Positions 1 through 64,000 of a stretch of DNA of 64,000 nucleotides are shown one piece after another. The DNA is taken from positions 558,001 through 622,000 of the forward strand of contig NZ_NOIH01000003.1 of the NCBI RefSeq assembly GCF_002245655.1, read 5' to 3'. A program made the translations under genes and the position numbers. The notes beneath the pieces were generated by a model that was not told the DNA's origin, did not search any database, and was given only the letters and a program-made list of their open reading frames with translations. The DNA is from Thauera propionica. Lineage in GTDB: Bacteria; Pseudomonadota; Gammaproteobacteria; Burkholderiales; Rhodocyclaceae. Every line of letters begins with the position of its first letter. Positions within the stretch are counted from its first letter, which is position 1.

Positions 1-1502
1 TCAACGCCGCGCACACCTGGTTCCGCACCCCGCGTGCGGACGTGCTCCACGTGATGATGGAAGTACGCAGCGAGACCGACTACGTGCGCCATCACGCGCA
101 GAAGGTGCTTGCAATGTTCGCCGCGATGCGCGCCTTCGCCACCGCGCTCGAGACCGCCGGACACCGTGTGCGCTACCTGCGGATCGGTGACACCGACAAC
201 CGCCAGTCCTTCGCCGCCAACCTGGCGCAGGTAGCAGCCGAGTGCGGCGCGACCCGCTTCGAGCGCATGGAGGCCGACGAATGGCGGGTGGAACGCCTGC
301 TCGACGAGGCTGCCGCTGCGCTCGGCCTGCCCCAAGGGGTCATCGGCAGCGAACACTTCCTCGCCGACCGTGCCGAGCTCGCCCAGCGCTTCGCCACCAA
401 GGTGCCGCGCATGGAGTTCTTCTACCGCGACATGCGCCGCCGCCACCGCATCCTGCTCGATGCGGACGGTGGCCCGGTGGGCGGGGTGTGGAATTTCGAT
501 GCGCAGAACCGCGACAAGTGGCCGGGCGACCCACCCGCGCCGGACTGGCCGTGGCGCGGGCACGATCTCTCCGCGCTGTGGGACGAGATCGTCGCCGCCG
601 GCGTGCAGACGATCGGCACGCCCCACGCCGGCACGCTGCGCTGGCCGACCAGCCGGCGCGAGGCGCGCGCCGGGCTGGCGCGTTTCATCGAACATGCGCT
701 GCCCCACTTCGGGACCTATCAGGACGCGATGAGCACGCGCTCGACGACACTGTTCCATTCCGGACTGTCCTTTGCGCTCAACGTCAAGCTGCTGCATCCG
801 CGCGAGGTCATCGATGCCGCCGTCGCGGCGTGGCAGGCGGGCAAGGTGGAGCTGGCGAACTGCGAGGGCTTCGTGCGCCAGATCCTGGGCTGGCGCGAGT
901 TCGTGCGCGGCGTGTATTGGGCGCGCATGCCGGGCTATGCGACGGCCAACGCGCTCGACGCGCATCGCCCGCTGCCGGCGTGGTACTGGAGCGGCGACAC
1001 GAAAATGGCCTGCCTGCGCCACGCGATCGCACAGTCGCTCGACACCGGCTACGCCCATCACATCCAGCGCCTGATGGTCACCGGGAACTTCGCGCTGCTC
1101 GCCGGCTGCGACCCGGACGAAGTCGATGCCTGGTACCTCGGCATCTACATCGACGCTTTCGAGTGGGTGGAGATGCCCAACACCCGCGGCATGAGCCAGT
1201 TCGCCGACGGCGGCGTGATCGCCAGCAAGCCCTACGCCGGCGCGGCGAGCTACATCGGCAAGCAGTCGGACTACTGCAAGGCCTGCGCCTACGACCCCAA
1301 GCGCCGCCATGGTGCCAGCGGCAAGCCCGCCTGCCCGCTCAACAGCCTGTACTGGGACTTCCTGCTGCGCCATGAAGCCCGCTTCGCGCGCAATCCGCGC
1401 ATGGCGATGCCCTACAAGGCGTGGGCGAAGATGGCGCCCACCGAACGCGCGGCGACGCTCTCGCAGGCGGCCCGCTATCTCGAACGGCTGGAAGCGCTAT
1501 GA
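1..1502 (+). CDS. Cryptochrome/photolyase-related protein (FeS-BCP/PhrB type), 5' end outside window
   Basis: The reading frame is open from the first bases of the window, before the first GTG at 42, and the residues there (NAAHTWFRTPRADVLHVMME) look like the usual N-terminal part of the family, so the true start lies upstream. The protein belongs to the deoxyribodipyrimidine photolyase-related family, FAD enzymes of the FeS-BCP/PhrB type that repair UV photoproducts, in characterised members (6-4) lesions. Near the C-terminus a YCKACAYD block followed by KPACPLNSLYWDF supplies three of the four cysteines that bind the 4Fe-4S cluster in this family. About 500 residues are visible, close to full length. 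Family assignment is firm; the exact lesion repaired is inferred from relatives. Confidence 0.9.
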   Translation, partial: NAAHTWFRTPRADVLHVMMEVRSETDYVRHHAQKVLAMFAAMRAFATALETAGHRVRYLRIGDTDNRQSFAANLAQVAAECGATRFERMEADEWRVERLLDEAAAALGLPQGVIGSEHFLADRAELAQRFATKVPRMEFFYRDMRRRHRILLDADGGPVGGVWNFDAQNRDKWPGDPPAPDWPWRGHDLSALWDEIVAAGVQTIGTPHAGTLRWPTSRREARAGLARFIEHALPHFGTYQDAMSTRSTTLFHSGLSFALNVKLLHPREVIDAAVAAWQAGKVELANCEGFVRQILGWREFVRGVYWARMPGYATANALDAHRPLPAWYWSGDTKMACLRHAIAQSLDTGYAHHIQRLMVTGNFALLAGCDPDEVDAWYLGIYIDAFEWVEMPNTRGMSQFADGGVIASKPYAGAASYIGKQSDYCKACAYDPKRRHGASGKPACPLNSLYWDFLLRHEARFARNPRMAMPYKAWAKMAPTERAATLSQAARYLERLEAL

Positions 1503-1686
1503 CACGCGTGCATCCGTTCGGTCTGCGGCGGATCAAGCAGCCGGGCCGTTTTCGGGGTTATCCTGTTGTCTCACGCACACCTGCGCGCCGCCGTCATGAC
1601 GACATCGGCCTTGCCAGGCGCGGTGTGCAACGCAACACGCTTGATCCCGCATGGCGCATCGGCGCCCGAACACAGGAGAACGCACC

Positions 1687-2181
1687 ATGGCAACCAAGAA
1701 GACCAAGTCCGTCGCCATCGACATCGGCATCCCCGAGGACCAGCGCAAGAAAATCGCAGCCGGCCTGTCGGCGCTGCTGGCCGACAGCTACACGCTGTAC
1801 CTGATGACGCACAACTTCCACTGGAACGTGACCGGGCCGCAGTTCAACAGCCTGCACGCCATGTTCATGGACCAGTACACCGAGCAGTGGAACGCGCTCG
1901 ACATCATCGCCGAGCGCATCCGCGCGCTGGGCTTCCCCGCCCCGGGCACCTACAAGGAGTTCGTCAAGCTGGCGTCGATCAAGGAAGTCGAAGGCGTGCC
2001 GAAGGCGACCGACATGGTCCGCCATCTGGTTGCTGCGCAGGAAGCCACCGCCCGTACCGCGCGCAAGCTGTTCGACCTCGTCGATGAAGCCAACGACCAG
2101 CCCACCGCCGACGTGCTGACCCAGCGCATCGACGTCCATGAAAAGACCGCGTGGATGCTGCGCAGCCTGCTCGAAGAGTAA
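1687..2181 (+). CDS. dps: Dps family DNA-protection/ferritin-like protein
   Basis: This 164-residue protein is a Dps-type mini-ferritin that forms a dodecameric shell, oxidises Fe(II) with peroxide and shields DNA in stress and stationary phase. The THNFHWNVTGPQF block and the following MDQYTEQWNALDIIAERIR helix carry the ferroxidase His, Asp and Glu ligands shared across the two-fold interface. The length matches the family. The ATG at 1687 is chosen over upstream starts because an AGGAG lies about 8 bases before it and the N-terminus is the short Lys-rich tail common in Dps. It stands alone, ending 10 bases from a convergent YigZ-family gene. Confidence 0.93.
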   Translation: MATKKTKSVAIDIGIPEDQRKKIAAGLSALLADSYTLYLMTHNFHWNVTGPQFNSLHAMFMDQYTEQWNALDIIAERIRALGFPAPGTYKEFVKLASIKEVEGVPKATDMVRHLVAAQEATARTARKLFDLVDEANDQPTADVLTQRIDVHEKTAWMLRSLLEE

Positions 2182-2190
2182 GCCGCGCCG

Positions 2191-2799
2191 TCAGGCCGAC
2201 GACGCCGTATGGGCGTCGTCGAGCCACACCAGCCGCCCCTGGCCAGCCTCGTTGAGGCGCGCGACCAGCGCGGCGGCCGCATCCTCCGCCAGACTGAAGT
2301 GCAGCGTCACCGCGTCGCCATGCGCCACGTGCAGCAGGCTGGCGCCCGCGGCGTCCAGCTCGCGCCGCAGCAGGCCTTCCATCGCATACGGCACGACGCA
2401 GCCGAGTGCGCGCAGACGCACGATCGGCACCTTGGTGGCCGTCAGCAGCGCCTGCGCTACCGCGTCGGTGTAGGCGCGCACCAGACCGCCCGCCCCCAGC
2501 TTGACACCACCGAAGTAGCGCACCACGGTGGCGAGCACGCCTTCCAGATCCTGGTGGCGCAGCACGTCAAGCATCGGCCGGCCGGCCGTTCCGCTGGGTT
2601 CGCCGTCATCCACCGCCGCCGACTGCCCGCCAGCGAGCAGCGCCCAGCACACGTGGCGCGCGCCCGGATGCTGCGCCCACAGTTCCGCCACCACCTTCTG
2701 TGCGCCGGCACGGTCGGTCATCGGCTGCACGCAGCCGATGAAACGGCTCTTCTTGATGATGAGTTCGCTATGGACGGGGGCGGCGAGGGTCAGCGGCAT
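2191..2799 (-). CDS. YigZ/IMPACT family protein
   Basis: A 202-residue member of the YigZ/IMPACT (UPF0029) family. The core around residues 20-120 shows the family motifs KKSRFIGCVQP, DDGEPSGTAGRPML and VVRYFGGVKLGAGGLVRAY, and a C-terminal DUF1949-like ferredoxin-fold region follows. The biochemical role is poorly defined; eukaryotic IMPACT relatives act on translational control and bacterial ones are described as possible RNA- or nucleotide-binding proteins. The ATG at 2799 leaves a 10-base gap after the recC stop, so it is probably co-transcribed with recC. A longer in-frame extension upstream lies inside recC and is not typical of the family. Confidence 0.9.
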   Translation of the reverse strand: MPLTLAAPVHSELIIKKSRFIGCVQPMTDRAGAQKVVAELWAQHPGARHVCWALLAGGQSAAVDDGEPSGTAGRPMLDVLRHQDLEGVLATVVRYFGGVKLGAGGLVRAYTDAVAQALLTATKVPIVRLRALGCVVPYAMEGLLRRELDAAGASLLHVAHGDAVTLHFSLAEDAAAALVARLNEAGQGRLVWLDDAHTASSA

Positions 2800-2809
2800 C
2801 GTGGTCGAT

Positions 2810-5800
2810 CTAATCCAGGCGCGGGTCGTCGAGGTGCTCGAGCAGGGGGTGCAGCACGTCGCCCGCAAGCTCGAAGAAACGCTCGTCGGGCAGACCGGTC
2901 TCGCCGCGCAGGGCGAGGCGATAGGCCGGGTCACGCGCCTCGCCGAACTCGGGGTGATTGCCACCCGTCCATTTGCCCACGGCCTTGGCCGGGTCCTCGC
3001 CGTTGGTGATGTAGGCCCAGGCCGACTTCGGGAAGAAGTGCAGCGGCTGCGACAGGCCCTGGCGGTAGAGCGCGAGCAGCGCCATCAGGGCCCCGCGTGC
3101 CCTTTCGACGGGCAAGGCATGGAAGCGGAACTCGCCGTCGCGCGACAGGCCGTGCGTCTCGCAGGCCACACCGGCAGGCGGGTCGGCGCACAGCGCGAGA
3201 TGGGCGATCCAGGCGCCAAGGTAGTCCGCCGCCCGCGTGTCGTCGTAACGCGCACGCAGCAGGCCGTGCGGGCGCAGGTCGGTGAATGCCGCGACCAGCG
3301 ACCAGTCCTCGCCGTCCAGCACGCCGTCGATGTGCGCCACGTGCGCAGGCAGGGCCTCGCCCGCCTCCAGCCCGCGCAGACGCACAGCGAATGCGCGCAG
3401 GCGGGCGAGCTCGCGCGCCAGTGCCAGCTCGCCCAGCGTACCCGCCGGATATTCGCCGCCGGCACGCGCCAGTTCGGCAAGTGCCGCGGGTTCAGAATCG
3501 TCGCCCGAGTCCTGCCCGGCGGCGAGCAGCACCGGCAGCAGGCGCTGCGCCAGCGCCTGCTGGCCCGGCCAGTCGGGCAGCATCGGTTCGACGTCGTCAA
3601 GTTCCTCCTCCGCTTCGGGCAGGTCCAGTCCGACGCGCTCGCGCAGCAGATAGCGGCAGGGGTTGGCGAAGAAGCGGACGAGCTGGAACAGCTCGACCGT
3701 CCGCCAGCCTTCATCGGGCGGCGGAAGCGGCGACACGAAGAACGGCGCGGCCTCACCCGCCCCGTCCGGCGCGACACCCTCCTCACCCTCATCTTCGCGC
3801 TCGAAGGCCTGCACGCCCTCATCGACTACGGACACCGGCGCGGTGCTCAGGCGGCTCGCGAGGGCCTCGGCGTAGTCCTCGTTGAAGCTCGTCAGGCGCG
3901 GGTCGCCGCGCTCGCTGGAGATGAAGTAGTCTGCGGCAAAGGCTTGCAGGGGATGCTCCACCATCAGTCGCTTGCGCGCCGCCTGCAGGGCATCGGGCTC
4001 GCCCGGCGTGTCGGCGCAGGCCGCGGCGAGCGTGTCGAGCAGTTCGTCGACCAGCACGGACGGCGGCAAGGCCGAACCATCGCGCACGCTGCGCCCGACA
4101 TAGGACAGGTGCAGCACTTCACGCGCCGACAGCACGAGGTCGAGGAACAGGTTGCGGTCGTCGAGCCGGCGCTGGCGATCACCCGCCTGCGGCCGGGCGG
4201 CCATCAGGTCGAACTCGGGCGGCCGGTCGCTGCCGGGGAAGGCGCCCTGGTCCATGCCGATCAGGCACACGACGCGGTAGGGCAGGCCGCGCAGCGCCGA
4301 CAGCGCGGAAAAGGTGACCGTGCCGCCGGGCACGCCGCCGCGTGCGGGATCGTCGAGCAGCGCGACCAGCGCCGGGTGGATCACCTCGAAGGGCAACGCG
4401 GCGTCGAGTTCGGCTGCGGCAAGGTTGTCGGCCAGCGCAGCGAGGGCAGCCCGCACTTCGCGCAGGTCGTCGGCGTAGGCGGCGCTGTCGCCGACGAGAC
4501 GGTCGAGCACGGCGTTGAGCAGCTCACGCCAGACTGCGCCCGTGCGCGGCTGCCGGAGCGCGTCGCGCAGCCAGCGCAGGGTGTCGGCGTAGCGCCAGAA
4601 GGCGCCGAGCGCGAGCGCCGCCTGCCCCTCGGGCGCCGCGGCGCCGATGCGGCCGGCGAAGCTCGCCTGCTGCGCGGCCCCGCCCGCCGCCCAGGCGAGG
4701 AACAGGCGATGCAGGCCTTCGTCCAGCGAATGCTGCGCGGACGCCAGGCCTTCGCCCTCCTGCCCGTCCAGCCCCCAGCGCACGCCTGCAGCCTGCATCC
4801 AGTCGTGGATCGTCTCGAGTCCGCTCTCGTCCAACCCGAAGCGCGCCGCCACCGGCGACTGCTGCAGCAGGTCGAAAACGCGGCTCGCGGGAAAACGTCC
4901 GGCCGCCAGTTGCAGCGCCTGGTCCAGCACCTTCGCCACCGGGTTCTCGCGCGTGCCGCCCAGGCCGGTGATGCGCCACGGGATGCGGCGCGCCGGGGCC
5001 GCGGTGCCGAACACCGCCTCGATCAGCGGCGCGGCGCCTTCCAGATCGGGCATCAGCACCAGGACGTCGGATGGCCGCAACGCCTCGGACGTGTTCGCAT
5101 GGGCCTTGAACAGGCCGAGCAGGCGGTCGTGCAGCACCTCCAGCTCACGCGTGCGCGAATGGCAGACATGCACCTCGACGCTGCGATCGGCGGCCGCCAG
5201 CTGCACGCTGGCCGGTTCCAGTTCCTGCAGATCGAGGATGGCATTCTGCAGCTGGGCAAGCAGATGGCGCGCCGGATGGGGCGCGAAGGCCGCGTCCTCC
5301 TCCACCGCGTGCTCGCCCTCGAACAGCAGGCCGATGTGGGCGCGCGTCTGCTTGCCCCAGGCCGCGAGCAAGCTGTTGCCGGTCTCGAAGAACATGTCCT
5401 TCTGCTGCACCGCCAGCCACGACAGGCGGCGCGCATCGACGATGTCGAACCAGAACTCGCGGCAGGGGTTGAGCACGTACAGGCGCACCTCCACCACGCG
5501 CGACAGCTCGCGCAGCATGTCGAGGTAGAGCGGCGGCAGCGCGGGCAGGCCGAACACATGCACCGAGGCCGGCAGGCCGACCGCGGCGAGCTCGTCGCGC
5601 GACATCGCGGTGACGCGACGCAGGAAGACCTGGGCCGGATGCTCCTGGCGCAGCGCCAGGCCGTCGCGGATGCGGCGCCACAGCGCCGCCTGCCACGCCT
5701 CGTCCTCGCGCTCGAGCGCACCGGCAGCCACCTCCAGCACCGTACCCTGGCCGCCGGCCCATTGCTCCAGCCAGCGCGGCCGGTAGGTCAGGTAATGGTC

Positions 5801-6208
5801 GAACACGCGGGCGATGCGCCCGGCCAGTTCGTAGCGCATGCGCGCGTCGGCCCCCTCGAGGTAGCGCGCCAGCCGCGGATGCGCCGCCACCCAGGCGCCG
5901 TGCGCGTCGGCCGGATCGAGCAGCGCGTACACCCGCCACGCCAGCAGCGCCGGCGAAAAGGGCGAGCGTTCGGGCACCGGCACGACGCGGCCGATCTGCT
6001 GCCACAGCCACTGCGCGAGGTAGTCGAAGCGCAGGTTGGCACACACGCCTTCGCGGTCGGCGACGGCCAGCTCCACCTTGCGCCGCAGCGCACTGCTCGG
6101 GATCACCACCTGGCGCTGGCCGAACGGCCCCGGCTGCTCGGCAGCGAGGCGTTCGAGCAGGGCGTCGAGCAGGATTTCGAAGCGGTTCGAGAAGCTCAGG
6201 TGGAACAT
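2810..6208 (-). CDS. recC: RecBCD enzyme subunit RecC
   Basis: At 1132 residues this matches the size of RecC (E. coli 1122), the subunit of exonuclease V that recognises Chi and threads the 3' strand. The N-terminus (MFHLSFSNRFEILLDALLER) is the classic start of the family, and helicase-like but catalytically dead domains follow, with VFGLPALPPLYLDML near residue 240 and a C-terminal nuclease-like fold ending in PAYRLALRGETGLPDERFF. RecC normally sits with recB and recD. Here the upstream neighbour is a diguanylate cyclase and the downstream one is a YigZ-family gene, and neither recB nor recD is in the window. Confidence 0.93.
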   Translation of the reverse strand: MFHLSFSNRFEILLDALLERLAAEQPGPFGQRQVVIPSSALRRKVELAVADREGVCANLRFDYLAQWLWQQIGRVVPVPERSPFSPALLAWRVYALLDPADAHGAWVAAHPRLARYLEGADARMRYELAGRIARVFDHYLTYRPRWLEQWAGGQGTVLEVAAGALEREDEAWQAALWRRIRDGLALRQEHPAQVFLRRVTAMSRDELAAVGLPASVHVFGLPALPPLYLDMLRELSRVVEVRLYVLNPCREFWFDIVDARRLSWLAVQQKDMFFETGNSLLAAWGKQTRAHIGLLFEGEHAVEEDAAFAPHPARHLLAQLQNAILDLQELEPASVQLAAADRSVEVHVCHSRTRELEVLHDRLLGLFKAHANTSEALRPSDVLVLMPDLEGAAPLIEAVFGTAAPARRIPWRITGLGGTRENPVAKVLDQALQLAAGRFPASRVFDLLQQSPVAARFGLDESGLETIHDWMQAAGVRWGLDGQEGEGLASAQHSLDEGLHRLFLAWAAGGAAQQASFAGRIGAAAPEGQAALALGAFWRYADTLRWLRDALRQPRTGAVWRELLNAVLDRLVGDSAAYADDLREVRAALAALADNLAAAELDAALPFEVIHPALVALLDDPARGGVPGGTVTFSALSALRGLPYRVVCLIGMDQGAFPGSDRPPEFDLMAARPQAGDRQRRLDDRNLFLDLVLSAREVLHLSYVGRSVRDGSALPPSVLVDELLDTLAAACADTPGEPDALQAARKRLMVEHPLQAFAADYFISSERGDPRLTSFNEDYAEALASRLSTAPVSVVDEGVQAFEREDEGEEGVAPDGAGEAAPFFVSPLPPPDEGWRTVELFQLVRFFANPCRYLLRERVGLDLPEAEEELDDVEPMLPDWPGQQALAQRLLPVLLAAGQDSGDDSEPAALAELARAGGEYPAGTLGELALARELARLRAFAVRLRGLEAGEALPAHVAHIDGVLDGEDWSLVAAFTDLRPHGLLRARYDDTRAADYLGAWIAHLALCADPPAGVACETHGLSRDGEFRFHALPVERARGALMALLALYRQGLSQPLHFFPKSAWAYITNGEDPAKAVGKWTGGNHPEFGEARDPAYRLALRGETGLPDERFFELAGDVLHPLLEHLDDPRLD

Positions 6209-6313
6209 GTCGGGCCATCAGGCTGCGCATGCGGGATGCGGCAACGGCGGCAGGCGGTCGGGACGGGCCTCGATTATACGGGCGGCGACGGGTCAGGCCC
6301 GGTACAAGGCCGC

Positions 6314-7630
6314 CTAGCCTGCAGAGGACGCCGGCGGCTCCGGCACGTACTCCATGACGCGGCCACGACCCTCGCGCTTGACGGCGTAGCAGGCGTGGTC
6401 GGCGGCATGCAGCACCTCGGCGACGCTCTCCATCGTGCCGTCGATGATAGCGAAGCCGATGCTGGCGCCGATACGAAACTCCCTGCCCTCCCACATGAAG
6501 CGCAGCTCGCGCACGGCCTCGCACAGGCCGTCGGCGATGCGGTAGGCATCGGCGCTCGTGCAGCCACGCAGGATCATCGCGAACTCGTCGCCGCCGATGC
6601 GGCACACGATGTCCTCGGCGCGCAGGCGCTGGCGGATCAGGTCGGCGACGGTGCGCAGCAGGGCGTCGCCAGCGGCATGGCCGGCGGTGTCGTTGACCGC
6701 CTTGAAGTGGTCGAGGTCGATGAAGCACAGCGCGCCGCGGTCATCCGCCCGGCGCGAGGCGGCGACCATCTCCTCGAGCGCCTGCTCGAAGGCCCGGCGA
6801 TTGGGCAGCGCCGTCAGCGGGTCGTGCAGGGCCTGGTGGGCGAGGCGTGCGGTCGCTTCGTCGATCTTCGCCTGCATCAGCTTGTGCGCGCTGCCGATGG
6901 AGCGCGCCATCGAATTGAAGCCGAGCTGCAGTTCGCGCAGCTCCTCGCTGCCGGCGTGGTCGGGCACCTGCACGTCGAGATCGCCCGCAGCCATGCGCCG
7001 CACGGCGTCGACCAGGCGCGCCACGGGTCGCCCGACCTGGTTTGCAAGCCGCGTGGCAAGCAGCGCGGCAAACAGCAGGGTCACGAGCGCGAGGCCAAGC
7101 GTGGTCAGCATCGTCGAGCGCCACTCGGCGTCGAGCTCGCTCGTGTCGAGTTCGACGTACACCCAGCCGACCGGCCCCGGCACGCCGGCCGCCTCCTGCA
7201 CACCGATCTCGTCGACCACCAACGGCACAGACATGACGGGCGCGGCGAAACCCTTGCGGCCGTCGCGCTGCTCGAGCCGGGAGGGCTGGCGCACCGACTT
7301 GACGCGGGCCGGTTCAAGCAGCCGCGCCTCGCCGTGCGAGGCGATGAGTTCGCCGCCGCGCTCGTACACAGCCACCGCCACCACGTCCGGCTGGGTGACC
7401 AAGGCCTGCAGCAAGCCATCGAGGATGCCGGGATTACCGGAGATCACGCCGTACTCAGCGGCTGGCGCGAAAAAGCTGACGATGGCGACACCGCGTTCGA
7501 CGATCGCATCCTGGGTCATGCGCTCACCGCGGTGCAGGAACAACCCTGCCATCGCGGCAACGAGCAGCGTCACCGGTAGCAGAACGGTCAGCAGCAGGCG
7601 GTGGCGCAGGGGCAATCGGGCAGGATTCAT
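6314..7630 (-). CDS. Membrane HAMP-GGDEF diguanylate cyclase
   Basis: A 438-residue inner-membrane sensor that should make c-di-GMP. A first membrane helix (about residues 9-28) and a second (about 170-190) flank a periplasmic CHASE8-like segment, then come a HAMP domain (GRPVARLVDAVRRMAAGDLD) and a GGDEF domain. The active site RIGGDEFAMIL is intact near residue 344, and RAED five residues before it is a product-inhibition I-site. Its ATG overlaps the stop of the upstream binding-protein gene by 4 bases, so the two are translationally coupled. The arrangement suggests that the binding protein feeds a ligand signal to this cyclase, which is inference. Confidence 0.93.
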   Translation of the reverse strand: MNPARLPLRHRLLLTVLLPVTLLVAAMAGLFLHRGERMTQDAIVERGVAIVSFFAPAAEYGVISGNPGILDGLLQALVTQPDVVAVAVYERGGELIASHGEARLLEPARVKSVRQPSRLEQRDGRKGFAAPVMSVPLVVDEIGVQEAAGVPGPVGWVYVELDTSELDAEWRSTMLTTLGLALVTLLFAALLATRLANQVGRPVARLVDAVRRMAAGDLDVQVPDHAGSEELRELQLGFNSMARSIGSAHKLMQAKIDEATARLAHQALHDPLTALPNRRAFEQALEEMVAASRRADDRGALCFIDLDHFKAVNDTAGHAAGDALLRTVADLIRQRLRAEDIVCRIGGDEFAMILRGCTSADAYRIADGLCEAVRELRFMWEGREFRIGASIGFAIIDGTMESVAEVLHAADHACYAVKREGRGRVMEYVPEPPASSAG

Positions 7631-8553
7631 GGCTGGTCACCCGTGGCGATGAGGCGCAGCAGTTCAGCGTCGTCCGCCACGCTCAGGCCGAGCGCACGGG
7701 CAACCTGGCGGTTGACGGCGATGTCGAAGGAGGCCGGTCCGCGTGGCGGCGGCAGCTGGACGCTCTCGTCCTTCTGAAGGCGCAACCAGGCGATGAGATC
7801 GGCGGCGACCTGTTCCGGTGTGGTGAAGATGGCCGCGAGCGCGCCCGCATCGACGTAGGCGCGCGAGAACGCGACGATGGGCTTCTGGAAGCGGTAACTG
7901 GTCAGCAGGATCGAGCGAGCCGCCGACGGCGACGACAACATGGCGTCCGGCACCGCGATGAGACTGTCGCTGTCGCGCAGCACGGCCTCGAGCCCCCTGA
8001 TCAATTCAGCCTCGTCGCCGATGACACGCACAAAGAGATCGAGTCCGGACGCTGCCGCCGCGCGTTCGAGGTCAACACGATCACCCCGCTCCGGCCCCAG
8101 CAGCACGCCCGCGCGCCGGGCGTCCGGCAGTACCGCCTTGAGCAGGCGAAACTGGCGCTCGGCGGGTTGGTCGAGCGTGAACGCCGACAGCGGCCTGTCC
8201 GGATGCGCCATGCGCAAGGCGTCAAAGCGTGCCTGTCCAATCATCGCCGCCAGCGTCGGACGCGGATTCAGGCGCAGCGCAGCCGATAGCGCCGCATCGC
8301 CGCTGGCCACGACGAGGTCGGCGCGCGCAAGCGCCACATCGTCGAGCCCCTCGGCCGGCGTCCCGGCATCCAGCACGCGGTGGCCCAGCCCCGCCGCAGC
8401 GCGACTGAACGCCTGCGCGAACGCGGCATGCGCCCCCCCGCGCTGCGACACAACCACCGCCACGTCCAGCCCCGCACGGGCGGGCAACACGAGACCCAGC
8501 AGCAGTCCGGCCAATAGCCAGATGCGAACGCGGAGCCCCCAGCCTCGGCACAT
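7627..8553 (-). CDS. ABC-type substrate-binding-like periplasmic protein (DUF534-like)
   Basis: A 308-residue exported protein with a clear signal peptide (LLAGLLLGLVLPARAGLDVA) and the layout of the ABC substrate-binding/YtrF-like family, with paired Rossmann-like lobes (VVVASGDAALSAAL, AGVLLGP, PIVAFSRAYVDAGALAAIF). There is no permease or ATPase gene beside it. Instead it lies between a TonB-dependent receptor gene (8 bases upstream) and a HAMP-GGDEF gene (4-base overlap downstream). That context points to a ligand-sensing accessory rather than a transporter subunit. The start is uncertain by a few codons, since the MCRGWGLRVR leader may begin slightly later. The ligand cannot be read from the sequence. 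Confidence 0.82.
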   Translation of the reverse strand: MCRGWGLRVRIWLLAGLLLGLVLPARAGLDVAVVVSQRGGAHAAFAQAFSRAAAGLGHRVLDAGTPAEGLDDVALARADLVVASGDAALSAALRLNPRPTLAAMIGQARFDALRMAHPDRPLSAFTLDQPAERQFRLLKAVLPDARRAGVLLGPERGDRVDLERAAAASGLDLFVRVIGDEAELIRGLEAVLRDSDSLIAVPDAMLSSPSAARSILLTSYRFQKPIVAFSRAYVDAGALAAIFTTPEQVAADLIAWLRLQKDESVQLPPPRGPASFDIAVNRQVARALGLSVADDAELLRLIATGDQP

Positions 8554-8561
8554 GGGCGGAC

Positions 8562-10598
8562 TTACCAGCTCAGGTTGAGGCTGGCGAACAGCCGCGGCTC
8601 ATGACGGTAGCGCCCCTCGTGGAAGTCGGCATAGCGCCCGCCGACGCTCTGCGCCACAACCGCAACCTCATTGCCCGAACCGGGCTCACCAAAGCTGCGC
8701 GCCAGCCGCAGGTCGAACCGGCCCTGCTCCGGTACGCGATCGCCGTCGTTGAGCCAGTTCATGACGGCGTGGCGGTAGTAGCCCATGCTGGCGCGCCAAC
8801 GGCCCGGCAGGTCCTTCATCAGCAGCAGCGAGGTGATCGAGGTCGGCGCACTGGTGTCAAAGTCAGGATCGGGGACGTCCTTGCCGGCGTTGATGTCGAT
8901 CACGGCCTGCGACAGCACGATCCGGCCCCAACCCGGCCGGTGCCAGTCGACGCTGAACTCGGCCCCGGTCATGTTGAAGGTGCCGGCGTTTTGGAACAGG
9001 AAGGAACGCGGCCCGCGTCCGTCCCTCAAGTCATATTCGAACGGCGCATATCCCGATGGCGCGGGCGGACAGAAGCGCTCGCCGCTTGGCAGCGGCCGCT
9101 CCCACGGCTGTCGCGGATAGAAGCAGCGCTGGTCGTCGATGTAGTCTGTGTAGTGCTTGTGGAAGGCCCGCACATCGAGCCCCAGGCCAAGTTCGCGGAA
9201 CATCGCTGCATAGCCGATCTCGATGTGCCGCACGCGCTCCGGCTGCATGTCGTCGCCGGCCCGCAGGAAGAGCTGCTTGATCTGCGAGCCGATGCGCACC
9301 ACCTGTTCTGCATTCGACTCGACCAGCGACGGCGTGCGGTACGACACGCCTGCCGACAGGCGCAGCGCCGACTCGGGCGTGAGCGCGTAGTTGAGCGCGA
9401 AGCGCGGCGAAAACAGCGGGCCGCTGTAATGATGATCTTCGAGCGTGCCGCCGAGGTCGACCTTCAGGTGCTCGACCGGCGACCACACCACGCTGCCGAA
9501 GAGCTGGCTGCTGGTGCCGCTGAGCGTGCCGCGGGTGTTGAACATCGACGCCGCGCGCGCCGCCTCGCGCCGCACACCCGCACCCACCATGAAACGCCAC
9601 GTCGGCGAAAGCGTCGTGCTGTATTGCACCTCGAGGTCGTCGCGCCGAACATCACTGTTCATGTCGAGCGGAATCACCAGCGGCGGGTAGCGGGTATTGA
9701 CCCAGGCCGCACGCATCCGCTCGTCCTGATGGTAGTACTGGACCGTCAGCTCGGAGTCGACGGCAAAACTGCGGCGCCACGTCAGATGCAGAAAGTTCGA
9801 GCGTGACTTGTCCTCGCGCAGCGGCTCCTCGAGGTCGCCGGGAATCCCGCGATCGCTCGTCCCGTCACTGATTCCCAGCATCAACCCCAGTTCGTCGCGC
9901 GTCGACAACTGCGCCGTCGCACTGAGGTTGAGCACCGACCGGGTGATGGTCTCGCGCGGATTGACCTCGCCACCGTCGTCGACGTAATTGCGGAAATTGA
10001 CCGCGCGCCGATGCGAACCCGACAGGCGCCAGTCGATCGCGGCATCGGCGCTGCCATTGGCGCGAAAGCCGTGGTCGTAGAAACCATCCTCGCCCAGGCG
10101 CGAGATCACGCGCGCTCCGCTTTCGGTCGAAGGCGAGCGGGTGATCAGGTTGATCACCGCCTGGAAGGCATTCACGCCATACGCTGCGCCGTTCGGCCCA
10201 CGCACCACCTCCACGCGCTCGAGGTCATCGACGCGCAGCGGGAGATCCTGCCAGTTGGTGTTGCCCCACAAGGGGCTGTTGACCGTACGCCCATCGATCA
10301 TGACCTTGATGCGGCGGTCGTAAGCATCGCCAAGCCCGTGGTTGGCCACGGAGGGCGAGCCGTCAGCCCAGTCCGCGACCATGAAGCCGGGCACCAGGCG
10401 CATCAGGTCATGGATCTCGGTGAAGCCCGACGCAGTGATCATCTCGCGGTCAATGATCGTCACCGCGACCGGCGCATCCACCGGCGACTGCGCCATGCGC
10501 GAGGCGGTGAGCACGATCGGGATGTCGTCGAAGAACGCATCCGCGGCCAGCGCGCCTGGGCCGAGGACGGCAAAGCGAAAAAGGCGACGGACGGACAC
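8562..10598 (-). CDS. TonB-dependent outer-membrane receptor
   Basis: A 678-residue outer-membrane receptor. After a signal peptide (about residues 1-21) comes the plug domain, with VTIIDREMITASGFTEIHDL and VEVVRGPNGAAYGVNAFQAV, and then a long beta-barrel ending in FASLNLSW, the aromatic C-terminus used for outer-membrane insertion. The GTG at 10598 is preferred because it has a GGAG 5-7 bases before it and leads directly into the signal peptide; an ATG at 10646 in the same frame gives a poor N-terminus. It is first in an operon with a periplasmic binding protein and a diguanylate cyclase. The substrate is unknown; nothing in the locus indicates siderophore or cobalamin uptake specifically. 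Confidence 0.92.
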   Translation of the reverse strand: MSVRRLFRFAVLGPGALAADAFFDDIPIVLTASRMAQSPVDAPVAVTIIDREMITASGFTEIHDLMRLVPGFMVADWADGSPSVANHGLGDAYDRRIKVMIDGRTVNSPLWGNTNWQDLPLRVDDLERVEVVRGPNGAAYGVNAFQAVINLITRSPSTESGARVISRLGEDGFYDHGFRANGSADAAIDWRLSGSHRRAVNFRNYVDDGGEVNPRETITRSVLNLSATAQLSTRDELGLMLGISDGTSDRGIPGDLEEPLREDKSRSNFLHLTWRRSFAVDSELTVQYYHQDERMRAAWVNTRYPPLVIPLDMNSDVRRDDLEVQYSTTLSPTWRFMVGAGVRREAARAASMFNTRGTLSGTSSQLFGSVVWSPVEHLKVDLGGTLEDHHYSGPLFSPRFALNYALTPESALRLSAGVSYRTPSLVESNAEQVVRIGSQIKQLFLRAGDDMQPERVRHIEIGYAAMFRELGLGLDVRAFHKHYTDYIDDQRCFYPRQPWERPLPSGERFCPPAPSGYAPFEYDLRDGRGPRSFLFQNAGTFNMTGAEFSVDWHRPGWGRIVLSQAVIDINAGKDVPDPDFDTSAPTSITSLLLMKDLPGRWRASMGYYRHAVMNWLNDGDRVPEQGRFDLRLARSFGEPGSGNEVAVVAQSVGGRYADFHEGRYRHEPRLFASLNLSW

Positions 10599-10714
10599 GG
10601 CAACTCCATTCGGTACAAGATGTTTTACAGCGGTGCAGCTTTGCATGTGCCTGCCAGCGGCGTCCACCCCGGCGCGGTGTCGGGCGCGACAATCCTCACG
10701 CTGGGGCGCAGGCA

Positions 10715-11335
10715 TCACGCCCCGTTTGCAGCCAGCGCCCGCACGCCGTCGGCAACGAACTCCACCGCCAGCGCGGCCAGCACCAGGCCCATCAGTCGGG
10801 TCATGATGTTCAGCCCGGTCTGGCCGGCGAAGCGGCTGATGCGCCCGGCCATGCGGAAGCACACCCAGACGATTCCCCCGATCACGGCACCGATCACCAG
10901 CAGCGCCAGCATGTCCCACCAATGCTCGACACGCTCGGCATGAATGATGACCGTGCTGACCGTGCCGGGGCCGGTCAGCAGCGGAATGGTAAGCGGCACC
11001 ACGGCGATGCTCGAGCGTTCGGCCGCCTCGTGCTGTTCCTCGGGCGTAGAGCGGATGCGTCCCGGCTCGGCATTGAACATGTTCAGCGCGAGGATGAACA
11101 ACAGGATGCCGCCGCCGACCTGCAGCGAGGGAATCGAGATGCCGAACACCCCGAGCAGCCCCTGGCCGAACAGGGCGGCCACGCCGATGACGATGGCCGT
11201 GGCGATGGCCGCGGTGTTGATGGTGCCGTGCCGCTCGCGTACCGACTGCCCCGCCGTCAGGCTGAGGAACATCGGGATCGCGCCGAACGGGTTGATCAGC
11301 GCCAGCAGGGTAATGAAGACCTTCAGTGTTTCCAT
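10715..11335 (-). CDS. MarC family integral membrane protein
   Basis: A 206-residue inner-membrane protein of the MarC/UPF0056 family with six predicted hydrophobic helices. The family signature LLALINPFGAIPMFLSLTAG opens the protein and LLTGPGTVSTVII lies in the fourth helix. MarC proteins were once linked to multiple antibiotic resistance, but that role has not held up, and some relatives move small molecules. The ATG at 11335 gives the standard METLKVF-type start; the longer frame upstream is not conserved in the family. It is a single gene, divergent from the helicase gene at 11464. Confidence 0.9.
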   Translation of the reverse strand: METLKVFITLLALINPFGAIPMFLSLTAGQSVRERHGTINTAAIATAIVIGVAALFGQGLLGVFGISIPSLQVGGGILLFILALNMFNAEPGRIRSTPEEQHEAAERSSIAVVPLTIPLLTGPGTVSTVIIHAERVEHWWDMLALLVIGAVIGGIVWVCFRMAGRISRFAGQTGLNIMTRLMGLVLAALAVEFVADGVRALAANGA

Positions 11336-11463
11336 GGATTCCGGCTCCGCGCACGCCACGCATCCGCAGGCGATGCAGGGCGAGGAGGATAGCGCAAGCT
11401 TGCTAGACTTGCGGCACGCCGCAGTCCATTTCTCGCAGCGCTCCATTCCATTTTCAAGGCACC

Positions 11464-13125
11464 ATGGCCCTCACCCACCCCGAAGGCTGGCAACGACTCC
11501 CCGCCGAAGGCGCCCGCGGCCGCGAGCGAGCGACCCTCGAGCGGCTTGCCGCGGCACTGCCGCGCGACTGGACCATCTATCATGGCCTGCACTGGACGCG
11601 CGCCGAGGGCGAGCAGCTGGTGTTCGGCGACATCGCCTTCGCCGTCATGGGGCCGACCGGCCGTGTGCTGCTGATCGAGCAGCACGCCGGCTTTCTCGAC
11701 GAGACCGCTCAGGGGCTGATGCGTCCCGGGCGGCGTCGCCCCCAGCACGTCAGCGTCGAGCTGGCACGCAGCGCCGACGCCCTGCGCGCCCGCCTGCGCC
11801 CGCTGCTGGACGGAGCCGAGCCCCAGCTCGACATCCTGCTCTACTGCCCCGACTACACCGTGCGCCAGCCCGGCAGCGCCGGCCTCGACCCGGCCCGCAT
11901 CGTGGACGCCAGCCGACGCGAGGCCTTCGCCGCCATCGTGCAGGCACTGACGCGCCATGCCGACGACCCACCGGCCGAGCCTGCCCGCTTGCAGGCCTTG
12001 CACCGCTTCTTCGCCGACCTGCTGGAGCTGGTGCCGGATGTACAGGCCTATGTCGGCCAGGCCGACGACCTCACCACCCGCCTGTCGGGTGGCCTGACCG
12101 AATGGGCGCGCCGCATCGACATGACTCCGCACCGCCTGCGCGTCGTCGCCACCGCTGGCAGCGGCAAGACCCAGCTGGCGCTTGCCGCCTACACCGACGC
12201 GCTCGCCGCCGGCCGCCGGCCGCTGTATGTCTGCTACAACCGCCCGCTGGCCGACCACTTCGCCCGCATCGCCCCCACCGGCGGCGAGGTCGCGACCTAT
12301 CACCAGCTGTGCGACCGCCGCCTGCGCGACGCCGGTCGCCCGCCGCGCTTCGGCGCACCGGGCGCCTTCCGCCGCATGGAGGCGGAGTTCGCGGCGCTGG
12401 TCGAGGCCCGACCCGAGCCGGACTGGCAGTTCGACGAACTGATCATCGACGAAGGCCAGGACTTCATGGAGCCGTGGCGCGATGCGCTGCTGGCGCTGCT
12501 CAAGCCCGGCGGCCGCGCCTGGTGGCTCGAGGACCCGCTGCAGAACCTGTACGACCGCCCCGCCGTCGCCCTGCCCGATTGGGTGCGGCTCACCGCCGAC
12601 ACGAACTACCGCACGCCGGCCGACATCCTGGCGCTGCTCAATGCCCGCCTGCCCCTGCCCGACCCCATCCGCGCCGGCAGCCCGGTGACCGACAGCGAAC
12701 CCGAACTGCTGGCCTGGCATGACGACGCCGGCCTGCTGGACGCGACCCGGCGCGCCATCACGCGCGCGCTGGGCCTCGGTTTCCGGCGCGAGATGATCGT
12801 GCTGCTGACCTTCCGCGGGCGCGAGCATTCGCGCTTCACCCCGCTCGACCAGCTCGGCCCCCACCGACTGCGCGCCTTCACCGGCCGCTACGACCTGCTC
12901 GGCGAACCCGAGCACTCGCAGGGCGAGCTGTTGATCGACTCCGTCTATCGCTTCAAGGGCCAGTCGGCACCCTGCATCATCTTCACCGAGATCGACTTTG
13001 AGACAACGAACGGGGCCCTGGACGAGCTGACCATGCGCAAGCTCTTCGTCGGCGCGACGCGGGCGACGATGAAGCTGATCCTGGTGGCGTCGGAGCGGGC
13101 GGCAGCCCATCTCGCCCCGGCGTGA
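11464..13125 (+). CDS. NERD-like / superfamily 1 helicase protein
   Basis: A 553-residue protein with two parts. Residues about 15-160 resemble a NERD nuclease-related domain (GDIAFAVMGPTGRVLLIE), but the usual E-x-K catalytic pair reads EQH, so nuclease activity is doubtful. From residue 229 follows a UvrD-like superfamily 1 helicase core with Walker A (ATAGSGKTQ), Walker B (LIIDEGQDF), motif III-like WWLEDPLQNLYDR, motif V-like VYRFKGQSAPCIIF and motif VI-like KLFVGATRAT. It is short for a UvrD helicase and lacks the large 1B/2B insertions. A role in nucleic-acid processing or defence is possible. It is a single gene with its own start just after the MarC promoter region. Confidence 0.82.
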   Translation: MALTHPEGWQRLPAEGARGRERATLERLAAALPRDWTIYHGLHWTRAEGEQLVFGDIAFAVMGPTGRVLLIEQHAGFLDETAQGLMRPGRRRPQHVSVELARSADALRARLRPLLDGAEPQLDILLYCPDYTVRQPGSAGLDPARIVDASRREAFAAIVQALTRHADDPPAEPARLQALHRFFADLLELVPDVQAYVGQADDLTTRLSGGLTEWARRIDMTPHRLRVVATAGSGKTQLALAAYTDALAAGRRPLYVCYNRPLADHFARIAPTGGEVATYHQLCDRRLRDAGRPPRFGAPGAFRRMEAEFAALVEARPEPDWQFDELIIDEGQDFMEPWRDALLALLKPGGRAWWLEDPLQNLYDRPAVALPDWVRLTADTNYRTPADILALLNARLPLPDPIRAGSPVTDSEPELLAWHDDAGLLDATRRAITRALGLGFRREMIVLLTFRGREHSRFTPLDQLGPHRLRAFTGRYDLLGEPEHSQGELLIDSVYRFKGQSAPCIIFTEIDFETTNGALDELTMRKLFVGATRATMKLILVASERAAAHLAPA

Positions 13126-13182
13126 TCCGCCGGCCGTGCAGGACTAAGATGGCGACATCCAAGCCCTGAGACGGAGGACAGC

Positions 13183-13467
13183 ATGAGCCACAAGCACCGC
13201 AGCGTCCTGCAGGCGATCTTCCACGAACCACCGAGCGGCAACCTGCACTGGCGTGAGGTCGAATCGTTGCTGAACCATCTTGGCGCCAGCGTCGAATCCG
13301 CTCACGGCGCGCGCTTTCGGGTGGTGCTGAACCGCCACGAGTTCTTCCTGCACCACCCCCACCACGGCGGGGATTTTCCGAAGCAGGCGGTGAAGCAGTT
13401 GCGCGAGTTCCTCGCCGGGGCCGGCGTCACACCTTCGCTCTACGACGAACAGGCGCGCGACGAGTAG
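13183..13467 (+). CDS. HicA-like type II toxin family protein, no HicB partner
   Basis: A 94-residue protein resembling HicA mRNA interferases but longer than the usual 55-80 residues. The N-terminal helix and SLLNHLGASVES segment are followed by GARFRVVLNRHEFFLHHPHH, which places a His in the strand where HicA has its catalytic His. HicA toxins normally pair with an adjacent hicB antitoxin; none is found here, since the next gene is on the other strand. A CGGAGGA ribosome-binding site precedes the ATG. It could be a domesticated solitary HicA, as occurs in some chromosomes, or its partner may be elsewhere. Confidence 0.75.
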   Translation: MSHKHRSVLQAIFHEPPSGNLHWREVESLLNHLGASVESAHGARFRVVLNRHEFFLHHPHHGGDFPKQAVKQLREFLAGAGVTPSLYDEQARDE

Positions 13468-13473
13468 CGACCG

Positions 13474-14085
13474 TCAGCCCACGGCGCGCACGCTGAACAC
13501 CACGTCGTCGTTCCAGTGCTGCAGCAGCACGCGTGCGACGCGGTCCTGCCACAGCGCGGCGAAGCGTTGGCGCTCGACATCATCGGCTTCGCCACGCACG
13601 CAGCGGCCAAGCAGCAGCGCGGTGTCCGGGTGGGCCGGCACGTGCGACAGGTCGGACGCGACGTCGACCGCCGCGCCGGTGTCGATGCGGGTGACGCGGA
13701 CCGACAGCGGGAGTTCGTGGCCGAAGTCCTGCAGCCCGCGCCGTGCGAATCGGCCGCCGATCCCCTTGAAGCCGCCGTCCTGGGCAGCGCCGGTGAGCAA
13801 GGTGAGCACGCTGGCGGTCACGCCGGTGACGCCGTCCTCGAGCCGGCTGGCGAAGGCGAGCCGCACGCCGCCGCGCTCGGGCAGGCTGTCCGGATACAGC
13901 GCAGCGAGCGCGCGGCAGCCGAGTACATAGGCGGACGCAACCGTGGGGCAGGAATGACCGGCGAGCTTGACTGCATCGGCATAGCCGTATTCGAGGAGAC
14001 CATCATCGGCCGCGCCAAGGAAGGCGGCCAGCGCATCGCGCACACGCAGCGTGGGAACCTGGTCGAAGAAGGCGGGGAATTTCAC
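13474..14085 (-). CDS. FmdE-like domain protein of unknown role
   Basis: A 203-residue protein resembling the FmdE family, named after a formylmethanofuran dehydrogenase-associated subunit. The motif KLAGHSCPTVASAYVLGCRA corresponds to the conserved G-H-x-C-P turn that binds metal in that family, and GVTGVTASVLTLLTGAAQDG corresponds to its second conserved block. No other one-carbon or molybdenum-cofactor gene lies nearby, so a catalytic role cannot be assigned. The GTG at 14085 is chosen because a GGAG sits 7 bases upstream; an in-frame ATG at 14172 has no such site. The stop is 6 bases from the convergent HicA-like gene. Confidence 0.68.
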   Translation of the reverse strand: MKFPAFFDQVPTLRVRDALAAFLGAADDGLLEYGYADAVKLAGHSCPTVASAYVLGCRALAALYPDSLPERGGVRLAFASRLEDGVTGVTASVLTLLTGAAQDGGFKGIGGRFARRGLQDFGHELPLSVRVTRIDTGAAVDVASDLSHVPAHPDTALLLGRCVRGEADDVERQRFAALWQDRVARVLLQHWNDDVVFSVRAVG

Positions 14086-14206
14086 GGACACGCTCCGGGG
14101 ACAGTGCGGGAAGAAGCCCCGCATTGTCCGCAGCAGCCCGTCGCGCACCTTGATCCGGCTCAGATCGGGCACCGTTCGGGTGGCTCGATCCAGGCCGGAC
14201 CACGCC

Positions 14207-15253
14207 TCAGACCGCGAGGTCGATCTGGTTCACCGTGCCGGCGCGGCCATCCTCGCGCAGGTAGATGCTGCTCGCGCGCATCTCGCCGAGGGTCTCGTTG
14301 GCGGCATTTCGCAGGCTGAACGGCGTGTCGACGCGCCCCAGGTAGAAGGCGCCCACGCCCGCCTCCTTCAAGGTCTGGAGGCGACCCGGACCTTGGGCGT
14401 CGGGCTGCCACACGCGCAGCTGCGACCAGGCGGCGTCGGACTCGTCGATCCAGCCGTTGCCGTCGTCGTCCAGCGCGGCCAGCTCGGCAAAGCCATCGCC
14501 ACTCGCCGGGCCGAAGAGTTCGCGCCCGTCGTCGATGCGCCCGTTGGCGTTGCGGTCAAAGGCGAGGAAGCCACTGCCCCCCACCATCGGCAGTTGCTCC
14601 TTGCTGCCGTCGCCGTCGAGATCGAACTCGAAGCGCAGGTCGGACAGGGCGGACGCCGGCCCGCCGAAGTCGAGCACCAGCGGGTCCTTCACCCGCTGCT
14701 CGCCGAAACGCAGGCTGGCCGACACCGTTTCGCTGTAGCTGCGCGACATCGTGAAGCCCAGCTCGAAGCGGATCTCCGCACCGTCGGCGGTGCGCACCAC
14801 CCCGGCGGCGGCAAACGAGGTGGTCTCCGATTCAGCGTAGGTCGCGCTGAAGTCGTAGGCCATGCCGAAACCGGCGCCCTGGCTGCCCGCCGCACCGCCA
14901 GCGGCCCCCGGCGACAGCTCGGCATCGGCCGCCCGCAGGCGCTCCAGGTCGCGCGCACTGAAGCGCTGCACCGGCTTGCCGGTGAGGAACTCGATCATGC
15001 GGATCAGCATCGACAGCTTGGGATCGTTCTCGGCCGCGTCGTCCAGGCTGGCCGAGTCCGCCGCCTGAGTGTCGGCCGTGGCCGCGTCGGCGAGTTGGGC
15101 TGCGCGGCCGGCAGCGGAGATGTTCACCCCGTCCTGGCGCGTCTCGGGCAGGGCCGCATTGCCACGCCACACCTCCAGCCGCTCGCTCATCTCGAAGGAC
15201 TGGCTGAACTGGCGGGACGATTGCAATTCGACATTGAAAGACGCGATTTTCAC
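14207..15253 (-). CDS. EF-hand-like calcium-loop repeat protein
   Basis: A 348-residue protein of unknown function. The C-terminal third has three acidic loops of the dockerin/EF-hand kind, DLDGDGSKEQL, DRNANGRIDDGRELF and DDDGNGWIDESDAAW, which should bind calcium. The middle is rich in short beta-strand segments, for example IRFELGFTMSRSYSETVSAS. No signal peptide is evident, although proteins of this type in relatives are often exported by type I systems. A GTG at 15253 with GAGG upstream is the likely start, because the preceding in-frame residues are Pro/Ser/Arg-rich and look non-coding. It lies just beyond the DUF3482 gene on the same strand but with a separating gap of about 100 bases. 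Confidence 0.72.
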   Translation of the reverse strand: MKIASFNVELQSSRQFSQSFEMSERLEVWRGNAALPETRQDGVNISAAGRAAQLADAATADTQAADSASLDDAAENDPKLSMLIRMIEFLTGKPVQRFSARDLERLRAADAELSPGAAGGAAGSQGAGFGMAYDFSATYAESETTSFAAAGVVRTADGAEIRFELGFTMSRSYSETVSASLRFGEQRVKDPLVLDFGGPASALSDLRFEFDLDGDGSKEQLPMVGGSGFLAFDRNANGRIDDGRELFGPASGDGFAELAALDDDGNGWIDESDAAWSQLRVWQPDAQGPGRLQTLKEAGVGAFYLGRVDTPFSLRNAANETLGEMRASSIYLREDGRAGTVNQIDLAV

Positions 15254-15356
15254 GGCAGGCACCTCGGGCGCAGAACAACGCTGAGGTATTAACGGCAGCC
15301 GGATCAAAGACTTGAGCGAGGAAGGGCGAACTGGCGTCGCACCGCCCCGCGTGGGT

Positions 15357-16769
15357 CTAGTGCAAACGCTCGACCAACTCGGCGAGGGCGGCCTCACGCC
15401 CGTCGTCGTCCCCCTCGCCCCCTTCGTTCAGGCCACGCGCAGTGGCACCTCCACTCACAGCCCATTCGGGATGGGCGCGCGCCTTCTCCAATACGTATGG
15501 CAGCGCCCCCTCGCGCCAGGCTTCGGCCACCTCGTCGGCAACCGCCTGCTCGCCCCGTACATCGATCGGCAGCAGCGCCGCATGGCCGCGCCCTTCGAGC
15601 GCGCCGAGCAGCTGATACTGGCGCAACGCCACGAGACGCAGAATGGCGTCGTCCACCGTCAGTTCGCGATGGCCGCGCAGGCGGGCGGCGATGCGCTCGC
15701 CGTAGTGGCCGAAGGTCTGCCACAGGCCACCTGCCACCGCGCCCAGCGCAGCGGCAGCACCGAGCGTGAGACCGCCGGTCATCAGGTCGATGCCGACCCC
15801 GGCCGCCGCGCCCGCCGCCACGCCGGTGGACAGGCGGATGCCCATCTGGCGCAGAGTCTCGGGATTGAACAGGTCGTCATCCCAACGCCCGTCGGTGAGC
15901 GGCAGTTCGTCGGCGCGGGCGTCGTCGGGGCGGAAGCGGTAGAGCCGGAGCAAGGCATCGACGCAGGCCTGCTCGCGCTGGCGCACCGCATCGCGCAGGC
16001 GCGCGACGGCGGCGGCCAGCGCGACGTCGGAGGCGTCGCCGACCCGGTCGCGGCGCGCTGCCAGCTCGAGCAGCAGTTCGGCAACCAGGCGCCGCGCCGC
16101 CAGACGGCGTTCGTCGGCCTCGTGTGCGCGGGCGTCGATCAACCGCTGCAGCGCCGGGCGATGGCTGTGCATCAGCGTTGCCAAGGTCTCGAACAGCTCG
16201 CGCTCGCCTTCGAGCGCAGGCGCCACGGTGTCGAAGCTGACCACCGCATGCAGGTTCAGCCGCGCCAGCGCGGCGCGCCAGTCGTCCACGCGCGCGTCGG
16301 CCGAGGCCACGAAGTTGAGCACCGGCAGCAGCGGACGCGCGCAACCCGCCAGCAGCTCGAGTTCATCGCGGTGCTTGGGCAGCACCGGGTCGCGCGCATC
16401 CACCACGTACAACGCCGCGTCGCTGGCGAGCATCTGGCGCAGCACCTTGGCCTCCTGCTCGAAACGCCCCGGCGCATCGGGCGTGGCGAGGAAGCGCTCG
16501 ATGCGCGCCGGCCCGTCGAGACGCTCGCCGGCCGCCACCAGGGCATCGACGAACTCGAGCAGCGCGATCGCGTCTTCCATGCCCGGCGTGTCGAACAGTT
16601 CGACCGCCGGCCGGCCGTCGGCCATCAGGCGCAGGCCCTCGACATGGCGCGTCGTGCCTGCGGAGTCCGACACCTCGCCGAAGGCCACGTCGCGCGCCAG
16701 CGTGCGCAGCAGTGAGGTCTTGCCGGTGTTGGTATGGCCGACGACGGCCACGCGCAGGATGCTGCTCAT
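15357..16769 (-). CDS. DUF3482 domain Era-like GTPase
   Basis: A 470-residue protein with an N-terminal Era/TrmE-like GTPase domain: G1 GHTNTGKTSLL, a G2 region with AGTTRHVE, G3 DTPGMED and a G4-like NFVASAD. The rest is DUF3482, with a glycine- and alanine-rich stretch near residues 320-370 (MTGGLTLGAAAALGAVAGG) that may insert in or touch the membrane. The start codon overlaps the stop of the upstream DUF2868 gene by one base (TGATG), which shows tight coupling. The two genes are a known conserved pair in beta- and gammaproteobacteria. The cellular process is not established. Confidence 0.9.
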   Translation of the reverse strand: MSSILRVAVVGHTNTGKTSLLRTLARDVAFGEVSDSAGTTRHVEGLRLMADGRPAVELFDTPGMEDAIALLEFVDALVAAGERLDGPARIERFLATPDAPGRFEQEAKVLRQMLASDAALYVVDARDPVLPKHRDELELLAGCARPLLPVLNFVASADARVDDWRAALARLNLHAVVSFDTVAPALEGERELFETLATLMHSHRPALQRLIDARAHEADERRLAARRLVAELLLELAARRDRVGDASDVALAAAVARLRDAVRQREQACVDALLRLYRFRPDDARADELPLTDGRWDDDLFNPETLRQMGIRLSTGVAAGAAAGVGIDLMTGGLTLGAAAALGAVAGGLWQTFGHYGERIAARLRGHRELTVDDAILRLVALRQYQLLGALEGRGHAALLPIDVRGEQAVADEVAEAWREGALPYVLEKARAHPEWAVSGGATARGLNEGGEGDDDGREAALAELVERLH

Positions 16770-18274
16770 CACCTCGCCTCCCCGGTCGTGGGTACGTCCT
16801 GCCCCGCGAGCCAGCGCTGCGCCGCGGCGGCGTCGACGATCAGCGCATCGGGCGCGAAGCCGAGGCGCGCGAGTCCATCGCGCCACAGCGCGAGACGCGC
16901 CGTATCGCCACCGACCGCCCACACGCGCGTTTCCGCGGCATGATCGGACAGTTCGGCGATCAACCCGAGGTTGCCGCGGTCGGGCGTGCGGCGCGGATCG
17001 ATGGCCACCAGCAGGCGGCCCGGCGCGTCGGCGGCAAAGCGGTTCAGCGCAGCGCGGCGCTGTTCGCGGCTGTCGAGACGCCCGGCATCGAGCGCGGCAG
17101 GGAACTGCGCTGGCGGCCAGGCCACATCCGTCCCCAGCTCCAGCGCCACCAGTGCAGAGGAACCGCTGGCGCCGGGATCTGCGGCATGGCGCAGCGGGCG
17201 CGGCATGACCGCGGGTTCGGGATCGCTCACGCCGATGCGCTCGCTGTCGGGCATCAGCGCCGCCCGCAGCCTCGCGTAGCCCGGCCGCGCCAGATCCAGC
17301 TTCAGCCGGCGCAGCGCCGCGACCCACAGCCCGCCACAGGCCAGGGCCAGCCCCAGGCGGGGCAGCAGTCCGTACACCAGCAACGCACCGACGAGCCAGC
17401 CGGCCCACGCACGCCGGCCGGCTTCGTCCAGCATCGGCGCATCGCCGCTGGCGACAACGGTCGCCGGATCGGGCACCGGAAAGCCGAGCCAGGACGGCAA
17501 GGTGCCGAGTGCCGTCGTCAGCCCGACAAAAACCTCGCCCGGCAGGATCGTCGTCTCCCACACGAAGCCGTAGCGCCGCGTGGCCAGCAGCGCGAGCACG
17601 CCGGTCACCGCCCCCGCCAATGCCAGCGCCCACAATGTGTGCGTGACGCAGCCCAGCCCCCATTGGGCGATGCGCGTGCGACCGGTCAGGCCTGCAAGCG
17701 CCTGCGGCACGGAAGCCGCAGCCGGCGAGCGATCCAGCGCGGCAACCACGCGCAGCCACACGCCGCCCAGCGCGCCGCCCCGCGGCGCCACGCCGCCGCG
17801 CACGGGCAGCGCCGTCGCCGCCAACCACAGCAGCAGGCTGAAGAGATTCACGCCTAGCAGCCCGCCCAGCGCCCACACCACATTGACCGGGCGGCTACCA
17901 TCCCCCAGCACGCCGGCGGCCGCACCGAAGCCGAGCACCAGCGCGAGCACCGCGGCCACGGCCAGCACCAGCCGGGCGCGTCCATGCCAGCGCAGGATCG
18001 CGTCGCGCCAGCCCTCGCGCGCACCGAGTGCATCGGCACGGTGCAGGATGCGCGTTTCAAGCTCCGCCGGCGTTGCGCCCACGGTAAGGCACTCCACCGC
18101 ATCGTCCAGCGGACCATGGCGCTCCTCATGCCGACGCACCACCTCGGCGAGCCAGCGGGATTCGAAGGGAGTCAGGGGACGGGAGGGGAACAAGGCGGGT
18201 CTGCGGCGTATGGGTCGATGACAGCATAACAACCTCGCCGTCGATACGCAGCGACGCAGGTCGCGAAACCGCAC
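16769..18274 (-). CDS. DUF2868 membrane protein, partner of the DUF3482 GTPase
   Basis: A protein of up to 501 residues with several hydrophobic helices (about residues 100-120, 135-155, 205-230 and 300-330) and a soluble C-terminal domain, matching DUF2868. In relatives it always precedes the DUF3482 GTPase gene, and the two are joined here by a TGATG junction, so they probably form one membrane-associated unit. The N-terminal start is uncertain. The longest frame begins at 18274, but the first 30 residues are Arg-rich and may be untranslated, with conserved sequence only from about LTPFESRWLAEVV. Confidence 0.82.
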   Translation of the reverse strand: MRFRDLRRCVSTARLLCCHRPIRRRPALFPSRPLTPFESRWLAEVVRRHEERHGPLDDAVECLTVGATPAELETRILHRADALGAREGWRDAILRWHGRARLVLAVAAVLALVLGFGAAAGVLGDGSRPVNVVWALGGLLGVNLFSLLLWLAATALPVRGGVAPRGGALGGVWLRVVAALDRSPAAASVPQALAGLTGRTRIAQWGLGCVTHTLWALALAGAVTGVLALLATRRYGFVWETTILPGEVFVGLTTALGTLPSWLGFPVPDPATVVASGDAPMLDEAGRRAWAGWLVGALLVYGLLPRLGLALACGGLWVAALRRLKLDLARPGYARLRAALMPDSERIGVSDPEPAVMPRPLRHAADPGASGSSALVALELGTDVAWPPAQFPAALDAGRLDSREQRRAALNRFAADAPGRLLVAIDPRRTPDRGNLGLIAELSDHAAETRVWAVGGDTARLALWRDGLARLGFAPDALIVDAAAAQRWLAGQDVPTTGEAR

Positions 18275-18370
18275 AGCATGGCGCAGTGCGCGGGGAAGTC
18301 GCCGCAGCCGTGACGTATTCCTCGCGCAAGGTCATTTTGCCCCTCGCACGCGCCCCAAAAGCCAACGGCT

Positions 18371-18384
18371 TTGACAAGGATCAA
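18371..18384 (+). promoter_or_regulatory. FNR/Anr-type box upstream of bacteriohemerythrin
   Basis: TTGACAAGGATCAA matches the FNR consensus TTGAT-N4-ATCAA at 9 of 10 positions. Its centre is about 31 bases before a weak -10-like TAGCCT at 18406, which is the spacing of a class II FNR-activated promoter (site at about -41.5), and the hemerythrin ATG follows at 18442. Control by oxygen of an oxygen-binding protein is reasonable. The match is seen; the regulation is inferred. Confidence 0.55.
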
Positions 18385-18441
18385 ATCCGGATGGCGTATG
18401 CGGGCTAGCCTGCGGGCTCGCACGTTTCAGGAGAGAGACCC

Positions 18442-18918
18442 ATGACAGCAGAACTGTTCCACTGGACCGACGACTTCGGTGTCGGCATCCAGGAGATCGA
18501 CGAACAGCACAAGGAACTCGTCGACCTGCTCAACCAGTTGCACACGGCAATCCACGAGCACCATGGATCGGAAGCCTCGCGCCGGATCCTCGACAAGCTT
18601 GCCGACTACACCCGCACCCATTTCGCCGTCGAGGAGAGCCTGATGCGGGTGTCGAACTACCCCGAATTCGAGGCCCACAAACAGAACCACGAGGACCTGA
18701 TTGGCCAGGTGCAGGCCCTTCAGGAAAAGCTCGACAGCGGCCAAGCCGCGATCACCTTCGAGCTGCTGCACTTCCTCAAGGTCTGGCTGATGCGACACAT
18801 CAACGAGGCCGACAAGCGCTTCGGCGCGCATTTCATCGCTCATGGCGGCGAGACCCAGTGGTCGGACCATGTCGAGAGCGCCATGAAAAAACGCAAGTGG
18901 TGGTGGAAGTTCTGGTAA
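18442..18918 (+). CDS. Bacteriohemerythrin
   Basis: A 158-residue single-domain hemerythrin, an oxygen-binding non-heme di-iron protein. The iron ligands appear in order: the H of the first helix (FHWTDDFGVGIQEIDEQHKE), H and E in YTRTHFAVEESLM, H in FEAHKQNHEDLI, and H with D/E in LMRHINEADKRFG. A Trp/Lys-rich tail (KKRKWWWKFW) ends the protein, which could promote membrane contact. A GGAGAG ribosome-binding site lies 6-10 bases before the ATG. An FNR-like box upstream suggests expression at low oxygen, where such proteins are thought to deliver oxygen to monooxygenases or oxidases. Confidence 0.93.
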   Translation: MTAELFHWTDDFGVGIQEIDEQHKELVDLLNQLHTAIHEHHGSEASRRILDKLADYTRTHFAVEESLMRVSNYPEFEAHKQNHEDLIGQVQALQEKLDSGQAAITFELLHFLKVWLMRHINEADKRFGAHFIAHGGETQWSDHVESAMKKRKWWWKFW

Positions 18919-18967
18919 AACGGGCCGGTTCGCAGGACACCCTCAACTTCCATCCACAACCGGCCTC

Positions 18968-19444
18968 ATGAAGACATCGACTGCTTCCCTGCTTGCCCTC
19001 CTGCTCGGCGCGATGCTCGCAAGCGCACCCGCCCGCGCCGACTCGCTCGCCTGCCCCGACCTGTCCGCTGCAACGCAGGTTGCCGCGTGCCCGACGGACG
19101 AGGAACTGCGCTACACCTTCATGGGCTTCTGTGGCGACAACGCCCGGCTCTATGGCCGCGACATACTGACCTGCGCCTCATTCGAGAACTACCGCGAGGT
19201 CAAGAACACGGCACTGTGGGAGTCGGCCGACGGCCGCTTCGGCGGCTACCTGTCGTGCAACGTCGAGCCCGAGACGATCCGTGCCTCGAAGGCGAAGCGC
19301 ATGCACGTCGAGCGTAGCGGCAAGGTCACGCGGCTGATGTGCGACTACGACAACGACCACCGCCTGGTGCATCGCACCAAGGCCGCGTGCAAGGTCGAAG
19401 TGGAAGACTGCGCCAGTGGAGAATGTCGCGCCAACTGCGAGTAA
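18968..19444 (+). CDS. Secreted cysteine-rich protein of unknown function
   Basis: A 158-residue protein that I do not recognise. The N-terminus is a standard Sec signal peptide (LLALLLGAMLASAPARADS, cleaved about residue 25). The mature part has ten cysteines spread evenly, ending CKVEVEDCASGECRANCE, which suggests disulfide bonding in the periplasm. It follows the bacteriohemerythrin gene by about 50 bases on the same strand and could be in the same transcript. It is convergent with the COG0523 GTPase gene. Confidence 0.75.
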   Translation: MKTSTASLLALLLGAMLASAPARADSLACPDLSAATQVAACPTDEELRYTFMGFCGDNARLYGRDILTCASFENYREVKNTALWESADGRFGGYLSCNVEPETIRASKAKRMHVERSGKVTRLMCDYDNDHRLVHRTKAACKVEVEDCASGECRANCE

Positions 19445-19471
19445 GCAGCCCGGCGCGACACGCGCAGGCCC

Positions 19472-20593
19472 TCAGCCGGCACGCAGCGGCTCCTGGCCGG
19501 TGAAGCTGCCCAGGATGGCGACGACCTCGTCCTCGGACAGGTCGCGCACGATGAGTACGAGCCGGCTGCGGCGGTCATCGTAGGGCGGCGTGTCGGGCCA
19601 CGCCGGCAAGCTGGTCGTCGGGTACAGGCTGTGCTGGACGCACTGCAACACCCGCGGCAAGGGGTCGCCTATCACGTTGAGCAGCCCTTTCAGGCGCAGG
19701 ATGCGAGCGCCATAGACCTGCAGCAGCAGGCCCAATCCGTCCGAGAACTCGTACCACGACAGCGGCTGGTCGAAGGTCAGCACGAAGCTGTGCACGCCGG
19801 CGTCGTGGCGGGGCGGGCCATCGTCGTGCGTGACCACTGGTGCCTGCGAGCCCCCCTTGCGCCAGACCGGCGCGGCGGTCGCAGCCCGCTGGCGGGCGGC
19901 GCGCGCGGCCTCCTCGCCCAGCCAGGCGGCGACGTCCGGGTGCTTGCCGGCTGCGTCGTACAGCCCGCAATCGAACAGCGCATCCGGCGCCACAACGCCC
20001 TGCGCCACCTCGATCTGGCGCGCACCCGGATTCAGCGCCGCCAGCCGTTCCGCCAGCGCCCCGCGCCCGGCCTCGTCGGCCAGATCGCACTTGGTCAGCA
20101 GCAGGCGATCCGCCATCGCCACCTGTCGCACGGCCTCGGCGTGCGTGGCAAGCTGGTCCACGGCATGCGTGACATCGACCGCCGTCACCACGCCGTCGAT
20201 GCGATAACGCTCGGCAAGGAAGGGATCGGACATCAGCGTGTGGATCACCGGCGCGGGGTCGGCCAGGCCGGTCGTCTCGATCAGCACGCGCTTGAGGCTC
20301 TTCAGCTCGCGCCGCAGGGCACGCAGGAAAAGGCCCTTGAGCGCCCGCACCAGATCGCCCTGCACGCTGCAGCAGATGCAGCCCGAATCGAGCACGACGA
20401 GGGTTTCGTCCACCTTCTCGACCAGGTGATGGTCGACGCCGACTTCGCCGAACTCGTTGATCAGCACCGCGCAGCCGTCCATCTCCGGCTGGCGCAGCAG
20501 GTGGTTCAGCAGCGTGGTCTTGCCGGCGCCGAGGAAGCCGGTGAGGACCGTCACCGGAATGCGGCGGTCCTCGGCGGCGGGTGCGGTGCTCAC
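19472..20593 (-). CDS. COG0523 (CobW/ZigA/YjiA-like) metallochaperone GTPase
   Basis: A 373-residue G3E-family GTPase. Walker A is [15 protein letters not shown], the metal-binding signature is [12 protein letters not shown] (C-x-C-C), and the guanine-specificity motif reads LLTKCDLAD, with Thr in place of Asn of NKxD. The CobW C-terminal domain is present ([15 protein letters not shown]). Such proteins insert or traffic Zn or Co into client proteins. Its ATG overlaps the stop of the efflux outer-membrane gene by 4 bases, so it is the fourth gene of the RND operon, an uncommon place for this family. No Zur box is visible directly before it. Confidence 0.9.
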
Positions 20594-22020
20594 TGCCAGC
20601 CTCCGCCCAGCGCCTTGTACAGCGCGACTCGGTTGGTGGCATCGGACAGACGCACCGAGATCAGCTCGAGCTCGGCGGCATAGAGGCTGCGCTGCGCGTC
20701 GAGCAGGTTCAGGTAGCTGTCGACCCCGCCCTTGTAGCGCGCCTCCGACAGTTCGAAGCTCTTCTGCGTGGCCTCGACCAGCTTGCGCCGCGCGTCGAGC
20801 TGCTCGGCCAGCGTGGCGCGATCGGCCAGCGCGTCGGCGACCTCGCGGAAGGCCGACTGGATCGCCTTCTCGTACTGCGCGATGGTGATGTCGCGCTGGA
20901 TCTCGGCCACATCCAGGCTGGCCTGCAGGCGGCCGGCCTCGAAGATCGGAATGCGGATCTGCGGCATGAAGCTCCAGGCGCGCGATCCGCTCTCGAACAG
21001 GCCATCGAGCGAGGCGCTGGCGGTGCCGACCGTGGCGGTGAGCGTGATCGACGGGAAGAAGGCCGCGCGCGCCGCGCCGATGCTGGCGTTCGCAGCACGC
21101 AAGGCATACTCGGCCTGCACGACGTCGGGACGGCGGGTCAGCACTTCGGACGGCACGCCGGCCGGCAGCTCGGCCACGCTGGCGATCGCCGCGTCGAGAC
21201 CCTGCGGCAACAGCGCCGGCGACACACCGGCGCCGACGACCAGCGCCAGCGCGTTCTCGTCCTGCGCGACCAGCGCAGCATAACGCGCGGCATCGGCGCG
21301 CGCCGTCTGCAGCAGGGTCTCGGCCTGGCGCAGGTCCAGCGCCGACACCGCGCCGGCGTCGAAGCTGCGCTGGGTCAGGTCGAAGGACTTCTGCCGGGTC
21401 TCGAAGGTGCTGCGCGCCAGCGCGAGGCGCTCGCGGTCGGCCGCCAGGCGCAGCCAGGCGTTGGCGACTTCGGCCACCAGGCTGATCTGCGCGCTGCGGC
21501 GCGCCTCCTCTGTGCCGAGATAGGTCTGCAGCGCCTGTTCCTCCAGGCTGCGCACACGGCCGAAGAAATCGAGCTCGTACGAGGCGAAGCCGAGGTTGGC
21601 GCTGTACTGGCGGCTGACGGTGGACGCGCCCGAACTGTTCAGGTCGCCGGGCACGCGCTGCGCGCTCTGCCCGCCGCTGGCGGCGATGGTCGGGAACAGA
21701 TCAGCACGCTGGATGCCGTACTGCGCCCGCGCGCGCTCGATGTTGAGCGCGGCGACGCGCAGGTCGCGGTTGTTCTGCAGCGCGAGTGCGATCACCTCGC
21801 GCAGGCGCGCATCGGCGAAGTAGTCACGCCAGGCGACGGCCTGGGCCTGCTGCGCGGCCGCCGAAGCCTCGCTCGGCGCGGCCTGCGGGAAGCTGGCAGG
21901 CACCGGCGCCGCCGGACGCTCGTAGGCGGGGATCATCGAGCACGCGCCAAGCGTGGCGGCAGACAGCGCCACCACAAGGCTGCGCATGCGAAGGGAAACG
22001 GGTGTCATCGGAAACTTCAT
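20590..22020 (-). CDS. RND efflux outer-membrane lipoprotein (OprM/NodT family)
   Basis: A 476-residue outer-membrane channel of a tripartite efflux pump. The lipobox LGAC near residue 23 predicts a lipid-anchored Cys, and the two OEP repeats follow ([20 protein letters not shown] and the later [20 protein letters not shown]). The ATG at 22020 has AGGAGG 9 bases upstream and begins just one base past the stop of the RND pump gene. It is translated after the pump and overlaps the next gene by 4 bases. The family is OprM/AdeK-like. Substrate specificity is unknown but is probably hydrophobic drugs or solvents. Confidence 0.93.
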
Positions 22021-22021
22021 G

Positions 22022-25000
22022 TCAGCGGCCCTCCTGAGCGGCCGGAACCGGTACGGCGTCCGCACCCTCGCGCGGCTTGTCCGGGAAGATGCGCTTGATC
22101 ACCACATAGAACAGCGGCACGAAGAAGATGCCGAGCAGCGTCGCGGCGATGGTGCCGCCGAGCACCCCGGTGCCGATCGCGTTCTGGCTGCCGGCGCCGG
22201 CGCCGGTGGCGATCGCCAGCGGCAGCACGCCGAAACCGAAGGCGAGCGAGGTCATGATGATCGGGCGCAGTCGCATGCGCACCGCCGTCAGCGTGGCGGC
22301 GATCAGATCCTTGCCCTCCTCCATCTGCGCCTTGGCGAATTCCACGATCAGGATCGCGTTCTTCGACGACAGGCCGATGGTGGCGAGCAGGCCGACCTGG
22401 AAATAGATGTCGTTCGACAAGCCGCGACCGGTCGCGGCCAGCAGCGCACCAAGCACGCCGAGCGGTACCACCAGCATCACCGCGAACGGCACCGACCAGC
22501 TCTCGTACAGCGCCGCCAGGCACAGAAACACCACCAGCAGCGACAGCGCGTAGAGCGCCGGCGCCTGCGAGCCGCTGCGGCGTTCCTCATACGAGGTGCC
22601 CGACCAGTCGTAGCCGATGCCGGCCGGCATCTTCGCCATGATGTCCTCCACTGCCTGCATCGCCTCGCCGGACGATAGCCCGGGGGCCGACTGACCGAGG
22701 ATCTCCATCGACGGCTGGCCGTTGAAGCGCTCGAGGCGCGGCGAGCCGTAGGCCCAGTGCGCGGTGGCGAAGGCCGAGAACGGCACCATCTCGCCGGCCT
22801 TGTTGCGCACGTACCACTTGTCGAGGTCTTCCGGCGTCATGCGTGCGGGCGCGTCGCCCTGCAGGTAGACCTTCTTGATGCGACCGCGGTCGAGGAAGTC
22901 GTTGATGTAGCTGCCGCCCCACGCGGTGGCCAGAGTGTCGTTGATGTCCGCAATGCCGACCCCCAGCGCACCGGCCTTGGCATGGTCGATGTCGAGCTTC
23001 AACTCGGCCACGTCCTCCTGGCCGTTCGGACGCACGCCGACCAGGCGCTTGTCCTGCGCGGCCATGCCGAGGAACTGGTTGCGTGCGGCCAGCAGCGCGT
23101 CGTGGCCGAGGCCGGAGCGGTCCTGCATCTGCACGGTGAAGCCGCCCGAGGTGCCGAGCTCGATGACCGCCGGCGGCACGAAGGCGAACACCATCGCCTC
23201 GCGGATCTGCGAGAACGCGCCCATCGCGCGCCCGGCGATCGACTTCACGTCCATGCCGGGTGCCTTGCGCTCGTCCCAGGGCTTCAGGTTGACGAAGCCG
23301 ATGCCCATGTTCTGGCCACTGCCGCCGAAGCTGAAGCCGGCCACGGTAAACACCGCGCGCACCGTGTCCTTCTCGTTCTCCAGGAAATGCCGCTCGACCT
23401 TCTCCAGCACCGCCAGCGTACGCTCCTGCGTGGCACCGGCCGGCAGCATGATCTGGTTGAACATCACGCCCTGGTCCTCCTCGGGCAGGAAGGAGGTGGG
23501 CATGCGCGCGAACAGCAGGCCGAGCACCGCGACGATGGCGACATAGATGGCGAGGAAACGCACGCTGCGCTTGACGATGCCGCCGACGGCCCGCTCGTAG
23601 CCCTGGGTGCTGCGCTCGAACCTGGTGTTGAACCAGTGGAAGAATCGACCGAACAGGCCGCCTTCACCCGGCTCGTGGCCCTTCCCCACCGGCTTCAGCA
23701 TGCTCGCGCACAGCGCCGGGGTGAACACGATCGCCACCAGCACCGACAGCGCCATCGCCGACACGATGGTGATCGAGAACTGGCGGTAGATGACACCGGT
23801 GGAGCCGCCGAAGAAAGCCATCGGCACGAACACCGCCGACAGCACCAGGCCAATGCCGACCAGCGCGCTGGTGATCTGGTCCATCGAGCGCTTGGTCGCC
23901 TCCTTGGGCGGCAGGCCCTCCTCGCTCATTACCCGTTCGACGTTCTCGACCACGACGATGGCGTCATCCACCAGCAGGCCGATCGCCAGCACCATGCCGA
24001 ACATGGTCAGGGTGTTGATCGAGAAGCCGAAGGCGGCCATCAGGCCGAAGGTGCCCAGCAGGACCACCGGGATCGTCATGGTCGGGATCAGGGTGGCGCG
24101 CAGGTTCTGCAGGAACAGGTACATCACGAGGAAGACCAGCACCACCGCCTCGATCAGGGTCTGCACGACCGACTGGATCGAGATCTTCACAAAGGGCGTG
24201 GTGTCGTACGGCACCACGTACTTCACGCCGGCCGGGAAGTAGCGCTCCATCTCGTCAAGCTTGGTGCGCACCGCGGTGGCAGTGTCGAGCGCATTGGCCC
24301 CCGACGCCAGGCGGATGCCGACGCCCGCGGCCGGCTGGCCGTTGAAGCGCGCCACGGTGCCGTAGTCCTCGGCACCGATCTCGACCCGGGCGACGTCCTT
24401 CAGGCGGACCTCGCCGCCCTGCGCGCTGCTGCGCAGCAGGATGCGCTCGAACTGCTCGACGGTCTGCAGGCGGCTCTGTGCGGTGATCGTCGCGGTGAAG
24501 CCCTGCCCCGGCACGGCGGGCGTGCCGCCGAGCTGGCCGGCCGAGACCTCGGCATTCTGTGCGACGAGCGCAGCACGCACGTCGGACGGCGTCAGCTTGT
24601 AGTTGGTGAGCCGGGCCGGATCGAGCCACACGCGCATCGCGTACTGCGAGCCGAACACCGTCACCTCGCCCACACCATCGACCCGCGACAGCGGGTCCTG
24701 GATCGAGGCGACGAGAAAATCGGACAGGTCGGCGGCCGTCTGACTGCCGTCTTCGGACACGAAGCCGACGACCATCAGGAAGTTGCGTGCCGACTTGGCG
24801 ACGGTGACGCCCTGCTGCTGCACTGGCAGCGGCAGCAGGGGCAGCGCCGTCTGCATCTTGTTCTGCACCTGGACCTGGGCGATGTCCGGGTCGGTGTCGG
24901 CAGAGAAGGTGAGCGTCACCGAAGCCTGGCCGTACGAATCCGAGGTCGAATTCATGTACAGCAGCCCGTCGAGGCCGGTCATCTTCTGCTCGATGATCTG

Positions 25001-25186
25001 CGTCACCGAGTCCTCGACGGCCTTCGCCGACGCACCCGGGTAGCGGGCATTGACGACGATCGCCGGCGGCGCGATCGACGGATACTGGGACACCGGCAGC
25101 TGGGTGATCGACAGCGCGCCGGCCAGCATGATGACGATGGCGATGACCCACGCGAAGATGGGTCGATCAATGAAGAAGCGGGCCAT
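22022..25186 (-). CDS. RND efflux pump inner-membrane transporter (HAE-1, AcrB/MexB type)
   Basis: At 1054 residues this is a full-length AcrB-type proton antiporter. The N-terminus [20 protein letters not shown] is the family start. The proton relay is complete: adjacent Asp residues in [18 protein letters not shown] (TM4) and Lys in [13 protein letters not shown] (TM10). The two large periplasmic loops and the internal repeat are present. It exports hydrophobic and amphiphilic compounds with the adaptor 11 bases upstream and the OprM-type channel directly downstream. Expression is likely governed by the divergent TetR gene and its operators. Confidence 0.96.
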
Positions 25187-25197
25187 GGTGCCTTACC

Positions 25198-26403
25198 TCA
25201 CTTCGCCGCGACGGCCGCGGGGGCATCGCTCGCTGCCGGGGCGGACGGACCCGCCTCCTGCGCCTGCACCGGCGCACCGGGGCGTACCTTCTGCAGGCCT
25301 TCGACGATGATGCGCTCGCCCGCGGCCAGGCCGCCGGTGACCACCCAGTTCGAGCCCAGCGACTGTGCCACCTGCACCGGGCGCGCCTCGACCTTGTCCT
25401 CGGCGCTCACCACCATCACCAGCGCATTGCCGCGCGCGTCGCGCGACAATGCCTTGTGCGGCACCAGGATTGCCTCGCTACGCGTGCCTTGCGGCAGACG
25501 AGCACGCACGTACATGCCCGGCAGCAGCACACCCTTGGCGTTGGGGAACTGGGCGCGCAGCGTGACGCTGCCCGTGCCCTCGTCCACCGTCACCTCCGAC
25601 AGCGCCAGCCTGCCCTCGGCGGCGTACTCGCTGCCGTCCTCGAGCACCAGCTTCACCGGCACATCGCCCTTGGCGCTCGCCTTGAGCCGACCAGCCTCGA
25701 GCTCGCGGCGCATGCGCAGCAGTTCGGCGCTGGACTGGGTGAGGTCGACATAGATCGGATCGAGCTGCTGCACCGTGGCCAGCGCCTGCGCCTGGTTTGC
25801 GGTCACGAGCGCGCCAGCGGTCACGGCCGAGCGACCGATGCGACCGGCAATCGGCGACTTGAGCTGGGTGTAGTCGAGGTCGATCCTCGCCTTGTCGAGC
25901 GCGGCCTTCGCTGCGGCCATATCGGCCTCAGCCTGCTTGAGCGCGGCCTGCGCATCGTCATTGGCCTGCTTGCTGACCGCCTCGATCTTCACCAGATCGG
26001 CATGACGCTCGGCCTTCAGCCGCGCCACCTGCACGTTGGCTTCGGCGCGCGCGAGGCTCGCCTTCGCGCTGTCGAAAGTCGCCTGGTAAGGCGCGGCGTC
26101 GATGCGGTACAGCACCTGGCCGGCCTTGACCTCGCTGCCCTCGTTGAAGGCACGCTGGGTGAGGATGCCGGTGACTTGCGGACGCAGTTCGGCGATCAGG
26201 TGGGGGCTGGTGCGGCCGGGCAACTCGACCACCATCGGCACCTCCTCCGCCTTGACGGTCTGCACGGTGACGGCCGGGGCCTGCGGAGCACCCTGGGCCG
26301 GCGCACCTCCCTGTTCCTTGCCGCCGCTGCAGGCGGCAAGGAACAGGGTGCTGAGGGCCACCGCAACGGCGGGCTTGAGGAAGGCATTGTTCGTGGTCTT
26401 CAT
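25198..26403 (-). CDS. RND efflux periplasmic adaptor lipoprotein (AcrA/MexA type)
   Basis: A 401-residue membrane-fusion protein. The lipobox LAAC near residue 25 anchors it to the inner membrane. The barrel-sandwich half-motifs VTGILTQRAFNEGSEVKAGQ and LKSPIAGRIGRSAVTAGALV flank a long alpha-hairpin rich in Ala, Lys and Glu (residues about 95-165). It links the pump to the outer-membrane channel. It is the first gene of the operon adaptor-pump-channel-GTPase and is transcribed divergently from a TetR gene, with the paired palindromes at 26473-26506 in its promoter. Confidence 0.95.
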   Translation of the reverse strand: MKTTNNAFLKPAVAVALSTLFLAACSGGKEQGGAPAQGAPQAPAVTVQTVKAEEVPMVVELPGRTSPHLIAELRPQVTGILTQRAFNEGSEVKAGQVLYRIDAAPYQATFDSAKASLARAEANVQVARLKAERHADLVKIEAVSKQANDDAQAALKQAEADMAAAKAALDKARIDLDYTQLKSPIAGRIGRSAVTAGALVTANQAQALATVQQLDPIYVDLTQSSAELLRMRRELEAGRLKASAKGDVPVKLVLEDGSEYAAEGRLALSEVTVDEGTGSVTLRAQFPNAKGVLLPGMYVRARLPQGTRSEAILVPHKALSRDARGNALVMVVSAEDKVEARPVQVAQSLGSNWVVTGGLAAGERIIVEGLQKVRPGAPVQAQEAGPSAPAASDAPAAVAAK

Positions 26404-26472
26404 TGGAGCCTCGTGAACGCGAGGAACGGGACTCTCGCCCGGACTCTTGGCCCGCGCTTAAACCCCGCTCTT

Positions 26473-26488
26473 TAGAATGGTTATTCTA
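26473..26488. promoter_or_regulatory. Palindromic operator half 1 in the tetR-efflux intergenic region
   Basis: TAGAATGGTTATTCTA is a perfect inverted repeat with 6-base arms and a 4-base spacer. It shares its core AGAAT/ATTCT with the longer palindrome directly after it, and the two overlap by two bases. It is a likely TetR-family binding site in the promoter of the efflux operon. Confidence 0.6.
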
Positions 26489-26506
26489 GAATGAACGCTC
26501 ATTCTA
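26487..26506. promoter_or_regulatory. Palindromic operator half 2 in the tetR-efflux intergenic region
   Basis: TAGAATGAACGCTCATTCTA is a perfect 20-base inverted repeat (8-base arms, 4-base spacer), the size and symmetry of TetR/AcrR operators. It lies 84 bases before the adaptor gene and 96 bases before the divergent tetR gene. The surrounding 60 bases are unusually AT-rich for this genome, as expected for the two overlapping promoters. Confidence 0.75.
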
Positions 26507-26601
26507 TGTTAGCCTGTGCAGCATCGCAAGAAATTTGACGGAGCATCTTCGCGCATTTGCGTTGCCATGCATATGCGTAATGCACGAGACCAGAACCCCG
26601 C

Positions 26602-27225
26602 ATGCAGACCACGGATACGACGCCCAACACCGACGCCTCGCGCGCAGCCGCCCGCCGCCAGCAGATCCTCATCGCCGCGGCCCAGTGCTTCCGCGACCAC
26701 GGTTTCCATGCCGCGAGCATCACGAAGATATCGATCGCCGCCGGCATGAGCCCGGGCCACATCTATCACTACTTCGAGAACAAGGAAGCGATCATCGCGG
26801 CCATCGTGGCGCAGGACCTCGAGAGCCTGCTGACCCTGACGGCCCAGCTACGCGCCGCCTGCAACATGCGCGCGGCCCTGATCGAACGTGCCGCAGAAGG
26901 CGTGGCCGATCAGCTCGACCCGGTCAGCGCCGCGCTCAAGCTCGAGATCGTTGCCGAGGCTGCACGCAACCCGCGCGTGGCGCAGATCGTGCGCGAGGCC
27001 GACGCCGCCTGCCGGCGCGAACTCGCCATCACGATCCGCGCCATCCGCCGCGTCGCGGGTCATGAGGATTCGCCCGAAGCAATCGACGCCATGGTGGAAG
27101 TGCTCGCCTGCCTGTTCGAGGGCCTGCTGCTGCGCACGATCCGCCACCCCGACCTCGACCGCCAACGCGTCGCCAAGCGCATCCAGTTGGCGATCAATGA
27201 CCTGATCGACCAGCCGGGTGACTAG
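26602..27225 (+). CDS. TetR/AcrR family repressor of the efflux operon
   Basis: A 207-residue regulator. The N-terminal helix-turn-helix (residues about 17-65) reads QQILIAAAQCFRDHGFHAAS followed by ISIAAGMSPGHIYHYFENKE, the standard TetR recognition helix. The C-terminal domain should bind the inducing ligand. It is divergent from the RND operon, the textbook arrangement for local repression, with strong palindromic operators between the two. Autorepression is also likely because the operators lie in its own upstream region. Confidence 0.93.
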   Translation: MQTTDTTPNTDASRAAARRQQILIAAAQCFRDHGFHAASITKISIAAGMSPGHIYHYFENKEAIIAAIVAQDLESLLTLTAQLRAACNMRAALIERAAEGVADQLDPVSAALKLEIVAEAARNPRVAQIVREADAACRRELAITIRAIRRVAGHEDSPEAIDAMVEVLACLFEGLLLRTIRHPDLDRQRVAKRIQLAINDLIDQPGD

Positions 27226-27252
27226 CGGTCACACGGGACCGCCGCGGTTCGG

Positions 27253-28536
27253 TCACAGATAGCCCAGCTTCCCGGGCAGCCACAGCGCGAGCTGCGGGAA
27301 CACGATCACCAGCGCCAGTCCGGCGCCCATCGCCAGCACCAGCCAGATCACCCACCTGAAGGTCTCCTCCATGCCGATGCCGGCGATGCGCGAGGTGATC
27401 ATCAGCGAGATCGCCATTGGCGGCGTGAACTGGCCAATGGCGAGGTTGATCGTCATCATCACGCCGAACCACACGAGATCCCAGCCCATCGCCACCGCGA
27501 TCGGCACCAGCAGCGGCAGCAGGATCAGGAAGATCGAGATCGCGTCGAGGAACATCCCGGCCGCCAGCAACAGCAGGTTGATCGACAGCAGCATCAGCCA
27601 CTCGCTGGAATGCAGCCCGACCAGGGCCCTGGCTGCCGCATCGAAGATGCCCAGCGTGTTGCCTGCCCAGGCGAACACCGACGCGATGCCGATGATCATC
27701 AGCACCACCGCCGACAGCTCCGCCGCATCGACCAGAATGCGGAACAGGCCCTTGAAGCTGATGCTGCGGTAGATGACCATGCCGACGAAGATGCCGTAGG
27801 CCACGGCCACCACCGCGGCCTCGGTCGGCGTGAAGATGCCGGTGCGCAGACCACCGAGGATGATCACCGGCGCCAGCAGGCCCCAGATCGCATCGATGAA
27901 GCTCTTGCCCAGCGGCGGACGCTCGGCCTTGTAGTCGCGGCCGAAACCGTACTTGCGGCTGATGATGATGGCCGGCACCAGCAGGCACAGCGCGGCGATC
28001 ATGCCCGGGAACAGGCCGGCGGCGAACAGCGCCGGCACGGTCGCCGCCGGCACCATCACGCTGTAGACGATGAAGGCCACTGAGGGCGGGATGACGATGG
28101 CGGTCGAACCCGAGGCGGCGATCAGACCCGCCGAGAAACCCTTCGGGTAGCCACGCGCGATCATCGACGGCAGCATCACCGCCGCCACCGCCGCCGCATC
28201 CGCCGGACCGGAACCCGAGATGCCGCCGAGCAGCATCGACACCAGCACCGCGACCACTGCCAGCGAGCCGGTCCATTCGCCGACGATCGCCGTCACGAAG
28301 CGCACCAGCCGGATCGCCACGCCGGAACGCTCGAAGATCATGCCGGCGAGAATGAACATCGGGATCGCCAGCAGCGGATACTTGGCGATGCCGGCATAGA
28401 TATTGGTCGGCACTGCGAGCTGGTCGAAGCCGGCCAGCGCAAGCACCGCGATGCTGGCCACGCCCAGCCCGGTGGCGAGCGGCATGCCCGCGACCAGCGC
28501 GAGCAGAAAAAGGCCGATGAGGACTGTGCCGGTCAT
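27253..28536 (-). CDS. dctM: TRAP transporter large permease (DctM family)
   Basis: A 427-residue, roughly 12-helix membrane protein of the DctM family, the subunit that carries the sodium-driven transport path of tripartite ATP-independent periplasmic transporters. The motifs LLGGISGSGPADAAAVAAVM and ASGSTAIVIPPSVAFIVYS are typical. The ATG at 28536 overlaps the stop of the small permease gene by 4 bases. It works with DctQ and the binding protein DctP, encoded upstream in the same operon. The substrate is probably a carboxylate, which cannot be fixed from the sequence. Confidence 0.95.
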   Translation of the reverse strand: MTGTVLIGLFLLALVAGMPLATGLGVASIAVLALAGFDQLAVPTNIYAGIAKYPLLAIPMFILAGMIFERSGVAIRLVRFVTAIVGEWTGSLAVVAVLVSMLLGGISGSGPADAAAVAAVMLPSMIARGYPKGFSAGLIAASGSTAIVIPPSVAFIVYSVMVPAATVPALFAAGLFPGMIAALCLLVPAIIISRKYGFGRDYKAERPPLGKSFIDAIWGLLAPVIILGGLRTGIFTPTEAAVVAVAYGIFVGMVIYRSISFKGLFRILVDAAELSAVVLMIIGIASVFAWAGNTLGIFDAAARALVGLHSSEWLMLLSINLLLLAAGMFLDAISIFLILLPLLVPIAVAMGWDLVWFGVMMTINLAIGQFTPPMAISLMITSRIAGIGMEETFRWVIWLVLAMGAGLALVIVFPQLALWLPGKLGYL

Positions 28537-29015
28537 GCCTGTCTCCGCGCACGGCTCATCACCAGGCGCAGCACCAGCGCCACCGCCAGCACCGGCATCC
28601 ACACCGTGTACCACCACTGCGGCACGCCGAGCGCGGGCGAGGTTTCCTCGAAGCGGTACTGGTCCCAGGTCAGCTTGCCGGCATAGAAGGCGATGAAGGC
28701 AAACAGGCTCGCGGTAACGGCAAACGACACCCAGTCAGCAAAGGCGCGCGCCCCGGGTGGAAGTTTGCGGACGAAGAAATCGACGCGGATGTGGCGGTCG
28801 AAGGCAAAGGCCGCCGACGAGCCGAGAAAGGACAGCACGATCAGCAGCGCGATCGAGAACTCCTCGGTCGCGGCGAAGGACTGCGAGGTGAAGTAGCGCG
28901 CCAGCACGTTGCCGAAGGTGATCAGCACGATCAGGCCCATGACGATGCCGGAGAGGATTTGTTCGACGGTGTAGGGCGCAGGGCTCGCGTCTTCGTGCTG
29001 CGATTCGATGCTCAT
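28533..29015 (-). CDS. dctQ: TRAP transporter small permease (DctQ family)
   Basis: A 160-residue protein with four membrane helices and the DctQ signature VLARYFTSQSFAATEEFSI. It pairs with DctM in the membrane. The ATG at 29015 (MSIESQHED) is preferred to longer in-frame extensions because it leaves a natural short cytoplasmic leader. It lies 201 bases after the dctP stop, and that gap holds two strong inverted repeats. It overlaps dctM by 4 bases. Confidence 0.93.
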   Translation of the reverse strand: MSIESQHEDASPAPYTVEQILSGIVMGLIVLITFGNVLARYFTSQSFAATEEFSIALLIVLSFLGSSAAFAFDRHIRVDFFVRKLPPGARAFADWVSFAVTASLFAFIAFYAGKLTWDQYRFEETSPALGVPQWWYTVWMPVLAVALVLRLVMSRARRQA

Positions 29016-29042
29016 CGAGAGTGCCAGTGATTCAGGAGATAG

Positions 29043-29064
29043 CCCCGACCGGATCCGGTCGGGG
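29043..29064. repeat. 22-base perfect palindrome between dctP and dctQ
   Basis: A perfect inverted repeat centred on GGATCC with CCCCGACC arms, 28 bases before the dctQ start. In RNA it forms a stable hairpin in the dctQ leader. It could slow decay or modulate translation of dctQM; no function is proved by the sequence. Confidence 0.6.
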
Positions 29065-29106
29065 GCAAGCGGGGCGCAAGGCGCAATCACCCGCACCCAT
29101 GTAGTC

Positions 29107-29196
29107 GGGGACGCGGTGGGCATTCCTGGCGCAGGCGAGGACTGTCTGAGCGAAGCGAGTTCCACAGCCTGCAGAAGGAATGCCCGCCGCGTCCCC
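29107..29196. repeat. Compound REP-like hairpin between dctP and dctQ
   Basis: Arms of 21 bases at 29107-29127 and 29176-29196 pair with one mismatch (G-U in RNA). Inside them GCAGGC (29131) pairs with GCCTGC (29167), enclosing the GACTGTCTGAGCGAAGCGAG segment seen in dispersed repeats of related genomes (from memory). Lying just after the dctP stop, it could stabilise dctP mRNA or attenuate transcription into dctQM, giving more binding protein than permease. Confidence 0.65.
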
Positions 29197-29216
29197 GGCG
29201 GGCAGAACGAGGGCGA

Positions 29217-30248
29217 TCAACGCTTGGCGATGTCTTCCTCAGCCTGCTTGACCAGGTCCGAACCGATCTTCTCGGCCCATTCCTTGTACACGCCGGCGGT
29301 GGCCTTGCGGAAGGCATCACGCTCGGCGTCGGAGAGGCGCACGACGGCCACGCCGTTGGCCTCGATCTCCTTCAGCAGCGCATCGTCACCCGCCGAAATG
29401 CCGGCGCGGGCGCGGGCGATCTCTTCCTTGGCGGCCTGCTGCGCCGCCTCGGACACCGCCTTGCGGTCAGCCTCCGACCACGAGTTCCACACGTTCTTGT
29501 TGACCACGAAGATCAGCGGGTCGGCGACGTAGCCCCACAGCGTCAGGTTCTTCTGGCCAACCGTGTGCAGCTTGGCGGCGTTGAACACGGCCAGTGGGTT
29601 CTCCTGGCCATCCACCGCACCGGTCGCCATCGCCGGCTGGGCGTCGGCCCAGCTCATCTGCGTCGGGTTGGCGCCGAGCGCGTTGAAGGTGGCGAGGAAC
29701 AGCGGCGAGCCGACCACGCGCATCTTCATGCCCTTGACGTCCTCCGGCGTGCGGATCGGCTTCTTCGAGTTGGAAACCTCGCGGAAACCGTTTTCGCCCC
29801 AGGCCAGCGGCACCACGTCACGCTCGGCGAGGATCTCGAACATCTTGGTGCCGACGCGGCCTTGCGTGAGCGCGTCGATCGCCTTGTGGTCCGGCATCAG
29901 GAAAGGCAGCGCAAACAGGTTCAGCTCCTTGACCTGCGGCGACCAGTTGATGGTCGAGCCCACCGCCATGTCGATGATGCCCTGGCGCAGCGCGGTGAAT
30001 TCCTTGGTCTGGTCGCCCGACACCAGCGAAGTACCCGGATAGACCTTGATCTTGATGCGGCCTTCGGTCTTCTCGGCCACCAGGTCGGCCCAGCGCTTGG
30101 CGCCCCAGCCCCACGGGAAGGCTTCGCCGAGCACGGTCGACAGCTTGTATTCATCCTTGTACTGCTGGGCCGAGACCGGCATCGACAGGCCGAGCGCAGC
30201 GGAAGCGAACAGACCGGCGATGAGGGCGTTGAAGCGGCGTTTTTGCAT
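29217..30248 (-). CDS. dctP: TRAP transporter substrate-binding protein (DctP family)
   Basis: A 343-residue periplasmic binding protein with a signal peptide ending in MPVSAQQ (cleaved about residue 27). DctP motifs are visible: GEAFPWGWGAKRWADLVAEK, GKM-like MKMRVVGSPLFLATFNALGA with the Arg that binds the substrate carboxylate, and DGQENPLAVFNAAKLH. Most TRAP ligands are organic acids. It is the first gene of dctPQM, and a hairpin-rich 200-base gap separates it from the permease genes. Confidence 0.95.
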   Translation of the reverse strand: MQKRRFNALIAGLFASAALGLSMPVSAQQYKDEYKLSTVLGEAFPWGWGAKRWADLVAEKTEGRIKIKVYPGTSLVSGDQTKEFTALRQGIIDMAVGSTINWSPQVKELNLFALPFLMPDHKAIDALTQGRVGTKMFEILAERDVVPLAWGENGFREVSNSKKPIRTPEDVKGMKMRVVGSPLFLATFNALGANPTQMSWADAQPAMATGAVDGQENPLAVFNAAKLHTVGQKNLTLWGYVADPLIFVVNKNVWNSWSEADRKAVSEAAQQAAKEEIARARAGISAGDDALLKEIEANGVAVVRLSDAERDAFRKATAGVYKEWAEKIGSDLVKQAEEDIAKR

Positions 30249-30378
30249 GAGACGTCTCCGTTTCTTGGTTTTGATTCGAGACGCGCGGCGGCGGACGCAG
30301 CGCAAGGGGAGCGTCGATTCTACAAACCGGGGAGCCTGCGGGCCAGCCCAAAATCGCCCGTTGCCGCCAGCGGGCTGC

Positions 30379-31269
30379 TCAACGCGGTGCCAGTGCCCGG
30401 CGCAGGAAGTCGGTGAGACTGCCGAGATGGTGCTCGAGATCGGCGAAGGACTCGTGGTCGCCCGACACCGTCATCAGCTCGACCGGCGTGTCGCCACGCG
30501 CCGCGAAGATCTGGTGCGCCTCGTCGATCGGCACCACCTCGTCGTCCTCGCCATGCACCAGCAGCACGGGCCGGCGGATGCGCGAGACGGTGGCGACAGG
30601 CGCGATGTCGTCGAAGCGGTGGCCGATGGTGCGCTGCACATAATCGAGGATGTAGCGGCCGACCGGGCGCTCGGGCAGGCGTTTGGCCGCCAGCCAGCGC
30701 CGCATCATCGCCGCGGGATGGGAGAAGGCAGCCACGCTGACCACCGCCGCCACCTGCGGCATGCGCGACGCCGCCAGCAGCACGGCACCCGCCCCTACCG
30801 AATGGCCCAGCAGCGCGATTCGCCGCGGGTCGACGCCCGAACGTGTGGCGAGCCAGGCGAAGGCGTGCTCGACGTCCTCGGCGAAGCGCGGCAGCGAAGC
30901 GAAGCTGTCCTCGTCGCTCGCGCCATGGCAGCGCGCATCGACGAACAGCATGGCGAAGCCAGCCTCGTGCAACGGCCGCGCCAGCGGCAGCATCAGCGCG
31001 GCGTTACCACCCCAGCCATGCAGCACCACCACCGCAGGCGCCGCAGAATTACCCGGCACGGGAATGAACCAGGCGTGCAGGGTCTTGCCGTTGGCCGTGG
31101 CGATGCGCACCGTGTCGAAGCCCAGGCCAAGCGCCGCAGGGTCGGTGTCATGCGGCACGCGCGGCGCCGCCAGCCCCTTGCGAATGCCCCAATGCACGGC
31201 CGCACGGCCACCGGCCAGGACCGCCGCCCCGGCGGCAAAAGCCGCGAAATAACCGGTCGTCGTTGCCAT
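30379..31269 (-). CDS. Alpha/beta hydrolase (serine aminopeptidase/esterase-like)
   Basis: A 296-residue alpha/beta-hydrolase with one N-terminal membrane helix (FAAFAAGAAVLAGG). The oxyanion region is VLHGWGGN, the nucleophile elbow is LLGHSVGAG (Ser near residue 144), an acid lies in VHGEDDEVVP and the His in SGDHESFADL, so the catalytic triad is complete. It is most similar in layout to membrane-anchored hydrolases of unknown substrate (Hydrolase_4 group). It ends the cluster that begins with the YdjM-like gene at 32959 but is separated from the thioredoxin-like gene by only 17 bases, so the two may be co-transcribed. Confidence 0.88.
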   Translation of the reverse strand: MATTTGYFAAFAAGAAVLAGGRAAVHWGIRKGLAAPRVPHDTDPAALGLGFDTVRIATANGKTLHAWFIPVPGNSAAPAVVVLHGWGGNAALMLPLARPLHEAGFAMLFVDARCHGASDEDSFASLPRFAEDVEHAFAWLATRSGVDPRRIALLGHSVGAGAVLLAASRMPQVAAVVSVAAFSHPAAMMRRWLAAKRLPERPVGRYILDYVQRTIGHRFDDIAPVATVSRIRRPVLLVHGEDDEVVPIDEAHQIFAARGDTPVELMTVSGDHESFADLEHHLGSLTDFLRRALAPR

Positions 31270-31286
31270 GTACGCTCAGTCCGTCC

Positions 31287-31847
31287 TCAGCCCATCAGCC
31301 CCGCCCACCACAGCCGGGCGCGGATACCCCACTCGGTGGTGTAGCCCACGCTCACCGAACGGATACGGCCCTCGCGGTCGAGCACGACGAAGGCCGGCAC
31401 GCCCCGCAGACCGTAGCGGGCTGCGATGCGTCCGTCTGCATCCACTGCTGTGTTCCAGTCCAACCCACGCGCGGTCAGTACCTGCGACACCGCCGCGGCG
31501 TCGCCGGACTGCATCGCCACGGTCAGCACCGGCCAGTCGGCCTGCACATCGTCCATGCTGCCCTGCTGCGCGGTGCAGATGCCACACCAGTCAGCCCAGA
31601 AATACAGCCCGACCGGCCCCGCCGCGTGAGCCGAGCGCCATTCCGCCAGGCTGAGCTCCCCGCCTGCCGCCGAAGGCGCGACAAAGGGCGGCGCCTCGCC
31701 GTCGGGCACGTGACGCGTCTGCACCCAGTGCATGCCAAGCACGATGGCGACGACGAAGGCAAGATCGCGCGCGTAACGGCGCCAGCGCGGGGGTTTGGCG
31801 GAGACCGGGGCCGCGGCCGCGGCCGCGGCAGGATCAGGTTCGGACAT
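31287..31847 (-). CDS. Membrane-anchored thioredoxin-like protein
   Basis: A 186-residue protein with a short Ala-rich cytoplasmic lead, one membrane helix (DLAFVVAIVLGMHWV) and a periplasmic thioredoxin fold. The active site is FWADWCGICTAQQ (C-x-x-C), and the cis-Pro lies in LRGVPAFVVLD. The layout is that of ScsD/TlpA-type thiol-disulfide proteins, which reduce or protect periplasmic cysteines. It lies between a YdjM-like membrane protein gene and an alpha/beta-hydrolase gene on the same strand. Confidence 0.88.
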   Translation of the reverse strand: MSEPDPAAAAAAAPVSAKPPRWRRYARDLAFVVAIVLGMHWVQTRHVPDGEAPPFVAPSAAGGELSLAEWRSAHAAGPVGLYFWADWCGICTAQQGSMDDVQADWPVLTVAMQSGDAAAVSQVLTARGLDWNTAVDADGRIAARYGLRGVPAFVVLDREGRIRSVSVGYTTEWGIRARLWWAGLMG

Positions 31848-31885
31848 CGTTCATCGCTTGTCGCACGACTCGAGGCACGGCGTGT

Positions 31886-32959
31886 TCAATCCATCACCCA
31901 GCGCAGGCCGCCCAGTTCGCGCTCGAACAGGCGCCAGCCGCCCTCACCGCCGCACAGACCGTAGCGGAACGGTGTGTTGTCACGCCCCGGCGTCATGAAG
32001 CGCAGGTCCACGAAATTCGCGCACAGCAGGCCCGAGGGACCGTTCTCGACGTGGTCGAGCACCGGGAACATCGCGAACCAGCGATAGAAGGCAAAATCCT
32101 CCGCCTGCCACACCTTCTGCGCGAGTTCGCGCGTGCCGTTGTCGCCGAAGCGCTCGCGCACCTCCCACTTCGCCATCGCCACCGGCTGGTAGGGCGCCGA
32201 GAAACGGCGGATGAAGTTGTCGTCGGCGCCCGCCACCAGGGGTTCGCTGCGCCGGGTATTGATGTGGGCGTAGTGGTAGCGCTCGCCGTCGAACACGATC
32301 GCGGTCCAGTTGAAGGGTGAAGCCGGGCGCGGCGCGGCATCGACCAGCACCGCCTGGATACCCTCGCGGGCGGCGTAATCGCGCGCGGCCTCGATCGCCT
32401 CGCCGCGCCCGACCGCCTGCACCCCCACCCAGCCAGCCAGCAGGACCAGCGCGGTCGCCGCCGGCACGCGACTGCTGCGCCACAGCGCGCTCACGACCAA
32501 ACCGGCGAGAATGATGCCGGTGAAGGGCAGGTCGATGATAAAGGTCGTGCCCCAGCCGAAACGCCGATCCGAGAACGGCGACAGGATCATGGTGCCGAAC
32601 TGGGTGATGAGGTCGCCCACGATGTGCACGAAGATCGCGCTGCAGACGACGAGGTAGAAGGACCGCCACCCAGCCCCGGCCCGCCCACCGCGCTGCCAGA
32701 AGCGCGCCAGCAGCCAGGCGATCATCAGCCCCCACAGGGGCAGCAGCACCAGCGAATGGGTCACGCCGCGGTGGCCGCGCAGGTAGGTGAGCTCGGACAC
32801 CCAGCCGAGCACGAAGTCGAGATCGGGGAAGGTCGCGGCCACGGTGCCGGCGACCACCATCTGCCACACCGGCGGCTGCGCCGTGGCGGTCTGCGCACGG
32901 CGTCCGGCAAGCACGCGGCCGACGAGGGCGCCCGAAAGGGCATGGGTCAAGGTGTCCAT
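31886..32959 (-). CDS. YdjM-like membrane-bound metal-dependent hydrolase family protein
   Basis: A 357-residue integral membrane protein of the LexA-regulated, membrane-bound YdjM/DUF457 family. The N-terminus MDTLTHALSGALVGRVL with its His, the FPDLDFVLG segment and RGHRGVTHSLVLLPL carry the His/Asp residues assumed to bind metal, and IVGDLITQFGTMILSPFSDRRF is the other conserved block. The long C-terminal soluble domain (residues about 190-357) is found in a subset of relatives. Enzymatic activity is not established. The ATG at 32959 is the conserved start. Confidence 0.88.
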   Translation of the reverse strand: MDTLTHALSGALVGRVLAGRRAQTATAQPPVWQMVVAGTVAATFPDLDFVLGWVSELTYLRGHRGVTHSLVLLPLWGLMIAWLLARFWQRGGRAGAGWRSFYLVVCSAIFVHIVGDLITQFGTMILSPFSDRRFGWGTTFIIDLPFTGIILAGLVVSALWRSSRVPAATALVLLAGWVGVQAVGRGEAIEAARDYAAREGIQAVLVDAAPRPASPFNWTAIVFDGERYHYAHINTRRSEPLVAGADDNFIRRFSAPYQPVAMAKWEVRERFGDNGTRELAQKVWQAEDFAFYRWFAMFPVLDHVENGPSGLLCANFVDLRFMTPGRDNTPFRYGLCGGEGGWRLFERELGGLRWVMD

Positions 32960-32987
32960 CGAGTCCTGAAAGTCTTTGCTTGGCGTT

Positions 32988-34586
32988 CTATCGATCTGCC
33001 GTTCCGGCCGCCGGCCACAGCCGACGGAGCGAGTGCATCAGCACGCGCCAGTCCGGCGCCGAGCGGGTATCGATCGACAGGACGCGTGCGAGTTCCTCCT
33101 CTTCGAACGGTTCGCGCGCGCGAAGTTGCGCATCGAGCACCGCAACATCGGCTTCGGAGGCGTCCTTGCCCGCTTCCGCACGGCGGCGCACCCGCTCGCG
33201 CAGCACCTCGGAGGGAGCATCGAAGGCGAGGATGACGAAGGGTACGCCGAGCGCATCGGCCAATTCGGAAAGACTGCGGCGCTGCGCACGCTTGAGGAAG
33301 GTCGCGTCGAGCAGCACCGGATAGCCTGCCGCCACGACCGCACGCGCCAGCTCGGCGAGCCGCGCATAGGTACGCGCGGTCGCCTCGGCGGAATACAGCC
33401 CACCGCCGAGCGCCGACCCGCTCGCCACCTCGGCATCGAGTCCGAACAGGCGCTTGCGCTCGACGTCGGCACGCACCCGGATCACGCCACACTGTTCCAC
33501 CAGCGGCTGCGACTGGCTGCTCTTGCCCGAACCTGACACGCCGCTGGCGATCAGCAGGGCCGGCGCCGTCGGCCGCGCCTGGGCCGCCGCCAGCGCGAGG
33601 TAGCGCGCACACTCGGCCACGCTCTGCGTGCGCGCCTCGCCGTCGACCTGGCTGGCGCGGATCGCCGCGATCTTGGCCCGCACCATCGCGCGGTAGCTCA
33701 CATACCAGGGCAGCAGCCGCAGGCCGGCGTAGTCGCCGCTGCGCTCCAGCCAGGCGTTGAGGAAGCGGTTCGCCAGCAGATTCCGCCCGCGCAGCTGCAA
33801 GTCCATGACGAGGAAGGCGATGTCGGCCACGACGTCCGTCCACCGCAGTTCGGCGCTGAACTCGATCGCATCGAACAGACGCGGCTCGCCTTCGAGCACG
33901 ATCAGGTTGCCCAGGTGCAAGTCGCCGTGGCATTCACGCACCCGGCCTTCCGCCAGACGGGCATCGAACACCGGCGCCAGCATCACCGCCTGCGCTTCGG
34001 CCCAGGCCTCCACCCGCGCCAGTTCGGCCAGCAGCGCCGGATCCTCGATCCGCTCCCGCACCTGCGCGAAGTTCTGCCGTACCGGCGCGAGCACCGCCGC
34101 CGCATCGCCAAAACCCTCGCCCGGCTTCGCCACCGCCGCAGCCGCATGAAAGTCCGCCACATGGCGCGCGAGACGGTCGAACAGCTCGGGTGTCAACGCC
34201 CCCGCCGCCAGCCGATAGGCCAGCAAGGCCGATTGCTCGAAACGGCGCATGCGCACCAGATAGTCGTCCGGCCCGGCGCCCGCGGCTGGCGGGTCGCCAT
34301 CCACGCGCACGCCCTCCCCGACACGCCACACCGGCACCACCGCCTCATACAGTTCCGGCACCGTGCGCCGGTTCAGGCGCAGTTCGGCCTCGCAGGCCTC
34401 TCGCCGGCGCTCGACGGTGCTGAAATCCAGGAATCCGAGGTCGAGCGGCTTCTTCAGCTTCCAGGCGTAGTCGCCGGCCAGCAGCACCCACGAGATATGG
34501 GTCTCGATCAGTTCGACCCCTGCTTCAGAGCCCGGCAGCACACCGGGTCGCATCAGCGCCTGCACCAGTCCGTCTTCGTCCCTCAT
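32988..34586 (-). CDS. Fused aminoglycoside-phosphotransferase-like and P-loop kinase protein
   Basis: A 532-residue protein of two kinases. Residues about 10-340 are an APH/choline-kinase-like fold with the catalytic loop CHGDLHLGNLIVL and the metal-binding LFDAIEFS. Residues about 350-532 are a P-loop kinase like zeta toxin or gluconate kinase, with Walker A ASGVSGSGKSS and LLDATFLKRAQRR. Such fusions are widespread single-gene housekeeping proteins of unknown substrate. The ATG at 34586 has AAGGAGG upstream; the extra 24 residues before it are not conserved-looking. Confidence 0.86.
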   Translation of the reverse strand: MRDEDGLVQALMRPGVLPGSEAGVELIETHISWVLLAGDYAWKLKKPLDLGFLDFSTVERRREACEAELRLNRRTVPELYEAVVPVWRVGEGVRVDGDPPAAGAGPDDYLVRMRRFEQSALLAYRLAAGALTPELFDRLARHVADFHAAAAVAKPGEGFGDAAAVLAPVRQNFAQVRERIEDPALLAELARVEAWAEAQAVMLAPVFDARLAEGRVRECHGDLHLGNLIVLEGEPRLFDAIEFSAELRWTDVVADIAFLVMDLQLRGRNLLANRFLNAWLERSGDYAGLRLLPWYVSYRAMVRAKIAAIRASQVDGEARTQSVAECARYLALAAAQARPTAPALLIASGVSGSGKSSQSQPLVEQCGVIRVRADVERKRLFGLDAEVASGSALGGGLYSAEATARTYARLAELARAVVAAGYPVLLDATFLKRAQRRSLSELADALGVPFVILAFDAPSEVLRERVRRRAEAGKDASEADVAVLDAQLRAREPFEEEELARVLSIDTRSAPDWRVLMHSLRRLWPAAGTADR

Positions 34587-34706
34587 GGCCGCGACCCTCC
34601 TTCTTGGCACTTGCCATGTTAACTGACCGATGTTGCCGCCATGCGCCTGCGCACCCACCTCGCCGTGGACAAATGCGGAACGGACGGGAATGATTCACGA
34701 CATGCG

Positions 34707-34717
34707 CCCCCCCCCCC
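34707..34717 (+). repeat. Eleven-C homopolymer upstream of the flavin reductase-like gene
   Basis: A run of 11 C residues lies 33 bases before the preferred start at 34750 and inside a possible N-terminal extension from an ATG at 34690. Runs of this length slip in replication, so the extension's frame could vary. Its effect on the gene depends on which start is used. Confidence 0.6.
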
Positions 34718-34749
34718 GCAGGCGCGGCGCAACGACGGGAGAACCCCCG

Positions 34750-35301
34750 ATGCAGCCACTCGATCTGGGCAAGGCCTTCACGCTGATCGAACCGGGACCG
34801 GTCATCCTGGTGACGACTCACGACGGACAGAAAGCCAACATCATGACCCTCTCATGGACCATGGTGATGGACTTTACGCCGCGCTTTGCGATCACGACCG
34901 GAGAATGGAACTACTCCTTCACGGCGCTGCGGAAGCATCGCGAGTGCGTCATTGCCATCCCCACCGTTGACCTGCTGGACAAGGTCGTCGGCATCGGGAC
35001 CTGCTCCGGGGCGGACATCGACAAGTTTTCCCGGTTCGCGCTCACCCCCGTGCCTGCCCAATATGTCCGCGCGCCCCTGATCAACGAGTGCCTCGCGAAC
35101 ATCGAGTGCAAGGTCATCGACATCATCGAAAGGCACAACATCCTGGTGCTGGAGGGGCTTGCCGCCCACTTCGATACCGCACGCGAGGAGAAACGCACGA
35201 TTCACGCGGTCGGTGACGGCACCTTCATCGTTGACGGGCAAACGCTAGACCGCAGGGAGATGATGGCCGCCAAGCTCCCGCCGGGCATCCGGGCTCACTG
35301 A
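34750..35301 (+). CDS. Flavin reductase-like domain protein
   Basis: A 183-residue protein of the flavin reductase/FMN-binding split-barrel family (VTTHDGQKANIMTLSWTMVM, FAITTGEWNYSFTALRKHRE, VGIGTCSGADIDKF). Members bind FMN and either reduce it for partner oxygenases or have unknown oxidoreductase roles. The ATG at 34750 has GGGAGA 10 bases upstream; an in-frame ATG at 34690 would add 20 residues across a C-run. The 3' end overlaps the convergent sbcC gene by 57 bases, which is unusual but both frames are intact. Confidence 0.87.
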   Translation: MQPLDLGKAFTLIEPGPVILVTTHDGQKANIMTLSWTMVMDFTPRFAITTGEWNYSFTALRKHRECVIAIPTVDLLDKVVGIGTCSGADIDKFSRFALTPVPAQYVRAPLINECLANIECKVIDIIERHNILVLEGLAAHFDTAREEKRTIHAVGDGTFIVDGQTLDRREMMAAKLPPGIRAH

Positions 35302-38300
35302 CTCATAGGCGGGGCCCCGCACCCGGCTCCCCCTCACTCCCTGCACCACCTCGATCGCCACGTCGATCTGCTGCTTCATTTCCTCGACGTGGGAGATCAC
35401 GCCCACCGTGCGGCCGCGCTGTTGCAGGTCGATCAGGGCCTTCATCGCCATGTCGAGCGCCTCCGGGTCGAGGCTGCCGAAGCCTTCGTCGATGAACAGG
35501 GTGTCGAGCTGCACGCCGCCGGCGTAGGCCTGGACCACGTCGGACAGGCCGAGCGCGAGCGACAGCGAGGCCATGAAGCCCTCGCCGCCGGACAGGGTGC
35601 TGGCGGGCCGGGTACGGCCGGTGTATTCGTCGAAGACCTCGAGATCAAGGCCCGCAGCGCGGCGGGCGTCGGCCACGTCCTCGCGCCGCTGCAGCTGGTA
35701 GCGGCCGCGGCTCATGGCCGACAGGCGCAGCGAGGCCGCGCGCAGCACGTCGTCGAGCAGCGCGGCGAGCACGTAGCGCTGAAAGGTGAGGTTGCGCCCG
35801 TTGTTGCCGTTGGCGATGTCGGCGAGATGGCCGACGACGCGGTACTCGGCCTCGATGGCGCCGGATTCGCGCGCGATCTCGTCGAGGCGGGCGAGCGTGT
35901 CGGTGACGGTGCGCAGCTCGCTGCGGGTCTGACCGATGCGATCGACCACCGCTTCGACCTGGACGCGCGCCGCCGTGGCGCGGGCGGCGAGGGCGGCGAG
36001 GTCGGGACGGAGCAGGCCGGCGACCGCCTGCGCAGCGCGTCCGGCGCGTTCATGGGCCGCGGCGCGACGGTCGTCGGCATCACGGACGGCGGCCTCGAGC
36101 GCCGTGATGCGCTCGGGCGACAGCAAGGCCGCGCGCCAGGCGGCTTCACCCTGATCCACCGTGCCCTCATCCGCCCCGCCCGGCCAGAAGCCCGCCGCCT
36201 GCAAGGCCCCGACGAACTGCTGAGCGGCCTCGCCGACGCGCACCTGTGCGGCCTGCGCGCCCTCGGCCAGCGTGGCGTGCTGCGCGCGCAGCGCGGCGGC
36301 CCGGCTGGCGGCTTCGCCCTGGGCGGACTGCGCCTGCTGCAGCGCGCGCTCCAGACGCTGGCGCGTGTCCTGCGCCTGGGCGATGCCCGCCTGCAGCGCG
36401 GCGGGGGTACGCAGGGCGTCAGGCACACCAGCGCGACGCTCGTCGGCCACGTGCTGTGCGGCACGCGCGGCGCTGGCAGCCTCCGCAGCCTGGGTGCGGG
36501 TGTGTTCGCCAACGATTGCGGCGTTGGCGAGTTCGGCGTCCGTCGTCTGCAGTTGCGCACGCAGGGGTTCGAGTTCGAGCGCGGCCGCGCGGGCGGCGTC
36601 GAGCTGCCGCCTGAGTTCGGCGGCGTCGGTCGCGGGAGTGCCTTCCGCCACGACCGATTGGGGGTGTTCGGGCGCAGCGCCGTCGGCGGGCTGCGACTCA
36701 ACGGGCTGCAACTCGGCCGCGCGCGTGGCGACCTCGGCCGCCGCCGTGGCGCGCGCCAGTTCAGCCGCGTTGAGCGCCTGACGGGCCGCATCGAGCGCCG
36801 TCTCGGCCTCGCGCGCAAGCTCGGCCGCGGCCTGCAGCGTCTGCTCGGTGGGCAGCTCGCCTTCGTGGCGGGCAGGTGACGGGTGCGCCGCGCTGCCGCA
36901 CACCGGGCACGCCTCGCCATCATGCAGGTGAGCGGCCAGGATCGCGGCCTGTGCCTGGCGCCAGCCGGCATCCAGCGCCGCAGCCTTGGCGCGGGCTTCG
37001 CCTGCAGCACGCTGCGCGGCGTCATGGCGGGTTCTCGCCTTGGTCTCCTCCGCCTCGCGGCCGGCAAGCTGCTTGCGCGCCGCGGCCAGTGCAGCGAGCG
37101 CCCGGGCGCGCTGCTCGGCCTGCTGCAGGCGTAGTTCGAGCGCAGCGCAATTGCCGGCAAGCGGTTGCAGAGCCTCGATGCGCGCAGCGAGCGTGGTGCG
37201 ACGGGTGGCAAGCGTCTGCTGCGTGGCCGTGGCGGCGGCGAGCGCCTTGTCGGCAGCAATGCGCGCCGCCTCGCTGCGGGCGGCTTCGGCCTCGGCCTGA
37301 GCCAGCCGGGCGACGGCTTCGGCCAGGCCTTCGAGGCGCAGCAGCTCGCGCTGGGCTGCCTCGCGTTCGGGGGCGCGGGCGGTCTCGGCCTGCAGCGCAG
37401 TTTCAGCCTGACCCAGGCGGTGGACGGCCTCGGCGGCGTCGCGCGCGGCTTGGGTTTCGCGCTGCCGGGCCTCGTCGGCACTGCGGCGTGCGGACGCCAG
37501 CGCGGCGTCCGCCGGCAGCACCTGCAAGGCCCGGCGTGCCTGTTCCAGCCGCAGGCGCTGGGCGTCGAGTTCGGCCTTGCCGGCCTCGAGTGCCTGCAGC
37601 GCCGCGGCGGCGGCGGCCGCTTCGGCGAACTGGGCCTCGACCGCCTGACCGTGCTGCAGCGCGGCCCGCGCGGCGGTGTCTTCGGCCCGCGCCTGCTGCT
37701 CGGCGTCGCCGAGCGTCACCAGCTGGCCCTGCAGCGCGTCACGCCGGGCGACGAGCGCGTCCATCGTGTCGACGCCCGCCTGGCCGAGCAGGGTCTGGCG
37801 CTGCAGCGCGGCCTTCTCGCCGCGTTCGCGCAGCGCGGCTGCCTCGGCCTTGAGGGCGTCCTGCAGGCGCTTGTAGGTGGCCGTGCCGAACAGGGTCTCG
37901 AGGATCTTCTCGCGCTCGGCCGAACTGGCTGCCAGCAGCTTGCGGAACTGGCCCTGCGGCAGCAGCACGACCTGGCGGAACTGATCGGCCTTGAAGCCGA
38001 GCAGGTCCTCGACCAGGGCGGTGACCTCGGTGGTGCGCTGGGCGAGCGGAACCCAGTCCACGCCATTGGCATCGAGGCGGAACAGTTCCGCCTTCGCCGG
38101 TGCATTGACCACGCCGCCGCCACGCTGCGCGGCGCGGGTCTGCTCGGGCACGCGGCGCACGCGGTAGCGCTGCGCGCCGAGCGCGAATTCGAGCTCGACC
38201 TCGGTCTGCAGAGCCGCGTCTGCATGGTGGCTGCGCATCTCGCGCGCGCTGCGCTCGCCGCCCGAGGTGTCGCCGTAGAGCGCGTAGGTGATGCCGTCGA

Positions 38301-38433
38301 GGATGGAGGTCTTGCCTGCGCCGGTCGGGCCGGCGATGAGGAACAGCGCGCCGGGCGGCAGACGGGTGAAATCCACTTCCTCGCGGGTGGCGAAGGGGCC
38401 GAAGGCCTGCAGGCTGAGCTTGAGTGGCTTCAT
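35245..38433 (-). CDS. sbcC: SbcC, ATPase subunit of the SbcCD nuclease
   Basis: A 1062-residue SMC-like ATPase. The N-terminal Walker A is GPTGAGKTSILDGITYALYG. Two very long Ala/Arg/Glu/Gln-rich coiled coils flank the zinc hook ACPVCGSAAHP near residue 515, and the C-terminal lobe has the signature LSGGEGFMASLSLALGLSDV and Walker B LFIDEGFGSLD. With SbcD it opens hairpins and trims protein-blocked DNA ends. The ATG overlaps the sbcD stop by 4 bases. The final residues after VAIEVVQG overlap the 3' end of the flavin reductase-like gene and may be a lineage-specific tail. Confidence 0.95.
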   Translation of the reverse strand: MKPLKLSLQAFGPFATREEVDFTRLPPGALFLIAGPTGAGKTSILDGITYALYGDTSGGERSAREMRSHHADAALQTEVELEFALGAQRYRVRRVPEQTRAAQRGGGVVNAPAKAELFRLDANGVDWVPLAQRTTEVTALVEDLLGFKADQFRQVVLLPQGQFRKLLAASSAEREKILETLFGTATYKRLQDALKAEAAALRERGEKAALQRQTLLGQAGVDTMDALVARRDALQGQLVTLGDAEQQARAEDTAARAALQHGQAVEAQFAEAAAAAAALQALEAGKAELDAQRLRLEQARRALQVLPADAALASARRSADEARQRETQAARDAAEAVHRLGQAETALQAETARAPEREAAQRELLRLEGLAEAVARLAQAEAEAARSEAARIAADKALAAATATQQTLATRRTTLAARIEALQPLAGNCAALELRLQQAEQRARALAALAAARKQLAGREAEETKARTRHDAAQRAAGEARAKAAALDAGWRQAQAAILAAHLHDGEACPVCGSAAHPSPARHEGELPTEQTLQAAAELAREAETALDAARQALNAAELARATAAAEVATRAAELQPVESQPADGAAPEHPQSVVAEGTPATDAAELRRQLDAARAAALELEPLRAQLQTTDAELANAAIVGEHTRTQAAEAASAARAAQHVADERRAGVPDALRTPAALQAGIAQAQDTRQRLERALQQAQSAQGEAASRAAALRAQHATLAEGAQAAQVRVGEAAQQFVGALQAAGFWPGGADEGTVDQGEAAWRAALLSPERITALEAAVRDADDRRAAAHERAGRAAQAVAGLLRPDLAALAARATAARVQVEAVVDRIGQTRSELRTVTDTLARLDEIARESGAIEAEYRVVGHLADIANGNNGRNLTFQRYVLAALLDDVLRAASLRLSAMSRGRYQLQRREDVADARRAAGLDLEVFDEYTGRTRPASTLSGGEGFMASLSLALGLSDVVQAYAGGVQLDTLFIDEGFGSLDPEALDMAMKALIDLQQRGRTVGVISHVEEMKQQIDVAIEVVQGVRGSRVRGPAYESVSPDARRELGGHHLPAV

Positions 38434-39593
38434 GCGTGGCGCTCCTCGCGTTCCATGCGCGCCACGAGGCGATCGAGCACGCCGCGGCCGGCCTCGTCCA
38501 GCACCATGCCGGTGGTTTCAAGGTGAAAGCTGGCGAACAGGTCCTGCACGCGGATGCGGCGATGGTCGGCCGCTGCCCTGCCTGGCCCATCCCCGACCAG
38601 CGCGGGTCGTTCGATGGCGAGCGCATTGGGATAGGCGGTGCGCAGCTTGCCCATGGCGTCGAGCAGGGCGCCGGTATCGGCCAGGCGGGCGAGGATGTAG
38701 TCGTCGCGGCGCGGATCGGTCGCTGCGGCAGCGAGGATGGCGTCGAGTTCGCCGTCGACGATGCGCAGGTCGCGGCGCGGCGTCAGCGCCAGGCGCTCGA
38801 TGCGGCAGGCGCCGGCAGCATCGAGTTCGACCAGGTTCACCGACTTGGCGTGGTCCGCTTCCGAGAACGAGTACTTCAGCAGCGAGCCGGAATACTGTAT
38901 GCGCGCCTCACCGACCTGTTGCGGCTGGTGCAGGTGGCCGAGCGCGACGTAGTCGAAGCCGTCGAACAGCGCCGCCCCCACCGCGCCACTGGCCCCCACC
39001 GACAGCGGCCGCTCCGACTCGCTCTCGCTGCCGCCGAGCACGAAGGCGTGCGCCACCACCACGCTGCGCGCGCCGGCCGGCTGCGCGGCGCGCGCGGCCC
39101 GCAGTTGTGCGGCCAGGGCCGCATGGTGCGAGTCGATCGCCGCGGCGTTCTCATCGTCAGATGCAGGCATCGCCGCACGCACCACCGCCGGCTCCGCATA
39201 GGGCAGCGCGTGGATCGCCACCGCGCCGTGGGCGTCGTGCAGCACCAGCGGCTTCGGGTCGGCCTCCACCGGGCCCCGCACCGTCAGCCCCGCGCCGCCG
39301 AGCAGGTCGGCGCCGAAGGCGAGGCGGTCGGGACCGTCGTGATTGCCAGCGATCATCACCACCGGAATGCGCAGCCCCCGCACCAGCTCGGTCAGGACCA
39401 TGTCGAGCAGGCGCACGGCCTCGGCCGGCGGCACCGAACGGTCGTAGATGTCGCCGGCGAGCAGGATGGCATCGGGTCGCGTGTCGGCGGCCACGCGGAC
39501 GAATTCGCCGAGTATGTGGGCCTGGTCCTCGAGCAGGGAAACGCCGTGATAGACACGGCCGAGATGCCAGTCGGCGGAGTGGAGGAAACGCAT
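38430..39593 (-). CDS. sbcD: SbcD, nuclease subunit of the SbcCD complex
   Basis: A 387-residue Mre11-type metallophosphoesterase. All phosphoesterase motifs are present: HSADWHLGR, AGDIYDRSVPP, AGNHDGPDRL and the C-terminal GHLHQPQQV. It provides the Mn-dependent endo/exonuclease of SbcCD, which cleaves DNA hairpins and long palindromes. It is the first gene of sbcDC and is joined to sbcC by a 4-base overlap. The start at 39593 is the conserved MRFLHSADWH. Confidence 0.95.
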   Translation of the reverse strand: MRFLHSADWHLGRVYHGVSLLEDQAHILGEFVRVAADTRPDAILLAGDIYDRSVPPAEAVRLLDMVLTELVRGLRIPVVMIAGNHDGPDRLAFGADLLGGAGLTVRGPVEADPKPLVLHDAHGAVAIHALPYAEPAVVRAAMPASDDENAAAIDSHHAALAAQLRAARAAQPAGARSVVVAHAFVLGGSESESERPLSVGASGAVGAALFDGFDYVALGHLHQPQQVGEARIQYSGSLLKYSFSEADHAKSVNLVELDAAGACRIERLALTPRRDLRIVDGELDAILAAAATDPRRDDYILARLADTGALLDAMGKLRTAYPNALAIERPALVGDGPGRAAADHRRIRVQDLFASFHLETTGMVLDEAGRGVLDRLVARMEREERHA

Positions 39594-39947
39594 GATGTCT
39601 CGTTGGCGGGAAAGTGCGACGGGGCCTGTGCGCCCCCCGCTGCCGGCGACTCAGCCAGTGCGCCTGGCGCTTCGGGAACGGCGAGAGGGCAAGGATAAGA
39701 CACTTTGCGGCGTGCTCCATCGGCCGCAAGCCTTCGACGGCTTGCCGGACGACGTTCGGCAGGATGGCGCCGGCATCGCCCTGCAGCGCGCGTCAGCGTC
39801 GTCCGACGCGCGGATCAGACCTTGTCCAACAGACCCGCCCAAGGCCCCTGCATACCATGGTCTCCGCAGCCAGACGAAACGGCTGATGAACAAGGACTCC
39901 AGCGCGTTGCGCCCCGGAGCCGAAACCACCTCAAGGAGATCACGACA
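39594..39947. other. Intergenic region without recognisable gene
   Basis: The 354 bases between the divergent sbcD and PepSY genes hold no ORF with family features. The only clear element is the AAGGAG ribosome-binding site at 39933-39938. Promoters for both genes should be here but no strong -35/-10 pair stands out. Confidence 0.5.
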
Positions 39948-40367
39948 ATGAAGATCCTCAACACCAACAAGCTCGCCCTCGCCGCCCTGGTCGGCAGCCT
40001 TGCACTCACCCCCGCCGCGTTCGCCGCCGGTACGGCTGCGGATGCCCCGCAGAAACGCGCGGTCACCGCCGAGAAGGCCGGCGAGCGCGGCAAGCTGTCA
40101 GCCGACGAGAAGGCGCGCCTGGAACAGGCACTCGGCACCGGCCAGGACCGCAACTACTATCGTCCGGCGCTCGAGAAGATGGGCTACACGGTCACCTCGG
40201 TCAATGACAGCGACGCCGATCATCTGGAAATGGAAGTGGTCAAGGGCGACTACAGCTACGAGGTGAAGGTCGATTTCGACAAGACAAGCCGCAAGTCGAC
40301 CAAGGTCGACGTGGCTGCCAATCTCTGGGAAACCGAGGCCACTGAAAAGGCCAAGGGCGAGAAGTAA
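39948..40367 (+). CDS. Periplasmic PepSY-like domain protein
   Basis: A 139-residue exported protein with a signal peptide (LALAALVGSLALTPAAFAAG, cleaved about residue 27). The remaining part has the layout of a PepSY domain, with an alpha-helix (KARLEQALGTGQ) followed by beta strands (YTVTSVNDSDADHLEMEVV, YSYEVKVDF). Such small proteins are often paired with two-component systems or inhibit peptidases, but no partner gene is adjacent. AAGGAG lies 9 bases before the ATG. A strong terminator follows. Confidence 0.78.
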   Translation: MKILNTNKLALAALVGSLALTPAAFAAGTAADAPQKRAVTAEKAGERGKLSADEKARLEQALGTGQDRNYYRPALEKMGYTVTSVNDSDADHLEMEVVKGDYSYEVKVDFDKTSRKSTKVDVAANLWETEATEKAKGEK

Positions 40368-40427
40368 GTCTCCTCCCTCCGGTGCTGGGGGAAGCGACTC
40401 CCCTCGCTCCCCTCACTGCATCGGTTG

Positions 40428-40458
40428 CGGCCGGGTCGGAAACGACCCGGCCGTTTTT
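40428..40458 (+). terminator. Rho-independent terminator after the PepSY gene
   Basis: A perfect 11-base stem (CGGCCGGGTCG / CGACCCGGCCG) closed by a GAAA loop is followed by TTTTT. It ends transcription from the PepSY gene before the BON lipoprotein gene. Confidence 0.92.
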
Positions 40459-40643
40459 GCGTGAACCGGCTAGACCCGACTTGGCCCACGCCACCGGGGT
40501 CCGGAGGCCGCCGCGCTGACAGAATCGTCCTACAGCAGGATCCGTTTCGTCGGACAGTGCGGTGCAGGGCGGCTGTCTATATTTGAGTTGCATCCCGCTC
40601 GCGGGGAGACCCGCTACAACAAGCAACCCACCAGGAGTCCATC

Positions 40644-40955
40644 ATGAAGCACACTGCCGCCACTCTCGCCCTGTCCGGCCTGCTGGCCTTCACTGCCGTC
40701 GGCTGCGCCGTGACGCGCGACCAATCCACCGTGGGCGAGTACGTCGATGACGCCACCGTCACCACCCGAGTCAAGGCGAAGTTCGCCGAGGATCCGACCG
40801 TCAGCGCGATGTCGATCAGCGTCGAAACGCTGAAGGGCACCGTCCAGCTCTCCGGCTTCGCCAAGAGCGCCGCCGAGCGCACCCGCGCCGGCGAGATCGC
40901 CCGCAGCACCCCGGGCGTGAAGGCGGTCAAGAACGACATCGCCATCCGCCCGTAA
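40644..40955 (+). CDS. BON domain lipoprotein (OsmY-like)
   Basis: A 103-residue lipoprotein. The lipobox AVGC at residues 18-21 follows a short hydrophobic leader, and a single BON domain (DDATVTTRVKAKFAEDPTV ... GTVQLSGFAKSAAERTRAGE) fills the rest. BON proteins such as OsmY and DolP bind anionic phospholipid and are induced by osmotic or envelope stress. An AGGAG precedes the ATG, and a terminator follows its stop. Confidence 0.9.
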   Translation: MKHTAATLALSGLLAFTAVGCAVTRDQSTVGEYVDDATVTTRVKAKFAEDPTVSAMSISVETLKGTVQLSGFAKSAAERTRAGEIARSTPGVKAVKNDIAIRP

Positions 40956-40978
40956 GCACGGCGAAGGAAACGCGAGAC

Positions 40979-41000
40979 AGGGGGAGCGATCCCCCTTTTT
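40979..41000 (+). terminator. Rho-independent terminator after the BON lipoprotein gene
   Basis: The stem AGGGGG / CCCCCT encloses a six-base loop (AGCGAT) and runs into a T tract at 40996-41000. Confidence 0.85.
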
Positions 41001-41045
41001 CGCGTTCACGCGCAGCGCCGGTCACAGGGGCTGCGGCGCGCCGTT

Positions 41046-42557
41046 TCAGAGCCAGTATTCCCACAGACGCCCGAAGGACTCGATCAGGCGCCGACCGATC
41101 CCGCGCTGGTCCCACGTCGCCGAATCAAGCTCGTCGGCATGATCGAGATCGACCGCGAACAGGTCTTCCATGGACCGGCCGAAGTCGCGGCCGAGGATCA
41201 CCGCGTTGAGTTCGTCGTTGTGCAGGAAACTGCGCCAGTCGAGGTTGGACGAGCCGACCGTCGCCCACACGCCGTCGATCACTGCGGTCTTGGCGTGCAG
41301 GAAGGCGTCTTGGCGCTCGAAGATGCGCACGCCCGCCGCCAGCAGCGCGGTGTAGTGCGACTGGCCGGCGCGCAGCACCAGGCGAGAATCGCTCCTGCCC
41401 GGCAGCACCAGCACGACTTCCACGCCGCGCGCGGCCGCGTCCTTGAGCGCCTGCAGCAGCTGCGGATCGGGCACGAAGTAGGCCATGGTGATGTGGATGG
41501 TGTCGGTCGCCCCGGCGATGGCGGCCAGCAGCACGCGGTAGAAGCGGCTGGTCTTTTCGTCGGCCGCACTGTCGATGACAGCGACGAGGCGCTCACCGGG
41601 CGCGGGGGGCGTGACGGCGGCGGCATCGATGTCGGCCAGCGGCCCGGCCTCGCCCTCGCACCCTTGCTTGCGCCAGGTTTCACCATGAAGACGGACGAAT
41701 TCGCGCACGGCAGGGCCTTCGATGCGGACATGCGTGTCGCGCCAGCCGTCTTCCTCGGGCGGTCGCGAACGACCGCCACGCGAACCAAAGGAAGCAGAGG
41801 AATACACGCTGCTGACGTTGAGGCCGCCGGTAAAGGCGACACGGTCGTCGATCACCAGTACCTTGCGGTGGTCGCGGTGGTTCAGGCTCAGGAAGCCGGT
41901 GGCGCGCCGTAGCGGGCTGACCGGGTTGAATTCGCACACGGCAACGCCGGCCTGGCGCAGCTCGTCGAAAAACGCCGCCGGCGTCGCGAACGAACCCACG
42001 CTGTCGTAGATCAGGCGCACGTCGAGCCCTTCGGCACGCTTCCTCAGCAGCACGTCGGCAATGCGACGGCCGACGTGCTCGCCTTCGAAGATGTAGGTCT
42101 CGAGGAGGATGCGACGGCGGGCGGCCTCCAGGTCGCGGAACATCGCGTCGAAGGTGGCGGGTCCGTCGACCAGCAGGTCGACCAGGTTGCCGGCCGACAG
42201 GGTCTCACCGGCTTCGCGCAGCAATCCGAGGTGACGCTCGAACTGCGCTGCGCGCCCTTCGTCGCGGACCTCGCGCAGGCGCCGTGCACTTTCGCGCAGC
42301 GGCTGCACGCCGTCGCGGCCCTCGAGCGGCGTGGTCATGACGGGCGAAGCGCCTGGGGACGCGGTGGCTACAACTGGAACGGCCGGCAGCGCGCTGCTGC
42401 ACGCAGCGAGGAGCACGGTGCACAGCCCGGCCAGGAGCGTCCCTGCCGCCCCATCCAGGGACGCGCATCGGGTCGCATGGCCGCGCTGCGACCGCGCGCT
42501 GGTCGAGCGCTGCCGCCGGCGCGCGGGGCATTCATTCGAGGAGATCGGCGAGTTCAT
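41046..42557 (-). CDS. Phospholipase D/cardiolipin synthase-like lipoprotein
   Basis: A protein of up to 503 residues with two HKD motifs, HRDHRKVLVIDDRVAFTGG near residue 225 and HAKTAVIDGVWATVGSSN near residue 415, and a C-terminal WEYWL, as in cardiolipin synthases and related PLD-family phosphatidyltransferases. A lipobox LAAC near residue 52 suggests a lipid anchor, which is unlike membrane-spanning ClsA. The N-terminus is uncertain: the ATG at 42557 gives an Arg/Ser-rich leader before the signal region and overlaps a small ferritin-like reading frame on the same strand. Synthesis of cardiolipin or a related lipid in the envelope is likely. Confidence 0.85.
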   Translation of the reverse strand: MNSPISSNECPARRRQRSTSARSQRGHATRCASLDGAAGTLLAGLCTVLLAACSSALPAVPVVATASPGASPVMTTPLEGRDGVQPLRESARRLREVRDEGRAAQFERHLGLLREAGETLSAGNLVDLLVDGPATFDAMFRDLEAARRRILLETYIFEGEHVGRRIADVLLRKRAEGLDVRLIYDSVGSFATPAAFFDELRQAGVAVCEFNPVSPLRRATGFLSLNHRDHRKVLVIDDRVAFTGGLNVSSVYSSASFGSRGGRSRPPEEDGWRDTHVRIEGPAVREFVRLHGETWRKQGCEGEAGPLADIDAAAVTPPAPGERLVAVIDSAADEKTSRFYRVLLAAIAGATDTIHITMAYFVPDPQLLQALKDAAARGVEVVLVLPGRSDSRLVLRAGQSHYTALLAAGVRIFERQDAFLHAKTAVIDGVWATVGSSNLDWRSFLHNDELNAVILGRDFGRSMEDLFAVDLDHADELDSATWDQRGIGRRLIESFGRLWEYWL

Positions 42558-42609
42558 CGACGTGCTCTTCCTCGGTGGCGAGGATGCCTTTGAGCATGGC
42601 GCTGTTCAC
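42532..42609 (-). pseudogene. 25-codon remnant matching the C-terminus of a ferritin-like protein
   Basis: From a GTG with AGGAG 8 bases upstream, the frame reads MNSAMLKGILATEEEH and continues VDELADLLE before a stop. This is the last-helix sequence of bacterioferritin-like proteins, where the E-E-H supplies iron ligands, but the three preceding helices are absent. It overlaps the start of the PLD gene in another frame. It is either a decayed ferritin gene or a translated micro-ORF that helps start the PLD gene. Confidence 0.5.
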
Positions 42610-42856
42610 GGGGGTGTCTCCTGTCAGGGCTAGGGGAAGGTCGCAGGTCGCTTCGACGGGGAAACCGCCCCGCGGCACACTCGCCTCATCCTCCCGCTCC
42701 AGGGGGCCCGGGTGTGTCGGCGTTTCCGGAAGGCCGTGTCGGACAATTCCTATTTCGCCGCTGCAGGAGCCATTCCCCGCCCTTGGCCACCCATCGATCG
42801 GCAACATCCGCTATAAAGTCCCTTCCGGCCTGCCGATCGCGTCACGGAGAAGCGCC

Positions 42857-44227
42857 TTGTCCCGTCCGTCGTCCATCCTGCCCCGCACCTCCACCCTGCT
42901 GCTCCTGGTGGTGCTGGTGCTCGGCTTGGCCTTGGGCGTGGTGTGGCTCCTGACCGCACAGCGACAGTCCGAAACCAGCCGCGAGGCCTTGCAGCAACTT
43001 CAGGCACGGTCCAGCCGTATCGCCCAACTCGACACCCTGCTGGTGCACGTACTCGATGCCGAATCGGGCGTGCGGGGCTTCATCAACAGCAACAATCCGG
43101 TGTTCCTGACCTCGTACCAGGACGGCCGCGCCGTTGTCGACAAGTCCCTGGCCGCACTGAAGACCAGCGAGTGGGAAAATGCCGCCCAGCGCAGCAGCCT
43201 CGATCAACTGGCCCTGCTGATCGAGGCACGCTGGAAGGTGATGACCCAGGCGCTCGAACAAGGCGCCCTGCCCAAGGCGGACGGTCCGACCGGCGGGATC
43301 GGCAAGGAGCTCACCGATGACATCCGCAGCATCATCCTCGGCTTGCGGGCGCAGACGGTGGAACAGATGAACGCGACGATCGTGGCCTCGTTCGATCGTT
43401 TTGCCGAAGCCCGCGGCACAAACATGGTGCTCGGGATGGGCGTGCTCGTGCTGCTGCTGGCGATCATCGTGCTGCTGTACCGCCAGGACCGCCTGCGCGA
43501 TCGACTGGCCGCGCTGCTGCAGTCGGAGAACACGCGCCTGCAGGCCGAGGTGGAGGCGCGCACGGCGGACCTGAGCAACCTGGCCACCTACCTGACCAAC
43601 ACGCGTGAGGCCGAGCAGGAACGCATCGCACGCGAGCTGCACGACGAACTCGGCGCCCTGCTGACAGCCGCCAAGCTGGACGCAGGCTGGATCGCGCGCA
43701 AGCTGCCGGCTGACGCCATGGCCCCGCTGCGCGACCGCTTCGATCGCCTGCTCGATACGCTGAGCCAGGTCATCTCGATCAAGCGTCGCGTCGTCGCCGA
43801 CCTGCGTCCGCCGCTGCTGGCCGATCTCGGCCTGATCGAGGCGCTGCGCTCGCTGGCGCAGTCGGGGATGGTGGGCGAGAACGAGGGCCGGATCGAGCTG
43901 GACCTGCCGGAGACCCTGCCCGAACTGCCGGCCGACGTATCACTGGCGCTCTACCGCATCGCGCAGGAGGCGCTCACCAACGTGCGCCGCCACGCGCGCG
44001 CTACGAAGGTGCGCCTGCAACTCGCAACCGGGCCGCGCGAGATCGTGTTGCAGGTGGAGGACGACGGCATCGGCTTCGACCCATCGGTGGAGCGGCTGAA
44101 CCGCCACGGCCTGGCGGGCATCGCCCACCGTGTTCAGATGCTGGCCGGCCGTCTCGACATCGCCAGCCGCCCGGGACACGGAACGCGCATCGAGGCGCGC
44201 ATGCCGCTGAGCGCGGCCACGGCATGA
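42857..44227 (+). CDS. CHASE3-type NarX/DegS-family sensor histidine kinase
   Basis: A 456-residue membrane kinase. Two membrane helices (LLLLVVLVLGLALGVVWLL and LGMGVLVLLLAIIVLLY) bracket a periplasmic CHASE3-like four-helix bundle (DAESGVRGFINSNNPVF). The HisKA_3 dimerisation domain carries the phospho-His in QERIARELHDELGALL, and the HATPase domain has VEDDGIGFD and GHGTRIEARM. It should phosphorylate the NarL-type regulator encoded convergently at 44664-45299. A TTG at 42857 with CGGAGA upstream is the best start, because the in-frame residues before it are not conserved in character. Confidence 0.88.
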   Translation: MSRPSSILPRTSTLLLLVVLVLGLALGVVWLLTAQRQSETSREALQQLQARSSRIAQLDTLLVHVLDAESGVRGFINSNNPVFLTSYQDGRAVVDKSLAALKTSEWENAAQRSSLDQLALLIEARWKVMTQALEQGALPKADGPTGGIGKELTDDIRSIILGLRAQTVEQMNATIVASFDRFAEARGTNMVLGMGVLVLLLAIIVLLYRQDRLRDRLAALLQSENTRLQAEVEARTADLSNLATYLTNTREAEQERIARELHDELGALLTAAKLDAGWIARKLPADAMAPLRDRFDRLLDTLSQVISIKRRVVADLRPPLLADLGLIEALRSLAQSGMVGENEGRIELDLPETLPELPADVSLALYRIAQEALTNVRRHARATKVRLQLATGPREIVLQVEDDGIGFDPSVERLNRHGLAGIAHRVQMLAGRLDIASRPGHGTRIEARMPLSAATA

Positions 44228-44250
44228 GCGTTCACACCGCCTGGCGGGAG

Positions 44251-44667
44251 TCAGTGGCGCGGCACGGCCGCCTGGATGAAGTCGAGCAACTCGTCCATCT
44301 GGAAGGATTTGTCGAAGAAGTGCTCGACGCCGAGCGCGCTACAGCGCGCACGCACGGTACTGTGACCGTAGTTGGAGAACACCACCGCCCGCGGCCGGCC
44401 GAAGCGCTCAGGCTCGGCCTTCAGGCGGCTGAGCACGCCCAGCCCGCTCCCCTGGCGCAACTCCAGATCGACAATGGCAACATCGGCCTGATGCTGTTCG
44501 AGCTCGGCCAGGGCGCCCTGTTCGTCGTCGGCGTCGGCAACGACCTCGACGCCGTCGAGCTCGGCCAGCATGTCCCGCAGCATCGCGCAGAGGATGGGCG
44601 AGTCTTCGATGAGGACGACGCGAAGGGGGCGGGGGGCGGGCTCGGCCATGGTGGGAGAAAGGGTCAT
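44251..44667 (-). CDS. Single-domain response regulator
   Basis: A 138-residue CheY-like receiver with no output domain. The acidic pocket (VVLIEDSP), phospho-Asp (VAIVDLELRQGSG) and Lys (HFFDKSFQMD) are intact. Its ATG overlaps the stop of the NarL-type regulator by 4 bases. It may act as a phosphate sink or allosteric partner of the nearby kinase; that is inference from position. Confidence 0.88.
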   Translation of the reverse strand: MTLSPTMAEPAPRPLRVVLIEDSPILCAMLRDMLAELDGVEVVADADDEQGALAELEQHQADVAIVDLELRQGSGLGVLSRLKAEPERFGRPRAVVFSNYGHSTVRARCSALGVEHFFDKSFQMDELLDFIQAAVPRH

Positions 44668-45299
44668 TCCAGGATGAGCCCGTGGCGCAGGGCATAGGTG
44701 GCCAGTTCGGCGTTGCTCGACACGTCGAGCTTTTCCAGCAGGCGGGAGCGATAGGTGCTGACCGTCTTGACGCTCAGGTGAAGGAGCGCAGCAATGTCCG
44801 ACACCGATTCGCCGCGTGCAAGCCGCAGGAAGACCTGCAGTTCGCGATCGGACAGTTTCTCGTGCGGCGCGCTGGCGCCACCGCCGGTCAGTTCCTGCGC
44901 CAGCAGTTCGGCAGTGCGCGGCGACAGGTAGCGGCGCCCCTGGGCCACCGTGCGGATCGCATTCACCAGCTCCTCACGCGTGCAGTCCTTGCACAGGTAG
45001 CCATCGGCGCCGTTTCGGATCATCGCCAGCGCGTAGCGGTCCTCGGGAAAGCCGGACAGCACCAGGATGCGGAGCTTGTCGTAGCGCTGGCGCGCGGCGC
45101 GCAGCACGTCGACACCGCTCTGCCCGGGCAACGAGAGGTCGAGCAGCAGCACGTCGGTTGCATGCTGGCGCAGGCCCTGCAACGCTTCCTCGCCGGAAGC
45201 GGCCTCGAACGGGAACTCGAAGCCCAGCTCGTCGGCAAGCATCTCGCGGAAGCCTGCACGCACGATCTGGTGATCATCGACGATGGCGATACGCAACAT
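44664..45299 (-). CDS. NarL/FixJ-family response regulator
   Basis: A 211-residue regulator with a receiver (IAIVDDHQIV, LLLDLSLPGQSG with the phospho-Asp, LCKDCTREEL with Lys) and a LuxR-type helix-turn-helix (LSDRELQVFLRLARGESVSD, KTVSTYRSRLLEKL). It pairs naturally with the NarX/DegS-type kinase encoded convergently at 42857. It is the first gene of a two-gene operon with a stand-alone receiver. Its targets are unknown. Confidence 0.92.
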   Translation of the reverse strand: MLRIAIVDDHQIVRAGFREMLADELGFEFPFEAASGEEALQGLRQHATDVLLLDLSLPGQSGVDVLRAARQRYDKLRILVLSGFPEDRYALAMIRNGADGYLCKDCTREELVNAIRTVAQGRRYLSPRTAELLAQELTGGGASAPHEKLSDRELQVFLRLARGESVSDIAALLHLSVKTVSTYRSRLLEKLDVSSNAELATYALRHGLILE

Positions 45300-45425
45300 G
45301 TCCGGTAGTCCGATTCGTGATCCAGCGGTTGAAGAATAGCCGAGAGGCCGGTTGCCCATCCAGGCACCGGCCTTCGGCGATCACCCCGCGCCGGCGTCGA
45401 GCGGGCGCAGGGACGGCATCGGGCG

Positions 45426-45590
45426 TCATCGTCCCTTGGCGAGATTGATGAGGAAGCTGGCAACGGCCATCACCAGGAACACGACGAACAGGATCTTGGC
45501 GATGCCCGCGGCACCGGCGGCGATGCCGCCGAACCCGAACACGGCGGCGATCAGGGCAATGACGAAGAAAATGACAGCGTAGTGCAGCAT
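45426..45590 (-). CDS. DUF1328 small membrane protein (YtjA family)
   Basis: A 54-residue protein beginning [20 protein letters not shown] and ending in LINLAKGR, with two hydrophobic helices and the [15 protein letters not shown] core of the DUF1328/YtjA family. These proteins are abundant in Proteobacteria and are usually linked to stress or stationary phase, with no known activity. GGAGAAC precedes the ATG. It lies beside a CsbD gene on the same strand, a frequent pairing. Confidence 0.88.
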
Positions 45591-45662
45591 GATGTTCTCC
45601 TTTGTCGGAAGACCCGCCGGGCGCGGGCCGCGGCAGCGACCGCCCGGCGGTGGATGGGAGCC

Positions 45663-45860
45663 TCAGAGACGGCTCTCCCACTCCTTCACCTGCTTCTCGG
45701 CCTCGTCACGGGTAACGCCGTAGCGCTCCTGCACGCGACCGGCCAGCTCGGTGCGACGGCCCGCGATGACGTCGAAATCGTCGTCGGTGAGCTTGCCCCA
45801 CTGCTGCTGGACCTTGCCCTTGAGCTGTTTCCAGTTGCCTTCGATGATGTCCTTGTTCAT
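45663..45860 (-). CDS. CsbD-family stress protein
   Basis: A 65-residue CsbD-like protein, MNKDIIEGNWKQLKGKVQQQ, with WGKLTDDDFDVIAGRRTEL following, the family signature. CsbD proteins are small, acidic or amphipathic and induced by general stress (sigma-B in Bacillus); their function is unknown. A GGAG lies about 8 bases before the ATG. The DUF1328 gene follows 72 bases downstream, and the two may be one stress operon. Confidence 0.92.
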   Translation of the reverse strand: MNKDIIEGNWKQLKGKVQQQWGKLTDDDFDVIAGRRTELAGRVQERYGVTRDEAEKQVKEWESRL

Positions 45861-45965
45861 GGCTGTTCTCCTTGGGGTTGAGAGTGCAGCGTGCTGCCTG
45901 CTGCGAAGTGCGTGCCGCTGTTCGGCTCACGGCTCCACTTTAGGCAAGCCCCCCTGCCCACCCCA

Positions 45966-47072
45966 TCAGCCCGCTCCGAAACCCGCGTCGGACGATTCCG
46001 ACACCCCGCCGGCGCGCGGCAGGGTGACGCTGACCACGGTGCCGATCTCCTGCGCGCTGCGCAGCTCGACGCGGCCGCCATGCAGGGTGACCAGCTGGCT
46101 GACGATATACAGCCCGAGCCCCACGCCCTGCCCCGTACTGCCGCGCACGAAGGGGCGGAACGCACGCGCACCCAGCCCGGCCTGCATGCAGCCGGCGTTC
46201 TTCACCGCAACGCGGACCGCGTCTGGTGCCGTCCCATCCACCTCAACGACAACATCCTGGCCCTTCTCGCCATGCTTGAGCGCATTGCCCATGAGGTTGG
46301 ACAACACTTGCCCGAGTGCCCCCGCATCGCCGACCAGATCGACCGCGCCATGGGTGTACAGCACGATCCGCCCCGCATGCTCCGGCCCGCTGAATTCGTC
46401 GACGATGTGGCGCGCGATCGCGCCGAGGTCCACGCGCTCGAAGCGCGTCTTGAGGGTACCCGCGCGCAGGCGCGCCGCATCGAGCAGGCGCTCGACCATC
46501 GACGCCATGCGCTGCCCGCTGACACGGATGCGCTCGGCGGTCTGCATGACCAATTGCGGGTCCTGGTTGCGCAGCAGCAACTCTGCGCCGGTGGCCACCG
46601 CGGTCAGTGGATTGCGCAGGTCATGGCTCAGCACCGCGGCAAAGATCTCGTTCATGCGCAGCGCCTGCGCCAGTTCATCGAGCCGCCGCCGCTCGTGGTA
46701 CAGGGCAACGAGCACATCCGCCTTGCACGCGAGGATGTCGGGATCGACCGGCTGATGGAGAACCTCGGTCGCGCCGCTGCGATAGGCCTGCACGGTGCGC
46801 GGACCGTCCCACCCCGCGGGCGCGAGCAGCACCAGCGGCAGGTCGGCGGTCTCCGGCTGTTGCCGCAGCAGGCGTGCGAACGCCAGGCAATCCATGTCCA
46901 GCGACTCCGCATCGGCGAGGACGAAGGCGAAATACTCGTCGCACAGGCGGCGAAGCGCTTCGACCGCGCTCGCGACAACCTCCAGGTGGCGCCCCGGCTG
47001 TGCGAGGCAAGCCCGGAGCCGGGCGTCTTGCGCGCCAGCAGGGTCGACGACGAGGATGCAGACGACACCCAT
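45966..47072 (-). CDS. Histidine kinase with N-terminal pseudo-receiver domain
   Basis: A 368-residue soluble hybrid kinase. Residues 1-120 form a receiver-like domain with Asp residues kept (LVVDPAGAQ, LADAESLDM), but the conserved Lys position reads HQPVDPD, so it is probably a pseudo-receiver. Then come a HisKA domain with AVLSHDLRNPLTA and an HATPase domain with the N-box NLMGNALKHG and G2 box GQGVGLGLYIV; the G1 box is degenerate (NAGCM). It is the last gene of a three-gene operon with a kinase-like protein and a receiver and may take input from one of them. Confidence 0.88.
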   Translation of the reverse strand: MGVVCILVVDPAGAQDARLRACLAQPGRHLEVVASAVEALRRLCDEYFAFVLADAESLDMDCLAFARLLRQQPETADLPLVLLAPAGWDGPRTVQAYRSGATEVLHQPVDPDILACKADVLVALYHERRRLDELAQALRMNEIFAAVLSHDLRNPLTAVATGAELLLRNQDPQLVMQTAERIRVSGQRMASMVERLLDAARLRAGTLKTRFERVDLGAIARHIVDEFSGPEHAGRIVLYTHGAVDLVGDAGALGQVLSNLMGNALKHGEKGQDVVVEVDGTAPDAVRVAVKNAGCMQAGLGARAFRPFVRGSTGQGVGLGLYIVSQLVTLHGGRVELRSAQEIGTVVSVTLPRAGGVSESSDAGFGAG

Positions 47073-47082
47073 CGCAGCAGGC

Positions 47083-47775
47083 TCAGATCGCAGGCGGCGC
47101 AGCGAGATGCAGCGTCCCGGCTGCGAACTGCGGTTCGAAGCGCGCGTCGAAGCGGCGGCACAGCGCCGTGACGCCGTCCGGGCTCAGGCGGTCGCGATCG
47201 GGTACCAAGCCGGCTTCCGACAGACCCGTCGTCTCGCTCGCATCACCGACCTCGAAGCGCCACTGCACACGCACGCCGTCCCCGTCCGCAGCGCACTCGA
47301 CCACGAGACGTCCGGACGGCGGGGCCTGATCGAGGGCGAGCAGGAAGCCCGCCTGCAGCAGCAACCTGAGCGGCTGGGCGGGGTAGCAGGCCGAGCCGGT
47401 CGCATCGCTGCCAAGTTGCTCGATGGAAATGCCGCGCTCGGAAAAGGACAGGCCAAAGCTCGAAACCGCTGCCGACAGCGCGTCACCCAGCCTCAGCGAC
47501 ATCTCCTCCTGCTGCTCGATCCAGCCGATGGTCGATATCTGCACCGCGCGCAGCGCATTGAGCGCGGACAGCACTTCGTCAACCGCCCCCAGCATCCTGC
47601 CCGGATCCGGCGCATCGCCCTGCAGCTGCCGCCTCATCATCTGCAGGCGCATGCGCGGAATCAGCAGCGCGCCCGCCAGGTCATGCCGCAAGGGCGATGC
47701 CATGCGGCGAAGGATCGCCAGCAGCGTCGTGTCCGCCGCGGCCTGCGCGGCATCGTCGAACCCGGCGCCGCTCAC
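47083..47775 (-). CDS. Kinase-like (DHp-type) protein of unknown function
   Basis: A 230-residue protein without a clear family. Residues about 20-50 (LRRMASPLRHDLAGALLIPR) resemble the phospho-His helix of a histidine kinase or of ChpT-like phosphotransferases, with His in LRHDLAG. The second half has the strand order of an HATPase fold but lacks the N, G1 and G2 nucleotide-binding motifs. It may be an Hpt-like phosphotransfer protein connecting the adjacent receiver to the downstream kinase. Its start overlaps the upstream receiver stop by 4 bases. Confidence 0.65.
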   Translation of the reverse strand: MSGAGFDDAAQAAADTTLLAILRRMASPLRHDLAGALLIPRMRLQMMRRQLQGDAPDPGRMLGAVDEVLSALNALRAVQISTIGWIEQQEEMSLRLGDALSAAVSSFGLSFSERGISIEQLGSDATGSACYPAQPLRLLLQAGFLLALDQAPPSGRLVVECAADGDGVRVQWRFEVGDASETTGLSEAGLVPDRDRLSPDGVTALCRRFDARFEPQFAAGTLHLAAPPAI

Positions 47776-48164
47776 GCCGACAGTCTCCCCGATCGGCCGA
47801 CGCCCCCGGCGAGCACCGCCTGCAGGCGATCGATGTCAAAAGGCTTGGGCAGGACTTCGTCGAAGCCGGCCGCCAGGATGCGCGCGCAGTCATCCGGTGC
47901 GGAATGACCGGTCAGCGCAACAAGCCGGATCTCGCGCCCTGCCGCCTGCTCCCTGACCCAGCGTGCCAGCTCGCAGCCGTTCAGGTCGGGCATCGAGATG
48001 TCGAGGACGGCCAGCTGCGGCCAGTCCCCCGCGATGGCCGCGCGTGCCTGCCGCCCGTCATAGCAGGTGCGGACCGCATGACCGAACGACGCGATGAGCT
48101 CCGACAGCAGGTCGGCAATCTCGCGGTTGTCATCGGCAACGACGATGGGGCTGGAATAAGTCAA
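47772..48164 (-). CDS. Single-domain response regulator
   Basis: A 130-residue receiver with intact VVADDNREI, phospho-Asp in LAVLDISMPDLNG and Lys in VLPKPFDIDRL. There is no output domain. It is the first gene of the three-gene module and overlaps the following kinase-like gene by 4 bases, which suggests the three act in one phosphorelay. Confidence 0.88.
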   Translation of the reverse strand: MTYSSPIVVADDNREIADLLSELIASFGHAVRTCYDGRQARAAIAGDWPQLAVLDISMPDLNGCELARWVREQAAGREIRLVALTGHSAPDDCARILAAGFDEVLPKPFDIDRLQAVLAGGVGRSGRLSA

Positions 48165-48467
48165 ATGGATTCAACCTGATGCAGGAGATGCCGCGGCGCG
48201 GCGATCGCATTGTTTTACACCATTGACGCGGAATCGGCATGCGTAAAAGTGTATCCGGCTGGCATCCGGTGCGAGGAGCGGAGCCACCGGGCCGTCGGAC
48301 GCGGACTACAGCCATCTCGTCGGCGTCCTGCATCGGCATCGGGCGACGCCGACAGGATGGCGCCGCTCGCCTTGGCACACTGGCCTCACACCGATGCCCG
48401 CATCGATCGCGCCATGCAGCGCGGTCCGGCGACAGAAGTCGGTCCCCCTCAGACCAAGGAGATCAAC
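48165..48467. other. Intergenic region between divergent genes
   Basis: The 303 bases between the receiver gene and the exported Lys-rich protein gene hold no supported gene. A loose inverted repeat TTTTAC (48213) / GTAAAA (48243) 24 bases apart may be a regulator site, and AAGGAG before 48468 is the only clear translation signal. Confidence 0.4.
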
Positions 48468-48860
48468 ATGAAGATCCGTCACGCTGCCATTCTGACCTCG
48501 ATGATGCTGGCCCTGCCGATGGCGGCCAGCGCGGACCTCGACAAGGCGGTCGAAAAGCGCGCCGAAGCCCAGTACGACGCAGCGAAGAAACGCGCTGAAC
48601 TCGAGTACGACTCTTCCAAGGAACGCTGCCGCGCCCTGGATGGCAACGCCAGGGACGTGTGCGTCAAGGAAGCCGAGGCCGCACACACCCACGCCATGGC
48701 GGACGCCGAGGTCAAGCGCAAGGCGGCGGAGGCGCAGGCGGATACGCTCGAAGACCGCGCCGAAGCCAACTACAAGGCCGCCAAGGAGCGCTGCGACAGC
48801 CTGAGCGGAAGCGCGAAGGATAGCTGCCTGGCCGATGCCAAGGTGCTCTATCGCCAGTAG
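48468..48860 (+). CDS. Small exported helical protein with repeated Lys/Ala segments
   Basis: A 130-residue periplasmic protein with a signal peptide (LTSMMLALPMAASADLD, cleaved about residue 22). The mature part is nearly all alpha-helix with two related segments, YDAAKKRAELEYDSSKERC and YKAAKERCDSLSGSAKDSC, each ending in a Cys pair spaced by about 10-12 residues. I do not know a function; similar small proteins are common in betaproteobacteria. AAGGAG precedes the ATG, and a hairpin follows the stop. Confidence 0.72.
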   Translation: MKIRHAAILTSMMLALPMAASADLDKAVEKRAEAQYDAAKKRAELEYDSSKERCRALDGNARDVCVKEAEAAHTHAMADAEVKRKAAEAQADTLEDRAEANYKAAKERCDSLSGSAKDSCLADAKVLYRQ

Positions 48861-48886
48861 GCGTGCCCACGCATTCCGCTGCTCCG

Positions 48887-48924
48887 GTGTCGGGGCCGAC
48901 CACAGTCAGGGTCGGCCCCGACAC
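48887..48924 (+). terminator. Long hairpin after the exported helical protein gene
   Basis: A perfect 14-base stem (GTGTCGGGGCCGAC and its complement) closes a 10-base loop. There is no T tract, so it may be an mRNA-stabilising or bidirectional hairpin rather than a simple terminator. Confidence 0.6.
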
Positions 48925-49012
48925 GTTGTGGGCGGCGATCACGCCCTGCATCCAACAGAATGCGCTGATGTTGCATGGCAAAATACGGGGTTGATTCGAG
49001 TCGACCATAAAA

Positions 49013-50419
49013 ATGTACAAACTGCTGCCCCCAGAGACCACCGAGACGATCGAGAACGACTGGCTCACGCTGTTCGACCAGGCGCCGCTCGGCGCACGCA
49101 CTGCCGTGCGCGACATCATCGCGGCCCATCGCGAGGCGATGGCCGACGCCTTCTACGAACGCATGATGCAGGACCCGGAGGCGCGCACTTTTCTCAGCAG
49201 CGAGGTGGTGCATGAGCGCCTGCATGCGTCCATGCAGCGCTGGCTGACGACGCTGTTCTCGTGCGAAACGCGCGAGCAGTTCCTGACCGCAATGGCAATG
49301 CAGCGCCATGTCGGTGAAGTGCATTCGCGCGTGGACGTGCCGGTCAATATCGTCGCCCGCGGCGCCCGCGTGCTGAAGAACCGGATCGGCAACCACCTTG
49401 CGCGCAGCCCCCTTGGGCGCGACGAACTGGTCGAGGCGGTGATCTACGTGGACAGTCTCATCGATCTCGCTTTCGAGGTCATGAGTTCGGCATTCGTCGC
49501 CTCGCACGAGCGCACCGCACGCATCGACGAAGCCTACCGCTCGTTTTCATCCGGACAGAACATGTCGCTCGAACGCGAGCGCCAGCGCTCGGCCCTGCTG
49601 GATTGGGAGAACCGCTTCCTGCAGGCGGTCATGACCGGCCTGCCCGGCGACGAACTGCCGCGTGTCAGCAGTTCGTCCTTCGGCCTGTGGATGCAGCACA
49701 AGGCTTCGGCCGTATTCCGTGGCGCATCTGAACTGACGGCGGTGCGCACGCTGATGCGCTCGGTCGACGAAACCCTGCTGCCGCTGTGTGCGCAGCAGCT
49801 CGGTGCGGGCAACATGAACGAGGTACGGCACCTCCTCAAGCAGGTTCAGGCGGAGGTCGGCGAACTCAAGTTCCTGATCGAGAGCATGTTCGAGCACCTC
49901 GTCGACCTCGAGTCGGGCAAGGACGCCCTCACGCAGTTGCTGAACCGCCGCTTCCTGCCTGCGATCCTGGCGCGCGAGTGCGAGATCGCCCGCACCGAAG
50001 GCAAGCCCTTCGCGCTGCTGCTGATCGATGTCGACCACTTCAAGCACATCAACGACGCGCACGGCCACCAGGCGGGCGACCGGGTACTGCAGCAGGTCGC
50101 CGCGATCCTGCAGAACAGCGTGCGCTCGGGCGACTTCGTGTTCCGCTATGGCGGCGAGGAGTTCCTGATCGTGCTGGTCGAGATGGACCACACCCGGGCG
50201 ATGCGGGTGGCGGAGAAGATCCGCACGCGCATCGCGGCCGAGACGCTGCTGATCTCGAACGGCGGGCAACTCAACGTCACCGTCAGCCTTGGCGTGGCCA
50301 TGCATGACGGCCATCCCGACTACCAGCGCCTGGTCAATCGCGCTGACAGTGCCCTGTATCGCGCCAAGCAGGGCGGGCGCAACCGCTGCGAGCACGACAG
50401 CCTCGAAACGAAGTCCTGA
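49013..50419 (+). CDS. Globin-coupled diguanylate cyclase (DosC-like)
   Basis: A 468-residue oxygen sensor that makes c-di-GMP. The N-terminal sensor globin (residues about 10-160) has the proximal-His region MAMQRHVGEVHSRVDVP. A middle helical linker (about 170-300) follows, and then a GGDEF domain with FRYGGEEFLIV and an RSGD I-site five residues before it. This is the domain order of DosC/BpeGReg/GcHK-type globin-coupled cyclases. It stands alone on the + strand between an exported-protein gene and the ybiT-like gene. Oxygen control of motility or biofilm is the likely outcome. Confidence 0.93.
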   Translation: MYKLLPPETTETIENDWLTLFDQAPLGARTAVRDIIAAHREAMADAFYERMMQDPEARTFLSSEVVHERLHASMQRWLTTLFSCETREQFLTAMAMQRHVGEVHSRVDVPVNIVARGARVLKNRIGNHLARSPLGRDELVEAVIYVDSLIDLAFEVMSSAFVASHERTARIDEAYRSFSSGQNMSLERERQRSALLDWENRFLQAVMTGLPGDELPRVSSSSFGLWMQHKASAVFRGASELTAVRTLMRSVDETLLPLCAQQLGAGNMNEVRHLLKQVQAEVGELKFLIESMFEHLVDLESGKDALTQLLNRRFLPAILARECEIARTEGKPFALLLIDVDHFKHINDAHGHQAGDRVLQQVAAILQNSVRSGDFVFRYGGEEFLIVLVEMDHTRAMRVAEKIRTRIAAETLLISNGGQLNVTVSLGVAMHDGHPDYQRLVNRADSALYRAKQGGRNRCEHDSLETKS

Positions 50420-50453
50420 GGCAGCGACGCGGCACCAGCGCCCTTGCCTGCGC

Positions 50454-50459
50454 TATAAT
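50454..50459 (+). promoter_or_regulatory. -10 element before the ABC-F gene
   Basis: A perfect TATAAT lies 37 bases before the GTG start of the ABC-F gene. No good -35 is seen at 16-18 bases upstream, so a promoter is likely but its strength is uncertain. Confidence 0.5.
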
Positions 50460-50495
50460 GCAAGGCTTTGTTTTATCTGAAAAACAGGATTTTCC

Positions 50496-52121
50496 GTGCT
50501 CGTCGCAGCCAACATCACCATGCAGTTCGGGGCCAAGCCCCTGTTCGAGAATGTCTCCGTCAAGTTCGGCGACGGCAACCGCTACGGCCTGATCGGGGCC
50601 AACGGGGCCGGCAAGTCGACCTTCATGAAGATCCTGTGCGGCATCCTCGAACCCTCCGCCGGCAACGTCTCCAAGGACGTCCATGAGCGCATGGCCTACC
50701 TGCGCCAGGACCAGTTCGCGTACGAGGACATGCGCGTGCTCGACGTGGTGATGATGGGCCACGAGGAGCTGTGGGCGGCGATCAAGGAGCGCGACGCGAT
50801 CTACGCCAACCCGGATGCCACTGAGGACGACTACATGCACGCCGCCGAGCTCGAGGGCAAGGTGGGCGAATACGACGGCTACACGGCGGAAGCGCGCGCG
50901 GGCGAGCTGCTGCTCGGTGTCGGCATCCCCACCGAACTGCACAACGGCCCGATGAGCGAAGTGGCCCCCGGCTGGAAGCTGCGGGTGCTGCTGACCCAGG
51001 CGCTGTTCGCCAACCCCGACATCCTGCTGCTCGACGAGCCGACCAACAACCTCGACATCAACACCATCCGCTGGCTCGAGGACGTGCTCAACAACCGCGA
51101 CTGCACGATGGTCATCATCTCGCACGACCGCCACTTCCTGAACCAGGTCTGCACCCACATGGCCGACCTGGACTACGGCACGATCACCATCTACCCGGGC
51201 AACTACGACGACTACATGGAAGCGTCGACGATGGCGCGCGAACGCCAGTCGTCGGCCAACGCCCGCGCCAAGGACAAGATCCAGGAACTGCAGGCCTTCG
51301 TGCGCCGCTTCTCGGCCAACAAGTCCAAGGCCAAGCAGGCCACCAGCCGCCTGAAGCTGATCGACAAGCTGAAGCCCGAGGACGTGAAGCCGTCCAGCCG
51401 CCAGTACCCATGGATCCGCTTCGACTACGACGAGAAGGACAAGCTGCACCGCCTGGCCTGCGAGGTGGACAACATCAGTTTCGCCTACGAGGGCATGGAG
51501 AAGCCGCTGATCAACAAGTTCTCGATCGCCCTCGAGGCCGGCGAGAAGGTCGCGATCATCGGCGAGAACGGCGTCGGCAAGACCACGCTGATGAAGCTGC
51601 TGATGGGCGAGCTGCAGCCGCAGAAGGGCGCCATCAAGTGGGCGGAGAAGGCGAAGCCGGGCTACTACGCGCAGGACCACTCGGCCGACTTCGCCGAGGA
51701 CATCAGCCTGACCGACTGGATCGCCCCCTACTCCCGCATCACCGCCGCGGCCACCGGCGAGGACAACGAGACCCTGCTGCGCGGCACGCTCGGCCGCCTG
51801 CTGTTCTCGGGCGACGAGGTGAAGAAGTCGGTGAAGGTCATCTCCGGTGGCGAACAGGGCCGCATGCTGTTCGGCAAGCTGATGTTGTCGCGTCCCAACG
51901 TGCTGCTGATGGACGAACCGACCAACCACCTCGACATGGAATCGATCGAGTCGCTGAACACCGGCCTGGACAAGTTCAACGGCACGCTGATCTTCATCTC
52001 GCACGACCGCGAGTTCGTGTCCTCGCTGGCCACGCGCATTATCGAGATCAAGCTCGATCACCAGATCGTCGATTACCGCGGCACCTACGAAGAGTACCTG
52101 TCCTCGCAAGGCCTGGAGTAA
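50496..52121 (+). CDS. ybiT: ABC-F family ATPase (YbiT type)
   Basis: A 541-residue cytoplasmic protein with two ABC domains and no membrane part. Both Walker A motifs ([18 protein letters not shown]) and Walker B motifs ([22 protein letters not shown]) are intact. The first signature is degenerate ([10 protein letters not shown]) and the second is ISGGEQGR, the pattern of YbiT. ABC-F proteins bind the ribosome E site and relieve stalling. The inter-domain linker around residues 245-300 ([20 protein letters not shown]) is the P-site-tRNA interaction motif. The GTG start has AGGA upstream. It abuts the convergent exonuclease gene with no spacing. Confidence 0.92.
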
Positions 52122-52889
52122 TCACAGCCACAATTCGCGCAGCGGCGTGTCCGGCGAGAACCGATGCGCCACCTGCGCCTGCAGCAGTTCGGCGGTGGCG
52201 AGCGCATCGGTCAGCGCGTGATGTGCGCGGTAGCGCGGCAGGCGGTAGCGCGCGCGGCTATCGGCGAGCCGGATCGACACCGGCTCCGGCTTGCGCCCGA
52301 ACAGGCGGGCGAGCAGGCCGGGCGCCGGCTGGCGGTGCAGCCGTGCCTCCAGCGCCATGGTGTCGATGACCGGGAATTCCAGCCCTTCGCCAATCCGCGC
52401 CTTCAGTGCGAGATCGAGGAACGTCCGCTCGATCTCGCGGCAGTGTACGACGACCGCGCGGCCGGCAAGGGTCGCGAGCAGATCATCGACGATCTCGCCA
52501 AGATCGGGTGCCGTATCGATCTGCGCGTGCGTGATGGCATGGATCGTCACCGACTCCGGCTGCAACTCAGCGCGCGGCCGGACCACCCAGTAGCGCGAGG
52601 CACTGGAGGCGATGCAGCCGAGCGTCATCGGCACCACGCCGATGCTGACGATCTCGTCATGCGCCGGGTCGAGACCGGTGGTCTCGACGTCGAGCGCCAC
52701 CATCGGCACGTCCTTCAGCACCGTATCGCCTGAAGGCACCCCACACGCGTAGAAGGCCCGCAGCCGCGGGTCGCCCGCGCCAGCCGCCAGATCGATGAAA
52801 CGCCGCGGCCAGTCGAGCGCGCCCGACGGGTCGCCCGGCCTGCGCGGAGCGCGCCCTTGCGCACCTTTCAGATCCCCCAGATGCAGCAT
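52122..52889 (-). CDS. DnaQ-like DEDDh 3'-5' exonuclease
   Basis: A 255-residue exonuclease of the DNA polymerase III epsilon type. The DEDDh residues are visible: ALDVETTGLDP (ExoI), the middle EVTIHAITH region (ExoII-like) and HHALTDALATAEL (ExoIIIepsilon). It is not the replicative epsilon subunit, since it lacks the alpha-binding tail. It starts 10 bases after the stop of the cNMP/CBS/DUF294 gene, and this pair is recurrent in Proteobacteria. The physiological substrate is not known. Confidence 0.88.
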   Translation of the reverse strand: MLHLGDLKGAQGRAPRRPGDPSGALDWPRRFIDLAAGAGDPRLRAFYACGVPSGDTVLKDVPMVALDVETTGLDPAHDEIVSIGVVPMTLGCIASSASRYWVVRPRAELQPESVTIHAITHAQIDTAPDLGEIVDDLLATLAGRAVVVHCREIERTFLDLALKARIGEGLEFPVIDTMALEARLHRQPAPGLLARLFGRKPEPVSIRLADSRARYRLPRYRAHHALTDALATAELLQAQVAHRFSPDTPLRELWL

Positions 52890-52899
52890 CGGGCCGCCC

Positions 52900-54777
52900 T
52901 CAGTTGGCCCGCCCGGGCTGGTAGCGGTACTTGAGGAATTTCTGCGCATTGCCCAGGATGAGGAAGGCGTCGCGCAGGCTCTTGCGCTCGAATTCCGACA
53001 ATTTCTCCGGGTCGATGCTGTTGTCCGGCTCCTCGCCTGCGGCGAGCGACTCCGCCTGGTGGCGGGCGCGCACCATGGAGATGAACTCGAGCGCGTCGTA
53101 CAGATCCTGCCCGCGGCCCAGCGGCAGGATGGCGGCGTCGATGATGTCCTTCAGGCGCTCGAAGGAGTTGATCGACGCCGAACCGATCGCCAGCGCATGC
53201 ACACGGATCAGGTCGGCCAGCGGCGCGGTGCCGCGGCGCTTGATGTTGATGACGCGCGTGTGGCGGCCGTCGGACTCGACCACGAAATCCTTGAAAAAAC
53301 CCAGCGGCGGCGTTCGCAGCAGCGCGTTGCGCGCCATGCAGGCGAGGAAGCGCGAGTTGCCCTTCGCCTTGCGCGCAACGAGTTCGCGCAGCTGCGCCGC
53401 CCACTCCACCCGCCCCCACACGCCATCGAGGTCGAAGAAGATGCCGGCGTTGAGGAGCGACTCTGGCGTCGGCCGCTCGATCCAGTCGGTAAACGTGCGC
53501 TCCCACACGCGCAAGGGCTGGCGCCATTTCTCGTTGGTCGCCATCACGCCGCCACTGCAATAGCTGTAGCCGCAGCGCGCCAGCCCGTCGCTGACGAAGG
53601 CGGCGAGCGCCTTGAAATAGACGTCGTGACGGACGGGGTCGAAACGGTTGTCGAGCACCAGCGCATTGTCCTGGTCGGTGACGATGAGCTGCTCCTGCCG
53701 CGCCATCGACCCGAGCGCAAGGAAGCAGTAAGGCACCGGTGGCGCACCGAGCTCGGCCTCAGCCAGCTCCAGCAGGCGCTGCTTGAAGCTGCGCCCGATC
53801 GCGGCCATTGCGCTGCCCACCATGTGCGAGCTGGCATCCTCACCCAGCATTCGCACGAAGCAGGCGCGCACGTCCGGCACCAGCGCGGCGAGTTCGTCCA
53901 CCGACTGCGCACGGAAGATGCTCCCGACCACGAACAGGCTGTTGCGCGACTCATAGCGAATGATGTCCGACAGGGCGATGATGCCGAGCGGACGCTGGTT
54001 CTTCATCACCGGCAGGTGATGCACGTTGTGCCGCAGCATCGCCAGCATGGCTTCGAACACCAGCTGGTTGTGAGCCACGGTGACCACGTCTGCGGTCATG
54101 ATGTCGGCCACTGGAATGTCGTATCCAAGGCCTGGCGCAAGCAGACGGGTGCGCAGGTCGCGGTCGGTGAGGATGCCCGACAGCAGGGGCAACTCGGGCA
54201 CCTGCGGGTTGTCGTCGACGATCAGCAGCGAGGACACCCCTTCCTCGGTCATTCGCTGCGCCGCCTCGCGCGCGCTGGCACCGCTCCCCAGCGTGACGGC
54301 TGGCCGGCCGACCAGGGTGTCGACCGTGGCCGACATCAGGTCATTGGCGTCCTCGCGCCGCGACATGACCTGGCGCAGCCGCGTGCGGTCCTCGATCTCG
54401 ACCTGGTCGGCAAAGGCCTCGTTGTTCTCGAACAGCTCGAGGAACACCGGCTGCGGAATCAGGTACAGCAGCGTATCTTCCAGCGCCTGCACCGGGAAAC
54501 GCACGCGTCCGTGACGCAGCAGGCCGAACTCGCCGAAGTAACCGCCTGCAGTCAGGCGGTTGTACAGCGTGCCGTTGCGGCGGAAGACCTCCACCGCGCC
54601 ACTGCGCACGACATGCCAGTACTCGGCCGGCTGGCCGAACTCGACGATCTGCTCGCCGGCCTTGTAGTAGCGCACGTCGACCGCAGTCGCCACACGCTGC
54701 AGCACCTCTTCCGGCAATTCGTCGAAGGGAGGATGGGCGCGGAGGAAGTCGAGGATCTCGAGTTGTTCGACCTGCAT
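52900..54777 (-). CDS. cNMP-binding, CBS and DUF294 nucleotidyltransferase-like protein
   Basis: A 625-residue signalling protein with, in order, a cyclic nucleotide-binding domain (residues about 10-130; GGYFGEFGLLRHGRVRFPV), two CBS domains (about 160-275; TEEGVSSLLIVDD, LRHNVHHLPVMK) and the GlnD-like DUF294 nucleotidyltransferase plus its C-terminal domain (LGSMARQEQLIVTDQDNALV). It may sense cNMP/adenylates and modify a partner. The next gene encodes a DnaQ-like exonuclease. In relatives this pair often lies by a transporter, and here a BCCT transporter gene is upstream. Confidence 0.9.
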   Translation of the reverse strand: MQVEQLEILDFLRAHPPFDELPEEVLQRVATAVDVRYYKAGEQIVEFGQPAEYWHVVRSGAVEVFRRNGTLYNRLTAGGYFGEFGLLRHGRVRFPVQALEDTLLYLIPQPVFLELFENNEAFADQVEIEDRTRLRQVMSRREDANDLMSATVDTLVGRPAVTLGSGASAREAAQRMTEEGVSSLLIVDDNPQVPELPLLSGILTDRDLRTRLLAPGLGYDIPVADIMTADVVTVAHNQLVFEAMLAMLRHNVHHLPVMKNQRPLGIIALSDIIRYESRNSLFVVGSIFRAQSVDELAALVPDVRACFVRMLGEDASSHMVGSAMAAIGRSFKQRLLELAEAELGAPPVPYCFLALGSMARQEQLIVTDQDNALVLDNRFDPVRHDVYFKALAAFVSDGLARCGYSYCSGGVMATNEKWRQPLRVWERTFTDWIERPTPESLLNAGIFFDLDGVWGRVEWAAQLRELVARKAKGNSRFLACMARNALLRTPPLGFFKDFVVESDGRHTRVINIKRRGTAPLADLIRVHALAIGSASINSFERLKDIIDAAILPLGRGQDLYDALEFISMVRARHQAESLAAGEEPDNSIDPEKLSEFERKSLRDAFLILGNAQKFLKYRYQPGRAN

Positions 54778-54902
54778 GGGTTCGATCCGTGGAGAGGGAG
54801 CTTCGATGAGGGGGCGCCGATGAAGGGAAGCCGGAAAACGGCGGACCCGCCTCACGGTGCGACCATACACCGTGATGGCGGGTCCGGCCCATCTGGCGGG
54901 AG

Positions 54903-56534
<1,632 letters not shown>

Positions 56535-56597
56535 TGGCACTCCTGCAGGCTGCCCGATCAGGGGCATTTCTCGTTTGTGGAATATTTCAGCAAATAT

Positions 56598-56625
56598 ATT
56601 CTAACAAATGCAGTTCGTACCTCAA
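56598..56625 (-). promoter_or_regulatory. Candidate promoter of the BCCT transporter gene
   Basis: On the - strand TTGAGG (56625-56620) and TAGAAT (56603-56598) are 16 bases apart, about 64 bases before the transporter start. The surrounding 45 bases are AT-rich, unlike the genome, and an imperfect inverted repeat (AATATTT-CAGC-AAATAT) sits at 56581-56597 just inside the expected transcript start. Confidence 0.45.
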
Positions 56626-56780
56626 AGCAAGATCTTTGTTCAAGATCATGGACTTGGCATCTCGACTTGGCGCTTGTCATTATTCGCCCACCTCTCCAAG
56701 CTCCCTCGAAGCCCCGCGCACAGCCAGGCCATGCGGCGTCCCCATCGGCTAGAATCGCCAGCGGAGAAAAGCGAGACGAC

Positions 56781-57170
56781 ATGATCGGAATCTTCCTGAT
56801 AACCCACGGCACGCTCGGCGAATCGCTGATCCAGTGTGCCTGCCACGTGCTCAACAAACGTCCGCCACAGATCGTGCAGCTCGGCCTGTCGGCGCAGGAC
56901 GACCCGCTCGACATCCTGCCGCAGGCGCGGCAGATGCTCGGCTGGGCCGACAGCGGATACGGTGTGCTGGTGATGACCGACATCTACGGCGCCACGCCGT
57001 GCAACGTCGCCGCCAAGCTGATCGAACCCGGCCGCGTCGAGGCAGTCGCCGGCGTCAACCTGCCGATGCTGCTGCGGGTGCTGACCTACCGCGAGCGCGA
57101 CATGGACACGCTGCTCAAGCGCGCGGTATCCGGTGGCTGTGACGGCGTGCTGCACATCGAATCAACCTAG
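56781..57170 (+). CDS. PTS system EIIA component, mannose/fructose (Man) family
   Basis: A 129-residue EIIA-Man domain. The phosphorylated His is in FLITHGTLGESLIQC (residue 9), and the DIYGATPCNVAAKL segment is typical. There is no EIIB or EIIC gene nearby; it is followed after 41 bases by HPr and then EI. This three-gene set is a known betaproteobacterial arrangement in which phosphoryl transfer is used for regulation rather than sugar uptake. Confidence 0.92.
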   Translation: MIGIFLITHGTLGESLIQCACHVLNKRPPQIVQLGLSAQDDPLDILPQARQMLGWADSGYGVLVMTDIYGATPCNVAAKLIEPGRVEAVAGVNLPMLLRVLTYRERDMDTLLKRAVSGGCDGVLHIEST

Positions 57171-57211
57171 GCGCCTCAGAGCGCGCACAAGAACACTGCG
57201 GGGAGCACACC

Positions 57212-57481
57212 ATGCCGAAGGCGGACGCCGAGATCATCAACAAACTGGGCCTGCACGCCCGCGCGTCCGCCAAGCTGACGCAGCTCGCCAGCAGCTTCCC
57301 CTGCGAGGTCTGGCTCGAGCGCAATGGGCGGCGGGTCAACGCCAAGAGCATCATGGGCGTGATGATGCTGGCGGCCGCCCGTGGCAGCACGATCACCATC
57401 GACACGGCCGGCGAAGATGCCGACAAGGCCCTTCAGGCCATCCAGGACCTGATCGCGGACAGGTTCGGCGAGGGAGAATAG
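57212..57481 (+). CDS. ptsH: Phosphocarrier protein HPr
   Basis: An 89-residue HPr. The active His is in NKLGLHARASAKL (residue 16), and the regulatory Ser region is NAKSIMGVMML (Ser 47). Presence of the Ser site raises the question of an HPr kinase (HprK), common in betaproteobacteria but not in this window. It sits between EIIA and EI with short gaps. Confidence 0.95.
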   Translation: MPKADAEIINKLGLHARASAKLTQLASSFPCEVWLERNGRRVNAKSIMGVMMLAAARGSTITIDTAGEDADKALQAIQDLIADRFGEGE

Positions 57482-57483
57482 GC

Positions 57484-59214
57484 ATGACCTTCGCCCTCCA
57501 CGGCCTGCCGGTTTCGCAGGGCATCGCGATCGGCCACGTGCATCTGATCTCGCACGCCCTGCTAGAGGTCAATCACTACCACGTCCAGCCCAGGCACCTG
57601 CCCGACGAGTTGGCCCGCCTTGACGACGCGGTCGCCACCGTGCAGGGCGAGCTGATCGGCCTGAAGGCGGCCGCCACCTCGGGTCAGACGCACAGCGAGG
57701 TCGGCGCCTTCGTCGACCTGCAGCTGATGATGCTCGCCGACCCGCTGCTGATCGACACGGCGCGCAACCTCATCGAGACGCGGCGCTGCAATGCCGAATG
57801 GGCGCTGGTGCAGCAGATGGAGCTCCTGGTCGAGCAGTTCCGCCAGATCGAAGACCCCTACCTGCGCGAGCGCCAGGCCGACGTAGTGCAGGTGGTCGAG
57901 CGCCTGGTCAAGGTGCTTCTGGGCCACCCGGGCCACCTGCCGCCGAAGCGCCGCGACGGGCTGGGCACCATCGTTGTCGCCCACGATCTGTCGCCGGCCG
58001 ACACCATCGGTTTTCGCGATCACAACATCTCGGGCTTCGTCACCGACGTCGGCGGGCCAACCAGCCACACCGCCATCGTCGCCCGCAGCCTGAAGATTCC
58101 CGCGGTCGTCGGCCTGCACCACGTGCGCGACCTGCTCGAGGACGACGAGCTCGTCATCGTCGATGGCACGCGTGGCGTGATCATCGTCGGCCCCGATGAA
58201 CGGATCGTCGAGGAATATCGCCTGCGCCGCAGCGAGCTGGAGATCGAACGCTCCAAGCTCAACCGGCTGCGCGACACCCACGCCACCACGCTCGACGGCG
58301 AGACGATCAACCTGCTCGCCAACATCGAGGGGCCGAAGGACCTGCCGGCTGTGAAAACTGCCAACGCCGACGGCATCGGCCTCTACCGCACCGAGTTCCT
58401 CTTCATCGGCCGCGACACGCTGCCCGACGAGGAAGAGCAGTACGAGGCCTATCGCGCCGTGCTGAAGGCCTTGCCGAACAAGCCGGTCACCATCCGAACA
58501 TTTGATGTCGGCGCGGACAAGGCGCTGGCCGGTGCCCCGGCGCGCGTCGAACCCAACCCGGCCCTGGGGCTGCGTGCGGTGCGCTACTCGCTGGCCGAGC
58601 CGAAGATGTTCCTGACCCAGTTGCGCGCCCTGCTGCGCGCCTCGGCGCACGGCAAGCTGCAGATCATGATCCCGATGCTGGCGCACGCGCAGGAGATCGA
58701 CCAGTGCCTGGCCCTGATCGCCAAGGCCAAGGCCGAGCTGCGTGCCGAGAAACTCAAGTTCGACGAAGCCGTGCAGATCGGCGGCATGATCGAAATCCCC
58801 GCCGCGGCGCTGTCTCTGGGCATGTTCATCCGCCGCCTGTCCTTCCTGTCGATCGGCACCAACGACCTGATCCAGTACACGCTCGCCATTGACCGTTCGG
58901 ACGAAGCCGTCGTGCACCTCTACGACCCGCTGCATCCGGCGGTGCTCAAGCTGATCGGCGCCACGATCGCGACCGGCGCCCGCTACGGCGTGCCGGTCTC
59001 GGTGTGCGGCGAGATGGCGGGCGACCCGAACTACACCCTGCTGCTGCTGGGCATGGGGCTGCGCAACTTCTCGATGCACCCAGGCAACATCCTCGAGATC
59101 AAGCAGCAGGTCCTGCGCGCCGATCTAAGCGACCTGGCACCCAAGGTGCAACGCATCCTGAAGATGGACGAGCCCGCCCGGCTGCGCGAGGCCGTCGAAC
59201 GGCTGTCCACCTGA
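57484..59214 (+). CDS. ptsI: PTS enzyme I (phosphoenolpyruvate-protein phosphotransferase)
   Basis: A 576-residue enzyme I. The phospho-His motif is GGPTSHTAIVARS near residue 196, the PEP-binding barrel has GIGLYRTEFLF, IMIPML and SIGTNDLIQYTLAIDR, and the catalytic Cys is in VSVCGEMAGDP. It takes phosphate from PEP and passes it to HPr, encoded 2 bases upstream. The length is normal. The gene ends 87 bases before the split tRNA-Gly locus. Confidence 0.95.
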   Translation: MTFALHGLPVSQGIAIGHVHLISHALLEVNHYHVQPRHLPDELARLDDAVATVQGELIGLKAAATSGQTHSEVGAFVDLQLMMLADPLLIDTARNLIETRRCNAEWALVQQMELLVEQFRQIEDPYLRERQADVVQVVERLVKVLLGHPGHLPPKRRDGLGTIVVAHDLSPADTIGFRDHNISGFVTDVGGPTSHTAIVARSLKIPAVVGLHHVRDLLEDDELVIVDGTRGVIIVGPDERIVEEYRLRRSELEIERSKLNRLRDTHATTLDGETINLLANIEGPKDLPAVKTANADGIGLYRTEFLFIGRDTLPDEEEQYEAYRAVLKALPNKPVTIRTFDVGADKALAGAPARVEPNPALGLRAVRYSLAEPKMFLTQLRALLRASAHGKLQIMIPMLAHAQEIDQCLALIAKAKAELRAEKLKFDEAVQIGGMIEIPAAALSLGMFIRRLSFLSIGTNDLIQYTLAIDRSDEAVVHLYDPLHPAVLKLIGATIATGARYGVPVSVCGEMAGDPNYTLLLLGMGLRNFSMHPGNILEIKQQVLRADLSDLAPKVQRILKMDEPARLREAVERLST

Positions 59215-59230
59215 AGCCACCAGACCGTCG

Positions 59231-59260
59231 TTGCATTGCCGCCCCCCGCCCCAGTAGAAT
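59231..59260 (+). promoter_or_regulatory. Promoter of the split tRNA-Gly locus
   Basis: TTGCAT (59231) and TAGAAT (59255) are 18 bases apart and would start transcription about 35 bases before the first tRNA-Gly half. It should drive one long transcript through the structured region and the downstream tRNAs. Confidence 0.65.
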
Positions 59261-59301
59261 GGCGGCCTCCATCGCGGTCGCCAGCACGGCAGGCCGCCCT
59301 G

Positions 59302-59341
59302 GCGGGTGTCGTATAATGGCTATTACCTCAGCTTCCCAAGC
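59302..59341 (+). pseudogene. 5' half of tRNA-Gly(CCC), cut in the anticodon stem
   Basis: These 40 bases are identical to the first 40 of the intact tRNA-Gly(CCC) at 60246: acceptor strand GCGGGTG, D arm, and the anticodon arm up to CCCAAGC. The cut falls after the first two bases of the 3' anticodon-stem arm (GC of GCTGA). The rest of the tRNA does not follow; structured sequence starting GTGCG does. It is either the 5' exon of an intron-split tRNA or the host side of an integration event. Confidence 0.88.
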
Positions 59342-60137
59342 GTGCGACTCGAGCCGAGTCGAAGGCTAGCTGTAGCCTCTGTGCCACGCGATCCCATTGC
59401 GGGATCACCACCATTGCGGTGGGCGCACAGAAACTCAGCCTTTCAAAGAGTGCCGTAAGGCACGAAACGGCGAAGGCCGTATAAGTAATTGTTCTGCCCT
59501 TCTCACGAGGGTGACAGGACCCGAGGTTCAGCCCTCGGTAGTCTAGGAGCAGTGCGCCACTGGTAACGGTGGGGTGCTGAGCGCTCTGACAATGTAGCCA
59601 CCTTGCGGGGTACGTCATATCCCGTGAGGGGTCTGGCGTGATTTCGGGAGTTGCACCCGGATGAGGCGCTAGACTGAATTGGATGGTCAACGTAAGTGAA
59701 CCGCCACTAAACGTCGTAAAGCATGAAAGAGCCAAAGGCAACTTGTTACATCGGGCTCTGGCCAAAATGGCACGTGATCGGATGTCTGCTTGCTTGGTGC
59801 AGACACGCTGACGCTAGCATCACCGGCGAAAAGGCGGGACCTTCCCAATTCTGTTACTTGTACGGAACGAGGTAAGCCCAATGCGGTGTCTGGCTCGTAA
59901 AACCAGACTATGTTGTTCGCAAGATCAACAGACGCCGTAGTGGGTAGACGAGGATGGAAAAAGCGAATGCTCCACTGTAACGGGGGGGATAGGGGATGTA
60001 ACGATCGCCCCAACGCGAAAGCGTGCTGACTTCCATCTGGTGACTCTTCGTAAGAAGGGTCTGTATAATCGCAATCCCGACGGGGACGACGCTCATGTCC
60101 CCTCGCGGGATTACTGCGTCTTCTCCTGACGGTCTGA
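59342..60137 (+). ncRNA. Group II intron-like structured RNA inserted in tRNA-Gly (no ORF)
   Basis: About 800 bases without a supported gene but full of hairpins. It begins GTGCG, the group II 5' consensus. Domain I-like folds follow: CGACTCG-AGC-CGAGTCG (59345), AGGCTA-GCTG-TAGCCT (59363), a two-hairpin junction closed by CTGTGC/GCACAG (59379-59430), and GTAA- and GAAG-capped stems at 59450 and 59468. The hairpin GTCTGC...GCAGAC (59784-59804) presents GCTTGG, exactly complementary to the last six exon bases CCAAGC, as EBS1/IBS1. GGAACGAGGTAAGCCC (59864), a 10-bp stem at 59883-59938 and AGGATGGAAAAAGCGAATGC (59951) resemble domains II-III. I cannot place a canonical domain V or VI, so it may be degenerate. 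Confidence 0.6.
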
Positions 60138-60191
60138 GCGGGTGTAGTTCAATGGCAGAACGGCAGCTTCCCAAGCTGCATACGAGGGTTC
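60138..60191 (+). pseudogene. Truncated second tRNA-Gly(CCC)
   Basis: GCGGGTG followed by a GTTC/GAAC D arm and a GCAGC-TTCCCAA-GCTGC anticodon arm reads as a different tRNA-Gly with anticodon CCC. It stops in the T loop (GAGGGTTC) and continues into unrelated sequence, so the acceptor stem cannot close. It is a broken tRNA lying between the structured RNA and the intact tRNA. Confidence 0.82.
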
Positions 60192-60245
60192 TTATTGCAG
60201 CCTGGGCCAGATGCACGTTAGGATGGTCTGAAGTAGTGTCTCAAC

Positions 60246-60317
60246 GCGGGTGTCGTATAATGGCTATTACCTCAGCTTCCCAAGCTGATGACGAGGGTTC
60301 GATTCCCTTCACCCGCT
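60246..60317 (+). tRNA. tRNA-Gly(CCC), intact
   Basis: A complete cloverleaf: acceptor GCGGGTG/CACCCGC, anticodon stem TCAGC/GCTGA around the loop TTCCCAA (anticodon CCC), T arm GAGGG-TTCGATT-CCCTT and discriminator T. The CCA is not encoded. Its first 40 bases duplicate those at 59302. Its 3' part is the integration target, since copies of the GCTGA-to-acceptor half recur at 60589 and 61102. Confidence 0.93.
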
Positions 60318-60356
60318 CATTTCCCTATAGTTTCCCCTCCTTAGCACAAAACTCAC

Positions 60357-60382
60357 CCTTTGTTGCACTTAGCAACTAAAGG
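60357..60382 (+). repeat. Hairpin A of the integrase leader, unit 1
   Basis: CCTTTGTTGC pairs with GCAACTAAAGG with one bulged base and a five-base loop. It lies between CACC and GTCACGT, the same position as in units 2 and 3, although the arm sequence differs. Confidence 0.75.
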
Positions 60383-60588
60383 TCACGTTGGTTAGACTTT
60401 CGCCAGTTGCATCCTTGCCGAAGGTTAGTTGTGCTTAAGAATGTCGCGTTAGTTCTAACAACGCTGGATGGAAATCAGGTGTGGCTGCGGCTCGGCCCAG
60501 ACGACCAACCGGTACGCGCCCTCAGAGTTTTCCCAAGACCCTCGAATGGCGCGCTGTAAGCACCAGAGCCAACTAATGCAGGTGGCTT
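60383..60588 (+). pseudogene. 5' remnant of a tyrosine recombinase gene, unit 1
   Basis: The sequence aligns with the first 210 bases of the intact recombinase gene (61205-61419), including GGCTCGGCCCAGACG and CACCAGAGCCAACTAATGCA, but has frameshifts and stops, for example TAA soon after the start. It breaks off at GCAGGTGGCT, where it is fused to a tRNA-Gly 3' half. It is the left end of an earlier, lost element. Confidence 0.85.
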
Positions 60589-60612
60589 GCTGAATCCATG
60601 CGAGGGTTCGAG
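60577..60612. repeat. 36-base direct repeat, copy 1 (recombinase fragment fused to tRNA 3' half)
   Basis: It is identical to 61090-61125. It joins TGCAGGTGGCT from the recombinase gene to GCTGAATCCATGCGAGGGTT, a degenerate tRNA-Gly 3' half beginning at the anticodon-stem GCTGA. The same junction twice suggests a site-specific crossover point. This tRNA 3' half is itself cut short after GGTTCGAG. Confidence 0.85.
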
Positions 60613-60642
60613 AGTTTCCTCTCCCCAGCACACAACCCACCA

Positions 60643-60662
60643 TTAGTTGATTTTTCGACTAA
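60643..60662 (+). repeat. Hairpin B of the integrase leader, unit 2
   Basis: TTAGTTG pairs with CGACTAA (one T-G wobble) around a six-base loop, again between CACC and GTCACGT. The arms differ from hairpins A and C while pairing is kept. Confidence 0.7.
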
Positions 60663-60797
60663 CTGTCACGTCGGTTAGCCATTCGCCAGTTGAATCCCTG
60701 CGATGGTTACCTGCTCGGCCCTAACGGTCACCCGGCACGCGCCCTCGAAGTTTCCGCTCAGACCCCTGAACAACGTTCTGCAAACACCAGATCCAAC

Positions 60798-61079
60798 GTA
60801 AGCGCCCGGCGAACCCGTCTTGCCGTTTCGCTCAGGTGCAGTCGCTCGGCTGCCAGCGATGGACCTGGTTGGCGTTCAGGCCATTGGCCAGGGCCACGCC
60901 GGCCACCGAGACGCCGGGCTCACGACAGGCCGCGACCACCGACCGCTTGAATGCTTCGCCGTGCGTGCGCCGGGCTCGGCGAGGGATAACGAGGTCCATA
61001 GTGTCCACCATCAAGATTGATGGGCACGATCTTCATTGGGCTAAGCGGCTAGGGGAAGGTGGGTTCGCCGGGTGCTTAC
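60798..61079. mobile_element. 282-bp IS66-derived miniature element
   Basis: Terminal inverted repeats GTAAGCGCCCGGCGAACCC (60798) and its complement ending at 61079 match at 18 of 19 bases and have the GTAAG end of IS66. The flanks GATCCAAC and GATCCAC (one base lost) fit the 8-base target duplication of that family; comparison with the intact recombinase gene confirms the uninterrupted target. It carries only an internal fragment of the IS66 accessory gene, so it could move only in trans. Confidence 0.82.
60832..61014 (-). pseudogene. IS66 TnpA (OrfA) N-terminal fragment
   Basis: A 60-codon frame reading MDLVIPRRARRTHGEAFKRS and VSVAGVALANGLNANQVHRW, the helix-turn-helix of the IS66 accessory protein TnpA. 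It stops at QPSDCT soon after the helix-turn-helix, so the rest of TnpA, TnpB and TnpC are missing. It is cargo of the miniature element. Confidence 0.78.
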
Positions 61080-61089
61080 GATCCACTAC

Positions 61090-61140
61090 TGCAGGTGGCT
61101 TGCTGAATCCATGCGAGGGTTCGAGCCCCTTCATCCGCTC
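61090..61140. repeat. 36-base direct repeat copy 2 and tRNA-Gly 3'-half attachment copy, unit 3
   Basis: 61090-61125 is identical to 60577-60612. From GCTGA (61102) it continues ATCCATGCGAGGGTTCGAGC and CCCTTCATCCGCT, a diverged copy of the tRNA-Gly 3' half down to the acceptor end. It opens the third unit, which carries the intact recombinase gene, and is the probable attachment site of the present island. Confidence 0.8.
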
Positions 61141-61178
61141 GCTTCCGTAGAGTTTCCCCGTCCCCAGTGCACAAGCCA

Positions 61179-61205
61179 CCATTATTCGCATTTTGCGAAT
61201 AATGG
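61179..61205 (+). promoter_or_regulatory. Hairpin C over the start codon of the recombinase gene
   Basis: CCATTATTCGC pairs perfectly with GCGAATAATGG (11 bp) around an ATTTT loop. The ATG at 61202-61204 lies in the 3' arm, so the folded RNA would hide the start. GTCACGT follows directly, as in the two dead copies. Confidence 0.75.
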
Positions 61206-62656
61206 TCACGTCATTTAGCCTATCGCCAATTGAATCCTTGCAATGGTTAGCTGTGTTAAAAAATGTCTCGTTAGTTCAAACAACGCTGCATGGAAAACAA
61301 TCGTGGCGGCTGCTCGGCCCAGACGGCCACCCGATACGCGCCTTTGACGTTTTTGCTCGGACACTCGAGCGACGCTCTGTAAACACCAGGGCCAACTACT
61401 GCAGGTGGCTAGCCGAATTCTTCGACTATTTGTTCGAAGCCTCGATTTGGACACCGACTGGGCAAAATGGCAGTGCGAGCCATGAAACTTTGCTGGAGGT
61501 GCTTGAAGCCTACGACGAGTACTTGGTGCTTGGGGCCAATTCAGGTAACGCCATCGCACGCAGCATTGACGAGACCCTACCCTCTCCACACATCTCTAGA
61601 AGGTCCTCCGCTACCAAGCATGCCGCGGTTAGGAAGTTCCTGAAGCTCTCTGAGCGAGTTCGCGCGCAGATGTTGGAGCTGACCAAGGCCGGCGCTGGGT
61701 CTGCCATCATAGACGAGCAAAACCTGCTCGTTGGCATCGGTGACAAGCACGAAATTCCCCCGTTTCAACGCCGTGCGCTAATCACTAACTCAATGTTGGC
61801 CGGCGTTATTGCCAGGGGGCCCAAGCTGATTGAAGAAAGCGTTCTGCCTACCACCGTTCCTGACATAACTTACGAGCACGAACGAGCATTCCCATTTGAC
61901 AAGGTAGGCGACGTCTTAAGTCACCTCAAAACCTACCGGGATAAGGCCCTATACGCCCTTTGCGCTGCAAGCGGCTGCCGTATAAGCGAAGCATTGCAGC
62001 TTCTATGGGACGACCTCGACACGAAGGCCCAAGCAGTGCGGCTGGTGGCCCCCAAGAGCCGGCCAAGCTGTCGGTCCTATCTAGCACTCGACCCCGAGGA
62101 GCGGGACCTTCTCGTATGGAAAGGCAGGGCGACGCCGGTGACCCTGCTCATCGAGCCGTTTGCGACAATGTTTTTTGAGGCGCTGGCTGCATACATGCGC
62201 TACGAGTACCTCCCCCACGCCCGGCACGGCTTCGTCTTCCAATACACGCGAGGCGGCGAACAGGGGCGACCTTATTTCCTTGCCGCTGCTTCCTCTAGAA
62301 ACGGGGTGTTGAATAGGGCCATCAAGCTTGCCGGCGTTGAGCACGTAGAGGGGCCACATTCACTGCGGCACATGTACGGGACGTATCTCTTGAACTACTT
62401 CCCGCGGCTAGACGGCACGTACGGACTTCCGATTGGTATCGTACAGAAGCTCATGGGACATCGTCAGGCGAAGGACACGGCTAAGTACGCTCGTTACGAC
62501 AGAGACCTGCTGGAGGCCGAACTGAAGTACGCGAACATGATGCTGTTCGGCAACGGCAAAGTGCGCTCAGTCAATGAACTCAAACGTGCGGCCTTGTTGT
62601 CTCGACTCGCCGAGGTGGAAGCTCAGTTGGAAGAGAACGAAAGTCAAGCAGCATGA
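61193..62656 (+). CDS. Tyrosine recombinase of a tRNA-Gly-associated genomic island
   Basis: A 487-residue site-specific recombinase. A SAM-like core-binding domain (SVNTRANYCRWLAEFFDYLF, about residues 60-160) precedes the catalytic domain with Arg in GCRISEALQLLW (about 263), HSLRH (386-390), His in MGHRQAK (423) and the nucleophile Tyr in TAKYARYD (about 432). Numbering is from a TTG at 61193; the ATG at 61202 is the better start but sits in a hairpin and lacks a ribosome-binding site. Base composition is well below the neighbours. The stop overlaps the next gene by 4 bases. Two dead copies of its 5' end lie upstream. A gamma-mobile-trio GmtY-type role is possible but unproved. Confidence 0.88.
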   Translation: MRIMVTSFSLSPIESLQWLAVLKNVSLVQTTLHGKQSWRLLGPDGHPIRAFDVFARTLERRSVNTRANYCRWLAEFFDYLFEASIWTPTGQNGSASHETLLEVLEAYDEYLVLGANSGNAIARSIDETLPSPHISRRSSATKHAAVRKFLKLSERVRAQMLELTKAGAGSAIIDEQNLLVGIGDKHEIPPFQRRALITNSMLAGVIARGPKLIEESVLPTTVPDITYEHERAFPFDKVGDVLSHLKTYRDKALYALCAASGCRISEALQLLWDDLDTKAQAVRLVAPKSRPSCRSYLALDPEERDLLVWKGRATPVTLLIEPFATMFFEALAAYMRYEYLPHARHGFVFQYTRGGEQGRPYFLAAASSRNGVLNRAIKLAGVEHVEGPHSLRHMYGTYLLNYFPRLDGTYGLPIGIVQKLMGHRQAKDTAKYARYDRDLLEAELKYANMMLFGNGKVRSVNELKRAALLSRLAEVEAQLEENESQAA

Positions 62657-64000
62657 TTAACACGACGAAGAGCGAACTCGTTTTTCTCCAAACTGGTGAG
62701 GAACTGCACAAAAGTGTTGTGGCAGCCCTCAGCGATGCCAGTAAGTGGGTGCTACAAGCGTATGAACTCCAAGACCTCGACCTATCCGCGGTTACGACGA
62801 AGAGCCACCTCGAGGCCGCACTGCCAGCGCATATTGAGAGATTCATACTGCGAGAAGGTGGAGCGCACTTCGACGAACAGTATGTGAGGGACGTCTTCGC
62901 CTTCGTCAGCACCAACGTTGGCCATTGCTCGCCCAATCTGTACGCAGCGGTGACGCGAAGCCCGTTCGTGACGAGTAGCGGCAAGAGCGTGTATCGCAAA
63001 TCGTACCTTCCGCCGCTGCGCAGGGGCTTTTCAACCTTCCTGATTGCTTTGCACATCCGCCGGGCGATAGTCCTGCCATTCTCGTTTCAATGGCCGCGGG
63101 GTTTGGACCTCGGCTACAAAGGCGCCACTGTCGGGAAGCGTGAGTTATGCCCGCTAGAGCACTTGCCTGAACTGTTGCGGTTTATTCGTTCATTGGACTA
63201 CCGCGAGGGTGCGCAGCAGACCGAAGATGTGTTCAACACCTACAACTCGAAACAGCGCGAGCGCCTTGTCTGGATGAGTCAGCGGCTCATTATCGCTGGA
63301 GGGTGGCTTGAGCCAGCCGACGTCAACTACGAAGACATGCTGGCGCTAAAGGCCTCCAACGACGAAACGGAGTTCTCCGGCCACAGTGACCTTGGCATGC
63401 TGCTGCTTGCCGACCTGCTAGAGCGCAAATACGGCGATGCTTCGCCAGTGAATGCCGCGGGCTGGCGCGCGGTACTCGTGAACACGCGACCGACGAGAAT
63501 GCTTGAGGGTGTCGGAAGCGCGCTCGGCAAGGGAAACGCCAACCTCGTCGAGCAAGCAGCCGCGCTAAGCCCTGCTGCCATGGCACCGGAGGCGTTGGCG
63601 AGGGTGGAACGGCTTCCCGGGTTGGAGTTCAACCTGAAGGCGAACGCAGAAACCTGGATTGGCATAGAACGCACGTTCCTGCGCAAGGTTCGGATGGAGA
63701 ACAAGAGACAGCGTACTGCTGCTCTCGGATACCTGAACATCTACCTCTTCGGTTACCTCCCTTACTGGTATGCCGAAAACCCAGATTTTGAGTATGAGTT
63801 TCCTTCGATGCCAGCAAAGCTAACATCGGCGGTCTTTGTTTCTGATTTGGGGTTGCTCGATGGTAATTTGCGGCCGATGTCCTTTGTTGATTTCCTTGAC
63901 TCAGTCGCTCGAATCCGAGGATGGGGCGCTAGTACCCATTACGGTTTCCTCAAGCAAGTCGCGCAACTGTTCGCATTTATTGAGCGGTACAGCGATTCCT
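62653..64000 (+). CDS. Long island protein coupled to the recombinase, 3' end outside window
   Basis: An open frame of at least 449 codons starting MINTTKSELVFLQTGEELHK runs to the window edge without a stop. Its ATG overlaps the recombinase TGA by 4 bases (ATGA), so the pair is translationally coupled. I recognise no domain in the visible part; segments such as GFSTFLIALHIRRAIVLPFS, YLNIYLFGYLPYWY and ARIRGWGASTHYGFLKQVAQ suggest a folded, partly helical protein, and the last one resembles the entry to a core-binding domain. In multi-recombinase modules such as gamma-mobile-trio islands a large second integrase follows the first, which would fit. Composition is low in GC like the recombinase. 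Confidence 0.8.
   Translation, partial: MINTTKSELVFLQTGEELHKSVVAALSDASKWVLQAYELQDLDLSAVTTKSHLEAALPAHIERFILREGGAHFDEQYVRDVFAFVSTNVGHCSPNLYAAVTRSPFVTSSGKSVYRKSYLPPLRRGFSTFLIALHIRRAIVLPFSFQWPRGLDLGYKGATVGKRELCPLEHLPELLRFIRSLDYREGAQQTEDVFNTYNSKQRERLVWMSQRLIIAGGWLEPADVNYEDMLALKASNDETEFSGHSDLGMLLLADLLERKYGDASPVNAAGWRAVLVNTRPTRMLEGVGSALGKGNANLVEQAAALSPAAMAPEALARVERLPGLEFNLKANAETWIGIERTFLRKVRMENKRQRTAALGYLNIYLFGYLPYWYAENPDFEYEFPSMPAKLTSAVFVSDLGLLDGNLRPMSFVDFLDSVARIRGWGASTHYGFLKQVAQLFAFIERYSDS

What the first reader, a model, noticed from the sequence alone, without database searches (positions are those of the whole stretch)
59302..60137. A tRNA-Gly gene split in the anticodon stem by an ORF-less, group II intron-like RNA
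The tRNA half ends CCCAAGC and the next base starts GTGCG, the group II 5' consensus. A hairpin loop 450 bases in (59792-59797, GCTTGG) is exactly complementary to the six exon bases before the junction, as EBS1/IBS1 would be. Blocks resembling domain II (59883-59938) and domain III (AGGATGGAAAAAGCGAATGC at 59951) follow in the right order, with several GNRA-type loops. Group II introns in bacterial tRNA genes are, to my knowledge, rare. Against it: no canonical 34-nt domain V or branch-point domain VI was found, and no matching tRNA 3' half follows directly. It may be a degenerate intron, a new class of large structured RNA, or a trans-assisted intron.
Basis: partly seen in the sequence, partly recalled or inferred. 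Interest (0 to 1): 0.88.

Follow-up and report, generated by a model that had tools for sequence, protein, structure and literature searches.

The report
Mobile intron carrying its replacement tRNA
A self-splicing mobile intron has cut a bacterial glycine tRNA gene in two, and nearly all its examined relatives carry a complete spare copy of that same tRNA, which looks like a natural way for a genetic parasite to make good the damage it does.

Summary
Window 59302-59341 is the 5' half of tRNA-Gly(CCC). From 59342 runs a true group II intron (Rfam group-II-D1D4-7, 107 bits). Its "missing" end lies 24 kb downstream, beyond the window: an intact reverse transcriptase/maturase/HNH gene, domains V-VI (65.5 bits) and the tRNA 3' half. 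Joined in silico, the halves equal the uninterrupted tRNA of four congeners base for base.

In 39 relatives complete to the 3' exon the intron is 2.0-3.4 kb. Between domain III and the maturase gene 58 of 61 testable loci carry a second, complete tRNA-Gly(CCC), against 0 of 32 related introns not found in tRNA-Gly. The carried copy is the only tRNA-like CCC match in 29 genomes. In the window this copy is itself split by a 21.7-kb integrative element that brings yet another complete tRNA-Gly (60246-60318).

Best reading: a retrohoming lineage specialised for tRNA-Gly(CCC) that carries a substitute for the gene it interrupts, usually altered at the homing site. Anatomy is shown; substitution is inferred. 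A group II intron in a bacterial tRNA was known (TeI4h); I found none described with a tRNA aboard.

The parts
59302..59341 (+). 5' half (40 nt) of the host tRNA-Gly(CCC), = 5' exon; last six bases CCAAGC = IBS1. The 3' half lies beyond the window end, at G000:C23:641706-641740 (window coordinate = contig coordinate minus 558000)
   Evidence: Identical to positions 1-40 of the uninterrupted tRNA of 4 congeners; one difference in a fifth.
59342..60137 (+). Group II intron, 5' portion: 5' splice site GTGCG (59342-59346), domain I, II, III and the start of domain IV. The rest of the intron lies beyond the window end: maturase gene at G000:C23:639938-641611 (557 aa, RVT_N + RVT_1 + GIIM + HNH), domains V-VI at 641631-641705
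   Evidence: Rfam RF02012 at 59520-59668, 107.3 bits; blastn at E 1e-20 or better to 65 of the 74 relatives. Distal parts: RF00029 65.5 bits, Pfam, reading.
59520..59668 (+). Rfam-matched core (group-II-D1D4-7)
   Evidence: E 1.5e-22, model positions 1-151 of 151.
59792..59797 (+). EBS1 loop GCTTGG, complementary to IBS1 CCAAGC
   Evidence: present in 60 of 63 relatives; a relative outside tRNA (G028) has exon CCAGCT and loop AGCTGG instead.
60138..60191 (+). 5' part of the intron-borne (carried) tRNA-Gly(CCC), broken in the T loop after GGTTC by the integrative element
   Evidence: partial tRNA match at 60138-60199, 29.5 bits; its 3' part is at G000:C23:639896-639920.
60192..64000 (+). Left part of an integrative element of about 21.7 kb inserted in the carried tRNA; it runs on beyond the window end to G000:C23:639900
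   Evidence: Left and right breaks both show GGTTC. Without it the intron would be about 2.66 kb, within the 2.0-3.4 kb of the 39 complete relatives.
60246..60318 (+). Complete tRNA-Gly(CCC) near the left end of the integrative element; the only intact CCC tRNA found in this genome
   Evidence: 61.3 bits; sole match of the CCC pattern in G000.
61193..62656 (+). Tyrosine recombinase (487 aa), probable integrase of the element
   Evidence: Pfam PF00589, E 1.1e-16.
57133..59214 (+). Upstream host gene ptsI (the ORF as listed also reads through sequence before ptsI); its end is the upstream neighbour of the uninterrupted tRNA in 5 intron-less congeners

Best explanation
This is one member of a lineage of retrohoming group II introns, with a maturase akin to that of group IIB introns, specialised for the tRNA-Gly(CCC) gene of Pseudomonadota. 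The RNA recognises the anticodon arm through EBS1/IBS1, splices with its maturase and leaves an intact tRNA. The intron also carries, in domain IV just ahead of the maturase start codon, a complete second tRNA-Gly(CCC), which supplies the tRNA while splicing is slow, failing or lost. The carried copy usually differs from the homing site, so the element does not usually offer itself as a target. In this genome an integrative element has inserted into the carried tRNA, split the intron in domain IV and brought a third tRNA-Gly(CCC), which is now the only intact one found. Shown: anatomy, empty site, conservation, sole-copy status by pattern search. Inferred: splicing, expression, the rescue role, homing and homing resistance.
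For: Group II identity: RF02012 107.3 bits, RF00029 65.5 bits, full maturase with HNH, a domain V hairpin and an A at -7 in 40 of 40 complete introns including this one. Precise insertion: in the 5 intron-less congeners examined (of 19 listed) the halves are adjacent behind the same ptsI gene. Carried tRNA: 58 of 61 loci with at least 1,100 nt downstream; of the three misses L117 has it with an assembly gap, L139 and L149 are deleted or truncated introns. Association: 18 of 20 introns in tRNA-Gly against 0 of 32 others, Fisher p 4e-12. Selection on the carried tRNA: 35 distinct sequences, 721 of 735 stem cells paired, 8 positions with two-sided changes, 500 shuffles reach at most 0.872 against 0.981; CCA encoded in 58 of 58. 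Sole copy: in 16 of 18 family genomes and 13 further named genomes the only tRNA-like CCC match is the carried one. Retention: in genome G864 the intron is a fossil but its carried tRNA is intact and the sole tRNA-like CCC match; in L171 most of the intron is gone and the carried tRNA is kept. Selection on the split tRNA: joined halves 514 of 525 stem cells paired, 9 positions with two-sided changes. Homing-site change: AGCTTCCCAAGCT in 104 of 116 other CCC tRNAs (G864 left out) but 4 of 58 carried ones. Maturase tree: tRNA-Gly introns (48) and others (13) lie on two sides of one branch, 100/100.
Against: No RNA or protein data: splicing, expression of the carried tRNA and mobility are untested. 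The joined host halves are still well paired, so splicing alone might suffice. tRNA-Gly(CCC) is probably dispensable where tRNA-Gly(UCC) reads GGG (recalled), which weakens the need for rescue. 3 of the 35 distinct carried tRNAs keep the 13-nt homing core, 29 of 38 carried arms keep the six IBS1 bases, and the broken copy in the window keeps the whole core, so homing resistance is not universal. G215 has an intron without the carried tRNA and no intact CCC gene was found, which fits splicing as the sole source there. Exons must match the target by ascertainment; related sequences are not independent, so p values overstate; of the 117 'other' CCC tRNAs only the 13 exceptions were examined for intron flanks. 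Of the 32 controls, L010 has only 5 nt upstream, so its site is unknown, and four have under 500 nt downstream. The CCC pattern requires TTCCCAA and GGTTCGA and could miss divergent genes. 9 of 40 joined anticodon stems have a mismatch among the three pairs that span the junction.
Confidence: 0.72

Rival explanations
1. The carried tRNA serves the intron rather than the host: RNase P and RNase Z cut at the tRNA and free the maturase mRNA and turn the intron into two pieces that splice in trans through domain IV.
For: A maturase start motif lies 14-20 nt after the tRNA in 49 of 58 loci, 17 nt in 30 of them; a Shine-Dalgarno-like GGAG/GAGG follows the tRNA in 51 of 58; nearly all natural trans-splicing group II introns are split in domain IV (PMC4424553, passage).
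Against: Any tRNA would do for processing, yet only tRNA-Gly(CCC) was found, matching the interrupted gene, and 0 of 32 related introns elsewhere carry one. The tRNA outlives the intron in G864 and L171.
Confidence: 0.15
2. Passive capture: one ancestor picked up the host tRNA by recombination and the lineage simply inherited it; the host depends on it only because it lost alternatives.
For: The tRNA-inserted introns lie on one side of a 100/100 branch, so capture could have happened once.
Against: 35 distinct carried sequences with compensatory changes show upkeep, not decay; only 4 of 58 keep the homing core against 104 of 116 others.
Confidence: 0.1
3. In this genome the intron is dead: the 21.7-kb element abolished splicing and the third tRNA-Gly, brought by the element, does all the work. 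(Concerns this copy only and is compatible with the best explanation for the lineage.)
For: The element separates domains I-III from the maturase gene and domains V-VI; the element's tRNA is the sole intact CCC match.
Against: Both exon halves, the matched 5' ribozyme part, the maturase frame and domains V-VI are present, and domain IV is where natural split introns are cut. The insertion may merely be recent.
Confidence: 0.6
4. Not an intron: a chance resemblance of a tRNA fragment next to structured RNA.
For: No domain V or 3' half within the window.
Confidence: 0.01

Closest known systems
TeI4h, group IIB1 intron of Thermosynechococcus elongatus in the single tRNA-Ile(CAU) gene (PMC2882425; passages read)
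   Same: Group II retroelement inserted in a single-copy bacterial tRNA gene with good EBS/IBS pairing and a continuous ORF. The closest solved maturase, 6me0_C (562 aa), aligns over residues 13-543 of 557; that 6me0 comes from a T. elongatus intron is recalled.
   Different: tRNA-Ile, one genome; no carried tRNA mentioned in the passages read; the authors suggest that splicing restores the tRNA. Here one lineage recurs at one site in tRNA-Gly(CCC) and carries a second copy.
Group I introns in bacterial tRNA genes
   Same: Self-splicing introns in bacterial tRNA genes (examples in passages of PMC4390854; PMC4853749; PMC3073962).
   Different: Different ribozyme class; no replacement tRNA aboard in those passages.
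Integrative elements that insert at tRNA 3' ends and restore the tRNA end (recalled)
   Same: A tRNA-targeting mobile element that compensates for the gene it hits.
   Different: They restore only the 3' end by site-specific recombination. The intron cuts the anticodon stem, should restore the gene by splicing, and carries a full extra copy. Such elements also sit in the carried tRNA (window; L134 and L143).
Intron-encoded tRNAs of fungal mitochondria (PMC7902536; one figure legend seen)
   Same: tRNA genes located within introns.
   Different: The legend places them under the genes whose introns hold them; it names neither the intron class nor any match between the tRNA and the interrupted gene.
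Laboratory 'home-and-rescue' gene drives (recalled)
   Same: A homing element that carries a recoded copy of the gene it disrupts.
   Different: Engineered, protein-coding targets; here a natural tRNA gene and an RNA-guided retroelement. Analogy only.

Membership tests
Group II intron (ribozyme) | 5' end GUGYG | tested here: met
   GTGCG at 59342; GTGCG or GCGCG in 74 of 78 loci.
Group II intron (ribozyme) | Domain I-IV core matched by a covariance model | tested here: met
   RF02012, 107.3 bits, cut-off 34.
Group II intron (ribozyme) | Catalytic domain V and domain VI with bulged A | tested here: met
   RF00029, 65.5 bits, cut-off 40, 24 kb downstream; A at -7 in 40 of 40 complete introns. 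That this A is bulged and the branch point is inferred.
Group II intron (ribozyme) | 3' end AY | tested here: inconclusive
   Predicted ends: CC in 23, AC in 16 and CG in one (this copy) of 40; a 3' splice site shifted by a base or two is not excluded.
Group II intron (ribozyme) | EBS1-IBS1 pairing | tested here: met
   GCTTGG/CCAAGC; a covarying pair in G028. Most of the other non-tRNA introns gave no clear 5' end, so this is one example, not a statistic.
Group II intron (ribozyme) | Self-splicing or maturase-assisted splicing | not testable with these tools
   Needs RNA.
Mobile group II retroelement with maturase | RT, maturase and endonuclease domains in one ORF in domain IV | tested here: met
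   RVT_N, RVT_1, GIIM, HNH in 557 aa; TIGR04416 371 bits, cut-off 300; ORF lies between the domain I-IV match and domain V.
Mobile group II retroelement with maturase | Retrohoming into the empty site | not testable with these tools
   Present in 3 of the 22 genomes of the genus listed, with empty sites in the 5 examined; loss would look the same.
ROOL/GOLLD or another class of large ornate RNA | Covariance-model match | tested here: not met
   No such family among the 7 matches listed at E up to 5 for 57000-64000.

The most novel reading that the evidence does not exclude
A natural home-and-rescue element: a mobile intron lineage that targets one tRNA gene and carries its own, homing-site-altered copy of that gene, so that the host is supplied with the tRNA whether or not splicing works, and in time the host may come to depend on the intron's tRNA (as G864 and L171 suggest). 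Mobile introns would then be a route by which bacteria exchange a tRNA gene horizontally.
Probability: 0.55. Interest if true: 0.92.

Novelty: new variant of a known kind. Interest (0 to 1): 0.87.

Why it matters
Group II introns are held to limit harm to the host by splicing out. Here a second, separate safeguard seems to ride along: a spare copy of the gene that is cut. It makes testable how a ribozyme splices a tRNA whose halves fold and are processed fast, whether tRNA processing inside domain IV is compatible with splicing (perhaps in trans), and whether mobile introns replace host tRNA genes. It may also explain genomes where tRNA-Gly(CCC) seems missing or sits inside an intron, and it shows integrative elements lying in intron-borne tRNAs.

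Tried and rejected
Degenerate or ORF-less intron: rejected, domains V-VI and the maturase frame are present beyond the element. New large RNA class: nothing other than group II and tRNA above cut-off. Phage origin: blastn of the intron against the phage collection, no match. Plasmid collection: 405 records matched, 30 listed; among those one 2.8-kb P. aeruginosa record covers 33% of the query, 21 are tRNA-Gly matches, and the 8 Acinetobacter rows match 11% of the query at 76% in the later intron part; the rest were not seen. Decay of the host halves: the mismatch of five exon pairs (stem GCA with TTC: L099, L107, L108, L111, L144) also occurs in uninterrupted tRNAs of 2 of 100 genomes, so it is no sign of decay; the other four mismatches (L110, L125, L157, L172) were not followed up. 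Loss of the intron's 3' part by tRNA-tRNA recombination: considered for L103, L134, L143, L160 and L168. L134 and L143 have an integrase gene right after the carried tRNA (Pfam PF00589); L168 starts a near-identical frame with masked stretches (by eye); L103 is too short to tell; only L160 (Thauera terpenica; no RF00029 match in genome G250) may be a deletion. The frame tested after the L171 tRNA has no Pfam match. EBS1 covariation across the non-tRNA introns: mostly not readable because their 5' ends were not found. First maturase tree held one spurious long-branch row, L077; rebuilt without it. A wrong gap length in my pattern gave 0 of 150 genomes, own genome included; corrected.

Literature: ten searches, (open-licence PMC only); the listings were cut to 20-25 of 30, 32 and 320 papers. 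I read passages only, never whole papers.

Rows dropped before counts: of 78 loci, L102, L158, L173 and L175 do not begin GTGCG/GCGCG; 13 of the remaining 74 have under 1,100 nt. In one search, 35 of 75 items gave no 3' end (contig end, inserted element or script limit). In one search all 52 listed loci were kept, although L010 has 5 nt upstream and L004, L028, L187 and L195 have under 500 nt downstream; without these five the control is 0 of 27. Short maturases, and frames without the searched RT active-site motif, were left out of the tree.

Full report
1. What is in the window. The ptsI gene (within the ORF 57133-59214) is followed by the first 40 nt of a tRNA-Gly(CCC) at 59302-59341 and then, without a spacer, GTGCG. 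Rfam's group-II-D1D4-7 model matches 59520-59668 over its full length with 107.3 bits against a cut-off of 34; it is the only such match in the genome. The EBS1 candidate GCTTGG at 59792-59797 is exactly complementary to the last six exon bases and recurs 411-527 nt from the 5' splice site in 60 of 63 relatives with at least 600 nt. In one related intron outside tRNA (G028) exon CCAGCT faces loop AGCTGG, a covarying pair.

2. The missing end. The window is G000:C23:558001-622000. The genome's only domain V-VI match (RF00029, 65.5 bits; limit E 1) is at 641629-641706, on the same strand 24 kb downstream. Read directly, that stretch holds a 35-nt domain V, a domain VI with an A at position -7, and then the tRNA 3' half with CCA. 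Just upstream is an intact 557-aa ORF (639938-641611) with RVT_N, RVT_1, maturase and HNH domains, TIGR04416 at 371 bits, and best solved relative 6me0_C at 606.9 bits. The joined halves are identical to the uninterrupted 75-nt tRNA of 4 congeners and differ by one base from a fifth; in all five the same ptsI end lies upstream.

3. The intron in relatives. RF02012 is found in 28 of 395 genomes of the family and 15 of 398 drawn from the phylum, the window's genome counted in both. A scan of one genome per species for the tRNA-Gly 5' half joined to the intron start gave 78 loci, 74 of them beginning GTGCG/GCGCG. By their record titles they include Rubrivivax, Piscinibacter, Massilia, Duganella, Azonexus, Gallionella, Sideroxydans, Solimonas, Rhodanobacter, Halomonas, Marinobacterium and Methylocaldum, besides many MAGs; one maturase from a MAG labelled Planctomycetota sits at zero length beside a proteobacterial row and may be a binning error. 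Forty introns, this one included, were complete to the 3' exon; the 39 relatives run from 2,036 to 3,395 nt.

4. The carried tRNA. Between domain III and the maturase gene, 58 of 61 loci with at least 1,100 nt downstream carry a complete tRNA-Gly(CCC) on the same strand. Of the three misses, L117 has the tRNA interrupted by an assembly gap, L139 is an intron without ORF or tRNA, and L149 is truncated by other sequence. A maturase start motif lies 14-20 nt after the tRNA in 49 of 58, with a ribosome-binding-like motif in 51 of 58. As a control I took all 52 RF02012 matches listed: 18 of 20 in tRNA-Gly carry a tRNA (the two misses are the deleted G215 intron and a contig end), and 0 of 32 others do (Fisher p 4e-12). 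Of those 32, one has too little sequence upstream to tell its site and four too little downstream; without these five it is 0 of 27.

5. It looks functional. The 58 carried tRNAs comprise 35 distinct sequences; 721 of 735 stem cells form standard pairs, eight positions show two-sided changes, and 500 shuffles reach 0.872 at most against 0.981. All 58 encode CCA. With the pattern TTCCCAA...GGTTCGA I looked for other CCC genes. In 16 of the 18 intron-bearing family genomes other than the window's own that were searched, the only tRNA-like match is the carried one; G140 has no match and G215 only a chance-like one. Among the named genomes it is again the carried one in 13 (strings checked); L116 was not verified, L149 has its match on another contig, L166 has none, and L123, L160 and L167 repeat family genomes. 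Some genomes have further matches that do not look like tRNA. In the window's genome the only match is the copy brought by the integrative element. In genome G864 nothing is left but the leader, the carried tRNA and the first codons of the maturase, yet the tRNA is intact and the sole tRNA-like match. In Ectothiorhodospira shaposhnikovii DSM 243 (L171) most of the intron is gone and the carried tRNA remains, again the sole match.

6. The split tRNA is kept too. In 25 distinct joined exon pairs 514 of 525 stem cells pair, with nine positions changed on both sides; the acceptor pair varies as TG/CA and CG/CG together. At the three anticodon-stem pairs that span the junction 31 of 40 are perfect complements; five of the nine exceptions share a mismatch that also occurs in uninterrupted genes. 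So splicing is probably still under selection, and the carried tRNA is an addition to it, not simply a substitute after failure.

7. Homing site. The carried anticodon arm is never (0 of 38) identical to that of its own exons; the first 3' exon base is T in 36 of 38 exons and in 5 of 38 carried copies. The 13-nt core AGCTTCCCAAGCT is present in 104 of 116 other CCC tRNAs of the order (117 rows, counted by reading them; the fossil G864 left out) but in only 4 of 58 carried ones. The 13 exceptions were checked for intron flanks: only G864 has them. This suggests resistance to self-insertion. Against it: 29 of 38 carried arms keep the six IBS1 bases, and the window's own broken copy keeps the whole core.

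8. Descent. In a maturase tree of 61 rows (59 different) the 48 tRNA-Gly introns and the 13 others lie on the two sides of one branch with 100/100 support. Several host families cluster within the tRNA-Gly side (Gallionellaceae, Sphaerotilaceae, Rhodanobacteraceae), so part of the spread is within families; congeners without the intron show gain or loss.

9. The window's own twist. The carried tRNA runs from 60138 to 60191 and breaks in the T loop; its 3' end reappears at contig position 639896. Between them lie about 21.7 kb with a tyrosine recombinase, a complete tRNA-Gly(CCC) at 60246-60318, a RecD2-like helicase and weak restriction and methylase matches. L134 and L143 have integrase genes directly after their carried tRNA and L168 the start of a similar frame, so carried tRNAs seem to be recurrent landing sites. 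Whether the split intron of this strain still splices, in cis over 24 kb or in trans, cannot be told from sequence.

10. Known and new. A group II intron in a bacterial tRNA gene is not new as such: TeI4h lies in the single tRNA-Ile(CAU) gene of T. elongatus and is thought to splice (PMC2882425, passages). A 2015 review names three known target specificities of bacterial group II introns: homing sites, terminator motifs and attC (PMC4424553, passage). I found no description of a group II intron that carries a copy of the tRNA it interrupts in the ten searches of open-licence papers listed under Tried and rejected; closed literature was not searched. The closest phrase found, 'intron-encoded tRNAs' in fungal mitochondria (PMC7902536, one figure legend), does not name the intron class. 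I therefore rate this a new variant of a known kind, with a mechanism (rescue cargo) that is well supported by pattern and untested by experiment.

Noticed in passing
L175 (Candidatus Endomicrobium MAG), minus strand, match at 840-881: A different insert of about 340 bp with terminal inverted repeats interrupts tRNA-Gly(CCC) at the same place and also contains a complete tRNA-Gly(CCC); no Rfam intron family matched at E up to 1. Possibly a convergent case.
   Followed up: partly
L139 / G215:C231: An intron without ORF and tRNA ends in domains V-VI and is followed at once by the start of a second intron copy (GTGCGACGCG...), then the contig ends: a tandem intron or an assembly artefact.
   Followed up: partly
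L176 (CP075775.1, 2,837-bp circular record called a plasmid of Pseudomonas aeruginosa): The only annotated gene is a group II intron maturase and the intron's core matches this one; perhaps an excised circle or an assembly artefact rather than a plasmid.
   Followed up: partly
L200 (G234, congener): Two CCC tRNA matches lie 10.8 kb apart, the second with the same 3' half only, as another integrative element at this tRNA would leave.
   Followed up: no
L065 / L160 (Thauera terpenica): The 5' half is of another tRNA-Gly type (TAGTTCAATGGCAGAAC) than in its congeners (TCGTATAATGGCTATTACC), and no domain V-VI match was found in the genome.
   Followed up: partly
G400:C1:3417928 and 3420096: Two RF02012 matches with equal scores 2.2 kb apart on one strand: tandem group II introns not in tRNA-Gly.
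   Followed up: no
L102 and L158 (MAGs titled Hyphomicrobiales and Xanthobacteraceae): tRNA-Gly(CCC) is cut off at the same base by unrelated sequence (GTGCAC..., GTGAAA...); perhaps other elements using the same site.
   Followed up: no
L032 and L033 1-3895 (integrative element): The element carries a RecD2-like helicase, a ResIII-domain protein and a partial N6-methylase match; five of the eight ORFs tested have no Pfam match.
   Followed up: partly
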